In this document: positions 1 through 64,000 of the stretch, piece after piece | Layout: each line of letters begins with the position of its first letter | Numbering within the stretch: the first letter of the stretch is position 1 | Assembly (NCBI RefSeq): GCF_007993755.1 | Contig: NZ_CP042467.1 | Coordinates: 3,124,001-3,188,000 of the forward strand | Reading direction: 5' to 3' | DNA from: Microvenator marinus | GTDB taxonomy: Bacteria; Myxococcota_A; Bradymonadia; Bradymonadales; Bradymonadaceae | DNA: 64,000 nt | Program-made: the position numbers and the translations under genes | The notes under the pieces: generated by a model | What the model was told of the DNA's origin: nothing | Database searches by the model: none | What the model saw: only the letters and a program-made list of their open reading frames with translations

Positions 1-863
1 GTACCCAGAGCCACGCGATCTTCGCCTACGATATCCAGGAGGAACTCAAGCGTTTTCGCGTCATGGACCAGCGAGTCAAAGTAGAGTTCTTTGACGAACT
101 CAGCCGGAGGCGTGGTGGTCTCGGTTTGGCAGAGGTCGGGACGCACCTCGAAGCCATGGCTGATGCGCCCGAGCGTGCCCGGGAATGAGCCGCCACCGTG
201 GGCAAACGCAAACTTAAGGCCGGGGAATCGCTCGAGCACGCCGCCCATAAGGATGGAGCAAATCGCGCGCGAGGTCTCCGCGGGCATGCTCACAAGCCAG
301 GGCATCCAGTATTTCTGCAGCTGCTTCATGCCCATCATATCCCAAGGGTGCACGAAGATCGCGGCGCCAGTCTTCTGGGCGACCTCCCAGATGGGGTCAA
401 ATGAGCGGTCATCGAGGTTGATATTATTGACGTGCGTGCCGATCTCCACGCCCCGCAAACCCATGGCCATGCAGCGCTCAAGCTCACGCGCAGCGAGCTC
501 CGGCGCTTGCATGGGGAGCGTGCCGAGGCCCACAAAACGTTTGGGGAATTGCTCGACGATACCGACGAGGTGGTCGTTCAGGAAATGCGAGAGATCGAGC
601 GTGTCCTCAGGTTCAGCCCAGTACGAAAACATCACGGGCACCGTGGAGAGCACCTGCACATCCACCTGAAACTTCTCGCACTCGGCGAGTCGTGTCTTTG
701 GGTCCCAGAGGTTCGGGTCGACTTTGCGAAAGAGCTCTCCCTCAGTCATCATGCGCCCGCAAGAGCCCTCGACCTCGAGCTGAATCCACCCTCCGTACCC
801 GTATTTTTCACGCAAATCCGGCCAGCCGGCAGGCAAGATATGAGTATGGATATCGACTTTCAT
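1..863 (-). CDS. nbaD: Aminocarboxymuconate-semialdehyde decarboxylase (ACMSD), partial
   Basis: Reading from the ATG at 863 leftwards gives 287 codons with no stop before the window edge, so the C-terminus is missing. The N-terminus MKVDIHTHILP has the HxH metal motif of the amidohydrolase TIM barrel; FVHPWDMMGMK and FAHGGGSFPGTLGR carry the further His residues and are typical of ACMSD, as is the VLSTVPVMFSYWAEP segment. The enzyme decarboxylates 2-amino-3-carboxymuconate semialdehyde in the kynurenine pathway, diverting it from quinolinate. It starts 3 bases after the stop of the HAAO gene, whose product is its substrate, so the two form an operon. Family assignment is strong; the symbol follows the nitrobenzoate/kynurenine naming. 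Confidence 0.92.
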   Translation of the reverse strand, partial: MKVDIHTHILPAGWPDLREKYGYGGWIQLEVEGSCGRMMTEGELFRKVDPNLWDPKTRLAECEKFQVDVQVLSTVPVMFSYWAEPEDTLDLSHFLNDHLVGIVEQFPKRFVGLGTLPMQAPELAARELERCMAMGLRGVEIGTHVNNINLDDRSFDPIWEVAQKTGAAIFVHPWDMMGMKQLQKYWMPWLVSMPAETSRAICSILMGGVLERFPGLKFAFAHGGGSFPGTLGRISHGFEVRPDLCQTETTTPPAEFVKELYFDSLVHDAKTLEFLLDIVGEDRVALG

Positions 864-866
864 GGA

Positions 867-1376
867 TTACATCTCGAGGTAGTGACCACAGGATTTGCAG
901 GTTCTTAGCGCGTCGTTTTCACGGAAATTGCCGATAGCCGCTTTGAGCTGCCCAACGATATCGTGAAGTTGGAAGAACTCTTCGTGGAGGACCTCGTGAC
1001 ACCCATCACAGTACCATCGAAGTCCGTCCTTATCACCTTCCTGGCGTTTGTGCTCGATCACAAGTCCGACCGTGTTCTCGCCGCGCTGCGGTGAGTGCGG
1101 GATATAGGGCGGGAGCAGGAAGATCGCGCCTTCCGGGATCACGATATCCTTGAACTCGCCGTCGACCACGACCTTGAGCGTCATATCGCCTTCGATCTGG
1201 TAGAAGAACTCCTCATCAGGGTCGATATGGTAGTCCTTTCGCTTGTTGGGACCTCCGACCACAAAGACGTCAAAGTTGGTGTCTTCCCAGATTTTCTTGT
1301 TGCCGACGGGTGGTTTTAAAAGATGGCGGTTCTCCTCTATCCACGCCTTAAAGTCGATGGGTGGCAGCAATGGCAT
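867..1376 (-). CDS. nbaC: 3-hydroxyanthranilate 3,4-dioxygenase (HAAO)
   Basis: A 169-residue cupin, the usual bacterial HAAO length. The active-site iron ligands are visible as His50, Glu56 (KRKDYHIDPDEEFF) and His94 (PPYIPHSPQR). The C-terminus keeps the second, rubredoxin-like iron site of bacterial enzymes: CDGC at 123-126 and CKSC at 160-163. It opens the ring of 3-hydroxyanthranilate to give the ACMSD substrate in the cytosol. The ACMSD gene follows after 3 bases, so transcription and translation are probably coupled. The upstream 120 bases to the divergent gene at 1497 must hold the promoter; no clear box was picked out. Confidence 0.95.
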   Translation of the reverse strand: MPLLPPIDFKAWIEENRHLLKPPVGNKKIWEDTNFDVFVVGGPNKRKDYHIDPDEEFFYQIEGDMTLKVVVDGEFKDIVIPEGAIFLLPPYIPHSPQRGENTVGLVIEHKRQEGDKDGLRWYCDGCHEVLHEEFFQLHDIVGQLKAAIGNFRENDALRTCKSCGHYLEM

Positions 1377-1496
1377 AGTGTCTCCTTAGTCGATGCGTTT
1401 TAATGGGTCTAAACGAGCAAGGCCATCTCGTCAACGTGGTCAAAATTTGAATCCCGCGCTAGATGAGTACGTCTGAACCAAATAGAGGAGATACAA

Positions 1497-2225
1497 ATGA
1501 AATCCATATTTTCTATATCAACACTCTTGCTCGTACTCTTGGTGGGCCTGCCGGCCTTTGCCCAGGACGTCATCGACCACAAGCCCTTCAACGCTTTGCT
1601 CAAGACCTACGTCAAGGGTGGACAAGTCAAGTACTCGGCACTCAAGGATTCCGAGGAAGACTACGCAAAGCTCAAAGCATACGTGGAAGCTGTGGGCACG
1701 GCCGAGGTCAAAGGGTCCAAAGACGCGCAGCTCGCGTTCTATCTCAACGCCTATAATGCGCTCGTGATCTCATCTGTGTTGGACAATTGGCCGGTCAAAA
1801 ATGTGCTCAAAGTGGACGGGTTCTTCAAGAAGATCGAGCATAAAGTCGCGGGCCAAACGATGACTCTGGACCACCTGGAACACACGATTATCCGGCCCAC
1901 GTTCAAAGACGCGCGCGTGCATTTCGCGCTCAACTGCGCGGCGCAATCATGTCCGCCGCTCAAGGCCAAAGCGTTCACGCATAAGAACGTTCAAAAGGTG
2001 CTCGAGGCCAACACCAAGGCTTTCTTGCCCAAAGCTACCAAGGTTGAGGGTAACACCGTGACCACGAGCAAGCTGCTCGAGTGGTTCGCGGACGACTTCA
2101 AACACGACGAAGGCAGTGTGCAAGCCTATCTGGCGAAGTACGTCCCGGAGCACGCCGAGCTGCTCAAAGGCGAGGACATCAAGATTACCTTTGCCGAATA
2201 TAATTGGGCGCTCAACGGGAAGTGA
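1497..2225 (+). CDS. DUF547 domain secreted protein
   Basis: 242 residues with a Sec signal peptide (MKSIFSISTLLLVLLVGLPAFAQ, cleavage after about 23). The rest is a DUF547 domain: YVKGGQVKYSALK near the start, LAFYLNAYNALVI and VHFALNCAAQSCPPL in the middle, and the C-terminal FAEYNWALNGK. The ALNCAAQSCPPL segment with two Cys is the family hallmark. DUF547 proteins have no settled biochemical role; periplasmic location is inferred from the signal. The start is set by GAGGAG 8 bases upstream of the ATG. The next gene begins 14 bases after the stop, so an operon is likely. Confidence 0.9.
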   Translation: MKSIFSISTLLLVLLVGLPAFAQDVIDHKPFNALLKTYVKGGQVKYSALKDSEEDYAKLKAYVEAVGTAEVKGSKDAQLAFYLNAYNALVISSVLDNWPVKNVLKVDGFFKKIEHKVAGQTMTLDHLEHTIIRPTFKDARVHFALNCAAQSCPPLKAKAFTHKNVQKVLEANTKAFLPKATKVEGNTVTTSKLLEWFADDFKHDEGSVQAYLAKYVPEHAELLKGEDIKITFAEYNWALNGK

Positions 2226-2239
2226 GTTAAGCTGGCCCG

Positions 2240-3124
2240 ATGAAACGTTGTACAAATCTAGTTGTTTTCTTATTGGCGGGGAGCCTTTGGGTCGGTTGCG
2301 ACAAGAAGGAGACCAGCGCGCCTTCGGCGCCTAGCGAGAGCATCCCGCAACCCGCCGAAGAGACACCGACGGCTGAAGGTCCAATCGCCGTTACCGAGTT
2401 TAAAATTCAGGCTTCGCAGGCAGTGATGAAGCTTGAAGGAGTGGACATCAAAGCGCTTGAGGCTGGCATCCAATCTGACCTACACGCGCACGAGTCCTTC
2501 GACCCAGACGGCCCCACAAAAGGCAAAGGGTACGCGATTTTTGACGTGCGTGAGCGCCCTGAGTCGGTGGAGGTCATGCTCGTTGGTGGGGTCGGGGTGG
2601 ATACTAGCGTGTTCGGCGAGCTCAAGGCGGAGGTCGTAGTCCGAGATGCGGATATTGACGACCGGCGTGTCCCTTCTCTTGTTGAGGAGGCCAGACGGCG
2701 GTTTGTGAAACGAGTTGGGGCGGCGGCAAAAGTCAAATCAGCGAACGACCAGGAGATCTTGGCAGTGCTCTCCGGCGATAATGATAACGCCACAAAATTG
2801 ATCGCGGTTCAGGAAGCTCGTGACCGCCGAATCGAGGGTTCTGTGCCCCTTGTCCGGCCGCTCTTGGACGCGCGCGACGAGCGCCTGCAGGTCGCCGCAG
2901 CGGCCATGTTGGTATCCATGAAGGATGAGGAGTCCTACTCGAACGTAATTCGGATCACCGAGGATTTTAGCCGTGATGCGAACCCTCAGATGCTTCCGAT
3001 GCTCTATATTGTGGCGGATTTGAAAACGCCCGAGTCCAGAACCTATTTGCAGGCAGTAGCCGAAGGCCACGATAGCCCGAATGTGAGAAAGGTGGCTAAG
3101 GAAGCGCTTGGCCCGGAGCTCTAA
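2240..3124 (+). CDS. HEAT-repeat-like lipoprotein
   Basis: 294 residues. The signal ends in a lipobox (SLWVGC), with the lipid-modified Cys at about 20, followed by a Pro/Glu-rich linker. The C-terminal third reads as alpha-alpha repeats (PLVRPLLDARDERLQVAAAAMLVSMKDEE, later SPNVRKVAKEAL), like HEAT repeats that hold protein partners. The middle (about 60-170) has no family that I recognise. Outer-membrane or periplasmic anchoring is inferred. It lies 14 bases behind the DUF547 gene and converges with the serpin gene, whose stop is only 4 bases away. Confidence 0.75.
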   Translation: MKRCTNLVVFLLAGSLWVGCDKKETSAPSAPSESIPQPAEETPTAEGPIAVTEFKIQASQAVMKLEGVDIKALEAGIQSDLHAHESFDPDGPTKGKGYAIFDVRERPESVEVMLVGGVGVDTSVFGELKAEVVVRDADIDDRRVPSLVEEARRRFVKRVGAAAKVKSANDQEILAVLSGDNDNATKLIAVQEARDRRIEGSVPLVRPLLDARDERLQVAAAAMLVSMKDEESYSNVIRITEDFSRDANPQMLPMLYIVADLKTPESRTYLQAVAEGHDSPNVRKVAKEALGPEL

Positions 3125-3128
3125 TTGA

Positions 3129-4352
3129 CTAGAGCGCGCCGACCTGACCCTGCATGAGCACGGTTCGCTCGTCGGCGGCACGGATGGCCCAGAAGAACGG
3201 CCGATTCGCATCCACCGACATCAGAATATCATTGGACGGCGGGGTCTCACCCACACCTGGGTCACCGGCATCGGTCTCTGAGGTGGCTACGGTATGCATT
3301 TCACTGAAGCTTAGCGTGGCGCGTTGTGCGGTGCTCACTTCACCGAGCTCGCTCTGAAACTGCGACGAAAGCTCGGCGTAAGCCTCCTCGTTGACGCGCT
3401 GGTCGAGCTCAACTTTTGGGAGTCGAACCACGAGATATTCCGAGTTTGCACGACCTTCTTCCGCGGCCAAAAACGACGGGCTCAAGAGCGCCTGTACGTT
3501 ATCGAACTCGCCGTCTTCGGGAATGATCACAAAGAGCTTCGCGCCCGATGAATAGGGGAGAATCACCGTCTTCCAGGCGTCGGTTCTGTGGTGCACAAAG
3601 GTCCCCTCAACTTCCATCATCTGAACTTCGGAATCGCCCGTAAACCCGGCAAAGGTAGCTGAGGCCGTACGACTCTGGTCAAAAGGCTGTGTCCAGGTGT
3701 CTGCAAAGAACGAGACGTCCACGAGTCCCACCTGGGTCTCGGCAGCCAGCGGCGAGCTAAGAGCCGTGGTGACAAGGCCGGAGGAGGCATCGCGGTAGTA
3801 GTTATTGATTTGCTGGCGAGCGCTTTCTTGTTGGGTAAAGTCCACCGTGCGAATCGCGACGAGGCCGGCTAGACGGTCCGCATCCTGACTTCGAAGCCCG
3901 GTTTGAAACCATACCGAAGTTTCAAAGAAGAGCGTGGGGTCCTGCAGAGACGCGGCGAGCTCGAGCATGGTTTCTGCGTCCTGAGTGCCCTGATTGTTGA
4001 GGACTCGCGCCGCGGCGAGCTTCTGAGCCGTGGAAAACGGGGAGTAGATCACATTATCGCGATGCGACCCGAGCTCGGCAAACCCGGCCTCGGACGCTGC
4101 ATCAACAAGCCAAACCCCAAAATCCGGCGCGGGCTCGCCCACTGGAGGTGCCTCGTTATTGAGGCCCGAATCGTTGTTTTCGCCATAATTGTCGCCGGGC
4201 TGGACGGGGGCTGAGTTGTTCTGGTCGGAGTCGTTATTTCCGCCTGTGTTGGGCTCCTGCGGCATATACTCGCCGCCAGCCTTTCGCCCACCAAACTCGC
4301 CGCGGTCACATCCGACCAAACCCAGCAAAGCAATTATTAAGAGATATCGCAT
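3129..4352 (-). CDS. Serpin family lipoprotein
   Basis: 407 residues with a lipobox (LLGLVGC, Cys at 15) and an acidic Asn/Asp/Glu linker to about residue 75. The remainder follows the serpin fold: NVIYSPFSTAQKLAAARVLNNQG near the start, WKTVILPYSSGAKLFVIIPEDG in the breach/s2C area, and at the end ANRPFFWAIRAADERTVLMQGQV, matching the serpin signature (DRPFLFxIRxxxTxxILFxGRV). The hinge before the reactive loop reads SEMHTVATSETDAGD, so small residues expected of an inhibitory hinge are partly present. Serpins trap serine or cysteine proteases; surface lipidation would guard the cell envelope. Whether it inhibits is open. Confidence 0.88.
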   Translation of the reverse strand: MRYLLIIALLGLVGCDRGEFGGRKAGGEYMPQEPNTGGNNDSDQNNSAPVQPGDNYGENNDSGLNNEAPPVGEPAPDFGVWLVDAASEAGFAELGSHRDNVIYSPFSTAQKLAAARVLNNQGTQDAETMLELAASLQDPTLFFETSVWFQTGLRSQDADRLAGLVAIRTVDFTQQESARQQINNYYRDASSGLVTTALSSPLAAETQVGLVDVSFFADTWTQPFDQSRTASATFAGFTGDSEVQMMEVEGTFVHHRTDAWKTVILPYSSGAKLFVIIPEDGEFDNVQALLSPSFLAAEEGRANSEYLVVRLPKVELDQRVNEEAYAELSSQFQSELGEVSTAQRATLSFSEMHTVATSETDAGDPGVGETPPSNDILMSVDANRPFFWAIRAADERTVLMQGQVGAL

Positions 4353-4491
4353 AAAGTCCTCGTCCTCGACTGCTATTCAAAGCAGGACTTATGCCAGAGC
4401 GCAAGGCCTAGACGGACTGCGGGAGTTGGGGGTGGCGCCTATGTAGGTTCATCAGAATTCTGAGACGAATTGGCGTGGTCTCTCAAAATTT

Positions 4492-5271
4492 CTAGCTCTT
4501 GGCTCTCAACTCGGCCTTGAGTGCCTCGATTTCTTGGAAAGCCTTTTCATTGAGCTTTTTCTGCTCCTGAAGTTCACGGAGAACTTCTTCCGCAAACCTC
4601 TTTTGCTCTTCGGCGGCCTTCTTTTGCTCTTCGGCGTACGTCAGAACGTTCACCCCATCTACATACATGAAATCAAACATGGTCTTCTCCAGATCTTCGG
4701 GTTGTATTTTATCGTTTATGTTTTCACTTATCAATCTCACCGCCTTGTTAAACTCGTTTGGAGTTTGGGGCAGGCGAGTGGTCATCTTCATCCACTCAAA
4801 CTCGGGTGTGTCTTCGAGAGCCGTGGTTGCGACGATGAAGATAGGGCCGCATTCCACCGATCCCCACCTCCAAATACCTTTGTGTGGAGTTGGTTCGAAC
4901 ATATTGGGCTCCTTGAGCACACGTTCGGGCGTGCGATGAGACAGGATCACCATGGATGGGTGGAGCTCTGTCCGATTCTTTATCCGTGTTGTGAAGTACC
5001 GGTACGACGCATAGCCGATCTTCTCGCGACAGGATCCTAAATCGGACAAACTCACTGAGTTCGAAAAATGCTCAACCAGTACGTCTCGCCTGCACAAGAG
5101 ACCTGCCAGTGGTCCCCAATGCGCCACTGGATTCGGCATATGGAGTATCGCGTCCACTGTCCGGTGTTGGCGAAAGGATTCATGTTTTCTGACTTCGCCG
5201 CACACCTGCAATGCAATGTTGAGGCACCATGCCTCGTGCGGCTTCGCCATTTTAGGCGTTAACTTTATCAT
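4492..5271 (-). CDS. Hypothetical protein with C-terminal coiled coil
   Basis: 259 residues, not recognised. The first ~185 residues look globular (ILHMPNPVAHWGPLAGLL, then ELHPSMVILSHRTPERVL, then GPIFIVATTALEDTPEFEW). Residues ~200-259 are an uninterrupted Glu/Lys/Gln heptad region (EEQKKAAEEQKRFAEEVLREL and on) that should form a coiled coil. This layout recalls transposase/nuclease-like Rpn proteins that carry such tails, but no catalytic motif was found. The start is supported by AAGGGGG 6 bases before the ATG; a second Met at residue 8 is possible. Base composition is somewhat lower in GC than its neighbours, and it stands alone between spacers of about 130 bases. Confidence 0.6.
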   Translation of the reverse strand: MIKLTPKMAKPHEAWCLNIALQVCGEVRKHESFRQHRTVDAILHMPNPVAHWGPLAGLLCRRDVLVEHFSNSVSLSDLGSCREKIGYASYRYFTTRIKNRTELHPSMVILSHRTPERVLKEPNMFEPTPHKGIWRWGSVECGPIFIVATTALEDTPEFEWMKMTTRLPQTPNEFNKAVRLISENINDKIQPEDLEKTMFDFMYVDGVNVLTYAEEQKKAAEEQKRFAEEVLRELQEQKKLNEKAFQEIEALKAELRAKS

Positions 5272-5400
5272 TTTGTCCCCCTTCTTAGGGTTGGTTAATC
5301 AGAATGACGGATCCCAAAACTTGGGCCCGTATTCTTATTTTCGGACAAAATTCGAAAGTGTTGCGAAAAAAGTTTAGATTTTTGAAAACCGCAGAAAAAG

Positions 5401-6297
5401 TTAGAGGCCAACAATCCCGAGAGCGTAGAGCGCGGAGAAGATCACCAGCAGCTTGGCGGTTCTCTCGAGGACGGGATTGAGGTCTGAGCCATTGAGGCTG
5501 ATGAAGTCGCGGAAGAGGCGAAGAGCGAGCGGGAGAGTGATGAGAGGAAGGAGCGCGAATGGGCTGAGATGGCCGAGCGCGAACTGCACTACCGGCACGA
5601 TATATGCCAAAGCCAAGGTCACGCCGTATTGCCATCGGGTGAGCTTTCCGCCTAGCCGAACGGCGAGCGTTCGTTTGCCGGCTTTGACGTCCGTATGGCG
5701 GTCTCGATAGTTGTTCACGATGAGAATGGCTACGCTCAAGAGGCCAACTGGGACTGAGCTGATAAGCGCCAACCAAGACCATTCGAGCGCCTGCACCCAG
5801 ACTGTGCCGCAGACCGCGACCACGCCGAAAAAGATGAACACAAAGAGGTCGCCGAGGCCGTGATACCCGAGGGGAAACGGGCCGCCCGTGTAGGCGATTC
5901 CCGAGAGGATCGACAAGATTCCGATGACGAGGATCGGCCAGCCACCCACGCCCACCAAGTAGACGCCGACCAGTGCCGACGCCGCGAACGTGCCAATCAT
6001 GGCGTTTCGGACCGCCGTTTCATCGATCAGGCCAGCCTGGGTCACGCGCATCGGACCGAGGCGCTCGTGGGTATCGGCGCCCTTTTTGAAGTCGAAATAA
6101 TCGTTCGCGAGGTTGGTGCCGATTTGAATGAGCATCGCGCCCAAAAGCGCGCCCAGCGCTGGAAGGAGCGCAAATTTCCCGATCGCATGCGCCACCGCCA
6201 TACCCACCAAAACGGGGGCTACCGCCGCAGGTAGGGTTTTAGGGCGAGTCGCGAGGACCCAGGCTCGAGCAGGAGAGATTTCAGCTACGGCACTCAT
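5401..6297 (-). CDS. menA: 1,4-dihydroxy-2-naphthoate polyprenyltransferase MenA
   Basis: 298 residues, a UbiA-superfamily integral membrane enzyme with about eight or nine hydrophobic helices. The first Asp-rich motif is NLANDYFDFKKGAD and the second is NNYRDRHTDVKAGKRTLAVR; both bind prenyl diphosphate through Mg2+. It attaches the prenyl chain to 1,4-dihydroxy-2-naphthoate to give demethylmenaquinone. The ATG at 6297 was chosen because its ATGA overlaps the menD/menH stop, the coupling used throughout this operon; an open frame continues upstream to 6429 but only into the fused gene. It is the last gene of the operon. Confidence 0.93.
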   Translation of the reverse strand: MSAVAEISPARAWVLATRPKTLPAAVAPVLVGMAVAHAIGKFALLPALGALLGAMLIQIGTNLANDYFDFKKGADTHERLGPMRVTQAGLIDETAVRNAMIGTFAASALVGVYLVGVGGWPILVIGILSILSGIAYTGGPFPLGYHGLGDLFVFIFFGVVAVCGTVWVQALEWSWLALISSVPVGLLSVAILIVNNYRDRHTDVKAGKRTLAVRLGGKLTRWQYGVTLALAYIVPVVQFALGHLSPFALLPLITLPLALRLFRDFISLNGSDLNPVLERTAKLLVIFSALYALGIVGL

Positions 6298-8819
6298 AAT
6301 TGCTCCAGAAACTCCGAAATGATGGCAGCGGTCGCCTCTGGTTCGTCCAGGTGGGCGGCGTGCCCGGCGTTGGCCACCACGGCGGCCTTCGCGCCGAGCG
6401 TCTCTGCCATTTCCCGCGCCGCTTCGCAATAGACCTTGTCGAGTTCGCCGGCCACAAAGAGCGCGGGGACCTTAAGCTTGACGTCGTAGAGTGGTTGCCT
6501 CGCGGGGCCGAGCGCCCGCAGCGCACTGGCTAAACCCTCGCCAGAGTGTGCCACACGGCCCGGAGCTCGTGCGGGGTGAGCCGGCCTGAGGTTTAGGAGA
6601 GGAAGACGCGCCCATTCGCGCATAAAGCCGTGTAGGTCCCTCTCAACCGCCGTGGCCCGAGCCTCGTCTTCCTGAGCCCGCGCGCCGCGTTCGGACTCTG
6701 GCAAGCCCGCCCGCGCGCCAATCGTCACGAGACCCGAAATCAGCTCGGGGTACGTGCTCGCGAGCCCCAGAGCCAGGCGGCCACCCATCGAGTAGCCGAT
6801 GAGCACTGGGCGGTCTTGAGACCTGAGTTCCTGGGCCAGGTCTTCGATGGCCTGATCCCAGGTCTCTACGCCTGACTTTCCCTCGTGACCCGGTAAATTC
6901 AGTGCTTCGATCGGCCCGAGGTAAGGCTCAATTACGCGCCAATCTGCGCGGGTTCCTGAGAATCCGTGGAGGGCGGTAATCGCCCAGGGCGCAACGCGGA
7001 CAGAGCCCGCGTGTACGGGAGTCGCAACGCGGACAGAGCTTAGACCAGCTCGCGCCTCTAAGATGCTGCGACGCGTGGCAATTGAAGATTCCCAGTCTAC
7101 GACGGCTTCGATGAGGTGGATGCCGGGCTGGTCTTGCCTCTTTTGGAGCTCGTTTTCCAGAGGCTTTTGGGCGGTGACTCGAGCGTATCCAGCGCCATAG
7201 GCCAGGGCGAGGGCTTGCAAATCAATTGAGGGTTCGGTGTTGAAATGTTCTTGGAAGCCCGCCTGACCCTTGACTGGGAGAAACTCGAAGATGCGTCCGC
7301 CACCGTTGTTGATGACGACGACTATCGCGCTGATGCCGGCGCGGCGCGCGGTCAAGAGTGCACTGGCGTCGTGCGAGAAAGCCACGTCGCCAACGACGGC
7401 CACCACACCTGGCCTCGAGCCGTCGGGCACACGCGCTGCCGCCACACCAAACGCCGAAGACAAGACCCCATCAATCCCGTTCAACCCCCGATTTACAAAC
7501 ACGTCACGCCCTTTTGGACCAAAATTCTCAAAGTCTCTAAACGGCATGCTTGAGGAGACGAAGATAGCCGTAGATGGGTCTAGTGCGTGGAGGGCTGAGT
7601 GGATGGCTCCGTCGAAAAAGGTCGGCACGCCCTCTGTCTGCGTTAGGTGGTTGGTTTCGTTAGATATCCAAATTTTTCTTTGTTGCTCATTTGGATGAGG
7701 AAACTGAGGTATTTCTTTGGTGTCTTTGTTGGATTCGAGTGCTTTAGGCTTCGGGTTCTTTGAAAATTCCTCTTGGGGTTGGAAATTCTGAATGATCTCC
7801 AAGTCCTTCCTACGAGGACGGAGCCCTCGTAGACGGAGCCACGTAGAGGCGAGGTGTTCGGGGTTCTCCAGCCCGTGGCTATCGTCGGGGCCTACAAAGA
7901 TGAGCTCGCACTCAAGCGAGTTCATCCAACGTTGCGCGGGCCAGTCGATCGGCGCACGCCCAAGATGCACCACAAGGTCCGGCTGCACTGAAGCATCTAG
8001 CCGCGCCACATTTCCAACCACCCCGGACTGAGCCTCAGCCCATACCGCATACCCAAGCTGCTTTAGCCACGCCACGAAAGGCCGCCACCGCCTCGCCTTC
8101 CAATCCGCACCCACGGTGACCAAGGGCCGCTCGGCGTTCGCCAGCGCTCGTAAAACCGGCGCGCTATCACTCTGGGCACTACCCAAAACTCTCACCCATG
8201 GCTGCCGATCCGCGCGACCCGCAACCTCCGGCGTCCCGAGCTCCAAGTCGCGCACACCATCGGGTGCATCGCGCGGTACTTCGGTGGCTTCGAGGGGCTT
8301 TCTGAAACTCACGTTCAAGTGCACCGGCCCACGCTCACTCATGGCCACCGCCTTATCGGCCGTAGACCTCACGTAGCGCAGCTTAAGCCGGTCTGCCTCG
8401 GGCTGTGCCAGCTCGTGGAACCAGACGGTGTGCGGTCCAAAAAGCTGGTCTTGCCGCATGGCCTGGGGCGCTCCGGCCTCGCGCAACCACTCGGGCCGGT
8501 CGGCGCTCAAGACGATCAGACCGACTCGTGATTGCCGAGCCTCCGAGATCGCCGGGTGGTAGTTCGAGACCGCACTGCCGCTGGTGCAGATGAGCACCAC
8601 AGGTCGCTCGGTGGCCATGGCCAATCCCAGCGCCAGAAAGCCCGCACTTCGCTCGTCGATGACGTTGATCGCGCGAATGTCAGGATGGGCGTTTGCGGCT
8701 AGCGTCAGGGGCGTTGAGCGCGAACCCGGTGAAACTACCACCTCGCGTACGCCTGCTCGCGCGAGCTCGTCGATTAGGATATGGCCCCAGAGCACGTTGA
8801 TATTTGCCAAAAAATTCAT
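6294..8819 (-). CDS. menD: MenD-MenH fusion: SEPHCHC synthase plus SHCHC synthase
   Basis: 841 residues. Residues 1 to ~585 are MenD, a thiamine-diphosphate enzyme: VVSPGSRSTPLTLAA, CTSGSAVSNYHPAISEA, LSADRPEWLREAGAPQAMRQ, and the cofactor-binding GDVAFSHDASALL with INNGGGRIFEFLP. Residues ~600-841 are an alpha/beta hydrolase of the MenH type, with nucleophile Ser677 in GYSMGG, Asp794 in AGELDK and His820 in AGHAAHLDEP. One chain would thus add 2-oxoglutarate to isochorismate and then eliminate pyruvate. An unusual Lys/Glu/Asn-rich, lower-GC stretch (about residues 335-390) sits in the MenD linker and contains a hairpin repeat. It overlaps menF and menA by ATGA at each end. Confidence 0.95.
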   Translation of the reverse strand: MNFLANINVLWGHILIDELARAGVREVVVSPGSRSTPLTLAANAHPDIRAINVIDERSAGFLALGLAMATERPVVLICTSGSAVSNYHPAISEARQSRVGLIVLSADRPEWLREAGAPQAMRQDQLFGPHTVWFHELAQPEADRLKLRYVRSTADKAVAMSERGPVHLNVSFRKPLEATEVPRDAPDGVRDLELGTPEVAGRADRQPWVRVLGSAQSDSAPVLRALANAERPLVTVGADWKARRWRPFVAWLKQLGYAVWAEAQSGVVGNVARLDASVQPDLVVHLGRAPIDWPAQRWMNSLECELIFVGPDDSHGLENPEHLASTWLRLRGLRPRRKDLEIIQNFQPQEEFSKNPKPKALESNKDTKEIPQFPHPNEQQRKIWISNETNHLTQTEGVPTFFDGAIHSALHALDPSTAIFVSSSMPFRDFENFGPKGRDVFVNRGLNGIDGVLSSAFGVAAARVPDGSRPGVVAVVGDVAFSHDASALLTARRAGISAIVVVINNGGGRIFEFLPVKGQAGFQEHFNTEPSIDLQALALAYGAGYARVTAQKPLENELQKRQDQPGIHLIEAVVDWESSIATRRSILEARAGLSSVRVATPVHAGSVRVAPWAITALHGFSGTRADWRVIEPYLGPIEALNLPGHEGKSGVETWDQAIEDLAQELRSQDRPVLIGYSMGGRLALGLASTYPELISGLVTIGARAGLPESERGARAQEDEARATAVERDLHGFMREWARLPLLNLRPAHPARAPGRVAHSGEGLASALRALGPARQPLYDVKLKVPALFVAGELDKVYCEAAREMAETLGAKAAVVANAGHAAHLDEPEATAAIISEFLEQL
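7797..7834. repeat. Dispersed hairpin repeat, copy 1
   Basis: 38 bases that align without gaps to 18994-19031 with 32 identities, including the 19-base core ACGAGGACGGAGCCCTCGT at 7812-7830. The core folds as CTACGAGG / CCTCGTAG (7810-7817 with 7825-7832) around a 7-base loop. The other copy differs at two stem positions and both changes keep pairing. Here the repeat lies inside menD, in the low-GC linker, and encodes RLRGLRPRRK on the - strand without breaking the frame. Confidence 0.7.
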
Positions 8820-10084
8820 TCGAGGGCCTCCAGAAGTGCCCGCATTTTGACCCGAGTTTCCTGATCTTCCGCCACCGGATCGCTACCGACTACGATGCCC
8901 GCTCCTGCATAGAGTTCCGCAATATTCTTACGAATCATCGCGCTTCGGATGGCCACCGTGAGTTCCCCATCCGTCGAGTCGCCAAGCCCCATCCACCCGA
9001 GCGCACCCGCGTACCAGCCGCGGTCAAAGCCCTCGATCTCGGCGATGAGCTCTAGTGCGCGCTCGCGCGGAGAGCCACCCACAGCCGAGGTAGGATGGAG
9101 CACCTTCACCGCATCCAGTATCGTCGCGCCTTCTTTCAACTTCGCGCGAATGGGTGTGTGCAGATGCTGAACGTTTTTTAGCGATTTGACGCCGAGTTCA
9201 CCCAGTTCAAAACCGGACGTTATCGGGCCCAAAATTTCTTGGATATAGTCCACCACATGGTGATGTTCTCTGAGATCCTTCTCGCTTTTCATCAGCGCAT
9301 TGGCCAATTCTGAACGCTCCGTCTCGGACTGCCCAACGCCCGCAGAACCAGCGAGAGCTTCGGTATGTAGCGTGCCGGAATCGCAGGCAACGAGGCGCTC
9401 CGGAGAGGCTCCAAGGAAGACTGCGCCTGGACCACTCTGACTTCCTCCTGCGCGATGCGCAAACACAAAGCAGTTTGGGAAACGCTCGTCGAGACGCCTT
9501 AAAACTCGGGCATGGTCTATCTCAGAATTCGCTCTGAACTCTGCCTTTCTGGCCATGACAATCTTGGAAACGTCTTCGTTATGCAGTGCCTCTAAGGCCC
9601 GCTGAACCTCGGCGCGATAAGTGCCAAACTCAACTTGCCCTTCAATCTGAGCTTCAGGCACAGTGCCAGTAAGCGCGCTTTGATGAATCGCCTTCGCACC
9701 TCGCTCTACCGTCTCGAATCGCTCGGCGTCCGCGACGATGGTAAGCGACCAACGCCCGCCTACGCGTTGGAAGAGCACCTCGGGCACGCTGATTTCAATA
9801 GGCGCAAAATCCTTCCAGATTTGGTCCTTTTGGTGGGTTCGTTTCGGGTCGAACGCTACGGAAATGGTCGCGATTTGGCCGGGCGTATCTTTGAGCATGC
9901 GACCTAGGTCGCTCAGGTCTAGTGCGGGGCTTCGACCATTCGTAGACATGCGCCACGCGTGGCCCACGGCGAGGTGAAAATCCCCATTTGGACCGCGCCA
10001 TGCGCGCCAAGTGCGGTGAGAGGGCACCGCGCGCACGAGGCTCCACGGATCCACGTCGTCAATTGGTACCACCATGACACCCAC
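8816..10084 (-). CDS. menF: Isochorismate synthase MenF
   Basis: 422 residues from the GTG at 10084, or 419 from the ATG at 10075. The chorismate-binding domain is clear: KIVMARKAEF, ASPERLVACDSGTLHTEALAGS, HHHVVDYIQEIL, LHPTSAVGGSPRERALELI, and the Mg2+ site ELYAGAGIVVGSDPVAEDQET. The N-terminal ~130 residues are the variable part. It converts chorismate to isochorismate, the first committed step of menaquinone synthesis. The GTG overlaps the upstream TPR stop by one base (TAGTG), while the ATG sits 8 bases behind it; the start is therefore uncertain. Its own stop overlaps the menD ATG, giving the order TPR - menF - menDH - menA. Confidence 0.94.
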   Translation of the reverse strand: MGVMVVPIDDVDPWSLVRAVPSHRTWRAWRGPNGDFHLAVGHAWRMSTNGRSPALDLSDLGRMLKDTPGQIATISVAFDPKRTHQKDQIWKDFAPIEISVPEVLFQRVGGRWSLTIVADAERFETVERGAKAIHQSALTGTVPEAQIEGQVEFGTYRAEVQRALEALHNEDVSKIVMARKAEFRANSEIDHARVLRRLDERFPNCFVFAHRAGGSQSGPGAVFLGASPERLVACDSGTLHTEALAGSAGVGQSETERSELANALMKSEKDLREHHHVVDYIQEILGPITSGFELGELGVKSLKNVQHLHTPIRAKLKEGATILDAVKVLHPTSAVGGSPRERALELIAEIEGFDRGWYAGALGWMGLGDSTDGELTVAIRSAMIRKNIAELYAGAGIVVGSDPVAEDQETRVKMRALLEALE

Positions 10085-11460
10085 TACCCTTGGGATTTCA
10101 TCATCTTGTAGAAAAGCTTCATTTGAGCTTCGAGCTCGGCCTCATCGATATTGTCGAGGTCTACGCCATCGAGCATTTTTGGGTCGATGCCGCGCTGCTC
10201 AAGCATGGACGAAGGCATGGTCTTGAGCAGAGATGGCGCGTTTTTGAGCGCCATGCGCATGATGGGCTTAAAGGCCGGCTTGATATTGCCATCGGCGTCA
10301 AAGACTTGGTCGAGCATCGCGGCAGGATTCATGCCGCCGAGACCCGGAATCCCGAAGTTCGGCATGCCCTCCATCCCGGGAATCCCGGGCGCTCCCTGAG
10401 GTTTTGCGGGCTCTTTGGCTTTTGGCGCTGGCGGCGCTGGGAAGAACGCAGCCGGGTCGATATGGGCCGCCACCGGACCGAGCAGGAATTCATGAAGCTC
10501 TGGCATCTCGTCCTTAAACCGCGCCTCGTCCTCAAGACGCGCCTCGGTGTTGCCCAAGAGGTGGTTTGCGGCGGCGCGAGCGATGTACGCGTCCGGCAGC
10601 GTAGGGTCGAGCGCCACGGCGCGCTCGGCGGCCTTGAGCGCAAGCTGACCGTTGCCCTCGGCGATTTGCGCGCTCGCGAGACACACAAAGGCAAAGGCCT
10701 CGTCCGGGAAGTTATTGGTGGCCTTGATGGCGTCCGCGCGTGCCTCCTTGACCTTGGAGGCCTGCAGGTTCAAGTGACTTCGCAAGCACAGCGCCTCGAG
10801 GGCCGCATCTTCGTCTGCAACCGCCACACCGAGCGCCTTTCGAGCCGCCTCGGTATCCCCCTTGGTCAGGATGAGTCGCGCAAAAAAGAGGGCGTGATCG
10901 GCATCTTCAGGCGCGATGGTCCGGGCGCGCTGAATGTCCGCAAGTGCTGATTCTACGGTCCCGAGATTGATACCAACTTCCGCTCGAAGCGCCCACGCCG
11001 TGTCGTCCTTGGGGTCGATCTGAACTGCGCGCGTCAGGTCCTGACGAGCCCCGTCAAAGTCTTCTTCTTCGAGCGCCACAAGCGCGCGCCCCACAAAGGG
11101 TCTGGCCTTTTCAGCATTGAGCTCAATGGCCTTGGTAAACTGGTCGCGCGCCACGTCGAGCTTTTCCATATGAAGCATGGCCCAGCCTGCAATCGCGTGT
11201 ACCGCAGCGTCGTACCAACCAAAATTCATGGCCTTTTGAGCGTCTTCCCAGGCCCCTTCTTCGTCGTCCTCGTCAAGGCGCAGATCTGCGCGCAGCGCCA
11301 GGATCGCCCCTCTCAGAGGCTTGTAGTCCTCGAGCTCGCCCATCGAGCCAAGCATCATGGTAAGTCGCTCGATAGCGCTTGAAGTGGAGCCGTCTCGCAC
11401 GAGTTGCGCGATCTCTTGCTTGATAAAGTCGAGTTGGGCCTGATGGTCTTGGCTAAGCAT
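10084..11460 (-). CDS. TPR repeat protein, first gene of men operon
   Basis: 458 residues, no signal peptide, so probably cytosolic. Residues ~75-330 hold six or seven tetratricopeptide repeats (AVHAIAGWAMLHMEKLDVAR, ARPFVGRALVALEEEDFDGAR, DDTAWALRAEVGINLGTVESA and so on). Then comes a Pro/Gly/Met-rich segment (GAPGIPGMEGMPNFGIPGL) and a helical C-terminus ending EAELEAQMKLFYKMMKSQG. It abuts menF, so it is cotranscribed with menaquinone genes, but nothing in the sequence ties it to that pathway; it may be a scaffold or assembly factor. Confidence 0.8.
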   Translation of the reverse strand: MLSQDHQAQLDFIKQEIAQLVRDGSTSSAIERLTMMLGSMGELEDYKPLRGAILALRADLRLDEDDEEGAWEDAQKAMNFGWYDAAVHAIAGWAMLHMEKLDVARDQFTKAIELNAEKARPFVGRALVALEEEDFDGARQDLTRAVQIDPKDDTAWALRAEVGINLGTVESALADIQRARTIAPEDADHALFFARLILTKGDTEAARKALGVAVADEDAALEALCLRSHLNLQASKVKEARADAIKATNNFPDEAFAFVCLASAQIAEGNGQLALKAAERAVALDPTLPDAYIARAAANHLLGNTEARLEDEARFKDEMPELHEFLLGPVAAHIDPAAFFPAPPAPKAKEPAKPQGAPGIPGMEGMPNFGIPGLGGMNPAAMLDQVFDADGNIKPAFKPIMRMALKNAPSLLKTMPSSMLEQRGIDPKMLDGVDLDNIDEAELEAQMKLFYKMMKSQG

Positions 11461-11763
11461 GGATTCCTTGAGGTTCTCGGAGTGTGCGCGATGCGTCTAT
11501 TACTCTCTACGACAAAGTACTTCCATTTTCTAGACATGTACACGCGGGCTCTATCCACGTCCTAGATGAACGTGGGAAGGCTCAGGATGCAGATCTTAGG
11601 AAAAATGTATCCAAGAAGGACTCCACGCATCACAGGGCCGGGCGGATCGGACGTTCTAGCTCTGGTCCTGCCCAACCGCGAGAGACCTCTCGTAGACATA
11701 AAACGCCAAATTGGTTATGGACTCACGCGGGACGACACATAAACACACAGATAGGAGAGTGTA
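11461..11763. other. Divergent intergenic region, 303 bases
   Basis: Lies between the - strand TPR/men operon and the + strand mscS gene, so promoters for both must be here. The visible structure is a perfect 6-base-pair hairpin CGAGAG-AC-CTCTCG at 11679-11692, followed by CGTAGACATA, which recalls the right arm of the dispersed hairpin repeat elsewhere but is too short to call a copy. AGGAGAG 5 bases before the mscS ATG is the ribosome binding site. No open frame that looks coding was seen. Confidence 0.5.
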
Positions 11764-12579
11764 ATGGTTGAGTGGTTACAGAGCATGGGCCTTGGCGAAC
11801 AAACTGCGCTAATGGTTTTGGAATATGGCGTGAAGGTGCTTGGGGTACTATTTGTACTTTGGCTAGGATTTTTGGTCGGCGGAAAAGTTCAAAGTGTGCT
11901 GACGAAAAGATTAGAAGAAAAGATCGATGTCTCCATTGCACGATTCGTAGGAAATATTGCGCGTTGGACCATCGTGATTCTGGCGATTCTGGGCTGCTTG
12001 AGCATGTTTGGGGTTGAGACCACGAGCTTTGCGGCTGTGATCGGTGGCGCGTCCGTGGCTATCGGCCTCGCATTCCAGGGAAGCCTTTCAAATGTGGCCG
12101 CTGGCATCATGCTCCTCATTTTTCGTCCGTTCAAAGTTGGGGACGTGATTCAAATCGCCGGCAACACCGGTACCGTGGACGAGATCAGCCTCTTTACGAC
12201 CATGCTCGATACAGCCGATAAGCGCCGGTTTATCGTGCCAAATTCACAGGTTTTTGGGAGCACCATTGAGAACGTCACCTACAATTCTGAGCGACGAGTG
12301 GACGTGGCTGTCGGAATTGAGTATGAGGCCGACATCGACACGGCGCGCGAGGTCTTGATGGCCGCGGCTGCCAAACTCGATCACGTGATTGGAGAGCCAA
12401 TGGTGGTACTGACAGGGCTTGGTGGATCGTCGGTGGATTTTTCGGTCCGCGTGGTGGTTCCGACCGAGCATTATTGGCCAACACTTGATGCGCTGATTCG
12501 GGCGTCTAAATACGCGCTCGACGAGGCAAAAATTGGGATTCCTTATCCCCACGTTACCGTGACGAACAAAGGCGAGTAA
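11764..12579 (+). CDS. mscS: MscS-type small mechanosensitive channel
   Basis: 271 residues against 286 in E. coli MscS. Three N-terminal membrane helices (about 20-42, 58-82, 85-112); TM3 has the Gly/Ala-rich pore pattern IGGASVAIGLAFQGSLSNVAAGIML with the following FRPFKVGDVIQIAG, the family signature. The beta domain (GTVDEISLFTTMLDTADKRRFIVPN) and the C-terminal alpha/beta cage follow. It opens under membrane tension to release solutes on hypo-osmotic shock. AGGAGAG precedes the ATG. It heads a run of four + strand genes with short gaps. Confidence 0.95.
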   Translation: MVEWLQSMGLGEQTALMVLEYGVKVLGVLFVLWLGFLVGGKVQSVLTKRLEEKIDVSIARFVGNIARWTIVILAILGCLSMFGVETTSFAAVIGGASVAIGLAFQGSLSNVAAGIMLLIFRPFKVGDVIQIAGNTGTVDEISLFTTMLDTADKRRFIVPNSQVFGSTIENVTYNSERRVDVAVGIEYEADIDTAREVLMAAAAKLDHVIGEPMVVLTGLGGSSVDFSVRVVVPTEHYWPTLDALIRASKYALDEAKIGIPYPHVTVTNKGE

Positions 12580-12600
12580 GCCCGTTTTTAAGGTGAATGT

Positions 12601-13911
12601 ATGAAAAATCTAAGTTTGTGTTTGGTTACCGGTGCCGCGATTCTTGCCGCGATGCCAGCATTTGCACAGGACACACAATTTGTGCCTGACGAGGATATCG
12701 CGCTGATCGAGGACGAAGAGCGCCAGGGTTTTGATGGTCTTTTGACCATCGGTGCAAACCTGAACTTCACCTCGAATAGCAACGTGGTAGGCCAAAGTGA
12801 CGGTTATTCGACCTTGTTCGGCTTGAGCCTCAAGGGTGGCCTTGACTACCTCTACAAGAAGCACGAAATCCGCAATACGCTGAGCATTCAAGAGAGCTTC
12901 GCCCGAACTCCTGTGATCGACGAGTTCGTCAAGAATAGCGATGTGTTGGAATTTGAGAGCCTCTACAACTACTTCTTTTTGAAGTGGGTGGGTGCATTTG
13001 GCCGTCTCAGCGTTCAAACGAGCATCCTTCCTTCGGAAGCCGTGAGCGCCGACCCTACGGCCTACGCGATCACTCGCCTTGACGGTACCGTAGAAAACGA
13101 AAGTACAACACGTTTGGCCCTGGCAGACGCGTTCAGCCCTCTGACCTTAAATGAGTCTGTGGGTGCCTTCTTGGAGCCGTTGCGAAGCGAGGCTATCAAC
13201 GCCTCATTCCGTCTTGGTTTTGGTGCGCGTCAGACCTTCGCAAACGGTGTTCTTGCAGCCAACGATAATGCGGACACGCCAGAAATCGAGATTGTTGAGC
13301 TCGATAACGTGATCCAGGCAGGTGCTGAGGCTTTCCTCGGCGCAAAAGGCAAATTCTACGACAAGCGCATCAGCTACGAAGCCGGCGCTACGGCGCTCAT
13401 TCCGTTTTTGAACAACGATGACACCGACCGCTCCGCGACCGACCTTATGCGTTATGGTCTGAATGCGTCGCTAAGCACGAACGTGTTCTCCTGGATGGCT
13501 CTGACCTACGATCTTAGAATCATCAAAGATCCGCAGCTCATCGACGCCACCCAGATTCAAAACGGCCTGCTTTTGACCTTCAACTACTCGTTCATCGAGC
13601 GTGATGGCGGCACTGCTGGCCCAAGCGCAGACGAGCTTTTGGCCGAAGCGCAGCGCAAGCTTGCCGAGGCTGAGGAAGAGTGTGCGGAGCTTCGCGAGAA
13701 TGCTCAGGAAGCTCGCTCTGAGGCAGAAGATGCTAAAATTCAGGAGATGGAGAAGGAGCACCAGCAGAAGCTTCTCGAAGAGCAGCAACGCATTCAGCAG
13801 GAAGAGCTGAAGAAGCAAGAGGAGCAAGCTCCTGTGGAAGGTGAGACAACGCCTCCAGCCGAAGGCACAACGCCTCCAGCTGAGGAGCCTGTGGCGCCAG
13901 CACCCGAGTAA
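12601..13911 (+). CDS. Outer-membrane beta-barrel-type protein with coiled-coil, Pro-rich tail
   Basis: 436 residues with a signal peptide cut after MPAFAQ (about 22). Residues ~45-330 alternate polar and aromatic/hydrophobic residues in strand-length stretches (LLTIGANLNFTSNSN, TLFGLSLKGGLDYLYKKHE, LLLTFNYSFIERDGG), the pattern of a DUF3078-like barrel. Residues ~335-405 are a Glu/Gln/Lys coiled coil (LLAEAQRKLAEAEEECAEL...), then a repeated Pro-rich tail (TTPPAEG, TTPPAEE). The barrel would sit in the outer membrane and the tail on one of its faces; function is unknown. It starts 21 bases after mscS. Confidence 0.72.
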   Translation: MKNLSLCLVTGAAILAAMPAFAQDTQFVPDEDIALIEDEERQGFDGLLTIGANLNFTSNSNVVGQSDGYSTLFGLSLKGGLDYLYKKHEIRNTLSIQESFARTPVIDEFVKNSDVLEFESLYNYFFLKWVGAFGRLSVQTSILPSEAVSADPTAYAITRLDGTVENESTTRLALADAFSPLTLNESVGAFLEPLRSEAINASFRLGFGARQTFANGVLAANDNADTPEIEIVELDNVIQAGAEAFLGAKGKFYDKRISYEAGATALIPFLNNDDTDRSATDLMRYGLNASLSTNVFSWMALTYDLRIIKDPQLIDATQIQNGLLLTFNYSFIERDGGTAGPSADELLAEAQRKLAEAEEECAELRENAQEARSEAEDAKIQEMEKEHQQKLLEEQQRIQQEELKKQEEQAPVEGETTPPAEGTTPPAEEPVAPAPE

Positions 13912-13919
13912 CGCACCCT

Positions 13920-14135
13920 ATGCAAGAAGAACCAAAACCGGTGATTTCGAAGACGGCGATGGCAGTGTCATCTGTATTTTTGACACTGCCATCGCTGATT
14001 CTTTTCTACTACGCCATGCAACTTGAGGGCTCGTTGCGTTGGTTGTTGATCGGCGCTGGTTTTGTGGTAGCCATTTGCAACGCGTTGATGTTTATTTTGA
14101 TTCGCAATTGGATTACCCGATACATGCAGCCCTGA
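13920..14135 (+). CDS. Small two-helix membrane protein
   Basis: 71 residues: a short polar N-terminus, then hydrophobic segments at about 14-34 ([20 protein letters not shown]) and 40-63 ([21 protein letters not shown]), ending in a basic tail. Both termini should face the cytosol. It is set 8 bases behind the barrel gene and its stop is one base before the glycosyltransferase start, so it is part of the same operon. No family was recognised; a helper of the neighbouring glycosyltransferase is one possibility. Confidence 0.65.
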
Positions 14136-14136
14136 T

Positions 14137-14856
14137 ATGTCTAAGCCTGACGTCTCAATCGTAATTCCAGTCTACAACGAGGAAGGGATTCTCTCAGCTT
14201 CGGTCGCAGATCTCACTGAAAAGCTCGAAGCCGATACCTCACGGGATTGGACTTATGAGATTATTCTGAGCGAGAACGGCTCCAAGGACGGCACCGTAGA
14301 GGTGGCGCACGAGCTTATGGAGCGCCATCCCGAGCTCCGGCTTATCCGGGCGGGCGAGCCGAATTATGGGCTAGCGATGCGCAAGGGGATCTTGGATGCG
14401 CGTGGCGATATCGTGATCTGTGACGAGATCGACCTCTGCGACACCGACTTCTACAAGCGCGCGATTGCTGAGCTTGAGAATGGCGCCGATATGGTGGTGG
14501 GCTCAAAGGCGCTCAACCATTCGGCCGATAAACGCCCGGTATACCGCAAAGCTGCGACCTTCATCCTGAACTCAATGTTGCGGATTTTTGTAGGCTTTAA
14601 GGGCACAGATACCCATGGTCTCAAGGCCTTTAAGCGCGATCGACTTCTGGAAGTTGTTGGCCGTTGCGTGGTGGATAAGGACCTCTTTGCGAGCGAGTTC
14701 GTGATTCGCGCCGAGCGCATGAATTATACGATTGTGGAGATTCCGGTCTCGATCGTGGAGAAGCGCCCACCGTCCATCAACCTTTTCAAGCGGGTCCCCA
14801 ACGTGTTGAAGAATATGGCGCGCCTGACCTGGGTGATCCGCGTCCGGCACCGATAA
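14137..14856 (+). CDS. Family 2 glycosyltransferase (DPM1/ArnC-like)
   Basis: 239 residues, a GT-A fold from the start: [21 protein letters not shown], then [20 protein letters not shown], with [20 protein letters not shown] in place of the usual DADLQ metal motif, and [21 protein letters not shown] downstream. No C-terminal membrane helices are present, unlike ArnC or GtrB. It probably transfers a sugar from a nucleotide sugar to a lipid carrier or surface polymer. It closes the mscS-led operon and converges with algH across 9 bases. Confidence 0.85.
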
Positions 14857-14865
14857 CGTGAGACC

Positions 14866-15447
14866 TTAAGCCTGGCCGGCCTTGCCCATCATGAGGAAAG
14901 TGGTCTCGTCAATGCCGAGCTTAGTCAGCGCAAAATCCCACATTTCATCCACACTCGTGTCGATGAATTTTTCGTCGAAATCCAAGACCAACCATGAGCC
15001 CTCACCGATCTCGTCTTCGAGCTGCCCCGGCCCCCAGCCCGCATAGCCCATGAGCGGCCGAAACTTGTGTTCGGCCTTCTTAGCCAGAAACTTGATCGAG
15101 CCGGCATCCGACGAGAGGTGCCATTGTGGGTGAAAGAGGACCTCGTCGTCGGAATCCGCGAAGATATGGTCCGGCGAGTTGTGGATCACCCAGAGTTGTT
15201 CCACGCGGACCGGACCGCCAAAGAACACGTCTTGTTGGTAGCAACTATCGGCGATTTGATTCTCGGAGACGTCCACCATCTCCAAGAGCGTGCCAAAGTC
15301 TACGTCGATCGGCTTGTTCAAGATGAAGCCCATCGCGCCTTCGCGATCGTGATGGACCATGATGATGACCGCGCGATCAAAGACGCTCCCGTCGAGCTTG
15401 GGAGATGCCACCAGAAACCCGGGAGCAAGTGTATGATTGATAGCCAC
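14866..15447 (-). CDS. algH: YqgE/AlgH family protein
   Basis: 193 residues, the normal length of the UPF0301 family. Typical elements are APGFLVASPKLDGSVFDRAVIIMVHHDREGAMGFILNKP near the N-terminus, DVFFGGPVRVEQLWVIHNS, and MGYAGWGPGQLEDEIGEGSWLV. The molecular role of AlgH is unsettled although it was linked to alginate regulation in Pseudomonas. It is transcribed away from the uracil-DNA glycosylase gene; the 102 bases between them hold both promoters. Confidence 0.93.
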   Translation of the reverse strand: MAINHTLAPGFLVASPKLDGSVFDRAVIIMVHHDREGAMGFILNKPIDVDFGTLLEMVDVSENQIADSCYQQDVFFGGPVRVEQLWVIHNSPDHIFADSDDEVLFHPQWHLSSDAGSIKFLAKKAEHKFRPLMGYAGWGPGQLEDEIGEGSWLVLDFDEKFIDTSVDEMWDFALTKLGIDETTFLMMGKAGQA

Positions 15448-15549
15448 AAAAACCTCAGACGCATGACCAGTGCTCGTGATTCTAACTCATGGCGCGTCAC
15501 AGGCCAAACATCTCTTGTGTGTTCGCGCGGTCAGAGGCATAACCACCAC

Positions 15550-16449
15550 ATGTCTAGACGCGCCGAATTGTATACGTTGATCCGCAGTGCCAAAGCCCAC
15601 CTCGAGTTGGCTCAGGTTGGCCCTATACCTGGCGTTCGCCCGGCCTCACAAGAGGAGCGGGATGTGTTCGACGAGGTCCTTGCTGCGCGGCGCGTACGAA
15701 AGACTCAAGCGATGCGCGAGGCCTTAGATTTTGAGAGGCCCAAGGCAGCTGAACCTAAGCCCACAGCGGTCGCGCCAAGGCCCAGCGGCTCCAAATCCGT
15801 GCCGCTCTGGGAGCAATTTGGCTCCAAGCCAAAAGAGATTTTTGCATCTGCCACCGCCGAGCTCGAAGAGCTCTGGGCCCCCGAAGACGACCACGCCACT
15901 CGCCTGCTGAAGATTCGCGAGAATCTAGGCGATTGCAAACGCTGTGGCCTTTGCGAGACCCGCAAGAAAATCGTGTTTGGCGAAGGAAGCCCCACGGCGC
16001 GCCTGATGTTTGTGGGCGAAGGTCCGGGCTATAACGAGGATATTCAGGGGCGGCCCTTTGTGGGCAAGGCGGGCGAGCTGCTGGATAAGATGATCGAGGC
16101 GATGGGGCTAAAGCGCGAGGATGTTTATATCGCGAATACGGTGAAGTGCAGGCCACCTGAGGACCGCAATCCGGCGCCCGACGAAATCGCGAAATGCAGG
16201 CCGTTCATCATGCAGCAGGTGCGCGCTATCGAGCCCGAAGTGATCGTTGGGCTCGGCCGGTTTGGGACGAATGTGTTGTTGGACCAAGACAAGTCGATCA
16301 CCCAGATTCGCGGCACCTGGCAGGACTTTGATGGTATCGCCTTGATGCCTACCTTCCACCCTGCGTATTTGTTGAGGAACCCGGGCGCCAAACGAGACGC
16401 CTGGGCTGATTTGCAAGCCGTGATGAAGAAGCTCGGTCTATCGAACTGA
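15550..16449 (+). CDS. Uracil-DNA glycosylase, iron-sulfur family
   Basis: 299 residues from the ATG at 15550. After an N-terminal extension of ~115 residues (Pro/Lys-rich at 60-85) comes the family 4 domain: the four cluster Cys are C132/C135 (CKRCGLC region), C200 and C216, the spacing known from thermophile UDGa. Catalytic motif 1 is GEGPGYNEDIQGRPFVGKAGE and motif 2 HPAYLLRNP. It removes uracil from DNA. The frame stays open far upstream, but that part runs through the divergent algH gene, so it is not used. Its 3' end overlaps the convergent gene by 12 bases. Confidence 0.92.
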   Translation: MSRRAELYTLIRSAKAHLELAQVGPIPGVRPASQEERDVFDEVLAARRVRKTQAMREALDFERPKAAEPKPTAVAPRPSGSKSVPLWEQFGSKPKEIFASATAELEELWAPEDDHATRLLKIRENLGDCKRCGLCETRKKIVFGEGSPTARLMFVGEGPGYNEDIQGRPFVGKAGELLDKMIEAMGLKREDVYIANTVKCRPPEDRNPAPDEIAKCRPFIMQQVRAIEPEVIVGLGRFGTNVLLDQDKSITQIRGTWQDFDGIALMPTFHPAYLLRNPGAKRDAWADLQAVMKKLGLSN

Positions 16450-16983
16450 GCGGCTCAGCCAACGCAAAACTTCGGGGTCGGAAGTCTTGTTACCCCATTG
16501 GTCCCTGAGGGTTTGCGCGCGCTCGGTCTGAATTTGAGCCAGGGCCTGAGCGGCGCTCACACGCTTGTCTTGGTCCGTGCTCTCGAGCCAAGCCTGTACA
16601 AGTCCGAGCGAGCGGTCGCCAAAGTTCTGGGCGAGCACCAGAAGGAGGTGGTGGCGAGTCATCTCAGGTGTAGAGGTGCTGATGAAGAGTGGCGCAAGAC
16701 TCTGCCACGCCGCATCATCTCCCCAGGTGGCGAGTGCCGAGATCGCTCGGTCGCGCACAAACCCCTCGCCGTCTTGAACTACGTCTTCAACCACGCGACG
16801 AGCATCCGGCGAAACGGCCTCCAAGTCCTTGTAATTTGGAGCCTCATGGATCGCCCGAAGTCGGAGCAAAACCTCTGAGTCCTGATTGACCGATGGCACG
16901 CTTGGAACGTTGCCCGATGGCACTTTTTGAGCTGAGCTATAAAGTGGAATCAGGCAAAATATTAAAACAAATACAAACTTCAT
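16438..16983 (-). CDS. Secreted HEAT-repeat-like protein
   Basis: 181 residues from the ATG at 16983 (MKFVFVLIFCLIPLYSSAQ signal peptide). The mature part is helical, with repeats like GEGFVRDRAISALATWGDDAAWQSL and DQDKRVSAAQALAQIQTERA, as in PBS/HEAT lyases and scaffolds. An in-frame ATG 30 bases upstream would put polar residues before the signal and was not chosen. It starts one base after the stop of the metalloprotease gene, so they form an operon. No catalytic motif is visible. Confidence 0.75.
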   Translation of the reverse strand: MKFVFVLIFCLIPLYSSAQKVPSGNVPSVPSVNQDSEVLLRLRAIHEAPNYKDLEAVSPDARRVVEDVVQDGEGFVRDRAISALATWGDDAAWQSLAPLFISTSTPEMTRHHLLLVLAQNFGDRSLGLVQAWLESTDQDKRVSAAQALAQIQTERAQTLRDQWGNKTSDPEVLRWLSRSVR

Positions 16984-16984
16984 A

Positions 16985-18676
16985 TTAAAGCCCTCCCATA
17001 TCGGCGTCGCCATTCATATCTCCACCCATATCCGGGTCCTCGATAACTACGTTAGGATCGTACTGAGTCAACGGATTCGCGCTCAAGACGAACGCCTGAT
17101 CCGGGCTGATCTCGGTGTTGAGGGTGCTCGCGAGGGGGAACATCAGGTTGGTAATATCCGGACAATTTGCCGAAATCTGCTGGCACCTTGGGGTGTCTTC
17201 GACCGGGTCAAAACTAAAGCCATTTTGCTCGCTGGTGTGGAAGAGGCCCATATAGTGGCCGACCTCGTGGGCCAGCACCTGCGCGGTGAAGAAGTTACCG
17301 TCGACTTCTTCGCCGAAGCCATCGGTCGTCACGCGACCCATGTATTGCGAGGTGAATACGACGCCGCTATTGCCCATACCGTGGAGCCCTGCGGGGCCCG
17401 GTAGTCCGTAAGAAATCCCGATGGCGCCCCCCAGATTGAACGCGCGCACAAAGAAGAGATTGACGCTCATGACATCTTCTAGTGTTGAGCCTGGGCGCTG
17501 AGACTCTGAGAGGAGCAAAGGCAACGAGGCTTCGTCTCGAACGATATCAAATCGGTCTGCAGCCTCGGGGCTCACGTCAAAGTAGCGCACCGTCCTCAGA
17601 GCTACGCCTGCTGCGCGATAGAGCGCATCAAACTCGGCCATCACCTCCACGAAATTCGGGTCGGTTTCGGCGTTTGAGGCGTTGATGTTGGGGAGCCCCA
17701 CAAGATAGACGTTCACGTCGATCACGTTGCCCGGCGTCTCCTTCTCGATCTTGTACCAGCAGAGCTGGTCGTCTTCGGAGAGCACGCGCAGCGTGTGTGT
17801 GCCTGACTCAAGCTGTTGTGCAAATTGCGGGAGCGCTGGGATCACCATGGGATTATGGCTATCGAAAATCTGGTTCGGCACACTCTGGAATCCGTTTGGC
17901 CCACCCGTGAGGTTGATCTGAGAGCCGGACGGAAGTCCAATCTCCTGAACTCTGATCTGACGGTTCGAAGGCGCAAAAGGCGTGAGCATGTAGCTCGTGG
18001 TCGCCGGGTTCACGGTATACGTGATGGTGACCTCTTGATTGATGGCTTGTTCACAGACGATCTCAAAAGGTAGATCCGCGAGTACGGCCGGGTCGATGGG
18101 TACGCGTGGGTCCGGGGCGCAGAGGCCCTGACGCGCGTTCAGCCGTTCACATACGTAGCCTTCACGGCAGTCGGAACTGCTCTCGCACATGCGGACACAG
18201 AGGTTTGGCGACCCTTGCTGCTGCAGGCAACGATTCTCCTCGCCGAGACGAGAACAATCCGCAAAGGTGCCACAATCGAGCGTGGTGCAGTAGCCGTCTG
18301 TCCAGTCGGTGATACACGTCCCGCCCTGACAGTCTGTGTCTTGTGCGCATGCCTCGCCGTCAGCCACGCCTGTGGGTGCCTGGCAAATATCGCCCGCGGG
18401 TGTGGTCACACACGCGAGCCCGGCCGGGCAGGTATCGTCCGAGGTACAGGCGGTCTCACAGACGTCGTTGACACAAAGCGTTCCGACGGGGCATTCGGCG
18501 CATGGATCGGGTGGCGGAAGGTCGGGCTCGGTCGGGCCCACGTCTTCGCCGGCATCTTCGTCGGCGTCGGGGCTCAACATATCCACGGGTTCCATGGGCA
18601 TCCAGCCTTCGGGCTTCTCTTCGGTATCATTGCCGCAGGCGGCTAGAAACAAGGCGAGTACTACAAATTTGCGCAT
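16985..18676 (-). CDS. M43-like zinc metalloprotease lipoprotein with Cys-rich N-terminal region
   Basis: 563 residues. Lipobox LALFLAAC (Cys at 14), then an Asp/Glu/Pro-rich linker with ADEDAGEDVGPTEPDLP. Residues ~55-190 hold paired-Cys modules (CPVGTLCVNDVCETACTSDD, CSRLGEENRCLQQQ, CREGYVCERL) like those common in myxobacterial surface proteins. The C-terminal half carries the metzincin motif HEVGHYMGLFH at about 468-478, followed by CQQISANCPDITNLMFP, the Met-turn area of pappalysin-like (M43) peptidases. It would be a surface-anchored protease. The HEAT gene follows after one base. Confidence 0.85.
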   Translation of the reverse strand: MRKFVVLALFLAACGNDTEEKPEGWMPMEPVDMLSPDADEDAGEDVGPTEPDLPPPDPCAECPVGTLCVNDVCETACTSDDTCPAGLACVTTPAGDICQAPTGVADGEACAQDTDCQGGTCITDWTDGYCTTLDCGTFADCSRLGEENRCLQQQGSPNLCVRMCESSSDCREGYVCERLNARQGLCAPDPRVPIDPAVLADLPFEIVCEQAINQEVTITYTVNPATTSYMLTPFAPSNRQIRVQEIGLPSGSQINLTGGPNGFQSVPNQIFDSHNPMVIPALPQFAQQLESGTHTLRVLSEDDQLCWYKIEKETPGNVIDVNVYLVGLPNINASNAETDPNFVEVMAEFDALYRAAGVALRTVRYFDVSPEAADRFDIVRDEASLPLLLSESQRPGSTLEDVMSVNLFFVRAFNLGGAIGISYGLPGPAGLHGMGNSGVVFTSQYMGRVTTDGFGEEVDGNFFTAQVLAHEVGHYMGLFHTSEQNGFSFDPVEDTPRCQQISANCPDITNLMFPLASTLNTEISPDQAFVLSANPLTQYDPNVVIEDPDMGGDMNGDADMGGL

Positions 18677-19026
18677 TCAGATCTCTTAAATAAGTCACCG
18701 GGCTTAGATGTAGCAGAATTTGTTGGGGTGCGCATATGTATACCAGCCGAATACGAAAGGTGCCCCGGAAACGGCCGTAAGTGGTTGCAGGCCAGACATT
18801 CCACGTCTACTTTCAAATCTCAGGCTATTCGCGCAGCCTGGAGACGGAGCGAGCCTGGTCCCTCCCATCGAGCTCGTCGCTTGCTTTGTCGCAACTCGGA
18901 GAATGACGTTCTGTCATTCTCCGTTTTGTTTCTTGGAACCCAAGTTCTTGGCTTCTGAGCAATCCTTTGTTAGATCTGAAAGGAGTTCTAGAACTCAACT
19001 TCCTTCTAACGAGGACGGAGCCCTCG
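18677..19026. other. 350-base leader/intergenic region upstream of the Ser/Thr kinase
   Basis: Lies between the divergent metalloprotease and kinase genes. It holds a strong + strand terminator-type hairpin (18897-18933) and, at its end, the second copy of the dispersed hairpin repeat. No convincing coding frame is present. Because a + strand terminator without an upstream gene needs a + strand transcript, this stretch is either a long kinase leader with an attenuator or a small RNA gene ending at about 18933. AAGGAG at 18981-18986 has no start codon at a useful distance. Confidence 0.5.
18897..18933 (+). terminator. Rho-independent terminator
   Basis: Perfect 11-base-pair stem: CGGAGAATGAC at 18897-18907 with GTCATTCTCCG at 18913-18923, loop GTTCT, then TTTTGTTTCT at 18924-18933. 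The T-tract is on the + strand side only, so it acts on rightward transcription. No gene ends upstream of it on this strand. Confidence 0.82.
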
Positions 19027-19031
19027 TTGAC
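18994..19031 (+). promoter_or_regulatory. Hairpin repeat copy 2 overlapping the kinase start codon
   Basis: Second copy of the hairpin repeat found in menD. Stem TAACGAGG (19007-19014) with CCTCGTTG (19022-19029), loop ACGGAGC. On the kinase mRNA the loop shows GGAG, a Shine-Dalgarno core, and the likely UUG start (19027-19029) is inside the 3' arm. Folding would therefore hide the start codon. Relative to copy 1 the T-A pair has become A-T and the C-G pair a T-G wobble, so pairing is kept. Confidence 0.55.
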
Positions 19032-20298
19032 ATACACACTTCCAATACCAGGCGAGGTCATCGCCGAGCGCTACAGACTCAAGCGCGCCATTGCGCGTGG
19101 AAGTATGGGTGTGATCATGCAGGCCGAGCATCTGAGCCTGCAGCGCGACGTAGCCATCAAGTTCCTTGCGCCGGGCACGCGCGGCATGGATATAGCCGTC
19201 GGAAGGTTCAGACGCGAGGCCATGTTGAGCAAGGAGCTCAACCACCCGAACATCATCCAGATCTACGATTTCGGGCAGCATCACGACGCCTACTATCTGG
19301 TCATGGAGCTTTTGGACGGCCACGAGGTGCGCGACCTCATCGCGCGCGGCCCACAACCGTTCACACGCGTGGTGGACATAGCCGTTCAAGCCTTAGAGGG
19401 GTTGGCCGAGGCGCATTCCAAGGGAATTGTTCACCGAGACCTCAAACCTGCGAACCTCTTTCTGACCCGCGATCGGCGCGACCGCGACGTGGTCAAACTC
19501 CTGGATTTTGGCATCGCCAAAGCCGTCAATGATCCTGCCGATGATGTGCACCTAACCCAGGCAGGCCGGGTCTGCGGAACGCCTGCGTACATGGCGCCTG
19601 AGGTCTATCTCGACGAGGCAGTGACGCCCGCCATCGACGTTTACGCCATGGGGCTCATCATGCTCGAGCTTCTCTATGGACGGCGGATCGTCGAGCATAA
19701 GATGCCGGCGGTGATGATGCTCAAACACCTTCGGATGCCGTTCTACCTTGTAGATGCCTTGAGAGATTCGGCGCTTGGTGCCGTGCTTGAACGGGCTTTG
19801 CACAAAGAGCCGGAAGAGCGATTTGGGCACGCGGACGCGTTCCTTGGGGCGCTCCTCGAGGTGAAGTCGGTACCGGAGACCACCCTTTCGCGGTTTGATA
19901 TCGACCGCGAGTTTGACCGGATGTTCGCGGATTTCAAGGCCGATCCAAACGTCTCAAAAACCCTGCGCGACCTCGGTGAAGACGCCCTGGACGAGAGCGC
20001 GGACCTGGACTTGGGCGAGGATTGGGAGCCGTATGAACCGGTGTCGGAGCCCCCGGACGAGGCGAGGACCGAGAGCGATATCAAACGGGCGACGCACGTC
20101 CTCTCACATACCTACTTTCCGGACTCGACCTCGGGTACGTGGCAGCGTGTGGGCGAGCGTTCTGGCACCTCGGAATCTTTGAGTGCGTTGCCCAGTGCGA
20201 ACGTGGATCCGATCGAAGAATCCAAGGCTGATATCCTTGTGGGCGTGGCCGCGGCGCTGGTGCTTATCGTATTGATCGTCGTGCTCTACGTGTTCTGA
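19027..20298 (+). CDS. Ser/Thr protein kinase with C-terminal membrane anchor
   Basis: 423 residues if the TTG at 19027 is used, which has GGAG 6 bases upstream and starts right before the kinase fold; the frame stays open to 18967 but only through the hairpin repeat. Hanks motifs: glycine loop IARGSMGVIM, VAIK Lys45, HRDLKPANL with Asp138, DFG Asp160, and GTPAYMAPEVY. The domain ends near 275. An acidic region (300-365) and one membrane helix at the extreme C-terminus (ILVGVAAALVLIVLIVVLYVF) follow, so the kinase faces the cytosol. It has no PASTA or sensor domain. An active kinase is predicted. Confidence 0.9.
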   Translation: MTYTLPIPGEVIAERYRLKRAIARGSMGVIMQAEHLSLQRDVAIKFLAPGTRGMDIAVGRFRREAMLSKELNHPNIIQIYDFGQHHDAYYLVMELLDGHEVRDLIARGPQPFTRVVDIAVQALEGLAEAHSKGIVHRDLKPANLFLTRDRRDRDVVKLLDFGIAKAVNDPADDVHLTQAGRVCGTPAYMAPEVYLDEAVTPAIDVYAMGLIMLELLYGRRIVEHKMPAVMMLKHLRMPFYLVDALRDSALGAVLERALHKEPEERFGHADAFLGALLEVKSVPETTLSRFDIDREFDRMFADFKADPNVSKTLRDLGEDALDESADLDLGEDWEPYEPVSEPPDEARTESDIKRATHVLSHTYFPDSTSGTWQRVGERSGTSESLSALPSANVDPIEESKADILVGVAAALVLIVLIVVLYVF

Positions 20299-20372
20299 AC
20301 AACGTCATTTTTCTGGGGATTTAGCCCCACTTGAGGTAACCTCTCCTTGCACAACACGCATAGGAAGTAGCC

Positions 20373-22277
20373 ATGGGCATGCACGACGTACGAGTAGCAG
20401 GAGCCGAGGAGCTTAGACAATTCATGAAGCGCCTCTTGCGCGACGTCAAAGCCCTTGAACGTATGCTCGCCGACGGCCTTGTTGAAACGGGCGTCCGGCG
20501 CATCGGTGCGGAGCAAGAACTCTTTCTTGTCGACGAGTCTTTTGGCGCAGCACCGGTGGCGCTGGAGGTGCTCAATCGCCTCAAAGACCACCCTGAATTC
20601 ACCACAGAGCTCGGCCTCTTTAATATCGAGTTCAACCTCGACCCACAGGAATTCGGCGGCAAATGCCTGAGCAATATGGAGCGCGACTTAAACCGCTTTT
20701 TGGAGCTCGCACGCCAGGCCGCGGCCGAGGTCAACGCGCACGTGGTGCTCACGGGCATCCTGCCCACGCTGAAGCTCACGGACTTACACCTTGGCAACAT
20801 GACGCCAAACCCGCGCTATTACGCGCTCAACGACGCGTTGTGCAAGTTGCGCGGGGGCTCCTACAACTTCCATATCAAGGGCGCTGACGAGTTCATTGTG
20901 CAGCACGATAACGTGATGCTCGAGTCGTGTAATACCTCGTTCCAGGTGCATTTCCAGGCGGGCCCCGAAGAGTTCGCGCGCCTCTACAACGTGGCCCAAC
21001 TCGTGGCCGCACCGGTCCTTGCCGCGGCCTGCAACTCGCCATTGCTCTTTGGGAAGAGGTTGTGGCGAGAAACGCGGATCGCGCTCTTTCAGCAGTCGGT
21101 GGACACGCGAGGGTCTGGGACGGCAATCCGCGAGAAACACCCACGCGTGAGCTTCGGGCACCGCTGGTTGGACGATTCGGTGCTCGAGATTTTCCACGAT
21201 GATATCGCGCGTTTCCGAGTGCTTATCGATACTGAGGTGGATGAGGATCCCTTCGAGGCAATCGAGGCCGGGCGACCTCCGAGCCTTAAGGCGCTGCGGC
21301 TGCACAACGGCACCATCTATCGCTGGAATCGCGCGTGTTATGGTGTGCACGAGGGCCAGGCGCACCTGCGTATTGAGAACCGCGTGCTCCCGTCTGGGCC
21401 GACGCCGATAGACGAGCTCGCGAACGCCGCATTCTGGTTTGGACTGATGATTTCGGTGGCCGAAGAGCACTCTGACGTGCGCGAGGTCATGGACTTTGAC
21501 GACGCGAACTCGAACTTTTTGGCGGTGGCGAGGCAGGGGCTGAGCGCGCCGCTCAAATGGACGGACGGCATCACGGCGTCGGCGGACGAGCTGATTTTGC
21601 ACCGCCTTCTCCCCATGGCGCGCGAAGGACTGCTCAACCGAGGCGTAGATCCGGACGATGTGTCTCGTTATCTGGATGTGATGGAGGAGCGGGTCAAGAC
21701 CAAGCAGACCGGCGCGATGTGGGCGCTGAACTCGTTCCAGGGCATGAAGCACAAGCGTAGCATGTCCGAGCGCCTTAGCGCGCTCACAGCGGCCACCGTG
21801 ACCAGGCAGCGCCTTGGGACGCCTGTGCACACCTGGGGGCTCGTAGATACGCACGAGGGCGCGTCCTGGAAGGATAATTTCTACAGGGTCGAGCAGTTCA
21901 TGAAGACCGATATCATCACGGTGAATCAGGACGAGGTCATAGACCTTGTCGTTAGCGTGATGGATTGGCAGCAGGAGCGCCATATTCCGGTGGAGGACGA
22001 CCAGGAGAATCTGGTGGGAATCGTGACGTATCTGACCATCTTGCGATACCTGAATCAGGAGGGAGAGCGCGGGGATGCGGTCAGTACGATCATGCATACG
22101 GAGGTGGTGACCGTGACGCCGGAGACTCTGACCACCGATGCTGTGCGCATTATGCGAGAGAATAAAGTAAGCTGCCTTCCGGTTGTGCGCGATGGGAAGC
22201 TCGTTGGGTTGGTGACCGAGCGCGATTTCCTACGTATCACCGAAGAACTCATGGAAGAGAAGCTCTCTCGCGCATAG
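20373..22277 (+). CDS. Glutamate-cysteine ligase family 2-like protein fused to two CBS domains
   Basis: 634 residues. Residues 1 to ~490 match the GCS2/carboxylate-amine ligase fold: GVRRIGAEQELFLVDE, TTELGLFNIEFNLDPQEFGG, TSFQVHFQAGPEEFARLYN, AHLRIENRVLPSGPTPIDEL. Residues ~506-625 form a CBS pair (VEQFMKTDIITVNQDEVI..., STIMHTEVVTVTPETLTTDA..., CLPVVRDGKLVGLVTERDF). The ligase part would join an amino group to a gamma-carboxylate; the substrate is not defined. CBS pairs bind adenine nucleotides, so energy-state control is inferred. It starts 74 bases after the kinase and is followed by a TPR gene after 3 bases. Confidence 0.85.
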   Translation: MGMHDVRVAGAEELRQFMKRLLRDVKALERMLADGLVETGVRRIGAEQELFLVDESFGAAPVALEVLNRLKDHPEFTTELGLFNIEFNLDPQEFGGKCLSNMERDLNRFLELARQAAAEVNAHVVLTGILPTLKLTDLHLGNMTPNPRYYALNDALCKLRGGSYNFHIKGADEFIVQHDNVMLESCNTSFQVHFQAGPEEFARLYNVAQLVAAPVLAAACNSPLLFGKRLWRETRIALFQQSVDTRGSGTAIREKHPRVSFGHRWLDDSVLEIFHDDIARFRVLIDTEVDEDPFEAIEAGRPPSLKALRLHNGTIYRWNRACYGVHEGQAHLRIENRVLPSGPTPIDELANAAFWFGLMISVAEEHSDVREVMDFDDANSNFLAVARQGLSAPLKWTDGITASADELILHRLLPMAREGLLNRGVDPDDVSRYLDVMEERVKTKQTGAMWALNSFQGMKHKRSMSERLSALTAATVTRQRLGTPVHTWGLVDTHEGASWKDNFYRVEQFMKTDIITVNQDEVIDLVVSVMDWQQERHIPVEDDQENLVGIVTYLTILRYLNQEGERGDAVSTIMHTEVVTVTPETLTTDAVRIMRENKVSCLPVVRDGKLVGLVTERDFLRITEELMEEKLSRA

Positions 22278-22280
22278 ATT

Positions 22281-22841
22281 ATGGCCATCAAGACTAGAGT
22301 GGATGATGATTGGATTGAACGGGTGGTGGACCACGAGGATTTTGAGAAGGCGATCGAGCGCCAGGTCAAGACCGTGGAGAACCTCAGGCGACACCTCGAG
22401 AAGAACCCTACCGAGCAGGCGAAAGCTGACCTTGGGCGTGCGGTGCAGCGGCTCTCGGAGTGGTACCGGTGGACTGAGCAGTGGAACGAGAGCCTTAAGC
22501 TCAAGGACGAGGCGATTGCGATCTGGGCGGAGCTCGGGCGTGAGCGGGCGAGGACTTTGGTGCTTTTGCAAAAGGCCCTGACGCAGCATTTTGCGGGCGA
22601 TAAAGAGGCTGCGTACACGCGTTTTGACTTGTTGCTTTCGCGGCTAAATCACGTGGAGGAGCTGCAGAATTATTTGGACTTTGCGCATGATTGGCGCGCG
22701 CGCTGTCTCGCGCGAGACGGGCGTTTTGAGGAGGCCAAGGCGGATATGGAAGAAGCCCTCAAACTCCGCATCCAGCGCGGCAACGAGCCTCATATCCAAG
22801 AAACTCGCCGTCTTTTGGATTCTTTGTCTACGATACAATAA
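22281..22841 (+). CDS. Small TPR-like helical protein
   Basis: 186 residues, soluble, almost wholly helical. Segments such as RLSEWYRWTEQWNESLKLKDEAIAIW, RTLVLLQKALTQHFAGDKEAAY and DWRARCLARDGRFEEAKADMEEAL have the spacing of tetratricopeptide repeats, as in eukaryote-like sensor scaffolds. The stop overlaps the patatin ATG by one base (TAATG), and the start is 3 bases after the GCS2-CBS gene, so it sits inside one operon with both. Specific function not visible. Confidence 0.7.
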   Translation: MAIKTRVDDDWIERVVDHEDFEKAIERQVKTVENLRRHLEKNPTEQAKADLGRAVQRLSEWYRWTEQWNESLKLKDEAIAIWAELGRERARTLVLLQKALTQHFAGDKEAAYTRFDLLLSRLNHVEELQNYLDFAHDWRARCLARDGRFEEAKADMEEALKLRIQRGNEPHIQETRRLLDSLSTIQ

Positions 22842-25240
22842 TGCTTACCAACCTCAAAAAGACCGCACTCGTCCTTGGGACCCTGCTCCTCTCCTTCCCC
22901 GCCTACTCCCAAACCATGGAGACCGCGCCGGGAGAAGATATCGAGGGGCTCATCTCAGCGCCGAACTTCGCGTACATGACGGCTGCTGTGCCGCAGACAG
23001 CCACACCGAATATCGGGATCACGGTGAGTGGCGGCGTCTCGCTCGGCGTCTATCAGGCCGGATTCATGTACGTCTTTACGGAGATGATGAAGTCGCAAAA
23101 GGCGAACTTGAGGTTGTTTACAGGGGCATCAGCCGGCAGCGCGAATGCGCTGATCTCAGCCATCAACTCGTGTCTTCCGCCGAACCCAAAGCCCACCGAA
23201 GACCTCGGCTGGAAGATCTGGATGGACGTAGGCTACGAGAGTCTTTTTGACCCCGAGAACGTCTCGAGTATCTCGGTCTTCAACCGAAACGCCCTCATTC
23301 TGGCCACCGAAGAAGCTCGAAAGACGCTGGCAAAGGGTTTGCGCGAGGATTGTGACGTGGTGGTGGGGATGTCTACGACCCGAGCGCAGGCGCGGGTGGT
23401 GGAGATCGCGCCCGGGCTGAGCGTGCCCTCTCAGGACGAGAAATTTGTGGTTCGACTTCAGGGACAGGGGCTTGGAAAGGCGCCGATTGTGGAGAATTAC
23501 ATCGATCCGCGGTCCAATGTGGCGCAGCCGCTCTTGCCACTTCGTCAGAATCGCGATGACGGCGATTTTGAGACGGCGCTCCGCAACTTTGATTACGTGA
23601 TCGACGTGCTCTTTGCGTCCATGTCGTTCCCGATTGCGTTTGAGCCCCAGAAGGTCCGGTATTGTTACGCGGCACCGGCCGACGCGCAGTCGGGGATTGT
23701 GGAGCGGCCCTCGTGCGAGACACCTGAGCGTACCGAGGCGTTCATCGATGGCGGCGTTTATGACAACAACCCGCTCAGGCTCGCGTATTCGATCGCACGC
23801 ATGGGGCTCAGGTACGACGAGACTGGCCGAGTCTTCTGGCGAGACCCAGTGGAGTCGCCGATGAAGGACCCGCCTTTTGCGAACATGCAATACCTTTACG
23901 TGGACCCGGACACCCCGGCGTATCCGACGGTCCCTGAGGAAGAGGAAGAAGGCGAGCAGGAGCTGATTTCACAGGCGATAGGACTCGTGCAGAGTTTTGT
24001 GGAGACTTCGCGCTCGCGCGAGCTCTACGAGCTCCTGCGTAGTGACGTTGAGCTTGAGGGGCGGATGCGGCTTTCGCGGGCGCACTACCCCACGGTGAGC
24101 GAGCACCTCTACGCCTTTATGGGCTTTCTCGAGCGCGATTTCCGAGTCTTTGATTATTACCTCGGCATGTACGACGGATTTACCTCGGCGCGCTCCTATT
24201 TCATGAAGGATGCGTACACCAAACTCGATATCGACCCGATCGTGAAGCATCGTGGAAAGTACATCGATGAGTGGCGGCCATTTGCGTGTTTGTTGGGTTT
24301 CTTTGAGGCGCATTATGCGGAGCACCAGGAGGCATGCCTGGGGCCCGGCCTCTCGAATTTCCGCATCCTGCTGCAAATCGCACTCGACCGCACGTACAGC
24401 GAGTGTTCAAGGCTTACGCCGAGCGATATGGGTACCTTTGTGCACCAGCATTGCGAGGCGGCAACGAGGCGGCGAGAACCGGTCAAGGTGCCGGGTGTTC
24501 GGCCGTTGCAGCAGACCGAGGACGACCCGGAGCCATGGCGGCGCGCAGACACCGAATCCAAGTTCTCGCACACTCTTCGACTTCTGACCGGCTACCAGTT
24601 TGAGTACCGCGACCTCGGGTTGCCCCGGGAGAAGGCTGAGAAGGGGCGCTACCGCATCAGGCGCAGCATTCTGCAGCTTCTGAGCGCGCTGAGTGAGGAA
24701 CAATCGAACATCTTGGACCGCACGGCCCTGCTTACGATCGGGCGTTCAGCGGTTAACGAGATCGCCTACGAGTCCCCGGATTTCTACGGTTATGTGGTGA
24801 TTGGTTCGGCAGCCGAGGCGGGTATTTCGTGGACCCCTTTTGACTGGGAGCCAAACTGGTTGCGCCTGAATATGGCGCTACAGGTCAAAGGCCTTTTTGC
24901 CGCACTCACACTGGACGGCACGGGCTTGCAGATGACCCCGATGCTCGGCCCCGAGTTCGAACTTTATGGCATCACAAATTCTATTGTGCAGCCCATCCTG
25001 GGCGTGCGCGGCGGCTACCAATTTAGCACGGTGGACAACTTCAAGCTGGACCCGTGCCTCGAAGCCGCCGCAGCCGGCGACGAGCGCCGCTGCTCCCAAT
25101 TCATTGTAGAGCCCTACGTAGCTGTGACCTTCATCGAGCGATTCCGCGCCCAGCTCGTAGCCGAAATCTATGCCGAGACCTTTCGTTTTGACGACCGCCG
25201 CTACAACCTACTCTTGGGCGTGGGCGTTCACTTCTTCTGA
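22841..25240 (+). CDS. Secreted patatin-like phospholipase with C-terminal barrel-like domain
   Basis: 799 residues with a signal peptide (cleavage after AYSQ, 24). The patatin domain has the oxyanion loop SGGVSLGVYQAG (63-74), nucleophile Ser97 in GASAGS, and the catalytic Asp in DGGVYDNNPL (about 303). A long middle region (~330-600) is not assigned. The last ~150 residues show alternating strand patterns (YGYVVIGSAAEAGISWTPF, LNMALQVKGLFAALTLDG, RYNLLLGVGVHFF) and end in Phe, the sorting mark of outer-membrane barrels. This suggests a lipase displayed or exported through its own barrel, in the manner of PlpD-type proteins but without a recognised POTRA domain. Confidence 0.82.
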   Translation: MLTNLKKTALVLGTLLLSFPAYSQTMETAPGEDIEGLISAPNFAYMTAAVPQTATPNIGITVSGGVSLGVYQAGFMYVFTEMMKSQKANLRLFTGASAGSANALISAINSCLPPNPKPTEDLGWKIWMDVGYESLFDPENVSSISVFNRNALILATEEARKTLAKGLREDCDVVVGMSTTRAQARVVEIAPGLSVPSQDEKFVVRLQGQGLGKAPIVENYIDPRSNVAQPLLPLRQNRDDGDFETALRNFDYVIDVLFASMSFPIAFEPQKVRYCYAAPADAQSGIVERPSCETPERTEAFIDGGVYDNNPLRLAYSIARMGLRYDETGRVFWRDPVESPMKDPPFANMQYLYVDPDTPAYPTVPEEEEEGEQELISQAIGLVQSFVETSRSRELYELLRSDVELEGRMRLSRAHYPTVSEHLYAFMGFLERDFRVFDYYLGMYDGFTSARSYFMKDAYTKLDIDPIVKHRGKYIDEWRPFACLLGFFEAHYAEHQEACLGPGLSNFRILLQIALDRTYSECSRLTPSDMGTFVHQHCEAATRRREPVKVPGVRPLQQTEDDPEPWRRADTESKFSHTLRLLTGYQFEYRDLGLPREKAEKGRYRIRRSILQLLSALSEEQSNILDRTALLTIGRSAVNEIAYESPDFYGYVVIGSAAEAGISWTPFDWEPNWLRLNMALQVKGLFAALTLDGTGLQMTPMLGPEFELYGITNSIVQPILGVRGGYQFSTVDNFKLDPCLEAAAAGDERRCSQFIVEPYVAVTFIERFRAQLVAEIYAETFRFDDRRYNLLLGVGVHFF

Positions 25241-25262
25241 AATTCTAGCTAGGGACTTAAAC

Positions 25263-25700
25263 ATGGAAAATATCTACAGTGCTCAAGGTTCCAACGTACC
25301 TCAAGGTAAGGCCGAAATCCGCATTCTGGACGCCGAGATCGAGTTCGACGGCACACAAGGGATGGGAACTTCAATTCCTGGACCCGCGCACCTACTTGCA
25401 AGTTCATTGGCTGCTTGTCTTCTAAAGAACGTCGAACGGTTTCATCACCGCCTACCTTTCGAATACACCAAAGCTACGGCTCATGTAGAACTGGAACGAC
25501 AGGACGCTCCCCCAAAAATAATACTCGCGCGCTTTTTGCTTGAGATAGAAACGGATGAAAATCCCCAACGATGCGCCTTGTTGCACAAGAACGTCCGAAA
25601 ATACGGGACCATCACCAACACCTTGTCCGCCTGCTGCACCATTGAAGGTACCTTGCGAGCCGTTAGAACCAATGGCACTACAGAAGATTTCCATGCGTAA
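25263..25700 (+). CDS. OsmC family peroxide/thiol protein
   Basis: 145 residues from the ATG at 25263. The OsmC/Ohr fold is indicated by GPAHLLASSLAACLLKNVERF with Cys52 and by the second redox Cys at 124/125 (SACCTIEGT), preceded by LLHKNVRKYGTITNTL. These reduce organic hydroperoxides with a Cys pair. The gene is 22 bases behind the patatin gene. Its composition is lower in GC than the genes before it, and it marks the change to a less dense, partly damaged stretch. Confidence 0.85.
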   Translation: MENIYSAQGSNVPQGKAEIRILDAEIEFDGTQGMGTSIPGPAHLLASSLAACLLKNVERFHHRLPFEYTKATAHVELERQDAPPKIILARFLLEIETDENPQRCALLHKNVRKYGTITNTLSACCTIEGTLRAVRTNGTTEDFHA

Positions 25701-25997
25701 GCCTGCCTACCTAATTCAGAGCAGCTTCAATCCAACTTACCACGTGGTCGCGAGTGGGCAGAGAATTCAGGGCTATGGTACGACTCCGGACTTCGTAGAC
25801 GTATTCATACCGTCCCCTCGATCAAAAAGGTTGCTCCGGCCGAAGCCGATATGCAACGATACTTTGGAGCAACTGCGCCTACTGTTCATTCGATGGTAGT
25901 TCGACTTGAGGACCTTGGACTCATAACACGTAAGAAAGGCAAGGGGCGGACGATAGAGATACTGGTCGACCCCAAAGACCTCCCTGAACTTGAGTAG
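25693..25997 (+). pseudogene. Frameshifted winged-helix (LexA/MarR-like) DNA-binding protein
   Basis: The 3' part (about 25800-25997) encodes VAPAEADMQRYFGATAPTVHSMVVRLEDLGLITRKKGKGRTIE and ends PKDLPELE, a well-known small winged-helix family whose members are ~90-110 residues. Its own frame has no start codon after the stop at 25698 that would give the N-terminal helix. The missing start lies in another frame from the ATG at 25693 (MRKPAYLIQ... to PDFVDVFI), which overlaps the end of osmC by 8 bases. A one-base slip near 25800-25815 would join them. It also overlaps the convergent gene at 25921 by 77 bases. Either a pseudogene or a sequence error. Confidence 0.5.
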
Positions 25998-26370
25998 TCA
26001 ACTGATCAAAACTACTGTGGTCGTGTACTAGTTTTTTAGTTTTCGAGAAAAGTCCTTCGGATTGGATTGCTAAACCAACGGGCAAATCATCCATATCGAC
26101 AGTGAAAACCAAAAACTGGCCAGAATTTCCGTTCCCATAAACCTTGATTTTGACGGAGACTTGGAAACCCTCAAAGCTTCCCTTCATAAAGCCTGGGTTG
26201 TGTACGAAACCAAGATTTTGTGCCGTAGAGTTCCAATCCACCAGTTGTTGATTTCTCTGTTTGGCCATCCGAAGTGCCATCCAAATAAAGGCTACAAAAA
26301 CCACTAAAAAAAGACTCGCCACTATCGCCGTTGATATGAGCATCAGTCTCATTTCTGCTTCAGCTTCCAT
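25921..26370 (-). CDS. Membrane-anchored hypothetical protein
   Basis: 149 residues with one N-terminal membrane helix (about 8-32, LISTAIVASLFLVVFVAFIWMAL) and a soluble part with NLGFVHNPGFMKGSFEGFQVSVKIKVYG, as in small DUF3137-like proteins. Its ATG overlaps the stop of the response regulator by one base, so it is the last gene of that operon. The 3' end overlaps the convergent winged-helix remnant by 77 bases and the last residues (LWGRPVSLSSAPCLSYVL) look non-native, so the C-terminus may be truncated. Confidence 0.6.
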   Translation of the reverse strand: MEAEAEMRLMLISTAIVASLFLVVFVAFIWMALRMAKQRNQQLVDWNSTAQNLGFVHNPGFMKGSFEGFQVSVKIKVYGNGNSGQFLVFTVDMDDLPVGLAIQSEGLFSKTKKLVHDHSSFDQLTTQVQGGLWGRPVSLSSAPCLSYVL

Positions 26371-27734
26371 TATTCGCCTTCGGGCACATTAAATTTCGGA
26401 TCGTCTGTGTTTTCACAAGCATTTTTCTCGAGGCGGTACAACAAAACATGTCGTGGAATATTGAGGTATCGCGCCGTCGCCGATTGGTTTCCGTCGAACT
26501 TTTGAAGTGATGCAAGAATCACATCGTGCTCTAGTTGAAACAGGTCGAGGCCTTCTTCCGGGAGTACAAACGGCAACTCATTTGAGGTCGGATTTGGCAA
26601 AGATGTGTTCGTCTGGAGTTCACCCAACACGTCTCCATCGCTCAACAACATCATCCGACGAACAGCGTTTTCAAGTTCTCGAATATTCCCTGGCCAGTCG
26701 GCTGAAGCAAGTTGACGATCTAGTTCGGCTGAAATCGAAAACTGATTGTCGGGCGCGTGTTTCCTCAAGAAATGGCGTGCCAAAACCGGGATGTCCTCCC
26801 GTCTTTCCCGCAATGGTGGCACGCGAATAGGAATGACATTTAGACGGTAAAAGAGGTCTGGGCGGAACGTGCCGTCACCGATTTTTTCTTCCAAGTTCTG
26901 ATGTGTCGCTGCAACGATTCGAACATCCACGGATTCTGGGGTGGACGATCCGACCACATCAATCTCGCCTTCTTGAAGCACACGGAGCAACTTTGCTTGG
27001 AGTCGGGGAGACATCTCGCCGATCTCATCCAAGAAGAGAGTGCCACCGGTTGCGGCTCGAAATTTCCCATCTGCATCGGCGTTCGCCCCTGTGAATGCAC
27101 CCCGTTTGTGCCCGAAAAGGGTGCTTTCCAAGAGGTCGTCGGGAATGGCCGCGCAGTTCACTGCGATGAACGGTTTCAATCGGCGAAGGGAACGTTCGTG
27201 GACGGCCCGGGCGACCAATTCTTTTCCAGTTCCGCTCTCACCAAGAATGAGGATGGATGCGTCGTTCTCGGCGACTTTATCCACCAAACGTAGAACCTCA
27301 TTCATCGCCGGGCTGGAAGCGACGATGGCGTGTTTGTTCGCGCGAAATCGTGCGTTCTCCACACGAAGTTGGCGGTGGTTGCTGGCCGTATCAAGCAAGG
27401 CGAGGAACGCCGGCATGTTGACTGGTTTTTCTACATAGTGAAACGCGCCATTTCGCATCGCTGAAATCGCCGTATCAATGTTCCCATATGCAGTCATAAC
27501 GATGATCACGGCATTCGGGTCTTGCTTGAGAATTTGCTCCAGTACCTTAACGCCATTTAATTTGGGCATTTTCAGGTCGGTGATGACCAAAAGATGCTCG
27601 TCCGCATCGTATTTACTCAGGCCATCGACACCATCCAGGGCGAGATCGACTTCCCAACCTTCTTCAGCGAGGCGAAATGACATCACTTCGCGAAGTGATG
27701 CGTCATCCTCAATCAACAACAACTTACGCTTCAT
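26370..27734 (-). CDS. NtrC-type sigma-54 response regulator
   Basis: 454 residues from the ATG at 27734 (an in-frame ATG 12 bases upstream is also possible). Receiver domain with Asp10/Asp11 and phosphorylation site Asp53 (VITDLKMPK), Lys near 103. AAA+ domain with Walker A GESGTGKE, the sigma-54 contact loop GAFTGA, Walker B GGTLFLDEIGE and the R-finger region FRPDLFYRLNVIPI. A Fis-type helix-turn-helix closes the protein (NQSATARYLNIPRHVLLYRL). It activates sigma-54 promoters when phosphorylated by the neighbouring kinase, whose gene it overlaps by 11 bases. Confidence 0.94.
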   Translation of the reverse strand: MKRKLLLIEDDASLREVMSFRLAEEGWEVDLALDGVDGLSKYDADEHLLVITDLKMPKLNGVKVLEQILKQDPNAVIIVMTAYGNIDTAISAMRNGAFHYVEKPVNMPAFLALLDTASNHRQLRVENARFRANKHAIVASSPAMNEVLRLVDKVAENDASILILGESGTGKELVARAVHERSLRRLKPFIAVNCAAIPDDLLESTLFGHKRGAFTGANADADGKFRAATGGTLFLDEIGEMSPRLQAKLLRVLQEGEIDVVGSSTPESVDVRIVAATHQNLEEKIGDGTFRPDLFYRLNVIPIRVPPLRERREDIPVLARHFLRKHAPDNQFSISAELDRQLASADWPGNIRELENAVRRMMLLSDGDVLGELQTNTSLPNPTSNELPFVLPEEGLDLFQLEHDVILASLQKFDGNQSATARYLNIPRHVLLYRLEKNACENTDDPKFNVPEGE

Positions 27735-28806
27735 TTGGTGCCTCAAAAATTACCCAAAACACAGTATCAACATCTGTGGATTCAACTTCCATGTACCCAC
27801 CATGATTGTCCATAATCATATGGGAAATCGACAGCCCTAAACCCGTACCTGTTTCCTCGGTGGTCACAAAAGGATCAAAAATTCTATCGGCGAAGTCGGG
27901 TCGAATTCCACCGCCATTATCGCGCACAGAAATAAAAGCACGAGTTTCGCTGTGAAATGTTTTTTTCCCACACATGATCTCAACCATGGGAAACTTCACG
28001 TCTTTGGTGGCACGAATCGCGTTTAACACAAGGTTAAGCAAGACTTGTTTGATTTGATCGTGGTCAGCACGCACCAACACAGGCGTCTCACTGGTTCTCA
28101 CCGTGAAAATAGAATTGTCTATCATTTCACCAAACTCCACAGTTTGCTCGACAATTTCATTCAGGTTAATTTCAGTGCGTTGTGTTTCGGTGTTTCTAGC
28201 GAACAATAGAAATTTGGCCACCAATCGAGTCAACCGTTCAATTTCGATTAAAAGGACCTGAGACATTCGATATTTGGGGTGTTCTTCCTTGAATTCGGTG
28301 GCTAATGCCTCTGCGCTGCCTTTGATGGATGCCAGCGGGTTCCGAATCTCGTGGGCAACTCCAGCGAGCATCTCCCCCAAGGCACTCAACTTTCCGGCAC
28401 GAATAAGCTGGGCTTCCATGGATTGTCTCTCGATCAACGAATCTTCCAATTTATGTTTTACGGCACGTTCACGATCGACCAACCATCCAGTTAGCGCTCC
28501 CACTACGACATAAAGCAATATTTCCAACACCTTGTCGATTGTAGGTGCGGGATCATGGTGCGCGGAAAAAAAGGCGTGTGGAATATAGGCGAGGCTAACC
28601 AAAAGGGCGATTAGGCTTCCGCCTCGAAGACCGTACGCAAATGAGCCGATCAAAATCGGAAGATAGTAGAGGCGCCGATATACGTTGTGAAACGCTATCT
28701 CGATCGTATCTGTAGCGAAGTGGCTGACGGTAATCACGAAGATTAACGCGAGACTCAACGCGATTAGTGTTCGCGGTGATTCAAAGATTTTTAGTCGTTC
28801 ATACAT
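27724..28806 (-). CDS. Membrane sensor histidine kinase
   Basis: 360 residues. Residues ~14-110 hold four or five membrane helices (LIALSLALIFVITVSHFA ... ILLYVVVGALTGWLV) with no sizeable periplasmic loop, so the signal is probably sensed in the membrane. A short coiled linker leads to the H box with His152 (AHEIRNPLASIKG), N box (LLNLVLNAIRA), G1 (DNGGGIRPDF) and G2 (GTGLGLSI). It pairs with the NtrC-type regulator encoded next and overlapping. The WGR gene ends 8 bases upstream, so all four genes from 31298 to 25921 may be cotranscribed. Confidence 0.93.
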   Translation of the reverse strand: MYERLKIFESPRTLIALSLALIFVITVSHFATDTIEIAFHNVYRRLYYLPILIGSFAYGLRGGSLIALLVSLAYIPHAFFSAHHDPAPTIDKVLEILLYVVVGALTGWLVDRERAVKHKLEDSLIERQSMEAQLIRAGKLSALGEMLAGVAHEIRNPLASIKGSAEALATEFKEEHPKYRMSQVLLIEIERLTRLVAKFLLFARNTETQRTEINLNEIVEQTVEFGEMIDNSIFTVRTSETPVLVRADHDQIKQVLLNLVLNAIRATKDVKFPMVEIMCGKKTFHSETRAFISVRDNGGGIRPDFADRIFDPFVTTEETGTGLGLSISHMIMDNHGGYMEVESTDVDTVFWVIFEAPNEA

Positions 28807-28814
28807 AGGCTCAC

Positions 28815-31298
28815 TCAGTCCTCACTTGGGTACCTGAAACCAGCAACAAGACACACCGGCGCACCGTCCTCGCCCAATCCCCAGAACATCTTGTGCATGG
28901 TCGCAATCTCACCCACATAAACCGCAGCCACCTGATTGTCGTCGGTCAAAACGACGCCATCGGTCGTGGCATCCTCGAACGTTTTTTGCGCATCATTCGC
29001 GAGTTCATCAAGTTTAGCGCTCGCGTCAAGCCAGCAAAAAGTGATGAGGTTGCTAACATGTATCGCTTTCTTACCCTTCGTGGTCTTCGCTTCTTCCCAG
29101 CTCGCCGGCGCGCTCTGTGCAAACCGCAACATAACTGCCTCGACACCGGCCGTCGGCAGCGCATCCAGGTCCGCGTCGCTCCAGTAAACTGTAACCGGAT
29201 GGTTTCCTTTAGGGACTTCACGATCCAACTCCACACTGCCTATATCAAGCGCATCAGGACTGCCCACCGACAGCCGCCCGGACGCGATTGCAAGCGTTCC
29301 CGTAGCATCGCTGGTCGCAAGATGCGGCCAGACCGTGGCCAGGTAGCGTGCGCCTTTTTTGATATCACCATCGACCACCGGCAGCGGAGGAGCACCGCCG
29401 GTCAGGTCTGACACCGTCGCGTCGTCGAGCCGACTGTAGTTGATAATCAGATGCGCGCCCGCGTCGTTTTTGCCGGCCAGATGCCGGACCAGAGCCGCAC
29501 TTCCGCGTGACCCCATAGCAGTGAAACCCGACTCAATATCGTCGCCGTCCTGGTCGTTTGTGAAACGTTTACGCCGTGCAACCAGCATTTCAACACCCTG
29601 GTCGAGCGCCGAATCACTCGCCAACGCCAGCAGATCCAACTTTCGCGGCATCTCGTCCTTGAGCGTGGCCAAAATCACTGCATCTCGCCGGTCTTGCGGC
29701 AGACGTTTAAGCACCAATCCATAGTTGGAGATCGGAATCAACAGCGGATCCCAGGCCGGATCAATGCTCTCGGCACCCAGTGCAATATAGGTAATACCTG
29801 CCCGGAGCCCCTCGCGCTGCTTCCTGGTACTAAAATCCTCATCGCTCCCGGTGATCGCATGAAACGCCTCAAGAATCGTCGGAATACCCGCAACGCCGAC
29901 CGGCTCCAGTGACGCTCCATAATAATGTTGAATCTCCGGATCACCGCACAGTTCGGCGAAGCGCGCCTTGTCGTAGAATGCACCCAACCCCACAGCCGCC
30001 ACTATGCGCGCCTTCGGCTTTTTTTCGGCCATCGCCGCGTCCACAAGAGCCAACACACGTTCCCGGCCAAAAGCCCGTAACGCCTCGGCATACAGTTTAC
30101 CTTCGGGTTCAGGGACATCGGGGCCGGCGTCGAGTTGGAGGTAGGCGTCGAGTTTTTTGGGCACTGGTTGGCCCTCACGAACCAAGGCGGCGCCGGCCAT
30201 CAACGCCAACCGAGCTGCAATCCGCCCCTTTACGTAACCATCCAACGCTACCTTGGCGTTTATTTTGGCGAGCATCGCGAGCAGGTCCGTGGACGAGTCC
30301 TGGCGCGCGGCCAGCACACGGCATTGAAAGCCATAGACATCGTTCGAAGCCTCGAGAAGCTCGGGTAAATCCTCCAACGAAGCTTGCAAAAAATACGGCT
30401 CGATTCGCCAGCCCCGACCGTGCTGATGCGAACCAGCTCGCGACGCTTCGGCAATCAACATCGGCTCAAAATCCTCACGTGGTGCAAGGTGAGAAGCCAG
30501 CTCTGCTACTCGGTCCAGTCGGTCATGAAGCCGCAAACGAACGAGCGCTTTGTCCACTAAAAACCAAGCCGACGCTGACCGCGCCCGACAATCCATATGA
30601 TGCCGCACCAGCTCTACAAGCTGTGCCGAATCAGGTGCCTCAGTCTCAAGACCCAGGCGCCGACGAACGAATGGCAGCGCGCGAGCGACATTAGGCCCGA
30701 GTTTCGCCGCTGCAAGTTCCTTCGGCGCACGCCACGCTGCGTGCATGAGCAACGTATCCACAAACTCCGGGTAATTATCTAACAACCACAACACGTTGCG
30801 ATTCGCCTCAAACGTCTTGGGCACCCGTTCAAGCACCGCAACAAGCTCGCTCGGACTCGCCCACTCCACGTCCTCAGCCAGCGTTGGGAGCTGTGCCGTC
30901 AGCGCTTTGGCCGGCAATAAGCCGTTTGCAGCCATAGTCCAGAGCAGCGGCATCGCCCGCCGCGCTGTCACTTGACTCTTGAGATATTTGATCGAATTCG
31001 ACGCATATTCCCGCTTGGCAGCTACCTTTTTTGCCAACGCGACCAACTCTGCATCGACTGGATCTTTGTTAATCGAAGCTTTTTCAACCGTGGCGCCGAC
31101 CAGCCCATACCCTTTGCCAGTCTTCTCGCGCATCAACTTCGCAGCCGCTTTCCGGGCCTCATCCTCGTCCGGAAAACTCTTAACCTGCTCCTTTCCTGCA
31201 GACCCGATTCGCCCATACTGGACCACAAGATCGCTACCCCGTACTTCCCATTGCCAGAACTTTGCAGTTGTGCCTTCCACGAGCTCGTAACGTTCCAT
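28815..31298 (-). CDS. Large WGR domain protein
   Basis: 827 residues from the ATG at 31298, chosen for AAGGA 7 bases upstream; a GTG 6 bases earlier is possible. Residues 1 to ~75 are a WGR domain (KFWQWEVRGSDLVVQYGRIGSAGKEQVKSFPDEDEA), known from PARPs and MolR-like proteins to bind nucleic acid or DNA ends. The rest is a long helical-repeat body (armadillo/HEAT-like, e.g. ARALPFVRRRLGLE, KARIVAAVGLGAFYDKARF) with a compact C-terminal domain. No enzyme motif was seen. It is richer in GC than the two-component genes it precedes, so the four genes may have been assembled from different sources. Confidence 0.8.
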   Translation of the reverse strand: MERYELVEGTTAKFWQWEVRGSDLVVQYGRIGSAGKEQVKSFPDEDEARKAAAKLMREKTGKGYGLVGATVEKASINKDPVDAELVALAKKVAAKREYASNSIKYLKSQVTARRAMPLLWTMAANGLLPAKALTAQLPTLAEDVEWASPSELVAVLERVPKTFEANRNVLWLLDNYPEFVDTLLMHAAWRAPKELAAAKLGPNVARALPFVRRRLGLETEAPDSAQLVELVRHHMDCRARSASAWFLVDKALVRLRLHDRLDRVAELASHLAPREDFEPMLIAEASRAGSHQHGRGWRIEPYFLQASLEDLPELLEASNDVYGFQCRVLAARQDSSTDLLAMLAKINAKVALDGYVKGRIAARLALMAGAALVREGQPVPKKLDAYLQLDAGPDVPEPEGKLYAEALRAFGRERVLALVDAAMAEKKPKARIVAAVGLGAFYDKARFAELCGDPEIQHYYGASLEPVGVAGIPTILEAFHAITGSDEDFSTRKQREGLRAGITYIALGAESIDPAWDPLLIPISNYGLVLKRLPQDRRDAVILATLKDEMPRKLDLLALASDSALDQGVEMLVARRKRFTNDQDGDDIESGFTAMGSRGSAALVRHLAGKNDAGAHLIINYSRLDDATVSDLTGGAPPLPVVDGDIKKGARYLATVWPHLATSDATGTLAIASGRLSVGSPDALDIGSVELDREVPKGNHPVTVYWSDADLDALPTAGVEAVMLRFAQSAPASWEEAKTTKGKKAIHVSNLITFCWLDASAKLDELANDAQKTFEDATTDGVVLTDDNQVAAVYVGEIATMHKMFWGLGEDGAPVCLVAGFRYPSED

Positions 31299-31443
31299 GA
31301 TCACATCCTTTTTAGATAATTATATCCAGTATTCGATATCCATTACGTGCCAGCGGAACACGGGTGGCATGAGCCATGCACTGTTTGAGCCAAGCGTGAA
31401 AAATGCTGAGTTACACGTGATATTAGGAACACATCTGGAGAAT

Positions 31444-31479
31444 AGTCGACACCCCTTGTACAGAAGTCTACACCCTTGG
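31444..31479. promoter_or_regulatory. Direct repeat, candidate operator upstream of YHS lipoprotein
   Basis: AGTCGACACCCCTTG (31444-31458) and AGTCTACACCCTTGG (31465-31479) start 21 bases apart, two helical turns. They lie in the 241-base gap between the divergent WGR and YHS genes, which holds no coding frame, and about 60 bases before the YHS start. The second half-site (reverse complement GTGTAGACT) shares TGTAGA with repeats before merR and before the 46.7-47.0 kb lipoprotein. A metal-responsive repressor site is one reading. Confidence 0.4.
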
Positions 31480-31539
31480 TGGATGGGCGTTTGAAAAGGG
31501 GCGTCGATGACGCGTTCAGGAACACACACAGGAAGTAGA

Positions 31540-31935
31540 ATGAAGAATGCACTGTTGGTAATTTTTGTTTTGGGCTCATTGTCATGCGGATCGAAGCAAG
31601 CAGTCGAACCTGATGGAGCCGTCGAACCCGAGACGACTACTCAAAAGATGAATGAAGAAGCGCCCGAACCTATGACGGGACCAGCCACCGCGACCAGTGA
31701 TGTGCTCCCTAACGACGGGACTCGCAAAGTAGGTGATGTCACAACATGTCCGGTTACCCATGATGTTTTTACAATCAGTGCGACTTCGCCCTCGTCAACT
31801 CATGAGGGGAAAACGTACTACTTTTGCTGCAAAGGTTGCGTGAAAGATTTTGACGCCAACCCTGCCGAGTTTCTGTCAGGTGCGAAGTCCGCGGCGGCCG
31901 CACCAGAGCATGATCACCATGATCACGCTCACTAA
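31540..31935 (+). CDS. YHS/TRASH domain lipoprotein
   Basis: 131 residues from the ATG at 31540, which has AGGAAG 5 bases upstream. Lipobox LGSLSC (Cys at 16), an acidic Thr/Pro linker to ~65, then a YHS metal-binding domain: VTTCPVTHDVFTISATS and TYYFCCKGCVKDFDANPAEFL. A His-rich tail (EHDHHDHAH) follows. Such proteins bind Cu or similar soft metals in the periplasm. It opens the + strand part of the metal island, ahead of a disrupted gene and copB, and is probably induced by metal. Confidence 0.88.
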   Translation: MKNALLVIFVLGSLSCGSKQAVEPDGAVEPETTTQKMNEEAPEPMTGPATATSDVLPNDGTRKVGDVTTCPVTHDVFTISATSPSSTHEGKTYYFCCKGCVKDFDANPAEFLSGAKSAAAAPEHDHHDHAH

Positions 31936-31966
31936 CTGCAACAAGTCGAAAAGGAGCTTCAAATTG

Positions 31967-32053
31967 ATGTCCCAAAACATGTGGTCAAACGTGTGTGGAG
32001 TGACGAAGAACGGCACACTAGTACACGACCACAGTGATTGTGAGTGGTTGAAT
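31967..32053 (+). pseudogene. 5' fragment of a gene interrupted at the IS630 remnant
   Basis: AAGGAG stands 10 bases before the ATG at 31967. The frame reads MSQNMWSNVCGVTKNGTLVH then DHSDCEWLN and runs into the IS630 remnant at about 32054, where it soon stops. The good ribosome site and the same reading phase as the large frame after the insertion (ending 33973) suggest both are halves of one gene. No family is recognisable in so short a piece. Confidence 0.45.
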
Positions 32054-32980
32054 CTACGCATATTTGGGGCTTCCTTCAAGATGGCCTGGGCGAAGCCTGT
32101 TTCTTAACTCGTTCCAGAATCGTCTCAATGTGCTGTCCGTTGGCACATCCGTTCCGGAGCCAAGCTCAAGGTTTTTTGGGGGGTTAAGTGAACCGGTTTT
32201 AAGGGGCCCAGCTGAATCTGTTTCTGGGGAGGTGATGGCCTCTTGGTTGTTAGGTCTTGCAGTGAGCAATGTTGGAACGGGATAGTGACGACCAAGTTTG
32301 TGGCGCGCGCCTTCGACATCAAAGAGCCAGTTTATCCCAGCCTCTTCCTGGTTGCGGGCTGTCTGCCATGCGGTCACCTCTTGTCTGAGTAACTCGATGG
32401 ATGGGATTCGGCGGTCAAGGCACTGCCTTGAGAGCGCACCGATCTCAATCTCGACCATGTTCAGCCAGCTGGCGTGTTTTGGTGTGTAGTGAAACTCGAG
32501 TCGGCTTGCAATGCGCCGTGCCTCTTCGGGCTCGAAGCGCTCATACAACGCAGATATGCGGTGCGTGTTCAGGTTATCGAGCACGACACGGATTCGCTTC
32601 GCCTCGGGGTAGTGCGTGTCGACAAGCGCTCGCATTTGATCTGCGAAGTCGTCCAAGGTGCGACGTTCGGTGACATCGACATTTCTCCAACAGCGATGGC
32701 GATCGAATACGACAAAGAGGTTGGCGGTACCATGGCGGCGGTATTCATAGTCGATTCGGGCGGCTTGTCCTGGTGCCGGCAGAACAGCAACACGGGTCTC
32801 TCCGATAAGCTGAATTGGCGTCTCGTCGAAGTTGACCACCGGGAACTGCGGGTCGTAGAGCATTTGGGTTTCTACGTCGACCCCTTTATGCGCCCAGAAT
32901 GGGCCAGGGAGTTCTTGAGGGTAGTCCTCGGTGCGGATGCTGCCGTCGAACCAACCTTGGAGGTGTGCAAGGAACTTCAA
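32054..32980 (-). mobile_element. IS630-family transposase remnant, N-terminally truncated
   Basis: The DDE catalytic domain is intact: first Asp in FDETPIQLIGETRVAVLPAPGQ, second in VLDNLNTHRISALYE, Glu in TPKHASWLNMVEIEIGALS, followed by RQCLDRRIPS. Missing is the ~110-residue helix-turn-helix part that full IS630 transposases (about 340-370 residues) carry before the first Asp; homology seems to begin near DVETQMLYDPQFPVV (about 32890). After GRHYPVP the last ~75 residues are non-family read-through. Terminal inverted repeats and TA duplications were not found, so it is a fossil rather than a mobile copy. Confidence 0.8.
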
Positions 32981-33973
32981 ACCTTCTTCCGCACGGGGTT
33001 GAGAGACCGGATATGTGATGCCTTCTGGACCAACCCATCCAAACTACCATTAGCAATTATTGGGACGCGAAGTCGGGCGAAGGAAGTTCTACTTTGTCAG
33101 ATTCCCAGTGGGCCACAGGATCTTCTGCCGCTTCTCATCGACGTGGTGAAGGAGAATTCCGAAGGGTCCATTCGGTTGAGTGCCATCGAAAATATTCTTC
33201 AGGCACAGGGATTTCGAACCATTAGTCAACAGGTGCCGCAAGACGCACTTCAAGATATTCCTCTGGAGAGTTTGCGCAACCACGTTTCAACTTACAGCCG
33301 ATCATGGGGGCATAACGGACTCAAGAAAGGGGACTTTAGTGACGTTTTGGCGGTTTCGTTCGTGGGAGTTATTGACGACGTCATAGGACTTGCGAATCGA
33401 TTTTCTGGGCTGCTTTCCAAGCACCTGTCTCCCAAATTCGGTCTGAACATGCAAGATTTCTTAGAGCATATTCGCCAACTACGTCGACTGCGGCGAGCGG
33501 TCCAAAATTGGCTGGAAAGTCCTATTACTGGCGTGAACTTCGCCGGTGTCGAAGCGTTGTTACACTTGTTCCCAACCATCGAAACCGACTTGAGAAAAGA
33601 ACTCACGCCGGCGATTTATGATGCGCTGGAACAGGCGTCGAAAGAAACTCTGAAGTCAGCAGATGCGGTTCGACTGCTCAGCGAAGCGATCAAAGAGATA
33701 GGTGAAGATTACGCCACAATACTCTTTGGATACTGGAAAGCCTCTGAAATCGAAGGTCGTCAGCTAATCAAGAACATCGTGCAGCTCACAGGTGCTCTAA
33801 AACACAAAGAGGGAAGTCTTCAACGTGTAGCGGAAGTGGAGAAACTCACGGCCGGCTCAGTAGGTTTCTACCTATGCAAAATGAAAACACCCACAGAATC
33901 CCTGGAGTCGACCTTGATGCATTCGCGAGACTGGCACGATAGTTGCTCCTTCTTTATGTCGACTGGTTGTTAA
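32888..33973 (+). CDS. Hypothetical protein, probably 5'-truncated by the IS630 remnant
   Basis: The open frame continues leftwards antisense through the IS630 remnant; the first in-frame ATG at the edge is 32888 (361 residues), but the native start may be the fragment at 31967. The protein is helical and soluble, with KLPLAIIGTRSRAKEVLLCQI near the start, a central SFVGVIDDVIGLANRFSGLL and ILFGYWKASEIEGRQLIKNIV later. No family was recognised. Its place between the YHS lipoprotein and copB, 26 bases before copB, suggests it belonged to a copper operon. Confidence 0.5.
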   Translation: MRPEWAREFLRVVLGADAAVEPTLEVCKELQTFFRTGLRDRICDAFWTNPSKLPLAIIGTRSRAKEVLLCQIPSGPQDLLPLLIDVVKENSEGSIRLSAIENILQAQGFRTISQQVPQDALQDIPLESLRNHVSTYSRSWGHNGLKKGDFSDVLAVSFVGVIDDVIGLANRFSGLLSKHLSPKFGLNMQDFLEHIRQLRRLRRAVQNWLESPITGVNFAGVEALLHLFPTIETDLRKELTPAIYDALEQASKETLKSADAVRLLSEAIKEIGEDYATILFGYWKASEIEGRQLIKNIVQLTGALKHKEGSLQRVAEVEKLTAGSVGFYLCKMKTPTESLESTLMHSRDWHDSCSFFMSTGC

Positions 33974-33999
33974 TTGTCTGAACCACCAAGGAGTAAATA

Positions 34000-36045
34000 A
34001 TGACGTCTGCGCACTCTGCTTCATCGAATCACGAGCATCACGAGCATCACAACGATAACAGCGATAACAAGCACCACGATCACCACGACCACCATGCGCA
34101 TATGGTCGCTGACTTTCGACGCCGTTTCTGGATTTCCATCATACTGTCGATCCCGGTCATCATCTTATCACCGATGATCCAGGAGTTTGCTGGCCTGCGC
34201 GAAACCATGCAGTTTGCCGGCGACGCCTACGTCTCGGCCGTGATCTCCTCAGTCATCTTTTTCTACGGTGGTTGGCCCTTCCTAAAAGGTCTAGTCAACG
34301 AGGTTTCAGAGCGCCTGCCCGGCATGATGACCCTCATCGCTGTGGCAATCACAACGGCCTACATCTACAGCATGGCCGTCGTTTTTGGTCTCCCAGGCAA
34401 CATGTTTTTCTGGGAGCTCGCCACGCTTATCGACATCATGCTCGTCGGCCACTGGATCGAAATGAGATCCGTCATGGGCGCTTCCAAAGCGCTCGACGAA
34501 CTCGCCAAATTAATGCCCTCAGTGGCTCACAAAATCTTTGAGGACGGCCGTATTGAAGATATACCGGTCGACGAACTCGCCCACGGTGACCGCCTTTTGG
34601 TCAGGCCCGGCGAAAAGATTCCCGCAGACGGTGTCATCCGGGAAGGCAACAGTACGGTTAACGAATCGATGCTTACCGGAGAGTCCAGTCCGGTCGAAAA
34701 GAGCGCTGGCGCCATGGTTATCGGCGGCTCCGTGAACGGCGAAGGCGCGATTCAGATCGAAGTCGAAAAAACCGGCGATGAGGGCTTCTTGTCTCAGGTT
34801 ATCGAGCTTGTGCGCCAGGCGCAGGCATCCAAGTCGAAAACCCAGGATCTGGCCAACCACGCGGCGCTGTGGCTGACGTTTATCGCACTGGGTGGCGGTG
34901 CGCTGACGCTATTTTTATGGCTCGTTTTCTCCGGCGAGTCTGTCTCATTCGCCATCGAGCGCATGGTCACCGTCATGGTAATCTCCTGCCCACACGCCCT
35001 GGGACTTGCAGTCCCACTGGTCGTCGCGGTTTCAACATCACTGGCCGCAAAAAACGGCCTGCTCATCCGAGATCGTGCGGCTTTTGAGCAGGCCAGAAAC
35101 ATCGACGTCATCCTCTTTGATAAAACCGGCACCCTGACCAAAGGTGAATTTGGTGTCCTCGACACGATTGTTTTTGAAGGTGCCGAAGCAGGACTCGATG
35201 AAGAAAAACTGTTGAATATCGCCGCCTCGCTCGAATCGCACTCCGAACACCCCATCGCCCAGGGAATCGTACGCGCAGCCCCCGGCGGACTTCCGGTCGA
35301 AGACTTCCAGGCGATCGTCGGAAAAGGCGCCGAGGCAATCGTCGACGGCCAAAATGTCAAAGCAGTGAGCCCCGGGTATCTGCGCGAAAACGGCTACACC
35401 GTCGATAATCCACGCGTCCAGCGCGCACTTGAGCGGGGCAACACGGTCATCTATATCATCATCAACGACACCCTTTCGGGCGCGATTTCTCTTGCCGATA
35501 TCATCCGTACCGAATCAAAGCGAGCCATCGCCAGATTCAAGGAAATGGGTATCCGCTGCATGATGATCACCGGCGACAATGCCGATGTGGCCAGGGCTGT
35601 TTCCGAAGAAATCGGTCTTGACGAGTATTTTGCCGAAGTCCTACCCCAGCAAAAGGCCGAAAAGGTCAAAGAAGTCCAGGCCCGCGGACTAATCGTCGCG
35701 ATGACCGGCGACGGCGTCAACGACGCCCCCGCACTCGCCCAGGCCGACGTCGGCATCGCCGTGGGCGCAGGTACCGACGTTGCCGTAGAAACCGCCGATA
35801 TCGTACTGGTAAGCAACAATCCCGAGGACGTCGCGGCGCTTATTGACCTGGCTAAAAACACCTACAAAAAGATGATCCAGAACCTCGCTTGGGCCACCGG
35901 CTACAACGCCTTTGCGATCCCACTGGCCGCCGGCGTCCTCTTTCCATGGGGCATCTTTTTAAGCCCCGCCGCAGGCGCCGTTTTGATGAGCCTGAGCACC
36001 ATCATCGTCGCCATCAACGCCCGCACGCTCAAGCTTGAGAGGTAA
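34000..36045 (+). CDS. copB: Copper-exporting P-type ATPase CopB
   Basis: 681 residues. His-rich N-terminus ([19 protein letters not shown]) instead of HMA domains, then eight membrane helices. The transmembrane metal motif is CPH (about residue 330, [14 protein letters not shown]), which marks the P1B-3/CopB group as against CPC of CopA. Also TGES in the actuator, DKTGT with the phosphorylated Asp near 373, SEHPIAQG, and [16 protein letters not shown]. It moves copper ions out of the cytosol using ATP. AAGGAG precedes the ATG. Codon use is strongly C-ending, unlike the gene before it. Confidence 0.93.
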
Positions 36046-36148
36046 AAGTCTGGATGAGACGCAGGGCCGTGTCGAACAGGGTGAGCTATATTGCCTACTC
36101 GCGCGGTTGCCCCATCGACCCGCCTCCCATCATCGGCATGCGGTTGGC

Positions 36149-36211
36149 TTGACCTTAGAGCATGCTCCAACCCTTATACGTTGTAGACACTGAATACGTT
36201 GTAGACACTGA
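36149..36211 (+). promoter_or_regulatory. MerR-type promoter and 18-base tandem repeat
   Basis: -35 TTGACC at 36149-36154 and -10 TATACG at 36175-36180 are 20 bases apart, the overlong spacer typical of MerR-family promoters. The spacer holds the perfect palindrome GAGCATGCTC (36158-36167) where a MerR dimer would sit. From 36176 to 36211 the 18-mer ATACGTTGTAGACACTGA occurs twice head to tail, covering the -10 box and the likely +1. It precedes merR by 18 bases, so merR, merTP and merA are probably one autoregulated unit. Confidence 0.7.
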
Positions 36212-36229
36212 GATTTGAGCGAGGAGCTT

Positions 36230-36646
36230 ATGCAATCGAATGTGATGAGGATTGGCGAGGTGGCCGAACGCTGCGAAGTATCCACCGACACGCTTCGCTA
36301 TTACGAGAAGCGCGGGTTGGTCGACGAGCCGCTGCGCTTCGAGTCGTCGGGTTATCGAGCCTACCCTCCGGAAATTATCGAGCGTGTCTTGTTCATCAAG
36401 CAGGCTCAGCAGTTGGGTTTTACTCTCGCTGAAATCGGCCGTCTGCTAAAGCTGCGCGCGGATTTGACGGCGTCATGTGGCGAGGTGCGCGAAGTCGCGC
36501 GACAGAAAATCGACGGTATCCGCGTCAAAATTACGTACCTCGAGCGAATGCTGGAAGGGATCGAGGAACTCGCGCGAATCTGTCCCGGAGACGTCCCAGC
36601 GAATATCTGTCCCATCGTCGCGATGCTGTCGTCCAACCAACCATGA
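36230..36646 (+). CDS. merR: Mercury-responsive regulator MerR
   Basis: 138 residues from the ATG at 36230; GAGGAG is only 3 bases before it, so GTG/ATG codons 12-15 bases later are alternatives. The N-terminal winged helix (RIGEVAERCEVSTDTLRYYEKRGLV) is MerR-type. The three Hg(II) ligands of MerR, C82/C117/C126 in Tn501, have counterparts at C83, C118 and C127 (ASCGEV, ARICPGDVPANICPI), the same spacing. This points to mercury rather than copper or zinc. The next gene, 19 bases on, is merTP, in line with this. Confidence 0.92.
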   Translation: MQSNVMRIGEVAERCEVSTDTLRYYEKRGLVDEPLRFESSGYRAYPPEIIERVLFIKQAQQLGFTLAEIGRLLKLRADLTASCGEVREVARQKIDGIRVKITYLERMLEGIEELARICPGDVPANICPIVAMLSSNQP

Positions 36647-36665
36647 GTCTGTCCGGAGAAATTTT

Positions 36666-37337
36666 ATGAGCAACACCAACCAACCGACCAACGATGACTC
36701 ATCGGAAAGGTGGGCCGTAGTGGGCTCGGTGATGGCTTCCATCGGGGCAGCGGTCTGCTGCCTGGGTCCTATGGTGCTGGTCTCGTTGGGAGTGACGGGC
36801 GCCTGGATCGGCTCTCTTTCGGCCTTGGAACCCTATAGGCCGATCTTGATGATCATTGCCGCGGGACTGCTGGGCTACGGGTTCTATCGGGTCTACGGAA
36901 AGTCCAAACGGCAACAGGCGTGCGGTGAAGATGACAGATGCAAGGTGCCCAAGGCCAACCGCATCAACAAGATCTCGTTGTGGATTGCCACGGCGTTCGT
37001 GGGGTTTTTCTTGACCTCGCCCTATCTACTGGGTCTCGACCTGAGCCAGGATTCGCTCCAACTGGCTGAAGTGGTCACCCCAAACACCGTCGAGGCCAGC
37101 TCCACGACCGAGAGCCGGCCTACCGAACAGGTAACGCTCGATGTCAGCGGCATGACCTGCGCGGGATGTACACACACGGTCGCCTCGGCGCTCGACAACC
37201 TCGACGGCGTTGAAAAGGCAACCGTCAGCTTCGAGCCGCCGCGCGCCCACGTTACCTACGATCCCGACAAGGTGACGCCAAGGCAGTTGACCGCGGCAAC
37301 CGAGAATGTGGGCTACCCGTCGACCGTGGCCAAATAG
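36666..37337 (+). CDS. merT: MerT-MerP fusion, mercuric ion uptake protein
   Basis: 223 residues from the ATG at 36666 (GGAG upstream). MerT part: first helix with the Cys pair C31-C32 (GAAVCCLGPMVLVSLGVTG), the cytosolic Cys pair C86/C92 with the same 6-residue spacing as in MerT, and a third helix at about 104-124. After a Thr/Glu linker, residues ~154-223 are an HMA domain with GMTCAGC (C165, C168), replacing the separate periplasmic MerP. It hands Hg(II) from the periplasm to MerA in the cytosol. merA follows after 65 bases. Confidence 0.9.
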   Translation: MSNTNQPTNDDSSERWAVVGSVMASIGAAVCCLGPMVLVSLGVTGAWIGSLSALEPYRPILMIIAAGLLGYGFYRVYGKSKRQQACGEDDRCKVPKANRINKISLWIATAFVGFFLTSPYLLGLDLSQDSLQLAEVVTPNTVEASSTTESRPTEQVTLDVSGMTCAGCTHTVASALDNLDGVEKATVSFEPPRAHVTYDPDKVTPRQLTAATENVGYPSTVAK

Positions 37338-37402
37338 GCGTCTCGTGCCGAGTCTGAAAATCTTCACCATATCATTTCAGCGATGACTACCGGAGAACAA
37401 TC

Positions 37403-38824
37403 ATGTCCGACCACCATTCAACGAACGACCCGACACACTTCCTCATCATTGGCGGCGGCTCCGCAGCCTTCGCAGCCGCCATCGAGGCGCATGGCCTGGG
37501 CGCCCGAGTGACGATCGTCAACGACGGACTGCCCATCGGCGGCACCTGCGTCAATGTGGGATGCGTGCCCTCGAAGTTTTTATTGCGCGCCGCCGAGGCC
37601 CATCACTTTCCCACGCACCACCGTTTTGCCGGCATCAAAGGCACGAGCAAGGTTAACTTCTCAGAGGTCATCGCCCAGAAGCGAGCGCTCGTTGAATCAC
37701 TTCGGCAGGCGAAATATATCGACGTCATCGACCCGCTCGACCGAGTACAATACCGCCAGGCCCGAGCGCGCTTTGTCGGCCCGAAAACCGTCGAGGTCGA
37801 CGGCGAGCACATCACTGCGGATCATATTCTCATCGCCACCGGCACCACACCTGCCGTCCCGCCCATCGACGGTTTGGACGCGGTCGATTACCTGACCAAC
37901 GAGACGGCTTTCGAACTCAATGAGCTTCCCGAGTCGATGGTAATCCTCGGCGGAAGTTACGTCGGGCTCGAGATTGCCCAGATCTTTTCGCGCTTCGGCA
38001 CCAGAGTCACAGTGCTTGAGGCGCAACCACAGATCCTTCCAGCCGAGGCCAACGATCTCAGCGAAGGTCTGGCGGCGTATTTTGGCGATGAGGGAATCGA
38101 AGTGGTGACCAATGCCCAAACAACACGCATACGGTCGGGCGACAACAAGGTGGTCCTCTCCGTCGACGTCAACGGCCAACCACGCGAGTTTTCCGCCGAG
38201 CGCCTCCTGGTCGCCACCGGCCGACGCCCAAACTCCGACGCCCTGGGCCTCGACAAAGCCGGCGTCGCCGTCGACACACACGGATTCATCACCGTCGACT
38301 CCGCGCTTAACACCACCGCTGAAAATATCTATGCGGCCGGCGACGTCATCGGCCACCCGATGTTCGTATATACCGATGCCTACGAAGGCAAACTCGCCGC
38401 CCGAAACGCGTTGTCCCCCCAGACCAGCAAGGTGAACTACCACCCACTTCCCTGGGTAGTGTTTACCGACCCACAAGTCGCCGGAGTCGGCTTCGACGAA
38501 CGCCAGGCCGCTGAAGAAGGCTTCGATCCGCAATCAACTGTACTACCGCTGACGGAGGTTCCGCGCGCGATCGCCGCCCGTGACACCCGCGGCTTCATCA
38601 AACTCATTCGCGATCGCCACACCGACCGTCTGCTCGGCGCCCGCATCCTCGCCCCCGAAGGAAGCGAACTCTTGATGGAAATCGCCGTCGCCCTCCGACA
38701 AGAGATGACCGTCGCCGAGTTGGCCGACATTCTCCATCCCTATCTAACGCTCTCGGAAGGCATCCGCCTGGCCGCGCTCAGCTTCGACAAAAAGCTCGAA
38801 GCATTGAGCTGCTGCGCTGGCTGA
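37403..38824 (+). CDS. merA: Mercuric reductase MerA
   Basis: 473 residues, the core flavoprotein without the N-terminal HMA domain. FAD motif IIGGGSAAFAAAIEAHGLGA, redox pair in GGTCVNVGCVPSKF (C50, C55), NADPH motif ILGGSYVGLEIAQIFSRFG, FAD motif IYAAGDVIGHPMFVYTDAYE, and the C-terminal vicinal pair in SCCAG, the last residues, that delivers Hg(II) to the active site. It reduces Hg(II) to volatile Hg(0). It closes the merR-merTP-merA unit; no merB was seen. Confidence 0.95.
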   Translation: MSDHHSTNDPTHFLIIGGGSAAFAAAIEAHGLGARVTIVNDGLPIGGTCVNVGCVPSKFLLRAAEAHHFPTHHRFAGIKGTSKVNFSEVIAQKRALVESLRQAKYIDVIDPLDRVQYRQARARFVGPKTVEVDGEHITADHILIATGTTPAVPPIDGLDAVDYLTNETAFELNELPESMVILGGSYVGLEIAQIFSRFGTRVTVLEAQPQILPAEANDLSEGLAAYFGDEGIEVVTNAQTTRIRSGDNKVVLSVDVNGQPREFSAERLLVATGRRPNSDALGLDKAGVAVDTHGFITVDSALNTTAENIYAAGDVIGHPMFVYTDAYEGKLAARNALSPQTSKVNYHPLPWVVFTDPQVAGVGFDERQAAEEGFDPQSTVLPLTEVPRAIAARDTRGFIKLIRDRHTDRLLGARILAPEGSELLMEIAVALRQEMTVAELADILHPYLTLSEGIRLAALSFDKKLEALSCCAG

Positions 38825-39110
38825 GACCCCGGACATGCCTTTTGTTCATCAAATAACCCGACCAAAAAAACACTCAAACCTCTCAAAAAAGCCAAAACAA
38901 CCTTCCGAGCTGCCCGGCAACCCTCCCAGAATTTGCAACAGTCGCCCGAGGCGACAGGCACCCTTGCCGACACCTCCACCAACCTTGCCGGGCTGCCCGG
39001 AAGGTTTCCCAGAGATGTCAGCACCCTTGCCGGGCTGCCCGGAAGGCTTCCCGCAAATCCAAACATCCTTGATCCGCTTATTCTACGCGGGTTTGCGCGC
39101 TTCTTGCCGA
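38825..39110. repeat. Intergenic region with tandem palindromic repeat
   Basis: Between the convergent merA and copA genes. A 22-base unit beginning CCTTGCCGGGCTGCCC occurs at 38983-39004 and again at 39025-39046, with weaker relatives (GAGCTGCCCGGCAACC near 38908, CACCCTTGCCGACACC near 38959). The unit contains the palindrome CCGGGCTGCCCGG, able to form a hairpin on both strands, and could serve as a two-way terminator although no T-tract follows. No coding sequence is supported here. Confidence 0.6.
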
Positions 39111-41597
39111 TTACGCAGCCTTCGCCAAGTTGGACGACGGAGTTGCTTCCACCGGTGACTGAAATCCACGCAATCGAAGCGCGTTGCCAAGTACAAAGAT
39201 ACTCGAAAGAGCCATCGCGCCGGCCGCGAAGATTGGCGACAAGAGGATTTCCCAGGTCGGATAAAGCACGCCGGCCGCGACCGGAATCAGGGCTGCGTTG
39301 TAGGCAAAGGCCCAGAACAGATTCTGGTGGATGTTGCCGATCGTCGCGCGCGACAACGCAATCGCGGTCGGCACTCCCATCAAACTTCCGGACATCAAGA
39401 CCACATCGGCCGCCTCAATAGCAATATCCGTCCCCGTTCCAACCGCCAGACCCACATCCGCTTCAGCCAGCGCGGGTGCGTCGTTGATACCGTCACCGAC
39501 AAAGGCGAGTTGTCCATACCGAGCTTTTAGTTCGCGAACCGCGTCCACCTTGTCGGCCGGCAAAACCTCGGCGATTACTTCGTCGATGCCAAGCTGGCGA
39601 GCGATGGCTTCTGCGGTGCGGCGGTTGTCGCCGGTGATCATCACGACTTTCAGTCCAAGATTGTGAAGCGCAGCGATCGCAGCCGGCGTCGTTTCTTTAA
39701 TCGGATCGGCGACCGCAACGATCGCCGCCAACTTGCCACCAATCGCAGCATAAAGCGGCGTTTTCCCTTCATTCCCAAGACGCTCGGCGCTTGCCGCGAA
39801 AACCTCCACATCGAGGCCAAGTTCGCGCATGTAGCGGTCCGCTCCGATCTCAACCAGCTCACCGTTGACGTGCGCTTTTACGCCGAAGCCCGTGATCGAA
39901 TCGAAGTCCGTGATGTCGGGAACCGAAATGACCTCGTTTTCGGCGGCCTCGACGATGGCGCGCGCGATGGGGTGCTCAGACTTTGCTTCCACCGCAGCGA
40001 TCAGGGCCAGCACGTTTTTGCGCTCGAAACCTTCGGTGATTACGAGGTCGGTCAACGTCGGGCGGCCCTCGGTCAGGGTTCCAGTCTTATCCACCGCCAC
40101 AACCTTTGCATCCTTCAGCGATTGCAGTGCCTCGCCCTTCCGAAAAAGCACGCCAAGCTCTGCACCGCGCCCGGTCCCGACCATAATCGAGGTCGGCGTC
40201 GCCAGACCCATCGCGCACGGACAGGCAATAATCAAAACAGCCACGGCATTCACAAGCGCAAACGTCAGAACCGGATCCGGACCGACGGCCAGCCAGACCA
40301 AAAACGTCAATGCCGCAACGCCCATCACAACCGGCACGAAACGCATCGTCACCTTGTCGACCAGCGCCTGGATCGGCAGCTTCGAGCCCTGCGCTTGTTC
40401 AACCATGCGGATAATCTGCGAGAGCACCGTTGCACCACCCACCGCCGTCGCGCGAAAAGACAGTGCACCTTTTTGATTAACCGTGCCCCCGACCAACTTA
40501 CTGTCCACCGTCTTTGAAACCGGAACCGGCTCGCCCGTAATCATGGATTCATCGACATAACTCTTGCCGCTTACAACATCCCCATCGACCGGAATCCGCT
40601 CACCTGGCCGAACCAGAATGACGTCACCCGCCACAACCTCCGCGATTGGAATTTCCAACTCTTTACCATCACGCTGAACCCGCGCGGTTTTTGCCTGCAA
40701 TCCAACCAGTCGCTGAATCGCCTCCGAAGTGCGGCCTTTGGCGCGAGCCTCCAGAAAACGCCCCAGCAAAATCAGTGTGACAATTACAGCAGCCGCCTCG
40801 TAATAAACGTTGACGGTGCCCGGCGGCAGCAAACTCGGCACGAACGTCGCCACCAGCGAATACGCGTAGGCGGCAAGCGTACCCACCGCGACCAGCGAGT
40901 TCATATCGGGAACAAGGCGAAACAGCGCTGGAATACCTTGTCGGTAAAAACGAAGCCCCGGCATCACCAGCACCAGCGTCGTCAACACAAACTGGATGTA
41001 CCAATTCCATTGCATGCCAATCGTGCGCATGATCAAGTCATGCACGCCCGGAATGAGGTGTGAACCCATTTCCAACGCGAAAACAGGCAGCGTGAGAACG
41101 GCTGCAATCGTCAGGTCGCGCTTGAGTTGCGTGCGTTCGGCGTCCTTGCGCTCATTCGCGGCTTCATCGTCGACGGCCGCCCCCATGTCGATCGGCCGTG
41201 CGGTATAACCGGCCTTCGCGATTGCCGCGACCAGAGCGTCGGAATCGGCGAATCCACGTACATGAGCGCGCTCGGTTGCAAGGTTTACCGTGGCTTCGAC
41301 AACTCCCGGAACCTCCTTCAACGCACGCTCGACCTGACCCACGCACGATGCGCACGTCATCCCCTCGACCGAAAGATCGATAGTAGCAGCAGGCACGCTA
41401 TAACCGGCGGCCTGGATTGTTTTGATAAGCGTCTGGCGGTCAACGGAGCTGCTCATCGTGATATCGGCCCGCTCGGTCGCCAGGTTGACGACGACTGAAT
41501 CAACGCCTTCGACCTTGCTGAGAGCCTTTTCGACCTGACCCACGCACGACGCACACGTCATTCCATCAATCCGTAATGTTTCTGTTTTCGTACTCAT
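39111..41597 (-). CDS. copA: Copper-exporting P-type ATPase CopA
   Basis: 828 residues. Two N-terminal HMA domains with GMTCASC (about 13-18 and 79-84), then eight membrane helices with the CPC motif near 458 ([13 protein letters not shown]), TGEP in the actuator, DKTGTL with the phosphorylated Asp near 502, SEHPIARAI, and [16 protein letters not shown]. The N(x)6YN and MxxSS residues for Cu(I) are seen as [12 protein letters not shown] and GAMALSSI. It exports Cu(I). The CorE-like sigma gene lies 155 bases upstream on the same strand, with a terminator between, so copA has its own promoter; TATAAT at 41618-41623 (- strand) may be its -10. Confidence 0.95.
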
Positions 41598-41694
41598 CTA
41601 TGCCCTCATTGAGGTAAATTATATCGTTAGCTTCGGCAATCGTCTCACTCATACAGACGGACGTGCCACGCCGCGGTTACACCGGAGCGCAAAA

Positions 41695-41728
41695 GATACC
41701 CGCGATCACCGAAGTGACCGCGGGTATC
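41695..41728 (-). terminator. Terminator hairpin after the CorE-like sigma gene
   Basis: GATACCCGCG (41695-41704) pairs with CGCGGGTATC (41719-41728), and inside it TCAC with GTGA around CGAA, giving a nearly continuous 14-pair stem. On the - strand TCTTTTGC follows, a short T-tract. It lies 24 bases after the sigma-factor stop and before copA. Confidence 0.65.
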
Positions 41729-41752
41729 CATTAAAATATTATTGGTTTCTGG

Positions 41753-42298
41753 CTACGCCTGGCAGGTACAATCAACACATCCGCGCGCGGCACATTCACC
41801 GCACGTTTCTACAAGTTGTTCCTTGAGCTTTTGACGCGCACGATGGCGACGCACCTTCAGATTATTAGCTGTAATACCCAGCTCCGCAGCAACCTGCTTA
41901 GGATCCGCCTCGCCCAACTCCACCGACTCGATCATCTCCCGATACTCGTCTTTGAGCCCCGGAATCATCTCTCGAAAGCACGCACAGACGGTGGCCTTCT
42001 CCTCCGATGCATCAAAATTCGGCGCCTCAAGGGCGTACTTATCCAGGTATTTCTCCTCGGTCTGCTGACGCCGATACCGATCGATGATAGCGTTGCGCAC
42101 AAGCTGGTAAAACCACGAAACCAGCTTCTCTTCATCGTCGAGTTGCGACAGCGAACCCATCGCCTTGAGCAGACTATCATGCAGGATATCTTCGGCCGCC
42201 TGCGGGTCAGAAACCTTCGAGCGAATAAAGCCCAACAACTTGTCACGATGCGCTAGCAGTGTTGCATCGACTGTTTCGGTAGAGCCTACGTTTGACAT
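41753..42298 (-). CDS. CorE-like metal-sensing ECF sigma factor (ECF44 type)
   Basis: 181 residues. Region 2 (LLGFIRSKVSDPQAAEDILHD, LVSWFYQLVRNAIIDRYRR) and region 4 (EADPKQVAAELGITANNLKVRRHRARQKLK) are clear. Two features mark the CorE group of Myxococcus xanthus: a CxC motif between the sigma domains (C105, C107) and a C-terminal Cys-rich domain with C166, C169, C174, C177 and C179 (CGECAARGCVDCTC). In that group metal binding to these Cys switches the factor on or off without an anti-sigma factor. It lies between copZ and copA, so copper control of this island is inferred; the metal itself is not shown by sequence. Confidence 0.88.
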   Translation of the reverse strand: MSNVGSTETVDATLLAHRDKLLGFIRSKVSDPQAAEDILHDSLLKAMGSLSQLDDEEKLVSWFYQLVRNAIIDRYRRQQTEEKYLDKYALEAPNFDASEEKATVCACFREMIPGLKDEYREMIESVELGEADPKQVAAELGITANNLKVRRHRARQKLKEQLVETCGECAARGCVDCTCQA

Positions 42299-42345
42299 TC
42301 TACTTCCCTAAATCGCATTACCTTTTCAAAAATATCGCCCGCTAT

Positions 42346-42600
42346 TCACTTACAACAACAGCCCGTGCGCGGCTTTTCTGCCTGCGGCTCGACCACCTCG
42401 TAGCCGGCACGACGCACGGCCTCCTCAAGCGCGGCCACATTCACGACCTCCGACAAGAAGTCGACCGTGACCTGTTTTTTCTCAAGATCAACCAAAGCTC
42501 GCTGGACACCCTCGACCGCATTAAGCGCCTCCTCGACATGTTTTACGCAATTCTTGCAGGTCATTCCTTCGACATTCAGCGTTTTCGTAGATTCATTCAT
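42346..42600 (-). CDS. copZ: Copper chaperone CopZ-like HMA protein
   Basis: 84 residues: one HMA domain with GMTCKNC (Cys15 and Cys18 region) and the GYEVVEP end, plus an unusual C-terminal GCCCK triple-Cys tail that may bind more metal. AAGGAG 6 bases before the ATG sets the start. It carries Cu(I) to CopA in the cytosol. The sigma-factor gene follows after 47 bases and is probably cotranscribed. The 160 bases upstream, before the APC gene end, hold the promoter. Confidence 0.9.
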   Translation of the reverse strand: MNESTKTLNVEGMTCKNCVKHVEEALNAVEGVQRALVDLEKKQVTVDFLSEVVNVAALEEAVRRAGYEVVEPQAEKPRTGCCCK

Positions 42601-42760
42601 GTGGTTCTCCTTACGTAGTGGTGGCGAAATAACGCCCTATTCGATTTCACCGCCACTCCCCAAAAGAGTGTGCCGGCGTGCCTTTCACAAACATAGACGG
42701 CTGTGACATTTAACGGTTACAGTTTGGAACAAAGTATTTTCGTTCGAGCACTCACTCCTC

Positions 42761-44080
42761 TTAATCCTGCTCGGCTTTGGTCCGGAGTCTTTGCAGATAA
42801 AACCGTTCGAGCGCGATGACGATACCGACCGACACCAGGCCGATCACGACGATCAGCGGATCGGAAGAGCCTTTTACGGCCAAGAATGCACCCAGAACGA
42901 TGATATCGAGAGCAATCGCCGTGCCCAAAATTACACGATTGGCACCCACATCCTTGTGCAGGTGCCGCAGAACACCCCAGTGGATGGTGATGTCCATGAG
43001 CAAATAGAAAATCGCACCCAACGACGCGATGCGCGACAGGTCAAACACTGCCGCGAAGACAGCGGCAATGACCACGGTATAGACCAGCGTGTGCTGCTGA
43101 ATGTTGCCGGGCATCCCAAAATGACTGTGCGGAATCAGCTTCATCTCGGTGAGCATCGCGAGCATGCGCGACACTGCGAAAACGCTTGCCAGAAGGCCCG
43201 AGGCCGTGGCGATCATCGCAATACCGATCGTGAACCACATTCCGTATTTACCCATGGCGGGCCGAGCAGCCTGGGCGAGCGCGTAGTCTTTTGCCGCAAT
43301 GAGTTGGTCGAGTGTCAGACTCGTCGCCACAGCAAAGCAGACGGCCAGGTACACGACCAGGCAGATCACCAACGAGATAATAATAGCGCGGCCGACGTTT
43401 TTCTTCGGCTCCGTAACCTCGTCTCCCGCGTTGGTAATGGTCGTGAACCCTTTGAACGCGAGGATTGCCAGAGCAACACCGCCGACAAAGCTTCCGAGCG
43501 AAGGCCCACCGCTTGGCGGCACGATACTTGTCTCCAGGCTGAGTCCAGAGACAACCAGAGCAATCGCTGCGAACACCAAAAGTCCGCCAATCTTGAGGAC
43601 TGCGCTGATGTTTGACACGGTCGCGATGGCCTTATTGCCGGCAAGGTTCACGATGAACGCAAACACGATAAGCCCGACAGCGAGCACCGGAACCCAAGCA
43701 CCCGCTGGATCAGATGGAAAGAGTCGGAGGGTGTACGTGCCAAAGGTTCGCGCCACCAGGCTCTCGTTGATGATCATTGAGAGCGTCATGAGCAGCGCAG
43801 CGGCCCCGGTCACCGTCGTCTTTCCGTAAGCTTTCTGGAGGATCATGGCGATACCACCCGCCGACGGATAGGCGTTGGAGACCTTGATATAGCTGTACGC
43901 ACTGAACCCACTGATGATCGCCGCGACGATGAACGCGATGGGAAACAGTCCGCCAGCAAGCTCGGCAACCTGTCCCGTCAACGCGAAGATACCAGCGCCA
44001 ATCATCACGCCGGTACCCATGGCGACCGTGCCCAACAGGCTGAGACTACCCTTTTTGTATTGCGCGGAACGATCGCTCAT
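42761..44080 (-). CDS. APC-family amino acid/amine permease
   Basis: 439 residues with about twelve membrane helices. The first helix holds the APC substrate loop GTVAMGTGVMIGAGIFALTG and helix 6-7 the conserved ALAILAFKGFTTITNAGDEVTEPKKNVGRAI. Substrate cannot be read from sequence; amino acids or amines are usual. Its place inside a metal island, between the ABC1 kinase and copZ, is unusual; a role in supplying or exporting a thiol or metal-chelating amino acid would be speculation. Confidence 0.85.
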   Translation of the reverse strand: MSDRSAQYKKGSLSLLGTVAMGTGVMIGAGIFALTGQVAELAGGLFPIAFIVAAIISGFSAYSYIKVSNAYPSAGGIAMILQKAYGKTTVTGAAALLMTLSMIINESLVARTFGTYTLRLFPSDPAGAWVPVLAVGLIVFAFIVNLAGNKAIATVSNISAVLKIGGLLVFAAIALVVSGLSLETSIVPPSGGPSLGSFVGGVALAILAFKGFTTITNAGDEVTEPKKNVGRAIIISLVICLVVYLAVCFAVATSLTLDQLIAAKDYALAQAARPAMGKYGMWFTIGIAMIATASGLLASVFAVSRMLAMLTEMKLIPHSHFGMPGNIQQHTLVYTVVIAAVFAAVFDLSRIASLGAIFYLLMDITIHWGVLRHLHKDVGANRVILGTAIALDIIVLGAFLAVKGSSDPLIVVIGLVSVGIVIALERFYLQRLRTKAEQD

Positions 44081-44192
44081 CTATTTGGCCCTTCGTAGCT
44101 GTGTTTGTAATTTTGTGTGAATTGCGCCTGATTTGAAAATAGGATCACCAATCCAAAGACACAGCGAGTGCGAGAAAACCTGAACGAAAGAC

Positions 44193-45842
44193 TCACCTTC
44201 TCAAATCGCCTCGTATGGCCGCCCATAGCCATATAAAAAGCCCCAGCAAAACCAACACTCCTCCCACTACAGAAACTTCTTGCCACATCGGCCCGACGCG
44301 CTGCCCGAGGATGTAACTTCCACCCAGCACAAGCACAGCAGGCCCGATGATCGAAGCCAGCGGACGCGTTGAAGCATGTGATTCACGCACCTCAAGCGCC
44401 TTCGAACTGGGGAGCGTTATACGCTGCTCAACCAGCTCGGCCATCGCTAACGGTAGACGCTCGAGCACCTCCCACCACATGGGCAATGAGCGCGTTACCT
44501 GTTCCCGAATGTGCTCCACGCTGAACAATTTATGTCGAAGCTGACTCAAATACGGTTCGATTTCTTCGGAAAGATCCATATCCGGATACAACGCCATTGC
44601 CGTCCCTTCGATGGTGACCAGCGCCTTGCCGAGCAAGAGTAGTTCAGCCGGAAGATTCGCGCCGTATTGCCCCCCGATCGAAAATTCTTCGTAGACCAAC
44701 TGGGCAATGCTGTACTCTTTGAGCGACGCCCCACGCCACTTGCGATAGCGCTGTTCGATCGCGCGACGATACCCCGGCACGTCCGCGTCCGGTTCAAGCG
44801 TGGCCATGCGCAACAAGAAAAAAGACGTCAGTTGCACGTCTCCACGGCTCAGCGTCCACAACATCAACGCACATCCTCGCCGAAGCTGCTCATCAAGCCG
44901 GCCGAAGATTCCAAAATCGAGCATGACCAGTCTTCCCGTCGGCGTCACACGCACGTTGCCCGGATGCGGATCGCCGTGAAAAACACCGAATTCAAGCATC
45001 TGTGCCAGCACAACTTCGACCCCGGCACGCATCAACGCTCGGCCGTCGATGTTGTGTTCAGCGAGTGCTTCGACATCGTCAATTCCTAAACTCTCGATGA
45101 AATCCATGATGATCAAATCTTGCGACGCATGGTAAATCCCGGGAATCACAACATCCAAACGCTCCGCAAACGCCTCGGCCACCTCAGCCGTCACTGCCGC
45201 CTCGTTGCGAAAATCGAGTTCTAGCAGCGTGTACCGCTTCAACTCCTCGACGATCGCAAAAGGCCGAAAAGGTCGACTCTCCCGCACATGACGCTCGAGC
45301 TGCTCAGCGAGCCAGTCCAAAATTTCAAGATCCTCGCGCACCCCTGCTTCGATTCCAGGCCGCTTGACCTTAACCGCCACAACGGTGCCGTCCTCCAGCT
45401 CCGCACGGTAGACCATCGCAAGCGAGCCTGCTCCGATGGGCTCGGACTCAAAACTTGTGAACGCATCGGCCAGCGGTTTACCGACTTCGGACTCGATCAC
45501 CGCCCGCACCTCATCGAACGGAGCGGCCGGCACCTCACTTTGCAGGCTACGTATAGCCTCTGCAAGTTCCGCAGGGATGAGATCAGAACGTACAGACAGA
45601 ATCTGGCCGATCTTGACGAACGTTGGGCCAAGCCGAATGAACGACTGCTTGACCGCCTCGGGCCACGGGCGCGACGACGATGAGCGCCCCGTCCACCGCT
45701 GCCAGGTGCAATGTGCGCGACACCGAAGCGATGCACAACTTGACACCCGCATACGCGCCATCGTTGTATAAAGCCCCTCCTCTATCAGGATCGAGACCAC
45801 CTGCCTGGTACGTCGAGTGGTTCCTCGCGGTGGACGGAACAT
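44193..45842 (-). CDS. ABC1/UbiB-type atypical kinase with C-terminal membrane anchor
   Basis: 549 residues. The KxGQ-type motif reads FVKIGQILSVRSDLIP, followed by the Ala-rich loop GAGSLAMVYRAEL, VAVKVKRPG, MDFIES, HGDPHPGNV and VMLDFGIFG, the full UbiB/ADCK set. Two membrane helices close the chain (ASIIGPAVLVLGGSYILG, VVGGVLVLLGLFIWLWAAI). Homologues help quinone synthesis or lipid handling as ATPases. The N-terminal ~45 residues (Arg/Ser-rich) look atypical, so the true start may be later. It is not near the men genes; its presence in the metal island is unexplained. Confidence 0.88.
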   Translation of the reverse strand: MFRPPRGTTRRTRQVVSILIEEGLYTTMARMRVSSCASLRCRAHCTWQRWTGRSSSSRPWPEAVKQSFIRLGPTFVKIGQILSVRSDLIPAELAEAIRSLQSEVPAAPFDEVRAVIESEVGKPLADAFTSFESEPIGAGSLAMVYRAELEDGTVVAVKVKRPGIEAGVREDLEILDWLAEQLERHVRESRPFRPFAIVEELKRYTLLELDFRNEAAVTAEVAEAFAERLDVVIPGIYHASQDLIIMDFIESLGIDDVEALAEHNIDGRALMRAGVEVVLAQMLEFGVFHGDPHPGNVRVTPTGRLVMLDFGIFGRLDEQLRRGCALMLWTLSRGDVQLTSFFLLRMATLEPDADVPGYRRAIEQRYRKWRGASLKEYSIAQLVYEEFSIGGQYGANLPAELLLLGKALVTIEGTAMALYPDMDLSEEIEPYLSQLRHKLFSVEHIREQVTRSLPMWWEVLERLPLAMAELVEQRITLPSSKALEVRESHASTRPLASIIGPAVLVLGGSYILGQRVGPMWQEVSVVGGVLVLLGLFIWLWAAIRGDLRR

Positions 45843-45913
45843 GTTATGACACCTTCAGCACATAAAACTTTACGTATCTCCGAGGAACTCGTCGGACAGC
45901 CCTGAAATGAAAC

Positions 45914-46582
45914 CTAATGCTCTGCATGCCCCGTGAGATGATCCCGAGTCTGGGTGCGTAGCGCTTCAACAGATTCCGGCTTGTTTGTCGTAAACTTCAC
46001 GGACTGCCCTTCGCCTTCAGCCTCAACAGAAATTCCTTCGAGGTACAGCGGGCACGAGTCCATCCCTTCGTATCCTTGAGTGCGAGCGAATGCGAAATGG
46101 CACTGCATGTGCTCGACGGCTGCCTCCCTCGGGACGTCGTCGTGAAACGTAATGCGCACCCCGCCATCGATGTCCTCGACTGCCTTGACCTGCCCCATCA
46201 ACGGACATGAAGCTCGTGTCGCATCGGGAAACTTCGCGCAATGCTCTTCCTTGTAATTTAAGAGGCTCTGAGCGGCTTGACGGTGTTGGTCAGCGTGACG
46301 CTGGTGCTGTTGAGCTTCGATCAAGTGACGTTCGGTGGGATTGTAAACACCGGCAAGGTAGAGTTCGGTATTGGGGTCCCCAGAAACTCGGTTGCGAGCC
46401 GTAGGGTCATGCTGCTTCTGGTGTTTATCGGCCGCCTCCTGATGCGCCCTGGCGTGCTCCTGATGTTCCGCCACGCTCATGTCATCGGGGTTGGTTCCCG
46501 GAGCCGGCGAGGCACAAGCCCCGACACCAACCAAGGCCGTGAGCATGAGTGTGAGTATCCAATTCTTATTCATTTTCGACAT
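45914..46582 (-). CDS. Lipoprotein with duplicated CP-x-G domain (island family, member 1)
   Basis: 222 residues from the ATG at 46582 (GGAG 5 bases upstream). Lipobox ALVGVGAC (Cys near 23), then a His/Gln/Ala-rich helical region with many potential metal ligands (HQEHARAHQEAADKHQKQH, HQRHADQHRQ). The C-terminal ~110 residues are two copies of one unit: SCPLMGQVKAVEDIDGGVRI... and SCPLYLEGISVEAEGEGQSV..., each about 43 residues with a leading Cys-Pro, a strand pair, FT or FH, then a helix. The same unit is in the lipoprotein at 47273-47950. No named family is known to me. Periplasmic metal binding is inferred from context. Confidence 0.7.
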   Translation of the reverse strand: MSKMNKNWILTLMLTALVGVGACASPAPGTNPDDMSVAEHQEHARAHQEAADKHQKQHDPTARNRVSGDPNTELYLAGVYNPTERHLIEAQQHQRHADQHRQAAQSLLNYKEEHCAKFPDATRASCPLMGQVKAVEDIDGGVRITFHDDVPREAAVEHMQCHFAFARTQGYEGMDSCPLYLEGISVEAEGEGQSVKFTTNKPESVEALRTQTRDHLTGHAEH

Positions 46583-46692
46583 AAAAACTCCATATATAGC
46601 GAAAGAAAGTGAAAAACGTGCGCCGCCGTCGTAAGGCAGCAATTACGCCAAAGGTCTCAGGGCGAGTAGGCCGAGCCATAACCGTGTGCAAA

Positions 46693-47046
46693 TCAGTGGT
46701 GGTGACCGTCGTGATCGTGCTCGGCCTTTCCTTCACCTTTCTGCGTGAGCATCATGCCGCAAAGCTCACACTTGCCATCGCCCTTGTCCATGCGTGCATA
46801 GTGAACGTCGCCCATGTCGCAATACCATGCGCCGTCCGGAATTTGGGATTTCTCGACCTTCGGATCAAATTTGGTGCCGTCTTTTTTGACTTCGACCGTG
46901 TCTTTAGCTGCGACCGCTTTGACTTCGGCCTTGTCTTTGGATGCGGCCTCTTGGGCTGGCTTTTCGGCGGAATTTTTCGCGCAACCAACCGTGGCGAAAC
47001 CGGCCAGCAGGCCAAAGGAGATGACGAAAATGAGGGTTCGTTTCAT
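46693..47046 (-). CDS. Lipoprotein with heavy-metal-binding domain
   Basis: 117 residues. Lipobox FATVGC (Cys at 22), Lys/Ala/Glu linker, then WYCDMGDVHYARMDKGDGKCELCGMML at about 73-99, which follows the YxCPMHP...CPxCGMxL plan of the heavy-metal-binding domain found in CusB and related proteins. A His-rich tail (EHDHDGHHH) ends the protein. It should bind Cu, Zn or similar in the periplasm. It lies between the two duplicated-domain lipoproteins, with an inverted-repeat region upstream. Confidence 0.85.
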   Translation of the reverse strand: MKRTLIFVISFGLLAGFATVGCAKNSAEKPAQEAASKDKAEVKAVAAKDTVEVKKDGTKFDPKVEKSQIPDGAWYCDMGDVHYARMDKGDGKCELCGMMLTQKGEGKAEHDHDGHHH

Positions 47047-47172
47047 GAAAACTACTCCGGGGATTAGTAAAAATCTATTGACTTAGCGTGCAGGCTATTC
47101 ACGATTCCTCATAAATAGCTCACACGCGAAGACTCAATCTGCACCAACCGTGCCAACCCGAAATAGCGCCTG

Positions 47173-47243
47173 ATTACTCACCGAACCGCTATAAAAAGGC
47201 GGACCTGTAGAGTTTTCTACAGTGAGTGTTGAATAGTACTCAC
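47173..47243. promoter_or_regulatory. Nested inverted repeats upstream of metal-binding lipoprotein
   Basis: CTGTAGA (47205-47211) and TCTACAG (47216-47222) form a 7-base-pair dyad around GTTT. Overlapping it, GTGAGT (47222-47227) and ACTCAC (47238-47243) form a second dyad, and another ACTCAC lies at 47176-47181. The region is the 226-base gap in front of the lipoprotein start at 47046. TGTAGA also occurs in the tandem repeat before merR and in the repeat before the YHS gene. Confidence 0.45.
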
Positions 47244-47272
47244 ATGCAGCCCAATTATAATAAAGAACGCGA

Positions 47273-47950
47273 CTACTCGTGCGAATGCCCCTTCGACTCG
47301 CCGCCCATCATTTGCATCATCGGACACTGCCCCTGCTCGCCCATCATCTGAGAGTGCTTTTCCATCATTTCATAGAGTTTATCGACCTGCACAGCATCCT
47401 TCGGGGTGAACATCATGCGCATACCACCGTTAATCGACACGGTCGAAACCGCGACACCCGACATCATCTGCTTCATTTCCTGATGCTTTTGTCGCTGCTC
47501 ATCAGTCATCTCCCCATGCATTTTACCGTGCATTTCACCATGCTTCATTTGGTCATGCTGACCATGCTGGCCCTGCATCATGCCGCCCTCGCTATGCATT
47601 TTCGCGTGCATCTGAGCCATTTTTTCGACACGCCGCCGAAGCTCGTCGACGTCACCGGTGGTTGTAAAATCCATCCCCACGCCGTCGTCGAGTTTCACGA
47701 CCTTTCGAGTGGTGCCTTCGACTTGCATCGGACACATCTGCGCCATCATCTGCTGATGGTCGTTGGCCTGATCAGCTCCCGCTTTCTGACCCTCAGGGTG
47801 GTGTGCAGCATGATCATCCGTCATCGAATGTTGTGTCTGTTCAACTTGTGCAGCAGGTACATTGGTTTGAGCATTATCGGCCGTGCTGCACGCGCTCGTG
47901 CCAATAAGAAAAGTCATCGAAATCAGTGTCATTAGTGTGCGAATTTTCAT
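47273..47950 (-). CDS. Met/His-rich lipoprotein with duplicated CP-x-G domain (island family, member 2)
   Basis: 225 residues from the ATG at 47950 (GAGGA 5 bases upstream; an ATG 12 bases earlier is weaker). Lipobox LIGTSAC (Cys near 21). The first unit begins MCPMQVEGTTRKVVKLDDGV and the second SGVAVSTVSINGGMRMMFTP; each is followed by a helix (DVDELRRRVEKMAQMH; VQVDKLYEMMEKHSQMM). Between them lies a Met/His/Gln-rich insert (MMQGQHGQHDQMKHGEMHGK) with many soft-metal ligands, and the C-terminus has CPMMQMMGG. A periplasmic copper or silver buffer is inferred. Related to the protein at 45914-46582. Confidence 0.75.
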   Translation of the reverse strand: MKIRTLMTLISMTFLIGTSACSTADNAQTNVPAAQVEQTQHSMTDDHAAHHPEGQKAGADQANDHQQMMAQMCPMQVEGTTRKVVKLDDGVGMDFTTTGDVDELRRRVEKMAQMHAKMHSEGGMMQGQHGQHDQMKHGEMHGKMHGEMTDEQRQKHQEMKQMMSGVAVSTVSINGGMRMMFTPKDAVQVDKLYEMMEKHSQMMGEQGQCPMMQMMGGESKGHSHE

Positions 47951-48025
47951 TATAGTCCTCATCGTGTTGCTAGATTAAACGAATACCTGGCAATGCCAGG
48001 GAAAATAGAAAAAGTGCTTAGAAAA

Positions 48026-49072
48026 TCAGTGCTTCAAGAAGCTTTGCTGTACGCCAAGCGCCTTGTCGGTGCGAGCGATCGATTCGGCACCGTCTGTAAC
48101 TGTGCCAGCTAGAGCGCGAATCGCATCGATGGTCTCGGGGATAACAATCGCCTGATTGTCGACCTGATAAGTGTAGTACGCCTGGTCGCCGTTGACGGTC
48201 AAAATGTCCTCCCAGAGCGCCACCTCCCACATATCACCGCGTGGCCGGCCAAGGTCTTTCATCAACTCGATGGTGCTGTTGAGAGCTACGACGCCCTCGT
48301 CGGCGCGGATGGTCGCGATCCGCGGTGTCTTTCGAAACACCTCAAGCACTTCTTCACGCGTGGCCTCGCGCGCCAGATCAACGATCCAGAAGTGTTGGTG
48401 CGACTGGGTATGCGACGCTTTGGCGGCGATTGTAACCACGTCTAAACCGGGAACTACTGTTTGGGCGTCGGGCCCCTGGTGACTCGGAATTTGCCTCTCC
48501 GGCACCACCGTATTCATAATGCCGCTGTGATCACTCTCCCAAGGATCGGTCGCCCGCCGAATAAGTACGCCCCGCGCGCGACGTAAAAGGCCGGCGTCAT
48601 CGAGCGCCACCAGGGTGCGCACGGTACTGGTAGTGTTGCATGAAACAACACGTGTTGCATCGAGGCCCAACGTCGACTCATAGTTGGCCTGTGCGACAAA
48701 CGAGTGGCCAGTAGCTTCGTGACTCTCACCGCCCTGGACAATCGCCTTGACGCCTCGGTCGCGATAAGTCTGGAGGTTCTTGGCACCAATGCCCTTGGGC
48801 GTGCAGTCGACGATGACGTCAACTTGGTCGAGCAGGTCGTCCAGCAGGCCGGCGACCGGGATGCCTGCCTCCTCCATCGCCTCACGTTTGTCGGCAACCG
48901 AAGCAAAGACGTGTATGTCACGCTGGATCGCCATGCCAACCCGAAAATCCGAGATGACATCACTAACCCCGACGAGCTCCATATCTGGTTGCAAGCGCAC
49001 GGCATCGGCAACACGCTTCCCGATGACGCCATAGCCATTGATACCCACAAGAATCTTGTTGTCGTTGCTCAT
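48026..49072 (-). CDS. Type II (archaeal-type) glyceraldehyde-3-phosphate dehydrogenase
   Basis: 348 residues. The N-terminal NINGYGVIGKRVADAVRLQPDM-like motif, DCTPKGIGAKNLQTY, the active-site Cys near 145 in VSCNTTSTVRTL, and HQHFWIVDLAREATREEV are diagnostic of the archaeal phosphorylating GAPDH rather than the bacterial type I enzyme. It interconverts glyceraldehyde-3-phosphate and 1,3-bisphosphoglycerate, with NAD(P). It heads the nine-gene - strand run of the metal island. Lateral transfer from archaea is inferred. A GAPDH partners ArsJ in arsenate export, but no arsJ is nearby. Confidence 0.92.
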   Translation of the reverse strand: MSNDNKILVGINGYGVIGKRVADAVRLQPDMELVGVSDVISDFRVGMAIQRDIHVFASVADKREAMEEAGIPVAGLLDDLLDQVDVIVDCTPKGIGAKNLQTYRDRGVKAIVQGGESHEATGHSFVAQANYESTLGLDATRVVSCNTTSTVRTLVALDDAGLLRRARGVLIRRATDPWESDHSGIMNTVVPERQIPSHQGPDAQTVVPGLDVVTIAAKASHTQSHQHFWIVDLAREATREEVLEVFRKTPRIATIRADEGVVALNSTIELMKDLGRPRGDMWEVALWEDILTVNGDQAYYTYQVDNQAIVIPETIDAIRALAGTVTDGAESIARTDKALGVQQSFLKH

Positions 49073-49326
49073 TTTGCCTCACTAAAGTGTACAGGTTTTG
49101 TAATTAAAGAGACGAAAACTCCAATCGTTCGATAATATAAGGCAAAACCCGTGCCGAGCAGTGAAACTTGGCGAACTTATCTTCGCCTGACTCGAGGGCG
49201 TGCCATACATTGCAACACAGCCCACTTCTCGACCCCACAGAATGGAACGCCTGCACTTCGAATTCTTCGAATTTAACGGACTAAAAGACGAGCGTGGAAA
49301 CCAACGCGTCTTCAAAGACCTCCTCA
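49073..49326. other. Intergenic region with possible DUF4276 debris
   Basis: 254 bases between the GAPDH gene and the DUF4276 remnant. On the - strand a frame reads FEVQAFHSVGSRSG and then LPYIIERLEFSSL before a stop near 49100, with no start codon or clear family; it could be the displaced 3' end of the DUF4276 gene. The GAPDH promoter must also be here. Nothing else stands out. Confidence 0.3.
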
Positions 49327-49728
49327 CTAATCCGTAAAGCGGGGGGAGATTTGCGCTTGCAACAACCAAACGGATCGCGCACAATTTGGACATGTGAACA
49401 CAATTCGCAGGGCGACTTCACGGCTAAAAAGACATGCGGATTTATCCGCGCTTGTGCCTTTTGAATAGGACTCTTTTTTACCCGGGAAGCTTTCAGGGAG
49501 CCCGTAAAAGTCAAAAAACGTCGTACAATAAGCATTCGCGTCACTACGAAGCGTTGAACGAAGGTCCGCTACGAGCCGCTCGATCTTGAAATTGCCACCT
49601 TTATGACCGGGTTTCCCAATCAAACAAGGCCGTAGATCGATCCCCTGTGCAAAAAACTGCATCCATAAGACATCTTTGACAAAAAGCTCTTCGGTCTGGC
49701 CCTCGCAGATCACATAAACGCGTGTCAT
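49327..49728 (-). pseudogene. DUF4276 (TOPRIM-like) remnant
   Basis: The first ~75 residues are a good DUF4276 start: MTRVYVICEGQTEELFVKDV, GHKGGNFKIERLVADLRS and TTFFDFYGLPESFPGK. After about residue 92 (GTSADK) the sequence loses family character and stops at 133 residues, where full members have about 200-230. The ATG overlaps the stop of an AAA ATPase fragment by ATGA, the normal arrangement of DUF4276 with an AAA partner. DUF4276/AAA pairs resemble OLD-type or Septu-type defence modules. This copy is truncated and probably dead. Confidence 0.7.
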
Positions 49729-49885
49729 GACTCTGGCCTCCCGCCCAAAATATTTTTCTCCCAGAGCTCACCGACAGAATAATCTTCCAGCCACGATTCA
49801 AAGTCTTCTGCATGATGACGACGAAAAACAGAAGCGCCTTTCTCACGTTCCACGACAATCAAATCGTCAATCGAAAACTCATTGT
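49725..49885 (-). pseudogene. C-terminal fragment of AAA ATPase, partner of DUF4276
   Basis: The - strand encodes EERIYNEFSIDDLIVVEREK, then ASVFRRHHAEDFESWLEDYS and GELWEKNILGGRPES before the stop at 49725. The ending LEDYSxGELWExNxLGGRP is typical of AAA_21 ATPases that precede DUF4276 genes. Nothing of the Walker motifs is left; the fragment joins the nucleotidyltransferase fragment on the other strand at about 49875-49885. Confidence 0.7.
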
Positions 49886-50138
49886 AGATGCGCTCTTCCT
49901 TGAAGTAGTGCCGAACCTCACCCTTCCGGTTGCTCAGATCGGGGACTTGATCGTGCTCAAGATTCTAGCGTCCTCCACGGAAAGGCCGCAGGATCAAATC
50001 GACCTAGAAAGCCTGCTCAAAGTGGCTAAGGACGCCGATCTGGACAGGGCTCGATGGACAGCTGAGTTGATCATGCAACGCGGAACCAACCGTGAACGTG
50101 ACCTCGTGGCGCTTCTCAGACAGGCGACGGGTTACTGA
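49872..50138 (+). pseudogene. C-terminal fragment of a nucleotidyltransferase, copy A
   Basis: Encodes IVDALFLEVVPNLTLPVAQI, then GDLIVLKILASSTERPQDQI and an ending with ARWTAELIMQRGTNRERDLV. It is homologous to the C-terminal half of the gene at 59464-60141 and to nucleotidyltransferases of the AbiEii/DUF1814-like kind. The N-terminal half with the nucleotide-binding GSxxxRxDxD region is absent. Lost by recombination with the AAA fragment beside it. Confidence 0.7.
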
Positions 50139-50143
50139 GCGCC

Positions 50144-50304
50144 CTATTGGCCGCAGTCGACCATGACTTGAGGCTCATGATCTCGAGTCCACGAGACTCT
50201 GATTCGCCAGGGTCGGCAACAGACCTCACAATCCTGAACCATCTCGCCTCGCTCGTCGGATGCGATTTCCAGCCATTTGGGCAGTGAACTTGAACTTCGT
50301 GCAC
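50144..50304 (-). pseudogene. CPXCG zinc-ribbon protein gene, frameshifted copy
   Basis: Nucleotide homologue of the intact CPXCG gene at 59186-59362. The start is GTG (VHEVQVHCP), then a deletion removes the second Cys of the first knuckle and shifts the frame; in the other frame EIASDERGEMVQDCEVCCRP can still be read, ending at TAG 50144-50146. So the gene is broken. It sits, as in the other copy, divergent to nucleotidyltransferase sequence. Confidence 0.75.
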
Positions 50305-50335
50305 GTTGATCCTCGGCCGTTTGCCGGAACAAATA

Positions 50336-50583
50336 GATGAGCTCTTTTTCACCTGATTGCTAACCAGAAAGCCCGTGCCCGAAGGGTTTCGTGTCATCTC
50401 ATGGCCGCGAAAATGACTGATTTTGATTGGTTCGCTGAGAGAGCTGGCGGCAGACCGATGTGCTCTTGCTGGTGCGCTCTTCCTTGAAGTAGTGCCGAAC
50501 CTCACCCTTCCGGTTGCTCAGATCGGGGACTTGATCGTACAGCTGAGTTGATCATGCAACACGAAACCAACCGTGAACGTGCC
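50336..50583 (+). pseudogene. Degenerate second copy of the small-protein/nucleotidyltransferase module
   Basis: At 50336-50415 the + strand reads DELFFT-stop-LLTRKPVPEGFRVISWPRK-stop, matching IHQLFRNWLLARKPIPDGFR of the gene at 59464. At 50474-50538 about 62 bases are identical to 49892-49953 (the LFLEVVPNL to GDLIV part), then an internal deletion leads directly to sequence like 50058-50103 (AELIMQ..NRER). This is a partial duplication of copy A after further deletion. Confidence 0.7.
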
Positions 50584-50875
50584 TCATAACCTGCCGGAGA
50601 AAAGCAATAATGCGGCACGAATCATGCCAGACAATTCATTGAACGCATTTTCGTGGCGTCACGAAAATCAACCTGTTCTCTTTTGGGCCCATTGACTCGC
50701 CCTCAAAGTCTGCGAAAACCACCGAGCAATTGTTGAAGACGGTCGAATGTTTGCGCCAAGAGATTGTCGAACTTCAACGTGCTCTGCAGGGGCCCCGTTC
50801 TGGTTGGCTTGAATGGAAGGATCTTGCGCTTTGGCTTGAGGAGCTGTCTCCTGAAGAGCGAAGACAAAATACACC
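50584..50875. other. Intergenic region with hairpin and short open frame
   Basis: 292 bases. A perfect 9-base-pair hairpin ATTTTCGTG-GCGT-CACGAAAAT is at 50647-50668 with no T-tract. From about 50700 a + strand frame encodes TTEQLLKTVECLRQEIVELQ and later WKDLALWLEELSPEERRQ; it looks protein-like, but has no good start and runs into the 3' end of the convergent lipoprotein gene, so it is more likely another gene fragment. Confidence 0.35.
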
Positions 50876-51973
50876 TCAGGGTCGGGAGCCCATGAAGCCA
50901 CCTTCCTTCTTCGCAGCCGCTTCAAAGACGGAGCGGAACTCTTCCTTCGGCGTCACCCAAACACCCAGGGATCGAAGCTCGTTTGGAGAGAGGCCATCCG
51001 TGGTCTCAAGGAAGTAGATTCTCATCGCCGCCTGGCCGCGCTTTGAAGACCATTCGTTGAAGTAATAGGTTCCAAATTTGGCGAACGTATCTGTGCCCCA
51101 CATCTTCCAAACATCTTCTGGCGACGCCGCTTCCTGAAGTTTTTCGCCCAATTCACGCTGTAGAAAAGGGTCCTTCTTTAGACTCTGGAGTAGAGACTCC
51201 GTCGTGATTAGAGCATCAAACTGAGCGCGATTACCGGTACGAATATCGACCGTCCAGCCATCCTGACCGTGGCTTGGCCCCGTGCCACCCGCCGCCTGCT
51301 TCGTCCAGACTCTGGAGAAGGAAACAATCGGTCCGACCACCGACTGAGGGTGCAGTGAAAACTCCAGCCAGTGCGAAACTGTGTACTTTGAGTACTCCTC
51401 ACATGAAGTCGAGTAGCCAAACCAAATGTCGCATTGGTGAGCAGGGGACCAAATTGTGCGGCCGTTTCCGGCAACCATGAACGGTGAGATATCGACGTCA
51501 CCAAACGGGTTGCTCCATCGTGTGTGAGTCGCAGTGTGGGCGATTTCGAAGGTGCGCACACAATCTGTCGTCTGGAAACCACTTTCCCGAATATCATAGG
51601 AACCGCTAGATTGATGTGCGTCGATGAGAACCGCAAAGCATGCATCGCTGGGTCCAGGAACAACCTCCAGCGACATTTCCACGACCCCTGCTTCTGACTT
51701 CTTCAAAGCGTTGTAGAAGGTCTTTTCTCTGGCGTTCGCGTCCGTCGGCAGGGCGAGCTGCGGTGTAGAACTGGGGGCGGGGGTAACTTCTGGTTCTGGG
51801 AGATCTTTCGACAGAACTACAGGGTCAGGAATAGCCTCATGAGGGGTTTCCCGAGGCGATTCCACCGCGGATGTGCTGCCTTCAACTGTAACCTTGGAGT
51901 CGACCTGTTTGGGCGAATGGCATCCTTGAGAAACGAGCCCCAACACAATAACGAGGCGAGAGAATTGAAACAT
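50876..51973 (-). CDS. Hypothetical lipoprotein
   Basis: 365 residues. Lipobox LGLVSQGC (Cys at 18), a Pro/Ser/Thr/Glu-rich linker to ~80, then a globular domain with Cys pairs (GPSDACFAVLIDAH, FQTTDCVRTFEIAH, AHQCDIWFGYSTSCEEY) and many aromatic residues. A helical C-terminus follows (LLQSLKKDPFLQRELGEKLQEA). No family recognised. The gene looks intact amid fragments, with coding density and length typical of this genome's surface proteins. Confidence 0.65.
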   Translation of the reverse strand: MFQFSRLVIVLGLVSQGCHSPKQVDSKVTVEGSTSAVESPRETPHEAIPDPVVLSKDLPEPEVTPAPSSTPQLALPTDANAREKTFYNALKKSEAGVVEMSLEVVPGPSDACFAVLIDAHQSSGSYDIRESGFQTTDCVRTFEIAHTATHTRWSNPFGDVDISPFMVAGNGRTIWSPAHQCDIWFGYSTSCEEYSKYTVSHWLEFSLHPQSVVGPIVSFSRVWTKQAAGGTGPSHGQDGWTVDIRTGNRAQFDALITTESLLQSLKKDPFLQRELGEKLQEAASPEDVWKMWGTDTFAKFGTYYFNEWSSKRGQAAMRIYFLETTDGLSPNELRSLGVWVTPKEEFRSVFEAAAKKEGGFMGSRP

Positions 51974-51987
51974 TACGAACCCAACGG

Positions 51988-52066
51988 CTAAAGGCTTTTC
52001 AGGATTTTATCGACGGTCGCTTTCGCGTCACCGAAACACATGGAGGTATCGTCGCAGTAGAGGAGT
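51988..52066 (-). pseudogene. 3' end fragment of pntB (transhydrogenase beta subunit)
   Basis: The - strand encodes LLYCDDTSMCFGDAKATVDK followed by ILKSL and a stop at 51988. This is the signature C-terminus of NAD(P) transhydrogenase subunit beta (NPLF...NTxMxFGDAKATVDxIL). Only ~26 codons remain; upstream homology ends at about 52066. No other part of pnt is in the window. Confidence 0.65.
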
Positions 52067-52242
52067 GATTTGCCAAGTGAACAAGGTTCGTGCCGCCAGC
52101 AATGAAGCAATAATCACGTGCGATGCGTCACGCTTCATTTGAACCACGCGGCAAATTCTCGATCCCGAGGCACCAATGGGGACATCTGAGGCGTACCGGG
52201 TTTCTTGGAGAGTTTTGTTAAGTCAGGCATCGTTTACAAGAA
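52067..52242. other. Spacer before IS21 remnant
   Basis: 176 bases with no recognised gene; probably contains the junction between the pntB fragment and the IS21-derived sequence. No inverted repeat was identified. Confidence 0.3.
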
Positions 52243-52779
52243 TTGGTTCGACTACATCGACAGGGATGTTGTGGCCGTGAGGTCGCACGACTCCTCGGTA
52301 TGAGTCCAAACACAGAACGCAAGTATCGTGAGGCGCTTAAGGTCGAGGGTTTACTCTTTGGCTGCAAGGAGCTTCCCGACCTTGAGACCCTGCGTTTAGC
52401 TGTGGAAAGTCAGGTGGAGCGTTCAAGCCCGCCTGAGCAATGGCGCCCTTTCCTGTTGAGCGCATCAATGCAGCCTGTGAGCGCGCACGTCTCTACGGAA
52501 ACTATACGTACCCTGGAATCCGAAACATTTTGAGAGATGGACTTGATATGGCCCCGGCCTACGAGACCCCATTCATCCACGGTCGACTCGATAATCCCCG
52601 TTTTGCGCGCAGCGTCGACGAAATCATTGGTGAGGAGGTACACGATGAGCGCCCATGACCAACTGATTCCACTACTCAAGCGGATGCGATTAAGTGGACT
52701 TTTACAAACTGCAGACCTTCGTATCGAACAGGCCGTAGAGGACCGAACTTGCGATTGGACGCAAATTGGGCCACGTTAA
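52243..52779 (+). mobile_element. IS21-family remnant (istA/istB pieces)
   Basis: Three pieces in order. 52243-52440: an IstA N-terminal helix-turn-helix (RLHRQGCCGREVARLLGMSP, then NTERKYREALKVEG). 52440-52658, in another frame: the IstA C-terminus (RINAACERARLYGNYTYPGI, ILRDGLDMAPAYETP). 52645-52779: the IstB N-terminus (MSAHDQLIPLLKRMRLSGLL), cut off after ~45 residues. The central catalytic part of IstA and most of IstB are gone, so the element is dead. Possible IS21-type terminal repeats lie 3 kb away at 55683. Confidence 0.75.
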
Positions 52780-52813
52780 AGGTCGCATTGAGTCTTGCGA
52801 TTGAAGGTCTACA

Positions 52814-53974
52814 ATGATGTTTAAAACACCAACTTTACTTGTTGTGATGCTCGTCTTGAGTGCGTGTGGGTCTGAAGTTGGGGCGCCACTCTTGAACGCT
52901 GATATGGGGCCTGTCGAAGACGTGTCCCTGGATGTGCAAAACGATCAGGGCGCAGAAACCGATCTTGAACAGTCGCCCGTGGAGGACATGGAAGGGGACA
53001 TGCAGGTTGACGCTCAACCAGATGTTGTTGAAGAGGTCGATCCATTTCTGACGTTGCCTGAATGTGCGTTTCCTTTGATGGATGCCTTTACCATCGATCG
53101 GCTTGACCCTCCCGCTGCGGCATCGAACACCTATCCCATTCCAGCGCTGAGTGCGGTGGATGCGTTTGCGGATGCCGTTCGATTGACGATCGAGGGGCGC
53201 TACGACGCGGCCCTGATGGCTTCGCAAAGCGTGGGTTATGCCATTTGCCGAGGGGAAGGCGACTATGCCGACACCGTTCTCTTTGAGCCTGTTGCCCGTG
53301 GCACGGGGAATGCCGTGTTGGCAATTCGTTTGAAGAAAGACGATGCGTCGCGCCTGTTCTTTCAGTCGCCGCACATCTTGCACGACCGAAACACGCTGCC
53401 TCAATCGGTTCGATTTTTTGAGGAGCTGGAAGCTCGCGCCTTGCTCACATCTGGAACACATCGATGTGCAAGTTCAGAGCGAGGCTGTTCGGGTACCTCA
53501 GCCGTGTGCGAGCGCGCGGACGACGGGTACGCGGAAAGCGACATGGCGCATTCCGTGACGAGCTACTTTCAGGCGGCCCACGAGGCTGTCGCCGATGCGT
53601 TTACCCAGGATCTGGTTGTCAGTGTACACGGCATGGCGCGCGCCGGCGTGAGTGTTTCGAATGGCACGCGATTCAGAGTTGCTTCGGACTCTCCAGTAGC
53701 GCGCGTGGTCAAGGCTTTGGACGATGCTGGAATTGCCGAGGTCACCTCTTGCAGTCCTGGGACGGTGGCCCCGGAAGTGAACTTTTTATGTGGTAGGACC
53801 AATACACAGGGGCGCCATTTGAACGGCTCAGCAGATGCGTGTTTTCAGAATGCGACACGGGCGAGTGAGCGGTTCCTGCATTTGGAACAGGAGCGTACCC
53901 TGCGGGATAATCCGACACGCATGGTCAATGCATTGAAGACGGCACTTCAGCCGGAAATGCAACTCGTGCAATAA
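52814..53974 (+). CDS. Hypothetical lipoprotein, Asp-rich linker
   Basis: 386 residues. Lipobox MLVLSAC (Cys at 18), then a 60-residue linker rich in Asp, Glu, Met and Val (DMGPVEDVSLDVQNDQGAE), typical of bradymonad-like surface proteins. The domain (about 80-386) has SPHILHDRNTLPQSVRFFEE, LLTSGTHRCASSERGCSGT and AHSVTSYFQAAHEAVADAF, a pattern with several His that could bind metal. I do not recognise the family. The gene appears complete and lies behind the IS21 remnant. Confidence 0.65.
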   Translation: MMFKTPTLLVVMLVLSACGSEVGAPLLNADMGPVEDVSLDVQNDQGAETDLEQSPVEDMEGDMQVDAQPDVVEEVDPFLTLPECAFPLMDAFTIDRLDPPAAASNTYPIPALSAVDAFADAVRLTIEGRYDAALMASQSVGYAICRGEGDYADTVLFEPVARGTGNAVLAIRLKKDDASRLFFQSPHILHDRNTLPQSVRFFEELEARALLTSGTHRCASSERGCSGTSAVCERADDGYAESDMAHSVTSYFQAAHEAVADAFTQDLVVSVHGMARAGVSVSNGTRFRVASDSPVARVVKALDDAGIAEVTSCSPGTVAPEVNFLCGRTNTQGRHLNGSADACFQNATRASERFLHLEQERTLRDNPTRMVNALKTALQPEMQLVQ

Positions 53975-53987
53975 TGGAGCAAAGCTC

Positions 53988-54556
53988 ATGTATGGATTAG
54001 CGATTGACGAATTGATCACGCCTTTGACTCTGGTTTGCGTTGCCGTGTTTTTGCTGTGCTTGGAAGTCTTCGCCCTATCGTTCGGTGGGAAGCTTCAAAG
54101 TGGTGTCAGAAGAACAACCTTGAGTTTGTATCAATGGAAATCCTGGGCTACCCGCACGGAGAATTCCGGGATGTTTTTTATCGTCTTCCCAAATTGGTGG
54201 GGCGCATTCTGGTCGAGTATCGGCGAAAGGGTAGTTCGGACATTGAGGTTGTGTATGCGAGTTGGCATCCAGCTTTGTATCCAAGGTTGGAATTTGAGAA
54301 TCCAGACAAAATTATGCAGCGCAAGGTACCATCACCAGCAGAGATTGGGTTTGAGCGCGAGGTCCGGCTGGAAACGACCCGGCGACTCAACGAGATAACA
54401 TCCAAAGTCGGTTGGGCGGCACAATACGACCTTGATGGTTCCGGACGAATTGAGCAAAACGAGTGGGAGATTCTGAAGGACCGCGTGGAGGCCGAAGTCC
54501 GAGCCGAAAAAGGTGGAACCACCGCGCCTGCGGAAGAAGCTGAGACTAACTGGTAA
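53988..54556 (+). pseudogene. Frameshifted membrane protein with EF-hand-like motif
   Basis: The ATG at 53988 has GGAG 8 bases upstream and begins MYGLAIDELITPLTLVCVAV plus FLLCLEVFALSF, a membrane helix. The family-like remainder is in another frame from about 54070 on: NNLEFVSMEILGYPHGEFRD, EVVYASWHPALYPRLEFENP, and near the end an EF-hand loop DLDGSGRIEQNEWE. A one- or two-base change near 54060-54130 would join them, or two gene ends were fused. The ending resembles GIDE-type bacterial proteins that close with such a loop. Confidence 0.45.
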
Positions 54557-54559
54557 TAC

Positions 54560-54772
54560 TCAGGCGCGATTTGTATACGATTCAAAGAGTTGCGAAAGGG
54601 GCGCCCGTAATGCTTCGTCGCAGGGGATCTTTGTGAGTTCTTCAGCCAGAGCAGTGAATAGAAGTTGCACGTGGGTTTGACCGAGTTCTTCGTCCCAGTG
54701 CAAGCGAAGATGTTCCTGCGATTGGGCTTGTGAGCCGTTTGCCAAAGGTCCCTGCCACCAGTGGATGTTCAA
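54560..54772 (-). CDS. Small hypothetical protein
   Basis: 70 residues (MNIHWWQGPLANGSQAQSQE then helical HLRLHWDEELGQTHVQLLFTALAEELTKIP in shorter runs), soluble. It converges on the frameshifted gene across 3 bases. It may be the C-terminal remainder of a larger gene, since no ribosome site is evident. No family recognised. Confidence 0.35.
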   Translation of the reverse strand: MNIHWWQGPLANGSQAQSQEHLRLHWDEELGQTHVQLLFTALAEELTKIPCDEALRAPLSQLFESYTNRA

Positions 54773-54880
54773 GAGGCTGTTCGAGTGGTGGTGGCCTGAG
54801 TTTGATGGCTTTGTTCGCAGTGATCTTTATGGTTCGACGTCGTCGTGTTTGAGTCGGTCCAACCCCAAAATCCTTCGAAG

Positions 54881-55444
54881 TCAACGGCGTAAAAAGCGAG
54901 TGATGAATCCGAGCAGCAACAAGGAGAACCACGCCTCACCACCTGCGACGTGACGACACCCGCCGCCATCTGCAGTTTCATCACTGTCTTCACCGGATGG
55001 CCCCCCTACCTCACATTCAACTGCCTCCTCCTCAACATTGCCAAGAGCAACTGTTGCAGTTCCGGTGAGCTCACCCAGAGTCCAATCCAAAATTCGATCT
55101 TCAGTACCCTCCGTTTGGTCTTTGCGTTCGAAGGTTACGAGCTGTTCTTGACCAGGCATAATCGTGAAAACTTCGCAGTCATCGCAGCCTGGAGTTCTCA
55201 ACTCAAAGATTTCTTCGCACGAATTCATCAAGGTGGTGGCAAATACACAGGTTTCATCGAGAGCCTGTGAATCATACTCCGAAGGGGCGTGAAGACATGA
55301 TGGTACTTCTGAAAAGTTGGGATTTGTGGAGCACGAACGGTAGTACTCTCCGGTGCCAAAACAATCCCACCTTTGCGATTCGGCCCAGGATGCGTCAGGT
55401 GCGAGCGCCAAAACAAAAACCATCCACGTTAGCTTTTTCATCAA
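54881..55444 (-). CDS. Secreted Cys-rich protein with MYXO-CTERM-like tail
   Basis: 187 residues. Signal peptide cut near APDASWAES (about 21). The mature domain has eight or more Cys (WDCFGTGEYYRSCSTNPN, NSCEEIFELRTPGCDDCEVF). The C-terminus has a Gly/Asp-rich spacer with a Cys (DGGGCRHVAGGEA), a hydrophobic helix (WFSLLLLGFI) and a basic end (TRFLRR): the tripartite MYXO-CTERM sorting pattern of myxobacterial surface proteins. The domain itself is not recognised. Confidence 0.7.
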   Translation of the reverse strand: MMKKLTWMVFVLALAPDASWAESQRWDCFGTGEYYRSCSTNPNFSEVPSCLHAPSEYDSQALDETCVFATTLMNSCEEIFELRTPGCDDCEVFTIMPGQEQLVTFERKDQTEGTEDRILDWTLGELTGTATVALGNVEEEAVECEVGGPSGEDSDETADGGGCRHVAGGEAWFSLLLLGFITRFLRR

Positions 55445-55864
55445 ATAACCTCGCCAGCCAGTTTGAACACATTCGTATTCATGTCAGAAAATAAATCAAA
55501 AAAGACACAATATCGTTCACAGACAGAGTATTACAGCGGTGAGATTTGGTTTCAACTTACACATCCTTACTCTTGGAAGTTTGGGGCGTTAAGGGTAGAT
55601 GTGCTCCAACCTTTGTGAAAGTGGATAGTGACTACATCGCATCGCACCCGCAGACTCCTGGAAATGTCATAGCTCGGGGTAGGTGATCACGTGGAGTTCG
55701 GCCAAGGTGATCGCGCTCAGTTCGCCCAAAGTGATCGTGCTCAGTTCGAGCAAAGTGATCACGAGATAGGTCTTGGTGTCGATAACCCGAAGCACCTGTT
55801 GTTCAATCCGGAGCACTAGCCCGGAGTGTCACCACGCCAATACCATCACACTCACTGGGGACTC
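55445..55864. other. Gene-free stretch of 420 bases
   Basis: Left part (55445-55680) is AT-richer and holds the promoter of the leftward Cys-rich gene; right part has the 24-base tandem repeats described separately. No coding frame is supported. Confidence 0.5.
55683..55766. repeat. 24-base tandem repeat, IS21-end-like
   Basis: Three units of exactly 24 bases starting with GTGATC at 55683, 55707 and 55731, plus a partial fourth at 55755. Each reads GTGATC(A/G)(C/T)G followed by (C/G)(T/G)C-type bases, then AGTTCG and CCAA(A/G) or GCAAA. IS21-family elements carry such multiple 20-25-base repeats at their ends where IstA binds, with GTGATC and GGCCAA in many cases. The IS21 remnant at 52243 makes this a plausible lost end. 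Confidence 0.6.
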
Positions 55865-56343
55865 TCATTCACCCATCCTAGTAAAGAGGTCTTGAAATCG
55901 ATGAAGGCCTGGTACCGCGCCATAACGTCCCTGCAGATATCCACGTTCGAGGTTCTCGTCGTTCCTGGGTTTGAAATCCGTGAGCGGATACAGGTGTGTG
56001 ACACCATGGGTACCCTTTTCGGTAAACCATATTTGGTCGCGTCGAAGTTGGCGCTCTCCGTCGCTGGGCGAAAGCAGATTTGTATCGTGTGTGGTGAAGA
56101 TCAGCTGCGCATTTCTGGGATTCGATTCCGGATCGTTGAAGAGCCGGATGAGTTCAGAAGAAAGTGCTGGATGAAGCCTCGCCTCGAGCTCGTCGACGAG
56201 TAGTACACTTCCCTCCTTGAGAGCGCGAAAAACAAAAGGCGCAAGGCACAAGAGACGCCGTGTACCCTCGGATTCGTGTTGAGCTTCAAGCCAGGAGTTC
56301 TTGTGTTCACCATGCTGAAAATAGATCTTCCGGATATCGGCCC
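55865..56343 (-). pseudogene. C-terminal fragment of an AAA_15/AAA_21 ATPase
   Basis: Reading the - strand from about 56343 gives KWADIRKIYFQHGEHKNSWL, then EAQHESEGTRRLLCLAPFVF, Walker B in SVLLVDELEARLHPALS, the H-loop LIFTTHDTNLLSPSDGE and a C-terminus LGRYGAVPGL-like end at 55865. The N-terminal half with Walker A is missing; the frame joins directly to a Cys-rich protein fragment at about 56343. Such ATPases belong to OLD/RloA-like defence modules. Confidence 0.75.
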
Positions 56344-57080
56344 ATTTTAACCCCTAGGGACGCAATCTTGTTCGCGAGCTGACGGTTGGTTCCAGATCCC
56401 GTGCACGCCCCGCCGTAGCTGTTGATGGCTTCAGGGGTCGTGAGAGTCTCCAAGATCATGCAAACATCAACTGCCTCGCCTTCAATCGTTGTACGCGCTT
56501 GCGATTCTGCCCCGTAAGGCTGTCCACAAGTTCCCGCTGCACTAAAGAGAGGCAAACAATAGTTTCCGTGCAAACTGCCACCATGCATTAGTGGAATACA
56601 TGCGTTGCCATCAGCGCATTGGTCCGCGAATTCACAGGCTGTTAGTGCGAGCGCGGAGCCGATGTCTACGTTTGTGCAGGTGAAGTTGGAGGGGTCACAG
56701 ACCTTGCCGCCGCAATCGGCTGCTTGTGTGTCCGGCGAGCAGGCGCGGCAGGTTCCGGCTACACAAATCGGGAGGTCTTGGATGTGGCCACAATCGTTGT
56801 TGGAGCTGCATGGCTGACATTCATTGTTGGCTCCACACGACGAGGCGTTCGGCTCGGTGCACTGGGCTTCGTCGCGACATTCCTTACATGTGTTGAGGTC
56901 GGAAGTTGCGCCCAAAATGCAGAGGCTGTTTGCGCAGTCGTTGTCTCCAAGACAGGGGACGCAGGTGTTGGATTGGGTGTCGCAGACGCCGCTATTGCAA
57001 TCCCCGGTGCCGAGGCATTGCACACACGTATCCGTGAGTTCGTTGCAGACACAAGTCTCGCCTTCGCACGCAGAACCCGG
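56344..57080 (-). pseudogene. Cys-rich surface protein fragment, both ends lost
   Basis: Central part of a Cys-rich protein with paired-Cys modules (CVQCLGTGDCNSGVCDTQSN, CVPCLGDNDCANSLC, CKECRDEAQCTEP, CRACSPDTQAADCGGKVCD) followed by a non-repetitive domain (ACIPLMHGGSLHGNYCLPLF). No signal peptide or lipobox remains: at its 5' side it is fused in frame to an AAA_14 fragment (ELFPFSFQEFELA / RPGSACEG, about 57080), and at its 3' side to the AAA fragment after SLGVKMG (about 56343). An open frame of 272 codons spans the joins, but it is a chimera. Confidence 0.65.
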
Positions 57081-57457
57081 CCTGGCTAGCTCGAATTCTT
57101 GAAAGCTAAATGGGAAAAGTTCCACGCTCAGGTGCCGCCCGGTCAGGGTGCTTGCGGACCAGGTCCGCCAATCTTTTGGTCGAATTCAGTGACCATCAAG
57201 TTGAGTGTCTCCCAGGTCAGCATGTTGGCGAGGCGAGGATCTTCAAGATTGAGGAAGGCACATTGTACCGGGTCGAGCTCGTACTTTTGAACAAGTTGGG
57301 TCATCAGGGTGGACTTTCCACACCGTCTCACTCCTTGGATCACAAGTGCTACTCCCGGCCTCAACTCCTTAGGCATCTCCAGGTTTCGCGGTGTTGATGG
57401 TGGAATCTGCCGTTCCCGAAAGCTCCACGTACCCAAAATATCCAGCAGCTGGCTCAT
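57081..57457 (-). pseudogene. AAA_14/DUF4143 ATPase remnant with internal deletion
   Basis: Start ATG at 57457 (MSQLLDILGTWSFRERQIPP). Walker A GVRRCGKSTLMTQLV and FLNLEDPRLANMLTWETLN follow. At about 57165 the sequence jumps, out of frame, to STLTGRHLSVELFPFSFQEF, which in full AAA_14 proteins comes ~60-80 residues later (LTGRxxxxxLFPFSFxEFL). Walker B and the DUF4143 C-terminal nuclease-like domain are absent; the 5' part goes on in frame into the Cys-rich fragment. Clearly dead. Confidence 0.72.
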
Positions 57458-57644
57458 GGTGTCGAGATTATTCGACGCCCAGCAGACTGTAGAGTTTATT
57501 CGACACGAAGTCCTTAAAGGGCCTGGTGATTCGTGGAGGCGTTTTAGTGCCACGCGAATAGCTGCGAAAGCAATGAGCATTCATTGCTTGAAAAATATCC
57601 TTCTAGAACTATACTTAGAAGCCTTGAATAGGCTAGGTGACCTA

Positions 57645-58046
57645 ATGGATCTGTATCAGAAAATCAAGCGTTCGATAAAACTTCGCAAGGGGAGAGTCTT
57701 CATACGTAAGGATTTCTCGGATTTTAAGGCAAGTGATGCACAACTCTCGAGGGTGTTGGCGCGTTTAGTTTCCGAAGGCATCCTGGTAAAGATCGGTCAA
57801 GGTGTCTACGCTAAGGCTAAGCCGAGTGTTAGGACGGGGAAGGCGATTCCCATCGCCACAGTCGACGAACTACTTCCGGAGGTCTTGGACAAACTTGGTA
57901 TCGAGTACACCCTGGGTTCAGCCGCCCAGGAGTACGCAGACGGCGTATCAACTCAGATACCGATGGCCTTGAGAATTCGGACTTCGTCCAGAAACCGACG
58001 CAAGCTTGGGTTTGGAAATAGATTCGTAGTTTATGAAGACGATTGA
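57645..58046 (+). CDS. AbiEi-type antitoxin (DUF6088 family)
   Basis: 133 residues from the ATG at 57645 (AGGTGA 5 bases upstream; the open frame runs further left through the AAA_14 remnant on the other strand). N-terminal winged helix: FIRKDFSDFKASDAQLSRVL, then RLVSEGILVKIGQGVYAK. The C-terminal domain (IATVDELLPEVLDKLGIEYT, YADGVSTQIPMALRIRTSS) matches the AbiEi_3/DUF6088 plan. It should bind the promoter and neutralise the toxin encoded next, which overlaps it by 14 bases. This is the usual arrangement of type IV AbiE systems. Confidence 0.85.
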   Translation: MDLYQKIKRSIKLRKGRVFIRKDFSDFKASDAQLSRVLARLVSEGILVKIGQGVYAKAKPSVRTGKAIPIATVDELLPEVLDKLGIEYTLGSAAQEYADGVSTQIPMALRIRTSSRNRRKLGFGNRFVVYEDD

Positions 58047-58956
58047 CCCAGACCAAAAAGAACAAATCGAGGCGATGGTTGCGGAAGAAGGCGTTGCACC
58101 AGCAGTGCTCGAAAAAGACATCCATGTAACCGACCTCTTGACCGCTCTTTTTCAACAACCACGGCCATCTGGCCTTAGAATCGCCTTTGGCGGAGGCACG
58201 GCCCTCTCGAAGTGTTTCCAACTGATTCAACGCATGTCCGAAGATGTTGATCTGAAGTTTGAATCAACATCGTCCGCGTCCGGTCTCGCGTCGAAGGCCG
58301 AGTGTCGGGAGCTTACCCAATTTGCAAGCGAGAAAACGGCAGAGTTGGAATTTGTGACTACAGACACAAAGAAATACAACTCTGGTCGAACACAAGTCTT
58401 CCACTTGAAGTACGAGTCACAATTTCCCGCCGTGGCATCCCTGCGTCCAGAAGTGAAACTCGAGTTCTTTAACTCTCCAATTTTGTTGCCAACCGCCGAA
58501 AGAGACTTTCGTTACATGATAGACATTGAGGGCACCCGCGGTCGTGCAACTTGCCTAAACCCAGAGCAAACGTTGATTGAAAAGGCAATTTCCCTTGTTC
58601 GCCGATACGAGCAAGCGGAGGAGAAAGAAGACTCGTTTGATTTCCGCCTGCTCAGACATGTCTATGATATTCATGCGATCCAAAGCTTCCTCGCGGAGCC
58701 ATTGAACGGCGAACTCGTGCGCACGCTCATTGACACCGATAGGACCACTAGAAAATGGGTCGTGACCTCGAATTCGTTTATCGAAACCGTCAAGAGGATC
58801 GGATCTGATACCACACTGCCGGATCAGTACGAGCAGCTGGTAGAGGACCTGATGGTTGGTGAAATCATTAGCTTCGATCGCGCGTTCGAGACTTTTTTTA
58901 AGATTGCGAGCGAAATCGAAAGCGCTTTTGAAAAGTGCACGCCATTGCCCAGTTGA
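58033..58956 (+). CDS. AbiEii-type nucleotidyltransferase toxin
   Basis: 307 residues. The nucleotidyltransferase core is IAFGGGTALSKCFQLIQRMS followed by EDVDLKFE: the GGTxLSK and S-x-D-x-D motifs of AbiEii toxins. Further motifs EVKLEFFNSP and CLNPEQTLIEKAISLVRRYE fit motifs III and IV. AbiEii-like toxins add nucleotides to tRNA or GTP-related targets, halting growth on phage infection. Both genes look intact, in contrast to the surrounding fragments, so this is the one functional defence module in the region. Confidence 0.9.
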   Translation: MKTIDPDQKEQIEAMVAEEGVAPAVLEKDIHVTDLLTALFQQPRPSGLRIAFGGGTALSKCFQLIQRMSEDVDLKFESTSSASGLASKAECRELTQFASEKTAELEFVTTDTKKYNSGRTQVFHLKYESQFPAVASLRPEVKLEFFNSPILLPTAERDFRYMIDIEGTRGRATCLNPEQTLIEKAISLVRRYEQAEEKEDSFDFRLLRHVYDIHAIQSFLAEPLNGELVRTLIDTDRTTRKWVVTSNSFIETVKRIGSDTTLPDQYEQLVEDLMVGEIISFDRAFETFFKIASEIESAFEKCTPLPS

Positions 58957-58961
58957 CACGT

Positions 58962-59185
58962 TATAGACTCCGACCCCAAAGCTTTGCGCCGCATAGGTAA
59001 AGAGGACGCCTGTTGCGGTCCAAGTCTCGGAAATGGGATCGAAGAGTTGCGCCCTTGCGCCCTCAAAAACCAGTGTCCGCCTGTCGTTCAGAAGCACACA
59101 CGATGGCCGAGCCCATGCAATACCTGGTGTATTCAGGGGCACGGACCACAAGCCGGTGCTTGGGTCAAAGATTTGCTCCGAGTCG
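58962..59185 (-). pseudogene. Kelch-like repeat protein fragment
   Basis: The - strand encodes SEQIFDPSTGLWSVPLNTPG, ARPSCVLLNDRRTLVFEGAR, AQLFDPISETWTATGVLFTY and AAQSFGVGVYNVSTG: one and a half kelch/attractin-type blades of the kind found in long myxobacterial surface proteins. No start or signal is present, and it merges into the end of the CPXCG gene upstream and the toxin gene end downstream. Confidence 0.6.
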
Positions 59186-59362
59186 CTATTGTGCTCGGTC
59201 GACCATGACTTGAGGTTCGTGATCTCTGCTCCACGAGACTCTGACTCGCCATGGCCGGCAACACACCTCGCAATCTTGAACCATCTCGCCACGCTCATCG
59301 GACTCGATTTCCAGCCATTGAATCTCATAGCAGTATGGGCATTGAACTTGGACTTCGTGCAT
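59186..59362 (-). CDS. CPXCG family Cys-rich zinc-ribbon protein
   Basis: 58 residues from the ATG at 59362 (MHEVQVQCPYCYEIQWLEIE) to TAG at 59186. The two knuckles are CPYC and CEVCCRPW with the family spacing, the first lacking the usual Gly (CPYCY for CPYCG). Small CPXCG proteins are common next to respiratory or DNA genes in proteobacteria; function unknown. Intact counterpart of the broken gene at 50144-50304, in the same divergent position to a nucleotidyltransferase gene. Confidence 0.8.
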   Translation of the reverse strand: MHEVQVQCPYCYEIQWLEIESDERGEMVQDCEVCCRPWRVRVSWSRDHEPQVMVDRAQ

Positions 59363-59463
59363 GGTGATCCTCGGCGCGGGTGTCAGTTTTTAGGATGAGT
59401 TTGGGGCGATTGTAGGTTCGAAGAATGCTTGCGAAAAACCCGATTGGCTGGTGTACTGAGGTG

Positions 59464-60141
59464 ATGAAGCAACTGACTCCAGGTGAAAAACTGCTAGCCG
59501 CCCTCGAATTACAGGAGCTGGGCCTGCAGATGAAAAAGACGCAGATCAGACGAAACAATCCGGATGCGACGGCTGAAGAAATTCACCAGCTTTTTCGAAA
59601 CTGGTTGCTCGCCAGAAAGCCAATTCCTGATGGTTTTCGTATTGTTTCATGGCCGCGCAAATGTAATTCAGTCACTAAGAGCTCTTACGACGTATCTCTC
59701 GCAAATGACGAAGAAGCCGAACATCTTATCTACCAATTGGGTTTACGCGGGTACCAAACCCTCTCAGTGATGGAGCAATCGAAGCTCGGACGCCTCGCGA
59801 CCGCACGTCTAGAGTTGAGTAGTCATGCTGTGACCGACATACTCTTCGCCTCTTCCGGTGTGGAGGCCGAGATTGTTGCGGGGGCACTTCTTCTTGAGGT
59901 GATTCCGGACCTAACAATGCCCGTTGCTCAAATCGGAGACCTGATCACGCTCAAGGTTCTTTCGTCTTCCGTCAATCGACCACACGACGAACTCGACCTA
60001 AGAAACCTACTCCTCGTGGCGAGTGACGATGATCTGGCCAGGGCAAGGTGGCTTACAGAGCTCATTATGCAACGTGGAACGCATCGTGAGCGTGACGTTT
60101 TGGAGCTTCTGCAAGAGTCCAGAGCCGCGGTCATAGGCTGA
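59464..60141 (+). CDS. Fusion of a small upstream protein and a truncated nucleotidyltransferase
   Basis: 225 residues from the ATG at 59464; an ATG 39 bases earlier is open. Residues 1-~65 (KQLTPGEKLLAALELQELGL, NNPDATAEEIHQLFRNWLLA) match a small protein usually encoded just before this kind of nucleotidyltransferase. Residues ~75-225 are the nucleotidyltransferase without its N-terminal nucleotide-binding motif: DILFASSGVEAEIVAGALLL, PVAQIGDLITLKVLSSS, and LTELIMQRGTHRERDVLELL. A deletion seems to have joined the two genes in frame. Activity is doubtful; a regulatory or antitoxin-like use cannot be excluded. Confidence 0.7.
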   Translation: MKQLTPGEKLLAALELQELGLQMKKTQIRRNNPDATAEEIHQLFRNWLLARKPIPDGFRIVSWPRKCNSVTKSSYDVSLANDEEAEHLIYQLGLRGYQTLSVMEQSKLGRLATARLELSSHAVTDILFASSGVEAEIVAGALLLEVIPDLTMPVAQIGDLITLKVLSSSVNRPHDELDLRNLLLVASDDDLARARWLTELIMQRGTHRERDVLELLQESRAAVIG

Positions 60142-60569
60142 TAGTCTGGGCGCAGCCGTGGGCTCTCTTGACGTAGTCTTTCGCCAGTTCCAGACAATCA
60201 ACCTCTAAACTTTCGTGTTGGCTGAGCTGCATTGAAATCTCGCACACTCCCTCGGGGTGACGCACATGAAGCTCCACGATTCCAATGGCCTCGCCGTCCA
60301 ACTCAATCCCGAGAACTTCGCGGAACGACTCGGAAACCGATCTGCTCAAAGGTCATCGGCCTGAAGGCCAGGTGGCCGGGTATCGCGGCGTCTGGCATTG
60401 GAGATACAGGCCCCTGTCCTAGATCTGGTGCGTCCAACCAGTATTCTCCGCGGCGCTCACATTCGAGCCTTCGAAGGTCATTATGAGGATACGTAATCTT
60501 CTCGCCGTCAAAGTCTTGTGCCTCGCCCCAATCAGTCTTCGTGGCTTTTGGTGTAAGGTTATAACTCAC
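60131..60569 (-). pseudogene. Hypothetical protein split by a frameshift
   Basis: The 5' frame from the ATG at 60569 reads MSYNLTPKATKTDWGEAQDF, later WLDAPDLGQGPVSPMPDAAI, and stops at 60303. From about 60345 a second frame continues in the same style: SESFREVLGIELDGEAIGIV, ELHVRHPEGVCEISMQLSQ, ending 60131. Either one gene with a slip near 60320-60345 or two overlapping genes, the second starting with TTG at 60349. No family recognised. It overlaps the 3' end of the + strand fusion gene by 11 bases. Confidence 0.45.
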
Positions 60570-60596
60570 GATAATCTCAAGCTTGAGCCCGAGGTC

Positions 60597-61625
60597 TTAG
60601 TTTCCGGCACCTAGTCCGAGGAAGAAATGTTCGTTGACGGGGTCTACTGTAAGATGGGCGTAGAAGAATCCGATATTTCCCCGCAATTGAAGGGGGACGC
60701 CGACCACGGTCTCACTGATGCCAAAGGCCTCTTCTCCAAATTGTCCATCAAAAGACGCCTTGCCCACGTTGAGACCAAGGGAGAAGAGAAAGTGGTCCGT
60801 ATCTTCGTTCATGCTGCCTATTCCAACCATCAAACGGCCACCGAAGTACGTGGCCGAGGTCGAGATGTTTGAGCCATCGAACGATGACTCGCTGGAAAGC
60901 CTTGAGACATGAAACTCCGTGGTGATCGCCAGAGTTTCGCCCATCAGGGACAATCCAAGCGTTCCACCAATTGCCTTGCCCAAGAGATGAGGTCCTATGT
61001 AAAACTGAGTTGCAGCTGAGCCGTCTCCTGATTGTTCCGAACCCTCGTTTTCGATGTTTTCGGTGCCGCTGCAAACTGAGTTTACGCACTCCCCCTCCCC
61101 GCAGTCAGAGTCATCCAGACACATAACCTGTCGTACGGATGTATTGCGTTGAACCTTTGACGCCTGCACCACTGGCGTGGCTAGGTCTTGCATGGTCATG
61201 CCGCAAGACTGCTGCACAACGGCCGCAATCAGTTTCAGGTTGTCATCCCAATTCCCGGCTTCAATTGTGAGATTCAAGACGCCGGTCGAGGTTGTCAGGT
61301 TGACGTCCGAGACCTCTCGCCCTGGATTGACTGTGAGAATCCATTTCAATTCGGGATTAGCTTCTAAGAGGGTTTGGGAGTTTGGAAGCAGAGGTTCTAC
61401 TTCTTGAATGGTGGCTTCGTCGACACTCGGTAGGTCTCGGGAATTGAAGAAACTCTTTAAGCCCTTTGTATGTCTTTCTGCAGAGTAAATTGCCTTGTTT
61501 TCTTCTGCATCCTGTGTGGCCTCAGAATACGTATTAATCACTGCTCCGACGCACTCAATATCTCCTGCGAATACGCGTGCTGGCAACAACAAGCCAAGCA
61601 TCAAAACATAACTCTTTTGAAACAT
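60597..61625 (-). CDS. Secreted barrel-like protein with one Cys-rich module
   Basis: 342 residues with a signal peptide (cut after ARVFA, 20). Residues ~25-160 are mixed, with ELKWILTVNPGREVSDVNLT and LKLIAAVVQQSCGMTMQDL; then one short Cys module (CLDDSDCGEGECVNSVCSG). Residues ~205-342 have alternating strands (LGLSLMGETLAITTEFHVS, TYFGGRLMVGIGSMN, GNIGFFYAHLTVDPVNEHFF) like a small outer-membrane barrel. Function unknown. TTACAATGTTGTAA, 46 bases upstream, is a possible operator. Confidence 0.65.
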   Translation of the reverse strand: MFQKSYVLMLGLLLPARVFAGDIECVGAVINTYSEATQDAEENKAIYSAERHTKGLKSFFNSRDLPSVDEATIQEVEPLLPNSQTLLEANPELKWILTVNPGREVSDVNLTTSTGVLNLTIEAGNWDDNLKLIAAVVQQSCGMTMQDLATPVVQASKVQRNTSVRQVMCLDDSDCGEGECVNSVCSGTENIENEGSEQSGDGSAATQFYIGPHLLGKAIGGTLGLSLMGETLAITTEFHVSRLSSESSFDGSNISTSATYFGGRLMVGIGSMNEDTDHFLFSLGLNVGKASFDGQFGEEAFGISETVVGVPLQLRGNIGFFYAHLTVDPVNEHFFLGLGAGN

Positions 61626-61670
61626 TTTCGGGACCCAATTGTAGTTAATAATTAGTCTTCTCGCGGCAAC

Positions 61671-61684
61671 TTACAATGTTGTAA
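61671..61684. promoter_or_regulatory. Small inverted repeat in the 61626-61829 spacer
   Basis: TTACAA-TG-TTGTAA, a 6-base dyad, lies in the 204-base spacer upstream of the gene that starts at 61625. The spacer also has a hairpin GGCACG-TAG-CGTGCC at 61723-61737 that could end the beta-propeller transcript. Neither has further support. Confidence 0.3.
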
Positions 61685-61829
61685 TTCGGTGTCAATCCCG
61701 AAGCACAAGAATCTAATTTGCCGGCACGTAGCGTGCCCTAGCGCACGGGCAAAAGGTTCGAAGGCGCGGATAAGGTATGGTTGTTATTCGCGATGCGCGA
61801 CCCAACCCACGCGAACGCAGAGCTCGCGC

Positions 61830-64000
61830 CTACAATTGGATAATTCCGCTGCGTCCTGCAGCGATAATCAAGGTGTCCCCAACTCGGATCATTTGGCGTT
61901 GCCATGCGGACACATTAGCCGGCATCAGTGTTGGGGATGAGGCGTTTTCCACATCGACCGCAACAATGCCCCTCGACGCGTAGACGATGTGCCGGTCGGT
62001 CCAACCCACCACGCTCGTGAGGTAGTCGCTGATCGGGGTGCTGGAGGCGACCTCAAGACCCGGTAGTGCTATCACGTCCAGGGTAAGTGATTCTCCCCAT
62101 CTCTCCGTGTGTGAGACGAGAACATGGCCTCCAACCAGGCGAACATCGTGGGCATCTCTTAGCTCCACATCGTGGCTCGCCTCGAGCACCGCCACATCAT
62201 CCTCGAGGCGCAGTCGATTGATTCGGGCGTCCACACCACCATCAGACGCGTACTGGCCATCGGCGGTGATAACCATATTGCCATCCACATGAAGTACCTG
62301 TCCTGGCACCTGAACGGCGTCAGAGACCAGAGGGGCGCCGGGCATGGAATAGTCGACGGTCTTCAAGAAGTGCCTTCTGTACTCGCGTTGGTCGCCGGGA
62401 ACCTGAAACGGCTCCCACGTGGTCACGTGCAGTTTGGCGCCGTCTGCAACGATGGAGTGAACACGATCAGGAGCAAAGTCGACGCTTTGAGCAAAAGCAG
62501 GCTGTGAAAGGTCGCTGAGGTCCAGCGCGTGCAGCTTCACTGTGGCCCAACTCTGGAACGGGGTTTGCCCGGAATGAGGGATTTGGGTGATGTCGCGTTG
62601 CAAAAACACCAGGGACTGATTGACAGCGAAGATGGACTGCTGCGGTCCGCTCCGATACTGGTCAGAACCGATCTCTAGACTGTGACTTCTCTTAAGGTCC
62701 GAGGTGAAAATGCTTGGGGCCGGTGCAGGCGCAATTGGATTGGACATGTCCCAGATGTCGATCGTGGTGTTCACATCTTCCCAAGTTGCGCCCCACTCGC
62801 TGATAGTCGACACCAATACGGTGCCTACCTTATGAAGACTCGCCTGAGTCGGAATATCGATGGTCGCAAGTGCGTCCCCGTAGATATCGTCCGAAGGCAC
62901 AATCTCGAGACGGTCCGTTGAGCTGCCGATGGGGGCGGCTCCACTGTTGTAGTTGAAGTCCTTGTGGCGACGCACGATATGGCCGTTGAATTCGAGGACA
63001 TTTGTGATGGTGGGCGCAAGTTCAAGCACCGACTTCTCCACCGGCGCTTCCAAATCGGCGAGCCCATGGAGGCTGACCGCTCCACCGTTCAAAATGGCTA
63101 GATCGTCTTCCAGCTCAATCACGTTGAGCTCAACGTCCCCATAGGTCTCAATCGCTCCACGAACGGTCACTGTAGAACTTGAGAACGTAAAGAGTTGAAG
63201 CGCCCCAGAATACGGCACCACGAGCAACCCCGTTTCTTCGGTGACCTGGTCATCGGCGAGCACGGAGACAGAGTTTTCAAGGACGTGAATTTGAGTGATT
63301 TGTAGGCCTAGTTCGTCTGGATTTTGGACTTCAAAGAGGTTGCTCGCCACCAAGGAGGGGTTCGTCAGGTCTTCGACATCGTAAAGCTCCACCGAGATTT
63401 TCGCGGGTCCGGAACCTGGGTTTTCCGGCTCGACGATGAGCAATCGCCGTCCATTGTCGACCTCACGGGTTTTTTCGCTCCACCAATCGATCTCGATTGT
63501 GGCCACGGTTCCGATTTGACCCAGAGCATCGATTGGTAAGAACGTATCACCATAAACGGCCCCACCCGAAACAAAGATCGGCGACGATGACCCTGGGAGA
63601 ATTCGATCCGCCACCATTCGGATATCTGTCAGGTCTGAGATATCGAAGGTTCGCAAGATATGTGTGATTGCATAGGATCCTGTGTGCGAGGGGTCAAATC
63701 CAACGCGCAAGATGTGGCCACGCAAGTCGACCTTTTTCACGGGCCCACCGAGCTCGATTGTTCCCCAGCCGCCTTCGGCATCAAGAACATGAACCTGCGC
63801 CCCTTCCTGAGGAGTAAGGTTGTTCTCACCCGTTGTGGGAGAGGGTGAAGTGACGCGAGTGACGAGCACCATGTGTTCATCGTTCGAGAATTCGAGAGTT
63901 GTACTAGATTCAAACTCCCGCGGCGTGCCCAGCATCGGGACACCGGTATCGGAAATGGTCACCGGAATGAGTTCTCGCGACTCGGAAACTGACATTAGGA
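61830..64000 (-). CDS. Beta-propeller surface protein, partial at 5' end
   Basis: The frame is open to the right edge (a Leu codon precedes the ATG at 63995), so the N-terminus, probably with lipobox and Asp-rich linker, is outside. About 720 residues are visible. They match the C-terminal beta-propeller domain family: repeated blades with TFDISDLTDIRMVADRILPG, LHALDLSDLSQPAFAQSVDF, HVLVSHTERWGESLTLDVIA and a final LIIAAGRSGIIQL. Such proteins are surface-exposed in myxobacteria-like bacteria; no enzyme motif is present. Confidence 0.82.
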   Translation of the reverse strand, partial: LMSVSESRELIPVTISDTGVPMLGTPREFESSTTLEFSNDEHMVLVTRVTSPSPTTGENNLTPQEGAQVHVLDAEGGWGTIELGGPVKKVDLRGHILRVGFDPSHTGSYAITHILRTFDISDLTDIRMVADRILPGSSSPIFVSGGAVYGDTFLPIDALGQIGTVATIEIDWWSEKTREVDNGRRLLIVEPENPGSGPAKISVELYDVEDLTNPSLVASNLFEVQNPDELGLQITQIHVLENSVSVLADDQVTEETGLLVVPYSGALQLFTFSSSTVTVRGAIETYGDVELNVIELEDDLAILNGGAVSLHGLADLEAPVEKSVLELAPTITNVLEFNGHIVRRHKDFNYNSGAAPIGSSTDRLEIVPSDDIYGDALATIDIPTQASLHKVGTVLVSTISEWGATWEDVNTTIDIWDMSNPIAPAPAPSIFTSDLKRSHSLEIGSDQYRSGPQQSIFAVNQSLVFLQRDITQIPHSGQTPFQSWATVKLHALDLSDLSQPAFAQSVDFAPDRVHSIVADGAKLHVTTWEPFQVPGDQREYRRHFLKTVDYSMPGAPLVSDAVQVPGQVLHVDGNMVITADGQYASDGGVDARINRLRLEDDVAVLEASHDVELRDAHDVRLVGGHVLVSHTERWGESLTLDVIALPGLEVASSTPISDYLTSVVGWTDRHIVYASRGIVAVDVENASSPTLMPANVSAWQRQMIRVGDTLIIAAGRSGIIQL

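Follow-up and report, generated by a model that had tools for sequence, protein, structure and literature searches.

Organization of the locus

The window, that is the whole stretch of 64,000 nucleotides that was analyzed, encodes on its minus strand, in this order, a lipoprotein termed FAM2, a small HMBD-like lipoprotein and a lipoprotein termed FAM1 (Table 1). Genes for an ABC1/UbiB-like protein, an APC permease, CopZ, an ECF sigma factor and CopA are found further along the same strand. The plus strand carries a second copper-type P-type ATPase, a MerR-family regulator, a MerT/MerP-like fusion and a MerA-like flavoprotein. The initial annotation had placed here two lipoproteins with a pair of repeated units each; the open reading frames, the lipoboxes (VGAC and TSAC) and the units were all found where it had put them. 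Its start for FAM2, at position 47950, appears preferable to the alternative start of a longer open reading frame at 47962, because a GAGG motif lies immediately upstream. The metal site of the middle lipoprotein, on the other hand, had been misread as CPxCGM-type, the actual letters being CELCGM (C-x2-CGM). This protein yielded nothing against Pfam at E ≤ 1, fell below detection against the HMBD model PF19335, and is absent from the PF19335 matches listed for its own genome (G000). Relatives of it are encoded near FAM2 in genome G008, and farther away in G146.

Table 1 Features of the locus, with positions in the window
Feature	Position	Strand	Remarks
CopA-type P-type ATPase	39111..41597	minus	Two HMA CxxC motifs, N-terminal
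Putative ECF promoter of copA	41655..41681	minus	TGTAAC-N16-CGTCT, upstream of copA
ECF sigma factor	41753..42298	minus	Sigma70_r2 and r4_2 (Pfam); C-terminal Cys-rich tail C-x2-C-x4-C-x2-C-x-C
CopZ-like HMA chaperone	42346..42600	minus	Pfam/NCBIfam
Putative ECF promoter of copZ	42695..42721	minus	TGTAAC-N16-CGTCT, upstream of copZ
APC-family permease	42761..44080	minus	Pfam
ABC1/UbiB-like protein	44193..45842	minus	Pfam
FAM1 lipoprotein	45914..46582	minus	222 aa; signal peptide/lipobox, His-rich helical hairpin, β2-α-β2-α domain
FAM1 unit 2	45935..46054	minus	Residues 177–216; CPL, β, β, helix
FAM1 unit 1	46097..46207	minus	Residues 126–162; CPL, β, β, helix; invariant C161, H162 in 29/32
FAM1 helical hairpin	46238..46474	minus	Residues 37–115, predicted antiparallel; H86 in 27/30
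Small HMBD-like lipoprotein	46693..47046	minus	HMBD-like WYCDMG...KCELCGM site
FAM2 lipoprotein	47273..47950	minus	225 aa, counted from the start preceded by GAGG
FAM2 unit 2	47318..47467	minus	β, β, helix, then GQCPM; invariant C213
FAM2 Met/His-rich insert	47468..47605	minus	Between the units; 37% His+Met over the 49 residues counted; background His+Cys+Met 6%
FAM2 unit 1	47606..47734	minus	CPM, β, β, helix; invariant C77, F99

A relative of the APC permease, 69% identical, directly adjoins FAM1 in G188, and a relative of the UbiB-like gene sits between CopA and FAM1 in G251. With such relatives next to CopA and FAM1 in other families, both genes may be members of the copper cluster. A second, divergent GAPDH-like gene is found at 48026–49072 (minus strand), the standard GAPDH of the same genome being located at G000:C1:3303383. 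A copy that is 78% identical lies near FAM2 and FAM1 in G087; in G008, what appears to be a C-terminal remnant is present 5' of FAM2. As the GAPDH of Staphylococcus aureus is inhibited by copper (PMC6350627), this gene may encode a metal-tolerant isozyme. The island is flanked on one side by a DDE_3 (IS630-like) transposase gene (32054–32980, minus strand) and on the other side by short open reading frames (52243–52779, plus strand) that resemble transposase fragments by eye and have no Pfam match. The copper/mercury island may be mobile.

A repeated unit shared by FAM1 and FAM2

FAM1 and FAM2 each contain two β-β-α units of about 40 residues. Alignments were assembled from 32 FAM1 and 18 FAM2 sequences, all from the same phylum as the window. 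Comparison of the two whole-family alignments with hhalign gave a probability of 96.7 and an E-value of 4.4e-10. When the units were compared profile against profile, the six pairs scored between 19.6 and 39.0, each above all 60 of its column shuffles (shuffle maxima of 11.7–17.8); the similarity proposed by the initial annotation, which had named comparison with shuffled sequence as the check, is borne out for every pair. In a ranking of 1638 open reading frames, the first 21 non-self matches of the FAM2-unit profile were FAM1 proteins, and the first 16 matches of the FAM1-unit profile were FAM2 proteins. Judged by these profiles, a unit of about 40 residues is common to FAM1 and FAM2 with a similarity beyond chance. 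The optional CP[LM] motif described at the start of the unit holds for three of the four units; in FAM2 unit 2, the CPM comes after the helix.

The two window proteins matched nothing above the family cut-offs of Pfam and NCBIfam, and no recurring family appeared when the 32 FAM1 and 18 FAM2 members were scanned against Pfam. Sequence searches of the PDB with single proteins and with profiles returned nothing credible. The initial claim that the shared unit belongs to no named family, which was to fall with a strong match to a known domain, agrees with the lack of any such match in these three databases.

Predicted structure

The AlphaFold2 model of FAM1, calculated with these alignments, has a mean pLDDT of 92.5 and consists of a helical hairpin (residues 37–57 and 84–115) followed by a β-β-α-β-β-α arrangement. 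That of FAM2 has a mean pLDDT of 73, with domain blocks mostly between 88 and 98; the insert that separates helix 1 from strand 3 is of low confidence. In each protein, the unit pair is predicted to form a single globular β2-α-β2-α domain. The view of each unit as an independent module was abandoned, as the prediction packs the pair into one domain.

Neither model had a Foldseek match in the PDB with an E-value below 0.1. With VIA-align, C-terminal domains of ArgR ranked first for FAM1 (Z of 6.7, 76 aligned residues, 2.7 Å) and one such domain was retrieved for FAM2 (Z of 5.1, 78 aligned residues, 3.7 Å), both at a level that is common among unrelated folds.

Candidate metal ligands

In FAM1, residues H40, H100, C115 and C161 are invariant in the 32 sequences, and C177 is found in each of the 31 sequences that extend far enough to include it. 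C161-H162 and C177 flank the α1-β3 connection, which is the site of the insert in FAM2. The cysteines of FAM1 could also form plain disulfides. The histidine pairs H40/H100, H47/H93 and H54/H86 have a constant sum of 140 and are seven residues apart, which fits an antiparallel hairpin; with random placement, such a register arises in about 2% of cases. This ladder is kept as a suggestion because only H40 and H100 are invariant.

The FAM2 insert contains 19–41% of His, Cys and Met in 17 of the 18 members, versus a background of 6%. In 17 of the 18, the insert ranks within the top 4% for this content, in most of them above 99%. The ligand-poor exception, L047, has 5%. The length of the insert ranges from 26 to 194 residues across members. 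The candidate ligands are Met and His in most members, and Cys arranged in CxC/CxxC arrays in two. The FAM2 relatives at L056:808-1839 and L043:1162-1905 have metallothionein-like inserts (with 28 and 8 Cys, respectively). The insert of the window protein, modelled with low pLDDT, contains six HxxM/MxxH motifs versus 3.2 in shuffles (p of 0.06). Among the FAM2 members, enrichment of these motifs over shuffled inserts reached p < 0.05 in only one. Motif enrichment as a proof of likeness to SilE was dropped, since it is not significant in most members.

Most candidate soft-metal ligands are borne by the His hairpin of FAM1, by the α1-β3 connection (C161-H162, M174 and C177 in FAM1; the insert in FAM2) and by the flanking CPM motifs. 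The unit itself therefore looks like a scaffold.

Distribution and gene neighbourhoods

In a survey of the phylum, FAM1 was found in 37 of 284 genomes and FAM2 in 25. A scan of GTDB contigs produced five loci, one of which (L059) comes from a metagenome-assembled genome labelled Gammaproteobacteria. The range outside the phylum rests on this single locus, whose two scanned neighbours (an HD domain protein and a universal stress protein) are encoded by non-copper genes. No relatives of FAM1 or FAM2 were found on plasmids.

Neighbours were counted in 31 genomes, nearly all holding FAM1 or FAM2, with P-type ATPases defined by PF00122 and HMBD proteins by PF19335, and with expectations derived from random placement; in these statistics related genomes are not independent, and PF00122 also covers non-copper pumps. 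Among the matches listed, a P-type ATPase is encoded within 10 kb at no fewer than 7 of the 29 FAM1 loci (0.47 expected) and at least 7 of the 16 FAM2 loci (0.30 expected). An HMBD protein is found within the same distance at 9 or more of the 29 FAM1 loci (0.24 expected), and is not clearly enriched around FAM2 (1 of 16 loci), again among the matches listed. Among these matches, the ATPase-linked FAM1 loci span at least seven genera, and the FAM2 loci at least five. No listed P-type ATPase or HMBD protein occurs within 10 kb at 17 of the 29 FAM1 loci and 9 of the 16 FAM2 loci, some of which are on short contigs. The f12 clade is unlinked to copper genes, with the exception of G055.

In G024 and G034, a single strand carries CopZ, ECF, CopA, a multicopper oxidase, CopB and FAM2, in this order. 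The oxidase (TIGR01480) and CopB (PF05275) models were run on G024, and G034 has the same layout. The order CopZ, ECF, CopA, FAM2 recurs in G014, less completely called. FAM2 is thus at the end of the CopZ-ECF-CopA cluster in these three genomes, which belong to one genus. In G028, CopA is directly followed by FAM1. In G087, FAM2 and FAM1 are side by side on one strand, near genes for a CopB-type ATPase and an RND system. At another locus (L067, G114:C150), three tandem FAM1 paralogues are located beside a CopA-type ATPase with an HMBD.

Homologues had been expected near cop and mer genes. The first half of this expectation stands, as they neighbour CopA/CopB ATPases, HMBD proteins, multicopper oxidase, CopB and CorE-like ECF factors; for mer, no strong neighbour was found beyond the window. 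The linkage of FAM1 and FAM2 is to copper systems, which is narrower than first read.

A CorE-type sigma factor and its putative promoters

The Cys-rich tail of CorE from Myxococcus xanthus senses copper and comprises Cys181, 184, 189, 192 and 194 (PMC3107203). Cysteines 166, 169, 174, 177 and 179 of the tail of the ECF factor have identical intervals. With its σ2 and σ4 regions and this spacing, the protein can be assigned, as far as its sequence goes, to the CorE type. Within the window, exact copies of TGTAAC-N16-CGTCT are confined to the regions preceding copZ and copA. In G014, G024 and G034, the motif is exact before copZ and has one mismatch before copA. FAM2 may share the ECF control in these three genomes, where it is encoded on the strand of copA and downstream of it. 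Neither FAM1 nor FAM2 has its own ECF promoter in the window, and a search for a promoter common to these two genes and that of the middle lipoprotein found none.

Proposed role of FAM1 and FAM2

FAM1 and FAM2 probably belong to a copper-resistance system as periplasmic lipoproteins anchored in the membrane, and their shared duplicated domain would scaffold putative soft-metal ligands that buffer Cu(I)/Ag(I) for efflux. Both proteins would be exported as lipoproteins, as suggested by the lipobox. The β2-α-β2-α domain, which by the profiles and the structure prediction is a duplication of a unit of about 40 residues, would be the stable scaffold. The putative ligands of FAM2 would be provided by the disordered insert that joins helix 1 to strand 3, rich in Met and His (Cys in some relatives), and by two CPM motifs; those of FAM1 by the α1-β3 segment (C161-H162, M174 and C177) and by the helical hairpin with its invariant His pair. 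The insert and the His/Cys sites may capture periplasmic Cu(I)/Ag(I), which would be buffered until it is handed over to the Cus/Cop efflux and oxidase machinery.

It is less likely that FAM1 and FAM2 are metallochaperones or adaptors, in the manner of CusF, that pass Cu(I) specifically to a Cus-type RND pump or a multicopper oxidase rather than bulk buffers. The proximity of FAM1 to RND/HMBD genes in G028 and G055, that of FAM2 to RND genes in G008 and G087, the position of FAM2 after the oxidase and CopB genes in G024/G034, and the conservation of the CPM motifs are compatible with such a function. However, the length and chemistry of the FAM2 insert are so variable that a sponge fits better than a chaperone with a defined docking site.

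It is improbable that FAM1 and FAM2 signal to a regulator as metal sensors in the periplasm or as envelope-stress proteins, in the way of CnrX, ZraP or Spy. Such a function could be read from the His-rich hairpin of FAM1 and from the ECF factor encoded nearby, but the latter carries a cytoplasmic CorE-type Cys tail of its own, which makes a periplasmic sensor unnecessary, and Pfam gave no match to a helical family of metal resistance at E ≤ 0.1. Equally improbable is that the domain serves lipoproteins as a generic fold for structure or protein interaction, with cysteines as disulfides and a copper link due to hitch-hiking on resistance islands: a copper neighbour is missing at roughly half of the loci and the nearest fold matches are generic, but, among the matches listed, linked FAM1 loci come from seven genera and linked FAM2 loci from five, where about 0.5 at most was expected, and the inserts stay ligand-rich while their sequence changes.

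A broader proposal is about as likely as not, that FAM1 and FAM2 represent an undescribed periplasmic domain family, common in the phylum (probably Myxococcota), which offers a structured platform for interchangeable Met/His or metallothionein-like Cys metal-binding inserts and forms a buffering layer for copper and silver that differs from CusF, CopC, SilE and HMBD proteins. These lipoproteins of copper-resistance gene sets are nameless in all the databases searched. With the domain defined in its two architectures, annotators gain a profile, and many nameless genes are tied to copper handling. The shared domain is also a clean test case for folded scaffolds that host exchangeable metal-binding inserts.

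Comparison with known systems

The C-terminal domain of ArgR, of the DCoH-like fold class, has the layout of two β-β-α units (β2-α-β2-α) that is predicted for FAM1 and FAM2, with Z values in the range of common arrangements; FAM1 and FAM2 have no sequence relation to it and differ in location and context. With HMBD proteins (PF19335), which are encoded near FAM1 in many genomes, the middle lipoprotein has in common a Cys...CxxCGM site; FAM1 and FAM2, in contrast, have no such motif. CnrX/ZraP-type proteins are periplasmic helical metal proteins with His-bearing helices. FAM1 alone would share periplasmic His-bearing helices with them, but it has no Pfam match and possesses an additional C-terminal α/β domain.

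PcoE is a periplasmic metal sponge of the SilE kind. No relevant NCBIfam match to curated models of the SilE/PcoE type was obtained for FAM1 or FAM2 at E ≤ 1. SilE itself is a periplasmic metal sponge with a disordered Met/His-rich segment of HxxM/MxxH spacing that binds Ag+ (PMC5008109). FAM2 would likewise have a disordered Met/His-rich segment, with candidate motifs of HxxM/MxxH spacing, and is encoded in a putative copper/silver resistance cluster. Its segment differs in being an insert in a folded, duplicated β2-α-β2-α lipoprotein domain, with a motif count not clearly above that of shuffles. CopI is a modular copper buffer, a cupredoxin-like periplasmic protein with His-rich and His/Met-rich copper-binding segments (PMC13308877). 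FAM1 and FAM2 would similarly be folded periplasmic proteins bearing His-rich or His/Met-rich segments, but their predicted fold is different from the cupredoxin-like fold of CopI. Although outside the SilE and CopI families by the tests made, FAM1 and FAM2 resemble both in their putative role.
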